NCBI GenBank assembly: GCA_937897085.1
Contig: CALCOR010000290.1
Span: forward strand, 1 to 15,664
Direction of reading: 5' to 3'
Length of the DNA: 15,664 nucleotides
Origin: an uncultured euryarchaeote
GTDB lineage: Archaea > Thermoplasmatota > Poseidoniia > Poseidoniales > Thalassarchaeaceae
Shown: in pieces, positions 1 to 15,664 of the stretch
How the letters are laid out: every line of letters begins with the position of its first letter
How positions within the stretch are numbered: position 1 is the first letter of the stretch
Made by a program: the position numbers and the translations under genes
The notes under the pieces: model-generated
What the model was told of the DNA's origin: nothing
Seen by the model: the letters and a program-made list of their open reading frames with translations, nothing else
The model's database searches: none

Positions 1-1
1 G

Positions 2-430
2 CTATTCGGCGTCTTTGGCATGGGGAACTATTCCATCCAACCTGTGCACGTCAAAGACGTCGCCAGAGTCGCCGTAGAGCAAGGCGAGGCACGTGAGAAT
101 GTGACGCTGGATGTCACCGGGCCCGAGACTTTTCGCTACAAGGAGTACATCGGTCTGATGGCGAAATCGATGGGCCTGCGTCGACTCATCCTGCCTGTTC
201 CTTCGACCGCTGGCTGGCTTTTCGGGAAGTTCCTAGGAATATTTCTGCAGGACCTAGTCATCACCAGGGCAGAGATTCGGGGTCTGAAGCGTGGGCTGAT
301 GGCATCGGACGAGGAACCGCTGGGAGTCCACAGATTCTCGGAGTGGATCGCAGAACACGGAAGCGAATTCGGCAAGTCCTACCAGAACGATCTGAAGGAG
401 CGCAAGTACCGTTCACCTTCCGATGGCTGA
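2..430 (+). CDS. NAD(P)-dependent extended SDR / epimerase-like protein, C-terminal part (partial)
   Basis: The reading frame is open from base 2, so the gene starts left of the window and only about 142 C-terminal residues are present. The segment QPVHVKDVARV followed by a TLDVTGPET stretch is the usual C-terminal half of extended short-chain dehydrogenases of the atypical NDUFA9/NmrA-like kind. There the HVKDVA motif follows the Rossmann core and the next residues form the substrate-binding lobe. The nucleotide-binding GxxGxxG and the catalytic YxxxK would lie outside the window, so substrate and cofactor cannot be judged. An ATG at 20 exists, but it sits inside the conserved domain and is not a credible start. 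The gene is convergent with the next one, 41 bases away. Family placement is fairly secure and the specific function is unknown. Confidence 0.75.
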   Translation, partial: LFGVFGMGNYSIQPVHVKDVARVAVEQGEARENVTLDVTGPETFRYKEYIGLMAKSMGLRRLILPVPSTAGWLFGKFLGIFLQDLVITRAEIRGLKRGLMASDEEPLGVHRFSEWIAEHGSEFGKSYQNDLKERKYRSPSDG

Positions 431-471
431 CCTTGTGGACTTACTGACTAGCGTTCATTCCCCGGAATCCA

Positions 472-1086
472 TCAATCGTGGCGGTGTCCATCCGCATGAG
501 TGAACGGCAACTCGTGGCGTGACTCACCGATGTTGTCCTCGAAGGGGCTGGGCCTTTCGTAGTGGATCATCGAGTGCAGGATGGTACCAGCCAGCAGCCT
601 GTGCTTTCGGTTCTGCGCGTCGATGCGTTCGCGCGTCGAGTGCTCGATCAAGATAATCTCCTTGGCCAGCGCTTCGAGGTCGTCGACGTTCTCCCATACG
701 ATCAGAGAATAGACGGTCTCAAATGCGAGGAACTCATCCATCACTATGTCCGTGTACGTCGCGCTGGTGCGGGTGACGCTGAACACCGCCATCGCAACCA
801 CCAGCGCGCTGACCGCTGAGATGGCGATCGGCTGTACGTCCCAACCTAGGATGACCTGCACACCGCCGGTGCCGATGACCAGCGCCACGATGAGGAAGGA
901 ACCCATCTGCACCATCTGTGTACGCATCGAGGACAGTTCGCTGTTGGCGGCCAGCGCGACATCCATCTTCAGACGGATGTAGCCGAGGATGCGGTCGAGG
1001 TCGCGACCGCGGAGAATCTCCTCTGCGGCCTCCAGGGTCTTAACAGGCGTCTTGGACGACTCGGCGATGCCCGCTTCATCACTCAT
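472..1086 (-). CDS. Hypothetical two-TM membrane protein (204 aa)
   Basis: No family was recognised. The frame opens at 1137, but the ATG at 1086 (MSDEAGIAESSK) is preferred: it begins a typical acidic soluble N-terminus and is preceded by a purine-rich GGGTGGGG stretch. The visible architecture is a cytoplasmic-looking N-terminal helix region (residues 15-60, with ILRGRDLDRILGYIRLKMD), two hydrophobic helices at about 62-80 and 86-106 joined by a short loop, then a roughly 95-residue soluble helical tail. The tail ends in a His/Asp-rich stretch (HADGHRHD) that might bind metal. It lies 76 bases downstream of the preceding minus-strand membrane protein and could be the third gene of a transcript starting at the RNase P gene. 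It resembles small membrane proteins with a helical hairpin, but no function can be assigned. Confidence 0.7.
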   Translation of the reverse strand: MSDEAGIAESSKTPVKTLEAAEEILRGRDLDRILGYIRLKMDVALAANSELSSMRTQMVQMGSFLIVALVIGTGGVQVILGWDVQPIAISAVSALVVAMAVFSVTRTSATYTDIVMDEFLAFETVYSLIVWENVDDLEALAKEIILIEHSTRERIDAQNRKHRLLAGTILHSMIHYERPSPFEDNIGESRHELPFTHADGHRHD

Positions 1087-1162
1087 GGCCGCCCCACCCA
1101 GTCGCTGTTCATGAATGGCACACCCTGAGGCGCGCACATTGCGTGGAGTTGGGTCCTCTGTA

Positions 1163-1750
1163 TCAGGAATCGTCAGCGGGCATCGTCGCCCATAGTAGGC
1201 TGGCGGACAGGAAGATCATCACCGAACCAAACCAGTCAGGCTCCCCTGGAGCAGGTGAACTGTCGGCGACAGACTGCTGCAGGAACTTGTTCGATACCAG
1301 GGTCGCCCAGTCCACCGTGCATCCGGCTGAGAGGTCCACCTGACACCCGTTTGCGAGGCCAATGAACAGGTTGAACAGAAGCAGCAGGAAAGCGAAGGCG
1401 CCTGCGAGCACCAGAGCGAGGTTCACCCCCGGTTGCCGTAACCACGGAATCGAAGGGAGTAGATGGGAGAGTTGTGAGTTCTCGGTCAACACCCATGCGC
1501 GCAGCCATTCACCGAATCCAGACTCTGTAGAGGACTCGTATGCCACTGGTGACTCTTGTTCCTCATCCGACTCTTCAGACGCAGCCTCCACCGCCGCCGT
1601 CAGGTCCTCGTCATCCGACTCATCCACCTCGGGACTGCCATCGTCGGGATTGTAGTCACCCTCCTTGTAGCGCTTCCACAGTTCGGATATCTCCGACGCC
1701 GACAGCCCTCGTCCAGAGTGGCCCTTGCGGAACTCGTTCCACGAATCCAT
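1163..1750 (-). CDS. Hypothetical membrane protein with acidic linker (195 aa)
   Basis: This protein was not recognised. The N-terminus (residues 1-33, with GLSASEISELWKRYKEGDY) looks like a small helical, possibly interaction-type segment. It is followed by a low-complexity acidic linker rich in Glu, Asp and Ser (residues 34-78). A strong membrane helix runs from about 110 to 133 and a second from about 172 to 190. Between them is a roughly 38-residue loop with two cysteines (C136 and C144) that could form a disulfide if the loop is extracytoplasmic. The start at 1750 is the first ATG in the frame. It lies 76 bases after the end of the RNase P gene on the same strand and 76 bases before the next membrane protein, so the three may be co-transcribed. 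The acidic linker resembles the tail of the membrane protein at 2167-3549. Confidence 0.7.
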   Translation of the reverse strand: MDSWNEFRKGHSGRGLSASEISELWKRYKEGDYNPDDGSPEVDESDDEDLTAAVEAASEESDEEQESPVAYESSTESGFGEWLRAWVLTENSQLSHLLPSIPWLRQPGVNLALVLAGAFAFLLLLFNLFIGLANGCQVDLSAGCTVDWATLVSNKFLQQSVADSSPAPGEPDWFGSVMIFLSASLLWATMPADDS

Positions 1751-1826
1751 CGCACCGGCTGGGCGCGTCTCCTACTTCAAGCGAGTGCTGTGAACGTCTT
1801 TGATGCGGCGCTCCGACGAGGCGAGC

Positions 1827-2132
1827 TCATCTTCGGCGAGGAGGCCTGACGATGCCGAGTCTCTCGCGAACAAGCCTGATCTTTCCCGAGGCGGTCACGC
1901 AGCGGACCCCTTCGAAGCCTGATTCGAGCACGGCGCGGGCGTCCGCGTAGTGCTCGAGCCGGACGCGAACGATGGCGGAGTTCTCCTTGAAGTCGTAGAG
2001 GCGCCAGTCCTCACCCAGAGCAGGGATGCGTTCCAGAACCCCCTGAAGATCGTCGCGAGTGCTGAACACAGAGTCGACCTCAAGGCCGAGCCAACGTCGC
2101 TTGCCGCGGGCCGCCTTGCGCAGTCTGGGCAT
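1827..2132 (-). CDS. rnp2: RNase P protein component 2 (Pop5/Rnp2 family)
   Basis: This is the archaeal homologue of eukaryotic Pop5, a protein subunit of ribonuclease P, which removes 5' leaders from pre-tRNA in the cytoplasm. The match is by pattern: a basic N-terminus (MPRLRKAARGKRRWLGLEV) like the M-x-R-L-x-x-x-x-R-x-K-R-R-Y-I-x-F-E start of archaeal family members, a central RLYDFKENSAIVRVRLEHY strand corresponding to the conserved 'Y-x-x-x-x-x-x-G-I-I-R-V' stretch, and a C-terminal TASGKIRLVRERLG resembling the usual 'SGTIKxLR' end. The protein is about 101 residues, slightly short for the family. An alternative ATG at 2153 would add seven residues (MPRRERA), and its upstream AAGG makes it possible. 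The frame stays open further upstream to 2351, but that part is antisense to the divergent membrane gene and is not family-like. No Rpp30 partner gene is next to it here. Confidence 0.8.
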   Translation of the reverse strand: MPRLRKAARGKRRWLGLEVDSVFSTRDDLQGVLERIPALGEDWRLYDFKENSAIVRVRLEHYADARAVLESGFEGVRCVTASGKIRLVRERLGIVRPPRRR

Positions 2133-2166
2133 CGCTCGCTCGCGGCGGGGCATCGGCCTTAACAGG

Positions 2167-3549
2167 ATGGTGCGCCACCGAATCGCCATGGAAGGAGAGG
2201 AGAGCCCCCCCGAGGAAATTGTGGGGGAGGAAGAGGAGGAGCCTGTATTCGGGTTGCGCGACCTGCTCGGTACGTTGCTCAACCGGCAGACGCTTCCGCA
2301 TGTGCTGCTGCTCACGCTGCTCTCAACAGGACTCTTCGCGCTAACACGCATGACCGATGGTGCGTACGAGCTTACCTCGCTCGCCTTCCTATCGCTCTCA
2401 CTGGGTTACGCCCTCACTGCCGTTCTGACCCGTTTCGGATTCGTACACGACTGGGTGCGCACAGACGCCAGCGGATTGGAAACAACTGGTGGCGTCAAAG
2501 GGCTGGCTCTACGCTCGCTCAAGGTCTGGTCCCTGCCATTGCTGCTGTCAGCGCTGATCGGTGGCATAGCGAAGGGAACCGTGCTCAGCGATGATTCGTA
2601 TGCAACGTGGCCGGCGCTCGGCCTCGCAGGTCTGTTCATCGTCTGGTCCGCTGGCCAGGCAGGTTCGTTCCGCACGGCCTGCTCCTCGTGGCTGGCAGGG
2701 GGCAAGAAATCACGCGACAGCAGGCCCGGCCCCGGCGGAGTGGGCGGGATGTTCACGATGCACATGCTCGCGCTGCTCCTGCTCGCCGGGGCGCTGGCGT
2801 TCATGTTCGGCTATGGAGCGGGGGACCCGGCAGATGCCGATTTCGACACGCATCTCCGTTGGGGCGGATTCGTGCTGGTAGTCGGCTTGATCCAGTTCGG
2901 TATCCTTCGCTGGCTGCGCTCACACTACGAGGCGGCGGCGGTGCACAAGGGGAGCGCACGCTTCGCGCTGCGCTGGGGCATCGTTGCACAGGCGTTCGTC
3001 ACCTGGCATATGCTGAGCGCGTGGCGGCGGTTCATCGACCCCCCTACGGCGCTGGCGCAGTTGTTCGAAGAGAGCATCCTGATGGTGTTCGCTGTCGTGA
3101 TGGCAATCTGGGCGCTCTCAAGTCGCGGGGTCAAGAGCGGGAGCAAGCTGTTCACCTCAGAGAACGCCCTCTTCTGGGGGCTGGCGTTCGGCTTCGGTTA
3201 TGCCGGGAGCATCGCCATGATCACACGGTTGACGGGCGGTGGCCTCGCGACCACCATGGGATTCGGGCACCTCGTGACCGCCGGTGCACTCGTCCTGATG
3301 CATCCCGCCGTAATCACCCGCCACAACATCACCCTGACGACAACCTCGGTGGAAGATGAGGACGAAGTCAGCTCTGACCGAACCTCACAGGAGCCGGCAT
3401 CCGTTGAGCCTGAAAGCGAGCCCGAAGAATCTCAGGACGAGGTGGAACTGGCTGAACCGGATTTAGGGAGTTGGCCAGAGGATGAAGACGAGGGCGACGA
3501 TTGGGAACTGGATGAGTCGGATTTCGACGAACTGGAACTGCTTGATTGA
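2167..3549 (+). CDS. Polytopic membrane protein (about 10 TM) with acidic C-terminal tail
   Basis: The family is unknown. A short acidic N-terminus (ESPPEEIVGEEEEE) is followed by about ten hydrophobic helices, among them LLLTLLSTGLFALTRM, LALLLLAGALAFMFGYG and FVLVVGLIQFGILRWL. The last roughly 68 residues (about 393-460) form an extremely Asp/Glu-rich, probably disordered tail ending in DESDFDELELLD. There are no transporter or enzyme motifs I can name. The frame is open from 2059, but the Arg-rich part before 2167 is antisense to the start of the divergent RNase P gene, so I start at ATG 2167. ATG 2188, just before the acidic N-terminus, is an equally possible start. No clear Shine-Dalgarno precedes either. 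It is divergent from Pop5, with only 14-55 bases between the starts. It converges with the FtsZ-like gene, with two bases between the stop codons. Confidence 0.75.
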   Translation: MVRHRIAMEGEESPPEEIVGEEEEEPVFGLRDLLGTLLNRQTLPHVLLLTLLSTGLFALTRMTDGAYELTSLAFLSLSLGYALTAVLTRFGFVHDWVRTDASGLETTGGVKGLALRSLKVWSLPLLLSALIGGIAKGTVLSDDSYATWPALGLAGLFIVWSAGQAGSFRTACSSWLAGGKKSRDSRPGPGGVGGMFTMHMLALLLLAGALAFMFGYGAGDPADADFDTHLRWGGFVLVVGLIQFGILRWLRSHYEAAAVHKGSARFALRWGIVAQAFVTWHMLSAWRRFIDPPTALAQLFEESILMVFAVVMAIWALSSRGVKSGSKLFTSENALFWGLAFGFGYAGSIAMITRLTGGGLATTMGFGHLVTAGALVLMHPAVITRHNITLTTTSVEDEDEVSSDRTSQEPASVEPESEPEESQDEVELAEPDLGSWPEDEDEGDDWELDESDFDELELLD

Positions 3550-3551
3550 GT

Positions 3552-4454
3552 CTATAGACCGCTGACAACAGCGACGACCCTCATCCTGCCATCGAGTTCG
3601 TCAGCCATCCTTGCACCGAGGATCACCTGTGAGTCGTCGCTGAACCCGCGGGTGAACGCGTCGGCGACTGAGTTCACCTGAGCGACCGTCATGCGCCTCC
3701 CGCCCTCGATCTGCAGCAGACATCCGGATGCCCCCTCCACCTGAAGCCCGGCGAGCGGGGAGGCGAGCGCCGAGCGGAACAGCGCCTCGGGGTCCGTGGC
3801 ATCCCCCTCAGCTACCAACAATGTGGCCTCTCCGGTGTGGCCGACCACCGCCCTCAGATCCATCAGATCCAGATTGATCAGCCCGACGCGGCCGAGGGTG
3901 AGCACGATGCCCTGCACCAGTTCCTCCACCCATGAGGCATCGCGTCGCCAGTCGGACCCGCGCTCCCGAGCCTGCCACGCGAGTCGGTCGAGCGACAGCC
4001 GCACGCACACATCTGACGCTTCCTCGAGGCGCGGCAAGGCTGACTCTGCCAGATCGCATCTGGCAGGTTGGTCCTCAAAGGGGGAGGCGGCGACCGATAG
4101 CACCAGCGCTCCATTCTGCTTCGCTTGGGCAGCCAGCGCATGCGCGGCACCCGTGCCGGCTCCGCCACCTAGACCTGTCAGCAGCAGCATGAGTTCGACC
4201 GGTGCCAGCATCTGTTCGGTCAGAGGCTTGGCGCGGCGCATGTGCGACTCGGCCAGTTCAGGAAGCGCGGCGCACCCCTGCGATGATGTGTCCCCCAAGG
4301 GAAGACAGTGTGCGTGGCGAGCATCTTCGAACGACCGCTCGTCAGCATCGACAAGCAGCAAATCAGCGTAGTCAGAGCAGTTGTCGTGGGCGCGGCGCGC
4401 CCACAGGCAACCGAGCCCTCCGACTCCCGCCACGAGTATGCTGCCGTCGTGCAT
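3552..4454 (-). CDS. Divergent, short FtsZ/tubulin-superfamily GTPase
   Basis: This 300-aa protein has the full layout of an FtsZ core. The T1 nucleotide loop is GVGGLG (residues 10-15), the tubulin/FtsZ signature is GLGGGAGTGAA (94-104), and a PFEDQPAR segment (125-132) with LSLDRLA (154-160) corresponds to FtsZ's PFxxE..R and NDRLL regions. The T7 catalytic loop is GLINLDLMD (191-199), keeping N194, D196 and D199, which complete the GTPase site of the neighbouring subunit in filaments. The C-terminal domain (SGCLLQIEGG to VVAVVSGL) matches FtsZ's 'KGVLLNITGG ... RVTVIATG'. The protein stops right after this core, so the C-terminal linker and conserved tail peptide that bind FtsA/SepF-type anchors are missing. 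Two cysteines near the N-terminus and several substitutions mark it as divergent. It follows a TPR gene on the same strand by 43 bases. It is probably a polymerising GTPase, but whether it acts in division or shape is inference. Confidence 0.85.
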   Translation of the reverse strand: MHDGSILVAGVGGLGCLWARRAHDNCSDYADLLLVDADERSFEDARHAHCLPLGDTSSQGCAALPELAESHMRRAKPLTEQMLAPVELMLLLTGLGGGAGTGAAHALAAQAKQNGALVLSVAASPFEDQPARCDLAESALPRLEEASDVCVRLSLDRLAWQARERGSDWRRDASWVEELVQGIVLTLGRVGLINLDLMDLRAVVGHTGEATLLVAEGDATDPEALFRSALASPLAGLQVEGASGCLLQIEGGRRMTVAQVNSVADAFTRGFSDDSQVILGARMADELDGRMRVVAVVSGL

Positions 4455-4497
4455 GTCTCCACCCGGCGCTATGCGAACCGTTGAACTTTCGGATGGC

Positions 4498-4857
4498 TCA
4501 GTCGTACGTCAGGTATCTTTGGTAGCGTCTGCGCTCATCGCGAGCCCAGGCGTTGTCCGGCTCTCGCTCGAGCACCTTCTCATAGTACTCGACCGCCCTC
4601 TCGAACTCGGAGAGATACTTCCCATACAGGTGGCCGAGCACCGAGAGCACAGGAATGCAGAGGGGGTCCTCTTCCTCCATCGACTTGAGAATCTCCTCCG
4701 CCGCCGACAGGTCATGCCGCTCCATCAGCGTCTCCGCCTCATCGAGCCGGGCCAGTTGATCGTCGTTCAACTGGTAGACGTTCTTCCACCTTCTGTCACC
4801 CACCGACCACACCTTGGCTGACCACGGTGTGCCCACCCACTTCAGCCCTTTGCACAT
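4498..4857 (-). CDS. Small TPR-repeat protein
   Basis: The protein is about 119 residues. Its C-terminal two thirds are helical repeat sequence. A TPR-like unit begins LARLDEAETLMERHDLSAAE, and a clear second TPR (VLGHLYGKYLSEFERAVEYY, then EKVLEREPDNAWA) has the typical G/Y, A and P positions. TPRs are protein-binding scaffolds, so a partner role is likely. The first roughly 30 residues (KWVGTPWSAKVWSVGDRRWK) are Trp- and Lys-rich and not repeat-like. The ATG at 4857 is chosen because GGAG lies six bases before it. A GTG at 4872 would add five residues and create a Cys-x-x-Cys pair (ECRMCKG) at the N-terminus, and cannot be excluded. It lies directly upstream of the FtsZ-like gene on the same strand, which suggests a joint transcript and possibly a regulator or adaptor of that GTPase. 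Confidence 0.75.
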   Translation of the reverse strand: MCKGLKWVGTPWSAKVWSVGDRRWKNVYQLNDDQLARLDEAETLMERHDLSAAEEILKSMEEEDPLCIPVLSVLGHLYGKYLSEFERAVEYYEKVLEREPDNAWARDERRRYQRYLTYD

Positions 4858-4911
4858 ACGGCACTCCAGCACTGGCTTTAGGTAGACTGTTTTCTATGGT
4901 GGAAATCGAGG

Positions 4912-4926
4912 GACTGCGGCGCAGTC
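4912..4926. promoter_or_regulatory. Perfect 15-bp dyad between divergent genes (candidate operator)
   Basis: GACTGCGGCGCAGTC is a perfect inverted repeat with seven-base arms around one central base. It lies in the 140-base space between the minus-strand TPR gene and the plus-strand respiratory cluster. Its position and symmetry fit a dimeric repressor site. As RNA it could also form a short hairpin. No bound factor can be named. Confidence 0.4.
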
Positions 4927-4948
4927 AAGACCTGCTCATCAGCAAACG

Positions 4949-4978
4949 ATTATTAGACCGAATCAGGTCGGTCGATTC
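4949..4978 (+). promoter_or_regulatory. Candidate archaeal promoter region of the respiratory cluster
   Basis: GATTATTAG (4949-4957) is the most AT-rich stretch before the first cluster gene and lies about 45 bases before the ATG at 4998. If it is a box A, transcription would begin near 4978 with a leader of about 20 bases. It is followed by two overlapping short inverted repeats: GACCG (4956-4960) with CGGTC (4969-4973), and GAATC (4960-4964) with GATTC (4974-4978). The match to the archaeal TATA consensus is weak. Confidence 0.25.
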
Positions 4979-4997
4979 ACCATAGGCAGGGTATTCC

Positions 4998-5822
4998 ATG
5001 AGCCGTTTGCCAAGCCGTCTCAGACCGCTGTTGGCGGTGGTGTTGCTGACGCTTCTTCTGGCCGGCGCGAGCCAAGCCCGCCCGGGGGGGATAACAGGAG
5101 ATGAGGCCGAGGGTGGAACCGACGTGGCGACCACCGGTTGCACATGTCACACGAACAACGCCATCACCCCCTCGAACTCCGTCACGCTCATCCTCGACGG
5201 GGTTCCGTACCACTGGGCGGCGGGCTCGGCATACGAGTTGACAATCCAACTCATCGGTGGCCCCTCAATCGACACTTCCTCGAACACGGGCGGCTTCTCG
5301 ATGCGCGTCAGCGCAGGTGAACTCTCGGCAGCAGCAGGCTTCGAATCGCTGGTGCAGAACGGTGACGACGCCACCACGCTGACACACACGGCATCAGGAG
5401 CGCTGACCGCTGACCGCACCTGGATGGTGATCTGGACCGCACCTACAGCAGGGTCAGGTGAGGTCGCCATCTGGCTGGCTGGCAACTCGGTCGATGGCAA
5501 TAACGCGGCGATGGCACCCGACTCCTGGAACCGTCTGTCGCTGCCACTCGGTGAAGGCGAGGACGATGGGCGGACCCGCACCGTGTTCGCGGGCGACGGC
5601 AACATCGCCGCTCCTGAAGCGCACTCAGGTGAGCTCGACCTGCACCACATGGGTGCGAAATTCCGCGCTCACTGGCTCGGTCTGCTCGGCTTCGCTGCAG
5701 TCATCTCGGTGATCCTGTTCTGCGGCTTCTTCCTGCGCTTCGGGTTCAGCCGCCACTATGAGGGGCGAAGCAACCTGCTGAAACTGCGCATCAAGCATCT
5801 GAGGAGAGGTGACCAGGTATGA
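4998..5822 (+). CDS. Secreted, membrane-anchored Reelin-like/choice-of-anchor V protein with C-T-C-H motif
   Basis: This 274-aa protein begins with a signal peptide (hydrophobic 9-24, likely cleavage after SQA at 27) and ends with a membrane helix at about 226-246 and a basic cytoplasmic tail. The extracytoplasmic part starts PGGITGDEAEGG and reaches a C-T-C-H motif (C48, C50, H51). A beta-rich domain (about 60-182) follows, with GGFSMRVSAGEL, TWMVIWTAPTAGSG and AIWLAGNSVDGNN. This is the pattern of Reelin-like 'choice-of-anchor V' proteins, whose N-terminus usually has a heme-type C-x-x-C-H; here the spacing is one residue shorter. It is the first gene of the cluster and overlaps the next by four bases (ATGA). 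By position it could serve as the outer redox partner of the Rieske protein or as an assembly/scaffold subunit. Heme binding is not established. Confidence 0.75.
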   Translation: MSRLPSRLRPLLAVVLLTLLLAGASQARPGGITGDEAEGGTDVATTGCTCHTNNAITPSNSVTLILDGVPYHWAAGSAYELTIQLIGGPSIDTSSNTGGFSMRVSAGELSAAAGFESLVQNGDDATTLTHTASGALTADRTWMVIWTAPTAGSGEVAIWLAGNSVDGNNAAMAPDSWNRLSLPLGEGEDDGRTRTVFAGDGNIAAPEAHSGELDLHHMGAKFRAHWLGLLGFAAVISVILFCGFFLRFGFSRHYEGRSNLLKLRIKHLRRGDQV

Positions 5823-6031
5823 GCGACGCCGAGAAACTCGAAGCGTGGAAAGCAGCGCTCGCCGCCCACGTCGACCAGCTCACCGAGAAGCACGTGCGTG
5901 AACGACAAGCGGCACCTGAAGCACCGCCAGCAGAGCGGACGAGTACTCCGGACGACGAAAAACCAGAACAGCTGTCACCTCGAACACCACCTGGATGTGT
6001 GGAGTTGCCCGAAGAAAATCGGAGGTTGTAA
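5819..6031 (+). CDS. Small charged protein of the cytochrome cluster (70 aa)
   Basis: This soluble, highly charged 70-residue protein was not recognised. Residues 1-30 (beginning MSDAEKLEAWKAALAAHVDQ) should form an amphipathic helix. The rest is Pro/Glu/Asp-rich and probably disordered, with one cysteine near the end. Its ATG overlaps the stop of the previous gene as ATGA, and it ends one base before the next start. This translational coupling is the best evidence that it is real. An overlapping frame beginning at 5898 is only an upstream extension of the next gene. It may be a cluster-specific assembly factor or peripheral subunit, which is inference from position only. Confidence 0.6.
   Translation: MSDAEKLEAWKAALAAHVDQLTEKHVRERQAAPEAPPAERTSTPDDEKPEQLSPRTPPGCVELPEENRRL
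6021..6026 (+). promoter_or_regulatory. Strong ribosome binding site that fixes the start at 6033
   Basis: GGAGGT lies six bases before the ATG at 6033. It overlaps the end of the 70-aa gene and decides against the longer in-frame start at 5898. Confidence 0.8.
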
Positions 6032-6032
6032 G

Positions 6033-6482
6033 ATGAAGCGGGACATGGTCGTGAAACTGCTGGAGCAGGTAGCCAGCGGCGATGTCAGTGTGGAGGACGC
6101 CCGAGCAGCATTGGATGGAGTGGAACTTGACGAGGACACCTACATTTCGGCGCTCGATCATGGTGTGTTCAACGAACCTGATCCGGGCACTATCGTCAGG
6201 GCGAGCATGTCTCCGACCGGCGAGTCAGCATTGGTCGTGCTCACCTTCGTCTGGGGATTGGCGTGGACGCTCTACTGGGCAGGGGCAACGACCTACGGGT
6301 TGTTCGCTGACTGGAATCAGCAGTTACTCTCATTCTTCTTCGGGATGACGATGGTGACGCTGATCATCATGGGTATCGTCTACCTGAAGTGGGTCATGCC
6401 CGATGTCGTCATCGTCAAGCATCGGCGAAACAAGTACATGAGCCAGAAGGACCCTGACAGCTGGTTCGATTACAAGGTGTGA
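6033..6482 (+). CDS. Two-TM membrane protein of the cytochrome cluster (149 aa)
   Basis: The start is set by GGAGGT six bases upstream. The N-terminus (VVKLLEQVASGDVSVEDARA, residues 5-24) resembles the short 'leucine - basic/polar - S/T-x-E-E-A' helical segments of SHOCT-like or SHOCT-related domains, which mediate oligomerisation or membrane-proximal contacts. Two hydrophobic helices follow, near residues 68-90 (VVLTFVWGLAWTLYWAGATTYG) and 99-121 (LLSFFFGMTMVTLIIMGIVYL). The C-terminus is short and basic, with VKHRRNKYMSQKDPDSWFDY. Three bases separate it from the Rieske gene. It is likely an accessory subunit of the quinol-oxidising complex, in a role like that of the small helices of b6f. 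No homologous family could be named with confidence. Confidence 0.7.
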   Translation: MKRDMVVKLLEQVASGDVSVEDARAALDGVELDEDTYISALDHGVFNEPDPGTIVRASMSPTGESALVVLTFVWGLAWTLYWAGATTYGLFADWNQQLLSFFFGMTMVTLIIMGIVYLKWVMPDVVIVKHRRNKYMSQKDPDSWFDYKV

Positions 6483-6485
6483 GAC

Positions 6486-7361
6486 ATGGCGCGTGAATTC
6501 CGACTACGTAAATCGCCATGGTCACCAGAGGGCGAAGTCGAGACGGGACAGGTGCTCGACCGGCGTCAGTTCATTCGCTACTCGTTCAACAGCGCCGCCG
6601 GCGTGATCACCGCCATCAGCCTCGGTGCCATCGGCTTCGCTTCGCTGCTCATGGGAGAATCGGGATCCGGCGGGGGCGATTCGGCAATCCGCTTCTGGGT
6701 GCCAAAGGGTTCCGAGGACAGTGTGTGGTACGGTGACCAGCACCTCGAGTCGATGACCGAATCGGGATTCAAGGATGAGGCGGGGAGGTCAACAACCGGC
6801 ATGTCAGGCGCCTCGGGCGTCTGGTCGGGGTTGCCGGTGAATGTCGTCTACATCCCGCATGAGGAGAACAAGAATCTCCCACCGATGCAGAACAAGCCGA
6901 GAATCCAGTTCATGGATGGCGTCGACCAGACCGGTGCCATCATCGGCTACGGCGGCGATATGGAGGAGGACTCGGCATATGCCGCGCTCAAGGTGAGCAA
7001 CAACATCCTGGTCATCTTCGGCCGCTGCCCGCATCTCTGCTGCATCCCCGGCTGGCAGCTCATCGAGAACAACTTCACCGCCGACAACTGGGAGCCGGGC
7101 GGCCTCGACTCAGGGGGCAACAAACTGTTCTGCATCTGCCACTCCAGCCGCTACGACCCCACCGTCGTAGAGAAGAACACCAACCGCAACCGCGCCAGTG
7201 GGACGGTGTTCCAATACTTCGGAATCAAGCGGACCGGAGGTCCGACACCTGTCGGAATGCCACTCATCCCGTTCACCGTGAACAACGATGTCATCGAGGT
7301 CGTCGACTTCAAGGCTGAGGGGATCGAAGCGATGCTCGACTGGTACACATATTGCGATTGA
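6486..7361 (+). CDS. Rieske [2Fe-2S] protein, Tat-anchored
   Basis: This is the high-potential electron acceptor of the quinol-oxidising complex. Residues 25-31 (DRRQFIR) form a twin-arginine motif just before a membrane helix at about 35-56, as expected for Rieske proteins folded before Tat export. The cluster-binding boxes are CPHLCC (181-186) and CICHSSRYD (216-224). By family rules the ligands are C181, H183, C216 and H219, with a C186-C218 disulfide. S221 and Y223, whose counterparts raise the midpoint potential in characterised Rieske proteins, are kept. Box I is unusual: the Gly of CTHLGC is Cys185, giving an additional cysteine. The 291-aa length is larger than b6f or mitochondrial Rieske, mainly from an inserted stretch between the anchor and box I (about 58-170). 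It sits directly before the cytochrome b gene, as in Rieske/cytb operons. Confidence 0.93.
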   Translation: MAREFRLRKSPWSPEGEVETGQVLDRRQFIRYSFNSAAGVITAISLGAIGFASLLMGESGSGGGDSAIRFWVPKGSEDSVWYGDQHLESMTESGFKDEAGRSTTGMSGASGVWSGLPVNVVYIPHEENKNLPPMQNKPRIQFMDGVDQTGAIIGYGGDMEEDSAYAALKVSNNILVIFGRCPHLCCIPGWQLIENNFTADNWEPGGLDSGGNKLFCICHSSRYDPTVVEKNTNRNRASGTVFQYFGIKRTGGPTPVGMPLIPFTVNNDVIEVVDFKAEGIEAMLDWYTYCD

Positions 7362-7367
7362 GGGGTG
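7362..7367 (+). promoter_or_regulatory. Ribosome binding site deciding the cytochrome b start
   Basis: GGGGTG lies six bases before ATG 7374. The alternative GTG start at 7365 would fall inside this site, so ATG 7374 is favoured. Confidence 0.55.
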
Positions 7368-7373
7368 AGTGAG

Positions 7374-8240
7374 ATGATACTGCAATTCTGGTTCCTGTGG
7401 CTGTTCATCGCGCTGATTGTAGTGCTAGTAGCCTTCACCCTGCGTAAGGAGAGCGAGGAGATGCCGCGCAAGGAGATTCTGCGCGCTGTCGAAGCATCCA
7501 CGAAGATGGGGCTGGCGGAGAAACTGTTCCTGTGGGTGTTCTCCTGGCTAGACACCCGTTTCCGCATCCAGGATTACTGGGCGATGAGCCGCGACGCTTA
7601 CCACAGCATGCACCGACAGATGCCGATGACGCATGCCGAGAAGTACAAACTGCGCATCATCTGGTACTGGTATCCACTCTACTGCCTCGGTGGAATCTCC
7701 TTCCTGGCGTTCATCCTGCTGATCATCACCGGCACTGTGCTCGGAATATACTACGTTCCGGGAGGAGAGGGCGACCCGAGTCCTGCCTACGGCAGCATGC
7801 AGTTCATCATGACACAGTTGCCGTTCGGCTACATCATGCGCTCGCTGCACCACTGGGGGACGCACTTCATGGTCGCCTCTGTGTTCCTGCATATGTGCCG
7901 CGTCTACTTCACCGGCGCCTACCGCAACCCCCGAGAACTCAACTGGCTCATCGGGGTCGGCCTGATGTTCTTCACCATCTTCTTCGGTTACTCGGGCTAT
8001 CTGCTCCCATGGGATGCACTCGCCTTCGGCGCCGCCACCATCGGCATCAACATGGCGAACTCGACGCCATTGATCGGTGGATGGGTCGCTAGAGCGTTGT
8101 TCGGGGGGACCAGCCTGTCGGGGGCGACCGTGACCCGGATGTACTTCCTGCACGTGTTCATCCTGCCCGTCATCGTTACAGCACTGATCATCGTGCACCT
8201 GTTCATCGTCTGGGTACAAGGGATAGCGGAGCCACATTGA
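7374..8240 (+). CDS. Cytochrome b6-like subunit (N-terminal half of cytochrome b)
   Basis: This is the four-helix heme-bearing half of a split, b6f-type cytochrome b. Numbering from ATG 7374 (288 aa), the heme ligands are H159 and H173 in helix B (RSLHHWGTH, then FLHMCRVYFTG) and H260 and H275 in helix D. The spacing is 13 residues in helix B and 14 in helix D, and 14 is the b6f-type value. The stretches YCLGGI (helix A), YRNPREL and GYLLPWD are near-identical to plastid b6 sequences. C104 in YCLGG aligns with the b6 cysteine that covalently holds heme c(n)/c(i) at the Qn site. An extra N-terminal helix (1-21) and a roughly 70-residue basic segment precede helix A and are not present in b6. 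A GTG at 7365 would add three residues. The second cytochrome b half is the next gene. Confidence 0.93.
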   Translation: MILQFWFLWLFIALIVVLVAFTLRKESEEMPRKEILRAVEASTKMGLAEKLFLWVFSWLDTRFRIQDYWAMSRDAYHSMHRQMPMTHAEKYKLRIIWYWYPLYCLGGISFLAFILLIITGTVLGIYYVPGGEGDPSPAYGSMQFIMTQLPFGYIMRSLHHWGTHFMVASVFLHMCRVYFTGAYRNPRELNWLIGVGLMFFTIFFGYSGYLLPWDALAFGAATIGINMANSTPLIGGWVARALFGGTSLSGATVTRMYFLHVFILPVIVTALIIVHLFIVWVQGIAEPH

Positions 8241-8249
8241 GGGATAGTC

Positions 8250-11144
8250 ATGGGTTTGATGGACAACTTCGGGCGCATCGCTGACGTCTACATCCGCGAA
8301 AAGGAGCAGCTGCGCGACTCTGAGAAGGAGCGCCGCAGGGTGTTCACGGGGCATCCGTTCTGGCCGCACGAGGTGTTGCGTGACAGCATCATCTTCGCCG
8401 CCATGATGGCAGTGCTCCTGTTCTATTCGTGGATCATCCCGCCGCCGCTGCACATCTCCGCCGATCCGTTCGCTCAGGCGGGATTCGTGTTCCCTGATTG
8501 GTACGTGCTGTTCTCCTACGGATACCTCCGCTGGGGTGAGTACCTGCCGCAGTTCGACATCCCGCTGCCGAGCATCATCGGGAACTTCTTCGGCAGCCCG
8601 ATCATCTCCTGGAACGCAGGCTGGTGGGGGGCCTTCCTGACCGGATTCCCTGTTGGGATCCTGGCGCTGCCGCCGTTCCTCGGGGGGCGTGCCAAACGGG
8701 GTGTGGAAGACCCGTGGTTCGCCACCGCCGGGGCGATCTACCTGGCGCACGTATGGTTCATCTCAGTCTATTCGATCAACATCTTCCTCGACATCTACAA
8801 CAAGAACCGCTCCGACTACTGCCTGCACAACACGCATGCAGGATTGAGTTGTGGTGTCCGCGAACCGTGGGTGGCCGACCTGTTCAACGCCGCTCCATGG
8901 ATCTTGACTGGGATCTTCATTTGGGTGACGCTCTACTTCGCGATCCGCTGGTTCCTAGTCACGTCAGCGGGAGCCAGGACGACTCCTCGACTCGGGAAAC
9001 AGGTCGCCGTGGGCACCTTGCTGGTGACTGTGCTGTTTTCCGCGTTCGCCTGGCCCGTGTATGACAACGGTTTCTGGGATCTCGGTGGGTTCGGCGCCAT
9101 GGACGACGTCGATGATCTAGCCACGATGCGCGGCCAGCCTTCTGACACGCTCGTGGCCATCGAAGAGGGGCACGACTGGGATGATTTGCAGACGGCCTGC
9201 CTGACCTATGCGGACAGTGGAGAGAACGCGGTGTGGGATGACAAGATGTTCAGCGGGGACGATGCCCAGGACAGAGACGATTGGTGCCTGATACCTGCGA
9301 ATCGCTGGCTCGATTGGACGATTCACCAACCGACTCAGAAACAGATTATCGATTTCTCCGACGCAAACAACCACCAGCAGGTGCACACCGTTGCCGGAGA
9401 GGTGACCAGCGGTACGAACGCGTTGAGCGATTCCTACCAGTCCAACGGAACTCACAGCACCAGCCGCACATACGCGATGGTCATCGAGGACCTCGGACTG
9501 GAGACTGCCGAGGTGGACCTCGGCTGCACCTTCCGCACGAGCACGCGTAAGGCGGGCGACCACACGCTCGGCCTTTCGGTCAGTGATTCTGCGGGCAAGG
9601 TGGTCGCATCGCTGGCGGGCAACCCCGAGGAAGGCTCGACCTGTGTGACGCGCACAGTTCACCTCGCTCCGGGCGCATACACGGTTGACTTCACAATCGA
9701 TTCCACCTTCAACACCCCGGAGAACTCCAATGTCACAGTCGATGCCTCCTCCTCCGTGCTGGCCTTCCAGCCGCTGTTCCTCGATTCAGACACCGGGATG
9801 GCTGTTGACCGCGGCACCACCAACCTCGATGACGCTGCCCTGATGGCGCTGACGGTGGAGAACCCCACCTACCATCGAAACCCGAAGAGCCTCGACGCCA
9901 AACTGACCTACTCCCTGTTCATTCCCTGCCTGGGAGTCGGTGCGGTCGTCTACGTCACCATGCGCGGCATGGCGCGCGGCTACGAGTATGAGATGAACAA
10001 GTGCTACGGGTGCGACCTGTGCGACGACGCCTGTCCGGTGCGCATGTTCAACGCCTGTGACAAGCTGAACATCATCTACAACACCTGGAACAACGAACAC
10101 GACGGCGTACCGATGTACTCCTGCCTCACCTGTGGTGCATGCACCAATGCCTGTCCGCAGTTGGTCGACTACGATACCTACGTCGACATCCGTCGCAACC
10201 TCGTAGTGGGTGGCCCTCCGGAAGCGGATATCCCCCACTCCGTGCTCTCAGCGGTGATGATCGCTGAGGCAGAGGAGGAGTTCGATGACGACTTCATCTC
10301 GGTGGAGGACTACCCGATCGACTCCAACGTCGGTTACTACGGAGGGTGCGTCGACTACTTCGACCAGGAGATGATCTTCAGCCACAAGAACCACGGCGCG
10401 ATGAATCTCGGTGAGACGACCACGGCGGCGTTCACCCTGTTCGAGGAGGCGGACCTGGATGTGTCATATCTTGGGCGTGACTTCCTCAAGTGCAGCGGGC
10501 ACGACCAGAAGTGGCAGGGCATGACAGAGGTGTTCGAGAAGTTGAGGGACTACAACCAGAAGAAACTCAAGCAGACCGGCATCGACACGCTGGTCACCAG
10601 CTGCGCCGAGTGTTTCAGGACGTTCTCACTCGATTACGAACTCGACATGAAGGTGATGCACACCACCGAGTATCTCATCGAGAACGGCTACGAAGTGGAC
10701 CTCGCCGTCGAAGATGAGACGAAGGTCACCTTCCACGACCCCTGTCGGCTCGGACGCCACATGAACCTCTACGAGCCACCGCGCGACCTCATCAAGGCTG
10801 TCAAGGGTGTGGAGTTGGTCGAGATGGAGCACAACCGCGAGGAGGGTGGCTGCTGCGGAGTGTCAGCGATGCAGTCATGCAACGAGGACAGTCGCATCGT
10901 ACGTATCGCCCGCTTCGAGGAGGTGCTGGCAACGGGTGCGGACATGATGCTCACCAGTTGTCCGAAGTGCGTGGCGCACTTCGAGTGCCTCAAGTTCGAG
11001 GGTGACCCGAGATACGACTTCGAGATCCTCGATGTGGTATCCTTCCTCGCTCGTCAGGTCGACGAGAAGAAGGCCGCAGGGGCTGAAGCAATCCAACTCG
11101 GCAGCGAAGAAGTAAGCAGCACTTCGGTCGAAGCGAGCAGCTGA
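8250..11144 (+). CDS. Fusion: cytochrome b C-terminal half (subunit IV-like) + extracytoplasmic domain + HdrD-like Fe-S module
   Basis: This 964-aa fusion protein is preceded by GAGGGA seven bases before its ATG. Residues 35-240 resemble b6f subunit IV: PFWPHEVLRD, helix E (45-63), the Qo motif PDWY (82-85, replacing PEWY), and helices at about 125-142, 155-181 and 217-237. A loop at 191-201 has C-x-H-x2-H-x4-C. A further helix (253-272) leads to a roughly 280-residue beta-rich extracytoplasmic domain with cysteines 317, 346, 426 and 465. A last helix (552-571) returns the chain to the cytoplasm. There, two [4Fe-4S] motifs (C585/588/591/595 and C625/628/631/635) and two CCG-type domains follow, as in HdrD/GlpC. 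The second is intact (C832, CCG 868-870, C904, C907). The first has CSG (748-750). Basic loops (RAKR 147-150; RTTPRLGK 243-250) fall on the cytoplasmic side. It probably connects quinone chemistry to a cytoplasmic redox partner; direction and partner are unknown. Confidence 0.9.
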   Translation: MGLMDNFGRIADVYIREKEQLRDSEKERRRVFTGHPFWPHEVLRDSIIFAAMMAVLLFYSWIIPPPLHISADPFAQAGFVFPDWYVLFSYGYLRWGEYLPQFDIPLPSIIGNFFGSPIISWNAGWWGAFLTGFPVGILALPPFLGGRAKRGVEDPWFATAGAIYLAHVWFISVYSINIFLDIYNKNRSDYCLHNTHAGLSCGVREPWVADLFNAAPWILTGIFIWVTLYFAIRWFLVTSAGARTTPRLGKQVAVGTLLVTVLFSAFAWPVYDNGFWDLGGFGAMDDVDDLATMRGQPSDTLVAIEEGHDWDDLQTACLTYADSGENAVWDDKMFSGDDAQDRDDWCLIPANRWLDWTIHQPTQKQIIDFSDANNHQQVHTVAGEVTSGTNALSDSYQSNGTHSTSRTYAMVIEDLGLETAEVDLGCTFRTSTRKAGDHTLGLSVSDSAGKVVASLAGNPEEGSTCVTRTVHLAPGAYTVDFTIDSTFNTPENSNVTVDASSSVLAFQPLFLDSDTGMAVDRGTTNLDDAALMALTVENPTYHRNPKSLDAKLTYSLFIPCLGVGAVVYVTMRGMARGYEYEMNKCYGCDLCDDACPVRMFNACDKLNIIYNTWNNEHDGVPMYSCLTCGACTNACPQLVDYDTYVDIRRNLVVGGPPEADIPHSVLSAVMIAEAEEEFDDDFISVEDYPIDSNVGYYGGCVDYFDQEMIFSHKNHGAMNLGETTTAAFTLFEEADLDVSYLGRDFLKCSGHDQKWQGMTEVFEKLRDYNQKKLKQTGIDTLVTSCAECFRTFSLDYELDMKVMHTTEYLIENGYEVDLAVEDETKVTFHDPCRLGRHMNLYEPPRDLIKAVKGVELVEMEHNREEGGCCGVSAMQSCNEDSRIVRIARFEEVLATGADMMLTSCPKCVAHFECLKFEGDPRYDFEILDVVSFLARQVDEKKAAGAEAIQLGSEEVSSTSVEASS

Positions 11145-11178
11145 ATCAGCGCGAGTGAGCGAGCGCAGCATTGAGAAT

Positions 11179-11200
11179 GGGTGACCACCCGGATGAATCC
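11179..11200. other. Two adjacent short dyads in the only long gap of the cluster
   Basis: GGGTGACCACCC (11179-11190, five-base arms, two-base centre) is directly followed by GGATGAATCC (11191-11200, four-base arms). They lie in the 67-base gap between the fusion gene and the ferredoxin gene, just before the ferredoxin ribosome binding site (GAGG, 11201-11204). They might be a regulatory or processing site. Short dyads also occur by chance. Confidence 0.2.
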
Positions 11201-11211
11201 GAGGATGACCG

Positions 11212-11544
11212 ATGACCACGCTGGATGAACTCGCCGCGCGGCGCCAAGCCGAGACGGATCGAGTCATGTTGATGATGAATCGCATGCGTACCAAGCAGCG
11301 CGAAGAGATTCGCGGTGGGGACGACGTGGTGGCGTTCGTCAACGAGGAGGCGTGCATCGGCTGCGATCAGTGCATCATCGTCTGTGACGACGATGCGATC
11401 GAACTCTATGACGTTCCCAACCGCTCACCGATCATCGATGTCGACATCAACCGCAAGGCGCGGGTCATCCGCGACAACTGCACCGGCTGCAGGCTGTGTG
11501 TGCTCGCCTGCCCTACCAAGGCCATTGTATCGATTGACCGTTGA
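11212..11544 (+). CDS. Two-[4Fe-4S] ferredoxin
   Basis: This 110-aa soluble ferredoxin has a charged helical N-terminal extension (residues 1-40). Cluster site 1 is C48, C51, C54, C58 (CIGCDQCIIVC) and site 2 is C90, C93, C96, C100 followed by Pro (CTGCRLCVLACP). The Pro usually following the fourth cysteine is Asp at site 1. The roughly 31-residue spacer between the sites is longer than in clostridial ferredoxins and resembles the ferredoxin-like subunits of larger complexes. It follows the cytochrome b-HdrD fusion by 67 bases on the same strand, with GAGG seven bases before its ATG. It is the natural candidate for an electron carrier to or from the Fe-S module of that fusion in the cytoplasm, or a peripheral subunit of it. 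Confidence 0.9.
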   Translation: MTTLDELAARRQAETDRVMLMMNRMRTKQREEIRGGDDVVAFVNEEACIGCDQCIIVCDDDAIELYDVPNRSPIIDVDINRKARVIRDNCTGCRLCVLACPTKAIVSIDR

Positions 11545-11555
11545 GGAGGGGAAAC

Positions 11556-11861
11556 ATGGCAAAGGAAGAAGATCCGGTCCGGTTCGGGGCTGAGTTCGGA
11601 CCCTATCGCTCAAGTCGCACCCGCGGTGTCTCCGTATCGACATTCAAGACACTGGTGTGGATCTCCAATCTGGGCGGACTGTTCCTGTGCGTCATCGCCC
11701 TCGAGATGATGATCGTGCAGCAGCGATTCTGGTGGGGCCTCGCCGCTGCCATCGCCGGTATCGCCATCGCCCTGTTCCCCTCCAACTACGAGATCACCGG
11801 AATGGAGACCCTCGAAGGCGCCGAGGGCGCCGAAGATGAGGAAAGTGGAGTGGAGGACTGA
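11556..11861 (+). CDS. Small two-TM membrane protein closing the cytochrome cluster (101 aa)
   Basis: The start at 11556 is chosen because GGAGGGG lies four bases before it. The in-frame ATG at 11541 lies upstream of that site and overlaps the ferredoxin stop. The N-terminus is soluble and charged (MAKEEDPVRFGAEFGPYRSS). It is followed by helices at about 31-54 (TLVWISNLGGLFLCVIALEMM) and 58-76 (FWWGLAAAIAGIAIALF), and an acidic tail (GAEGAEDEESGVED). It was not recognised as a known family. By position (11 bases after the ferredoxin, last gene of the run) it is probably a small accessory subunit of the quinol-oxidising complex. It converges with the glutamate-cysteine ligase gene, leaving eight bases between the two stops and no visible oligo-T terminator. 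Confidence 0.7.
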   Translation: MAKEEDPVRFGAEFGPYRSSRTRGVSVSTFKTLVWISNLGGLFLCVIALEMMIVQQRFWWGLAAAIAGIAIALFPSNYEITGMETLEGAEGAEDEESGVED

Positions 11862-11869
11862 GGGGCGAT

Positions 11870-13102
11870 TCATCTGCTGAGTTCCGCCATCTCGGCAGCC
11901 ATCCCCAGCAGCGCCAGTTCAGCCACCAGTCCATGCCATCCTTCGGCCCTCTCGAGCAGACCTGCTGCTTCCGCATCGCCTTCGAGGTCCTCGGGAGCGT
12001 GGAAGCGACTCGAGGGAGAGTTGAGGTTGGCCATCACCCCCTTGCGGTCGTTGGTGCGGTAGAACCAGGCGCACACCCGGCCACCGGCGCCATACATGCA
12101 CGGCTCGACCACCGAGTCACCCCAGCGGAGTGCGGTCGGCACCCCCTCCTGAAGCAGAAAATCCTCCGCATCCTGCCCACCTTTCCCGTAGGTGAGGCGA
12201 TTCAGCCTCCGGTTGGACAGTTCCAGCAGTTCCTCGCCCGAGCCGATCTCTATGATTCCCAGACCATAGGTTCCAGAGTCATTCTTCACGAACATCACCG
12301 GCTCTCCTGATATCCCGTGCTCGGCGTACTTCCCCCGAATGTGACCGAAGCATTCGTCCACCTCGGCCGCCAGTTCGATGAGGCAGGTCTCTCTTTCGAG
12401 GCACTTGTCCTCGGAGACGATCCAGTGCGTTCCGAGCAGCCATGGATCGATTCCGATGAGTTCGGCGGCCTCGTCGATGAACGGTTGCACTGCGCGGAAG
12501 TGGGATGACTTGCGCCGTTTGTGCCAGCCCATATCTTGAGGTGGTGTGACGGGAATATCACCGAGTCCAGTCAAGGGGCCGGAAGTCAGGTCGTTGTTGA
12601 GCAGCAGCAGGTCAGGGGTTGCACCCTCAACTGAGATTCCGTCGGCCGTCTGAATCACCGCTGAGAGGAGCAGTTCTCCTTCGTGGCCTTCGAGGGCGGA
12701 GTGGCCGACGAGTTCAGGTGAGCCGATGGTGACAAAGCGGCCCTTCTGGGCGAGCATGTTGGAGAGCACGCGCAGATTCTCGACATAGCCAGTATTACGA
12801 GTATGGCTCTCAGGCCAGATGTGGATGTGCTTCGCTTCCGGGTATTCACGGTCGACCCAGGCGACCAGACACTGGGAGAGGTCGCGGCGGTCCCGCCTAC
12901 CGATGTTGTTGAAGCCGGCCGGAAAGGCGTTGGCATCTACGGCGGCGACCTTCCAACCGGCGTCGCGCACGTCGATGGAGCCGTAGATCAGGTCGGGCAG
13001 CGCGGCACGCTGGGCGGCGAAGAAATCGGTGAGGGCGGGGCGGGCGGCCTCGAGGCGCGGCTGGAGTTGCGCGAGCAGTTCAGGTCCACTGAATTCTTCC
13101 AT
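11870..13102 (-). CDS. gshA: Glutamate-cysteine ligase, GshA type (Acidithiobacillus-like family)
   Basis: It joins glutamate and cysteine to gamma-glutamylcysteine using ATP, the first step of low-molecular-weight thiol synthesis. The 410-aa protein matches the proteobacterial GshA family (Pfam GshA type), which is distinct from the E. coli and haloarchaeal ligases. Visible blocks are SIDVRDAGWKVAAVDANAF then PAGFNNI (43-67), ESHTRNTGY (98-106), KRRKSSHF (195-202) and an ATP-binding-like FVKNDSGTYGLGI (271-283). LLQEGVPT and VVEPCMYG follow toward the C-terminus. The length is close to the family's roughly 430. The second of two close ATGs (13102) is taken as the start because GGGAG lies six bases before it; ATG 13108 overlaps that site. 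It follows asnB by eleven bases on the same strand. No glutathione synthetase is in the window, so the product may be used as such. Confidence 0.82.
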   Translation of the reverse strand: MEEFSGPELLAQLQPRLEAARPALTDFFAAQRAALPDLIYGSIDVRDAGWKVAAVDANAFPAGFNNIGRRDRRDLSQCLVAWVDREYPEAKHIHIWPESHTRNTGYVENLRVLSNMLAQKGRFVTIGSPELVGHSALEGHEGELLLSAVIQTADGISVEGATPDLLLLNNDLTSGPLTGLGDIPVTPPQDMGWHKRRKSSHFRAVQPFIDEAAELIGIDPWLLGTHWIVSEDKCLERETCLIELAAEVDECFGHIRGKYAEHGISGEPVMFVKNDSGTYGLGIIEIGSGEELLELSNRRLNRLTYGKGGQDAEDFLLQEGVPTALRWGDSVVEPCMYGAGGRVCAWFYRTNDRKGVMANLNSPSSRFHAPEDLEGDAEAAGLLERAEGWHGLVAELALLGMAAEMAELSR

Positions 13103-13113
13103 ACGCATCTCCC

Positions 13114-14982
13114 TCAGTCGATGTCATCCAGGAGGGTCATCAGGTCTTTGCCCTCTCTGCCAAGACCACCGTCCACCAGATGCAGCGATTCGAACAGGCG
13201 CAAGCCGATTGCCATGTCCGGCTGCTTCTCCAGCATCCTCTCCAGCCTCGGGTGGGATACTGCCCATTCCTGCGCGCGCGGCCTCAGTTCTACCAACAGT
13301 TCGGCGAGCAGGGTTGGTGTGGTTGCGGTGCCTGCGGCGAGTTTCGGGCGGCTGACGATGTCCGGGGGCAGGTCGGTCAGGGCAGCAGCGGCGCGCAGGG
13401 CCAGTTTCTCATCTCTGCCCCTCACCCGCCAATCAAGCGGCAGGGTGTGCGCCATCTTCCGATGGGCTCTGCCGAGGAACGGCACGCGCACCTCCAATCC
13501 GTGCGCCATGCTGTGGCGGTCGACCAGGCGCAACTGGAAGTTGCTCAACTGACCGTGGTCCAACTCGAACTGCAATGTTGACTTGAGGTCAGAGAAATGA
13601 TTCTCAGGATCGTGGTCGAGCGTTCTCCACGGCTGGCCGGCTCCCACGAGTGCACCTCGCTGCGGCTCGGGATCCAGCATCGCATCTGCAATGGGATGTC
13701 GGCTTGACATCAATCTCCCGCGTACGAGGTCCCGGTGAGCAGGCAGGTCGCGGTAGCGTGGATAGCCGCCGTGCAGTTCGTCCGCTCCTTGGCCGCACAG
13801 TCCAACCTTGACATCACGAGCCATGTGCTCGAACAGCGGCTGAAAAAAGAGTACGGAGATGTCCAGATCCTCGCCGTGCCAGGCGAGTGCGGGGAGACTC
13901 TTCCAGAACGAATCCTCCTCGAGAGTGCTGGTGTGATGGCCTAGGTCGAGGGCGGCGACAACATCCTCGGCGGCGCGAAAGTCAGGATTATCCTCGCTTT
14001 CAGCAACCGTCCAGCATTCCGGGACCGGTTTCCCAGTAGCCTTCGCCGCCCGATGGGCCAAGCCCGCGACCATGCTGGAGTCGAGTCCGCCTGAGAGGAT
14101 GATGCCGAGCGGCACATCGGACATCAGGCGGTCCTCGACCGATTCGCACAGGCTGTCCAGCAGCGCTTCGGCATCATTCGCTGGATCCCAACTCGCTGCC
14201 GGCTTCACCTCGTCACGCGAGTAGCGGGCCACCCCAGTGAGCACCGCGGTCCCGGATTCATCGAGCCGCCACGTCTCAACCGTGCCCGGACGAACCTGAG
14301 ACACCCCCGCAAACAGGCTGGTCTCATCTAACGGATATTCGTAGGCCAGCCGGGCCACCATGGCTGCCTCATCCATCACTGGCATGTATTCCGAATGGTA
14401 GCGGAACGCCTTCGCCTCAGAGGCGAACAGCAGGGTCCCGCCATCCGCCTGCGTGCGCAGCAGCGGTTTGACGCCGAGCGGGTCACGGCATAGAATCAGT
14501 TCACGATGGCGCGCATCCCAGAGTGCGAAACCCCAGATTCCATCGAGCCGTCTCACCCATTCGACATGTCGGGACGCCTCACCACCTGCTTGCGCAGCGC
14601 CTCGGGAGCGGTTCACCCAACCGACGCGGACGCCCTTCGAAGCCGGACCAGGAGGGGTGGTCGGGGCTGGAATCGCTGCCGCGTGCGCCGCCAGTATGGT
14701 CTCAGCATCACCCTGCGTACGCCACGGAAATGCTTCCTCTGCCGCTCTCAGTGGAACCTGATTGTAGATCTCCCCGTTCTGCACCAGCCAGCAGCCGTGT
14801 TCCGAGCCGATGGGCTGGTTCGATGACGCCAGGTCGACTATCGAGAGTCGCGAATGCCCGAGCGAGCAATCGTCGTCGGCCCACGTGCGTACGCCATCAG
14901 GGCCGCGATGCTCCAGCGAGCTGGCCATCCTGTGCACAAGGTCAGCATCCCCGCCACCCAGAGAGCCAGTAATGCCGCACAT
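13114..14982 (-). CDS. asnB: Asparagine synthase (glutamine-hydrolysing)
   Basis: It makes asparagine from aspartate, glutamine and ATP. The frame is open to 15021, but the true start is ATG 14982, because family members begin MCGI with Cys2 as the glutaminase nucleophile. The N-terminal amidotransferase domain shows MCGITGSLGG, HRGPDG (25-30), SRLSIVD (44-50) and QNGEIYN (68-74). The synthetase domain has the PP-loop SGGLDSS (297-303) and GQGADELHGGY (397-407, where GEGADE is usual). Between GDAETILAAH and VRRLDGIWGFALWD (about 101-142) there is a roughly 40-residue Pro/Ala/Gly/Arg-rich insertion where the family normally has 10-15 residues. The total of 622 residues is within the family range. 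No clear ribosome binding site precedes the start. It is followed by gshA in a probable operon. Some AsnB-like enzymes amidate other substrates, so the exact substrate is inferred. Confidence 0.92.
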   Translation of the reverse strand: MCGITGSLGGGDADLVHRMASSLEHRGPDGVRTWADDDCSLGHSRLSIVDLASSNQPIGSEHGCWLVQNGEIYNQVPLRAAEEAFPWRTQGDAETILAAHAAAIPAPTTPPGPASKGVRVGWVNRSRGAAQAGGEASRHVEWVRRLDGIWGFALWDARHRELILCRDPLGVKPLLRTQADGGTLLFASEAKAFRYHSEYMPVMDEAAMVARLAYEYPLDETSLFAGVSQVRPGTVETWRLDESGTAVLTGVARYSRDEVKPAASWDPANDAEALLDSLCESVEDRLMSDVPLGIILSGGLDSSMVAGLAHRAAKATGKPVPECWTVAESEDNPDFRAAEDVVAALDLGHHTSTLEEDSFWKSLPALAWHGEDLDISVLFFQPLFEHMARDVKVGLCGQGADELHGGYPRYRDLPAHRDLVRGRLMSSRHPIADAMLDPEPQRGALVGAGQPWRTLDHDPENHFSDLKSTLQFELDHGQLSNFQLRLVDRHSMAHGLEVRVPFLGRAHRKMAHTLPLDWRVRGRDEKLALRAAAALTDLPPDIVSRPKLAAGTATTPTLLAELLVELRPRAQEWAVSHPRLERMLEKQPDMAIGLRLFESLHLVDGGLGREGKDLMTLLDDID

Positions 14983-15042
14983 CGAACCATTCGAGTGGGC
15001 GCTGGCTTTCAAACCCTGCACGAGAGAGTGAGGGGGTGTGCA

Positions 15043-15153
15043 TCACCAGTAGACAACGCCGATGATCAAAGTGGCGATGAGAGCGATGGAGTAGGCCAGC
15101 AGGTAGAGGCTCTGCGGGGGGGCGTCGTCGTGGACGTTCTCCTCGGTATCCAT
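15043..15153 (-). CDS. 36-residue single-TM membrane peptide
   Basis: A small frame begins at ATG 15153 and ends at TGA 15043-15045. It has an acidic N-terminus (MDTEENVHDDAPP), a single hydrophobic helix (LYLLAYSIALIATLIIGVVY) and ends YW. AGGTGG lies eight bases before the start (15162-15167), and an AT-rich TTTACAAT lies about 23 bases upstream (15176-15183, minus strand). Acidic outside/inside segment plus one helix is the pattern of small accessory subunits of membrane complexes. It precedes asnB by 60 bases on the same strand. No family was recognised, and the short length limits confidence. Confidence 0.55.
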   Translation of the reverse strand: MDTEENVHDDAPPQSLYLLAYSIALIATLIIGVVYW

Positions 15154-15236
15154 CGGTCGGGCCACCTGAAAACGGATTGTAAAGGTATTGACAGCGCCAA
15201 CAGGAAGCACTGCAACTGCGGGTCAGAGAGTACGAC

Positions 15237-15664
15237 TCACACGATCCACGGGTGCAGCAGGAGCAGCAGGGTGAGCGGGATGAGCACCATCATCCCGTTG
15301 TCATCGATCCACCGCAGACGAGGCCACTCTGCAGCGACTGTCAACGGGGCCATCAGCAGAGCCAGCCAGAGTGGGGTGCCGAGCCAGAATCCACAACCAA
15401 CCCAGACAAGCGCGCATGCCACGACTCCAGCGATGGCGACCGTTCGTGGGGCGGCATCAGCGCGGCGCAACTCACCCATCAACGGATCGACGAAGGTGAG
15501 CGACCAGACCAATGGTAGTCCGTATGCCGCCCCTTTCAGGCCCGCTTGGGGTGCGACCAGCAAAACCAATCCCACACCGATTGCACCCCAGGCGAGCGCG
15601 CTGATCTGATGCGCCTCGTATTCTCGCTGCCCGACGATGGTGAGGCCGGTCTTGAGACGCACCA
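15237..15664 (-). CDS. Integral membrane protein, C-terminal part (partial); possibly dolichol/phytol kinase-like
   Basis: The frame is open to the right edge, so the N-terminal part is missing. A GTG at 15662 is the first possible codon seen and need not be the start. About 141 residues are present, with roughly five hydrophobic helices. These include ISALAWGAIGVGLVLLV, AYGLPLVWSLTFVDPL, RTVAIAGVVACALVWVGCGF and a final GMMVLIPLTLLLLLHPWIV. Between the last two helices is AEWPRLRWIDDNGMM. The combination of a 'FxDP' helix start and a near-terminal E...DDN followed by a hydrophobic helix is reminiscent of the C-terminus of CTP-dependent dolichol/phytol kinase and DUF92-like enzymes ('E..P..xDDNL.VPL'). 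The resemblance is weak, and a plain hypothetical membrane protein is the safe reading. It ends 83 bases before the small membrane peptide gene on the same strand. Confidence 0.6.
   Translation of the reverse strand, partial: VRLKTGLTIVGQREYEAHQISALAWGAIGVGLVLLVAPQAGLKGAAYGLPLVWSLTFVDPLMGELRRADAAPRTVAIAGVVACALVWVGCGFWLGTPLWLALLMAPLTVAAEWPRLRWIDDNGMMVLIPLTLLLLLHPWIV

Follow-up and report, generated by a model that had tools for sequence, protein, structure and literature searches.

A subunit IV-like chain fused to an HdrCB-type iron-sulfur module in the Rieske/cytochrome b6 gene cluster of Marine Group II archaea

Introduction

EtfD/Emo, an ETF:menaquinone oxidoreductase, joins a five-helix cytochrome b to an HdrD-like module, and from its structure a linear [3Fe-4S] cluster and a ligating histidine have been assigned to positions at its CCG sites (PDB 9ojn; excerpted text of PMC13083937). 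In anammox, the Rieske/b6/subunit-IV complexes include a putative NAD(P) oxidoreductase on their cytoplasmic side, and a bifurcating output toward NAD(P)+ has been proposed for anammox Rieske/cytochrome b complexes (excerpted text of PMC12954380). In the b6f complex of plants and algae, heme cn, whose propionate is held by Arg207, has been proposed as the path of ferredoxin electrons to quinone (excerpted text of PMC9342900). A first-pass annotation of the DNA analysed here had stated that known systems keep cytochrome b and HdrD apart, which EtfD/Emo contradicts, and that bc/b6f complexes carry no such module, which overlooked the cytoplasmic redox module of the anammox complexes.

Marine Group II (MGII) archaea have been described as globally abundant and as having "a cytochrome b and a Rieske protein" in the place of a canonical bc1, RnfB without the rest of Rnf, and a complex I that was called canonical; the fusion described below is unmentioned in the excerpt of that paper (PMC6336850). 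The literature searched, which comprised titles, the beginnings of abstracts and parts of PMC4683180 and PMC9478090 and extended to neither preprints nor most subscription papers, yielded no description of HdrCB on a b6/subunit-IV complex. Thus, the combination of a cytochrome b with an HdrD-like module is already known from EtfD/Emo and a cytoplasmic module on a Rieske/b6 complex has been proposed for anammox; what is new is a Rieske/b6 complex combined with HdrCB.

Results

The window, by which we mean the whole stretch of 15,664 nucleotides analysed, comes from a genome of 1.87 Mb that is 85% complete and holds a Rieske/b6 gene cluster on its plus strand (Table 1). The fusion gene in it is one open reading frame with an ATG start. 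A profile built from 33 relatives of its product for comparison with the PDB matched b6f subunit IV (2e74_B, E 7e-5, profile positions 31-97), HdrC (5odc_C, E 7.9e-6), HdrB (8rvv_B, E 0.003) and EtfD (9ojn_A, E 3.6e-34, the strongest PDB match of the module), all along a single chain. In the Pfam scan, the window's fusion protein itself had no match to PF00032, the cut-off of which was exceeded by two more distant fusions, and it carried Fer4 dicluster motifs at residues 581-637 and two CCG stretches, the best at 826-911; its best NCBIfam match was TfrB (thiol:fumarate reductase), below the cut-off. By hydropathy, five helices are followed by an acidic stretch of 281 residues and a sixth helix, after which comes the Fe-S module, predicted to be cytoplasmic; basic loops lie at 146-157 and 227-251. 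These results agree with the first-pass reading of the protein in its main features: one frame joins the subunit IV-like part, with its PDWY motif and predicted helices, to a module with the two ferredoxin motifs and two CCG domains of HdrD, and the predicted topology has basic loops inside and a helix returning before the module. In the predicted structure, the ferredoxin part of the module has a pLDDT below 50, for which reason distances from the module to heme cn are not readable from the model.

Table 1. Coordinates of the fusion gene, its parts and neighbouring genes (window positions unless a locus is given)
Feature	Position	Strand	Basis or remark
Choice-of-anchor V protein, head of cluster	4998..5822	+	NF041895 over cut-off; syntenic in relatives
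Small membrane protein, DUF7318-like	5898..6482	+	26.9 bits, cut-off 27
Rieske protein	6486..7361	+	TIGR01416 E 6e-9, under cut-off; CPHLCC / CICHSS read in sequence
Cytochrome b6	7365..8240	+	1q90_B E 1.6e-42; heme histidines, heme-cn-type Cys107
Fusion gene: subunit-IV-like + extracytoplasmic domain + HdrC-like + HdrB-like	8250..11144	+	964 aa
Membrane part, residues 1-270, five predicted helices, subunit-IV-like	8250..9059	+	Hydropathy, profile match
PDWY Qo-type motif, residues 82-85	8493..8504	+	71/72 rows, one gap
Extracytoplasmic acidic domain, residues 271-551, predicted beta-sandwich	9060..9902	+	Absent from f22, f25 fusions
Last helix, residues 552-570, back to cytoplasm (predicted)	9903..9959	+	Hydropathy
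Two [4Fe-4S] ferredoxin motifs, HdrC-like, Cys 585-635	10002..10154	+	Pfam; eight cysteines 72/72
First CCG motif, Cys 700 to Cys 788	10347..10613	+	Ser749 where 71/72 have Cys
Second CCG domain, residues 826-911, motif complete	10725..10982	+	Pfam, alignment
Dicluster ferredoxin, 110 aa	11212..11544	+	Pfam/NCBIfam scans; 58/58 MGII genomes sampled
Small protein, two predicted helices	11541..11861	+	Hydropathy; relatives near fusion
HdrA-like protein directly after f25 fusion	L070:757-2292, L062:5435-6379

Some match to the fusion was found in 325 of the 389 genomes of a phylum sample. For families f1 and f2, taken here as MGII, 122 of 126 genomes match at E 1e-100 or better, by a hand count among the matches listed, in which genomes without a match appear only in part. 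A scan of named genomes, mostly Ca. Poseidoniales and Marine Group II, yielded 80 loci, and the domain order sought in other archaeal genomes was found as one fused open reading frame in 76 of them (71 complete and five cut by contig ends), by which an assembly join or a chance fusion is ruled out. Three of the remaining loci start inside the gene, and one (L091) is frame-broken, being the sole named locus with the cytochrome and Fe-S parts out of one frame. A b6 frame lies within 17 bases of the fusion or overlaps it at 69 of the 80 loci, and a ferredoxin-like frame within 500 bases at 70. Sequence comparison therefore strongly supports the fusion architecture and its conservation.

Cysteine counts were made from 72 complete fusion proteins, i.e., those of the 71 complete named loci and the window's own. 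The expectation that all cysteines are kept is borne out for 17 of the 18 cluster ligands (all eight of the ferredoxin part and nine of the ten of the CCG sites), which are invariant, and fails for the last one: position 749, in the first CCG motif, is Cys in 71 proteins and Ser in the window alone (codon AGC, 10494-10496), where it may represent natural variation or a sequence error. The five cysteines per CCG site that characterize HdrD are accordingly complete in the other 71 proteins. The corresponding site is also Ser in one of three sister-order loci and Cys in the other two. Beyond the ligands, Cys 877 and Cys 913 are invariant in all 72, as is Glu787, which stands in the place of the CPHC histidine of EtfD, so that the CCG signatures of the fusion read CCGHD (71/72) and CAEC.

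The Rieske gene product had no match in the Pfam scan. Cytochrome b6 of the window is closest to b6f cytochrome b6 (1q90_B), and its residues were counted over 70 rows (the window, 67 complete loci and two sister-order genes). His162, 176, 263 and 278, which we take to correspond to the heme ligands of b6 from the alignment to 1q90_B and from the residue numbering of b6, are invariant, and the heme-cn-type Cys107, which aligns with YC(L/I)GG of 1q90_B and 2zt9_A, is present in 69 rows and replaced by Ser in the sister-order locus L063. The place of b6f Arg207 holds Trp in 68 rows and Tyr in two, and the arginine is found in none. The subunit IV homologue with a P-x-W-Y Qo motif that belongs to a b6-type complex is provided by the fusion itself (2e74_B match, PDWY). 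Among the cluster proteins scanned (Pfam, NCBIfam), there was no cytochrome c1 or f and no NAD(P)/FAD oxidoreductase domain; an HdrE-type cytochrome partner was likewise absent from the locus, where the neighbour is b6 and the fused membrane part is subunit-IV-like. The compared relatives of the DUF7318-like protein align from residue 46 onward. Convergent with the cluster lies a glutamate-cysteine ligase GshA (PF08886; 11870-13108, minus strand), and at its position in L066, L068 and L071 there are frames of about 410 aa, matched by size and place only.

Outside MGII the architecture varies. Three loci were read in the sister order, family f3 of the same class, which we take to be Marine Group III: downstream of b6 comes a gene whose product stops behind the ferredoxin part, and the CCG part is encoded by the next gene, the two overlapping by four bases in L063. 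The occurrence of parts of the fusion in unrelated loci, which the first-pass annotation had named as the finding that would speak against it, was not seen here, as the split falls between the ferredoxin and CCG parts, in adjoining genes of the same cluster. In another class, that of f22 and f25, the fusion occurs in three of the five genomes sampled, is shorter (789 residues in f22, nzgw66; 606 in f25, CSMAG) and has no extracytoplasmic domain. The b6 chain of f22 and f25 has N-terminal Ig-like (Big_5) domains (L061:9086-10975, L062:788-3613), whereas in MGII it is the fusion that bears an extracytoplasmic domain. A 273-residue ferredoxin lies downstream of the f22 fusion, while that of f25 is followed by an HdrA-like protein, which in G041 has 511 residues and a FlpD domain and in G035 shows only its front at the contig end; an Hdr-Rieske/b6 supercomplex is therefore possible in f25. 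A tree was computed from 50 Fe-S modules: 15 of MGII, the window's among them, those of f22 and f25, a pair from the sister order, eight Emo and 24 further modules of the phylum, which include L038, the f25 fragment of G041. All fusion modules group with L038 on a single branch (100/100), separate from Emo and from the other 23. The tree covers a subset of the fetched proteins and contains long branches, and the order within the fusion clade is unsure.

As for electron carriers, orthologues of the cluster ferredoxin are found at E below 1e-32 in all 58 MGII genomes sampled, and in f3 there are matches at E 2e-14 or better in 18 of 21 genomes, weak ones in two and none in one. Of the f2 genomes looked at, G130 and G136 have this gene on the opposite strand, and G015 has it at a distance of about 14 kb. 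Its best NCBIfam match is RnfB, below the cut-off, and it may be the RnfB previously reported for MGII (excerpt of PMC6336850). The gamma domain of 2-oxoacid:ferredoxin oxidoreductase (PF01558) occurs in 55/58 MGII genomes and in 8/21 f3 genomes, several of which are incomplete. NuoF (PF01512) is found in only 6/58 MGII and 1/21 f3 genomes. Complex I therefore seems to be without an NADH module in most genomes of the class, and these 7/79 genomes with NuoF are, for most genomes, at odds with the "canonical" MGII complex I (excerpt of PMC6336850). Given the rarity of NuoF in MGII and the presence of the ferredoxin in all MGII genomes sampled and of the gamma domain in nearly all, ferredoxin is likely to be a main carrier.

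Discussion

We favour the interpretation, at a probability of about 40%, that the fusion is the subunit-IV-like part of the Rieske/b6 quinol-oxidising complex of MGII and that ferredoxin feeds the heme cn side of this complex through HdrCB. The complex would oxidise quinol at its PDWY/Rieske site, like other Rieske/cytochrome b complexes, while a reduced cytoplasmic carrier, most likely the adjoining dicluster ferredoxin, would donate to the clusters of the module, from which electrons would pass to heme cn/bN of b6 and on to quinone at Qn. A single complex would then do the work of a ferredoxin:quinone reductase as well as that of complex III, and the path from ferredoxin to heme cn that has been proposed for b6f in cyclic electron flow would here have a hard-wired counterpart. 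This interpretation is favoured by the conserved fusion, by the b6 and ferredoxin genes beside it at most loci, by the heme histidines and the heme-cn-type cysteine that b6 keeps, by the probable place of ferredoxin as a main carrier and by the fact that electrons from ETF are probably served by Emo or FixC in most genomes. Against it, a plain ferredoxin wire would not need CCG sites of the HdrB type, the arginine of heme cn is replaced by Trp or Tyr in all b6 rows, the ferredoxin gene is displaced or inverted in the f2 genomes named above, PF01558 is found in a minority of the sister-order genomes, incomplete as several of them are, and the ferredoxin part of the model is of low confidence. 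Whichever the direction, the fused module is probably a second route by which cytoplasmic electrons enter or leave the quinol-oxidising complex.

The likeness of the module to EtfD, its best PDB match, and the presence of EtfA in 75 of 79 class genomes raise the question of whether it takes electrons from ETF, as EtfD/Emo does, which we regard as highly improbable. Strong matches to a separate Emo occur in 51 of 58 MGII genomes, and G086 carries a fragment; FixC-type ETF-QO has strong matches in only four of the 79 genomes (G070, G109, G106 and G161), none of them with Emo, and PF05187 scores above its cut-off in G070, G109 and G106 and slightly below it in G161. The two enzymes look mutually exclusive in MGII, with 51 genomes and one fragment against four, and two genomes with neither. 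The fusion gene does not lie beside etfBA in the window, and the gene that does so in the sister order, coding for a 663-residue Emo-like protein directly before etfB-etfA, is an Emo paralogue. The ligands differ as well: Emo has C-S-G and CPHC in the three MGII copies read and C-N-G in those of the sister order, like EtfD, whereas the Thr, Asn or Ser of the first CCG site and the CPHC histidine are replaced in the fusion by Cys749 (71/72) and Glu787 (72/72). Because most genomes have a separate Emo or FixC and the fusion has CCGHD and Glu instead of the EtfD ligands, it is probably not the ETF port. The case is weaker in the window's genome, since neither Emo nor FixC was found there, at 85% completeness, nor in G185, and Ser749 matches half of the EtfD/Emo signature.

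A different role is suggested by the CCG sites, which carry the Hdr-type cysteine set, without the Thr or His of EtfD: they could oxidise a cytoplasmic thiol pair or reduce a disulfide, exchanging electrons with quinone through b6 in a Rieske-linked analogue of HdrDE. The TfrB match, the HdrA-like neighbour in f25 and the GshA gene adjoining the cluster in the window point the same way; one Hdr ligand, however, is lost in the window and in one of three sister-order loci, no frame of about 410 aa lies beside the fusion in the stretch read of G015 (f2), and we know of no thiol substrate in these archaea. This chemistry is unlikely on balance and stays alive because of the cysteine sets in 71 of 72 proteins and the f25 neighbour. 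Electrons might instead flow outward: after bifurcation at Qo, the Rieske electron would go on to oxygen, while its low-potential partner would travel by way of bP, bN and the module to an acceptor in the cytoplasm, either ferredoxin or a disulfide. The HdrA-like protein of f25 would fit such a flow, and the same layout of b6, subunit IV, cytoplasmic redox module and heme cN in anammox, where bifurcating output has been proposed for NAD(P)+, keeps the reverse direction alive (excerpt of PMC12954380); very low heme potentials would be required, however, and 2-oxoacid:ferredoxin oxidoreductases can supply reduced ferredoxin in nearly all MGII genomes, which makes it quite unlikely. That the module is structural or regulatory, without net electron flow, would accord with the ligand lost in the window and is made very improbable by the 17 invariant ligand cysteines. 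Ferredoxin input thus remains the favoured reading, and disulfide chemistry and outward bifurcating flow are less so. More broadly, at somewhat less than even odds, this may be an undescribed class of Rieske/b6 complexes with HdrCB wired to heme cn/Qn, which exchanges electrons among quinol, the high-potential Rieske chain and cytoplasmic ferredoxin or disulfide and which, with the HdrA-like protein of f25, could form a membrane-bound supercomplex able to bifurcate or confurcate.

Set beside the systems from which we started, the fusion shares with EtfD/Emo a cytochrome b membrane part, two [4Fe-4S] and two CCG domains in one chain, but EtfD has its own heme b in the membrane part, and Thr539 and His583 at the CCG sites, where the fusion has a subunit-IV-like membrane part beside b6 and Rieske, and Cys and Glu (excerpt of PMC13083937). 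The anammox complexes (Kustd1480-1485, Kuste4569-4574) are of the same b6/subunit-IV type and are alike in Rieske protein, in heme cN and in having a putative redox module on the cytoplasmic side; their module, however, would be an FAD-containing NAD(P) oxidoreductase, accompanied by multiheme cytochromes c, and that of MGII is HdrCB fused to the subunit-IV-like chain (excerpt of PMC12954380). HdrDE and HdrBC have the same order of HdrC and HdrB and the same cysteine sets, although the cytochrome partner of HdrDE is HdrE and that of the fusion is a b6/subunit-IV pair with Rieske. With b6f and its bound ferredoxin/FNR the likeness is the proposed n-side electron entry through heme cn, but there the donor docks transiently, and in the fusion the iron-sulfur wire is part of the subunit and the heme-cn arginine is replaced (excerpt of PMC9342900).

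Complex III of Marine Group II gains a concrete composition from these results, and a second, cytoplasmic electron port is predicted for it. Two respiratory modules, Rieske/b6 and Hdr, are combined in one chain. The route from ferredoxin to heme cn that has been proposed for b6f would here be fixed genetically, by which n-side feeding through Fe-S clusters becomes directly testable. Elsewhere in the window, the minus-strand gene at 3552-4454 codes for a divergent protein of the FtsZ/tubulin family, which is above both Pfam cut-offs and, with 131 of 295 bits, far below the FtsZ equivalog cut-off.
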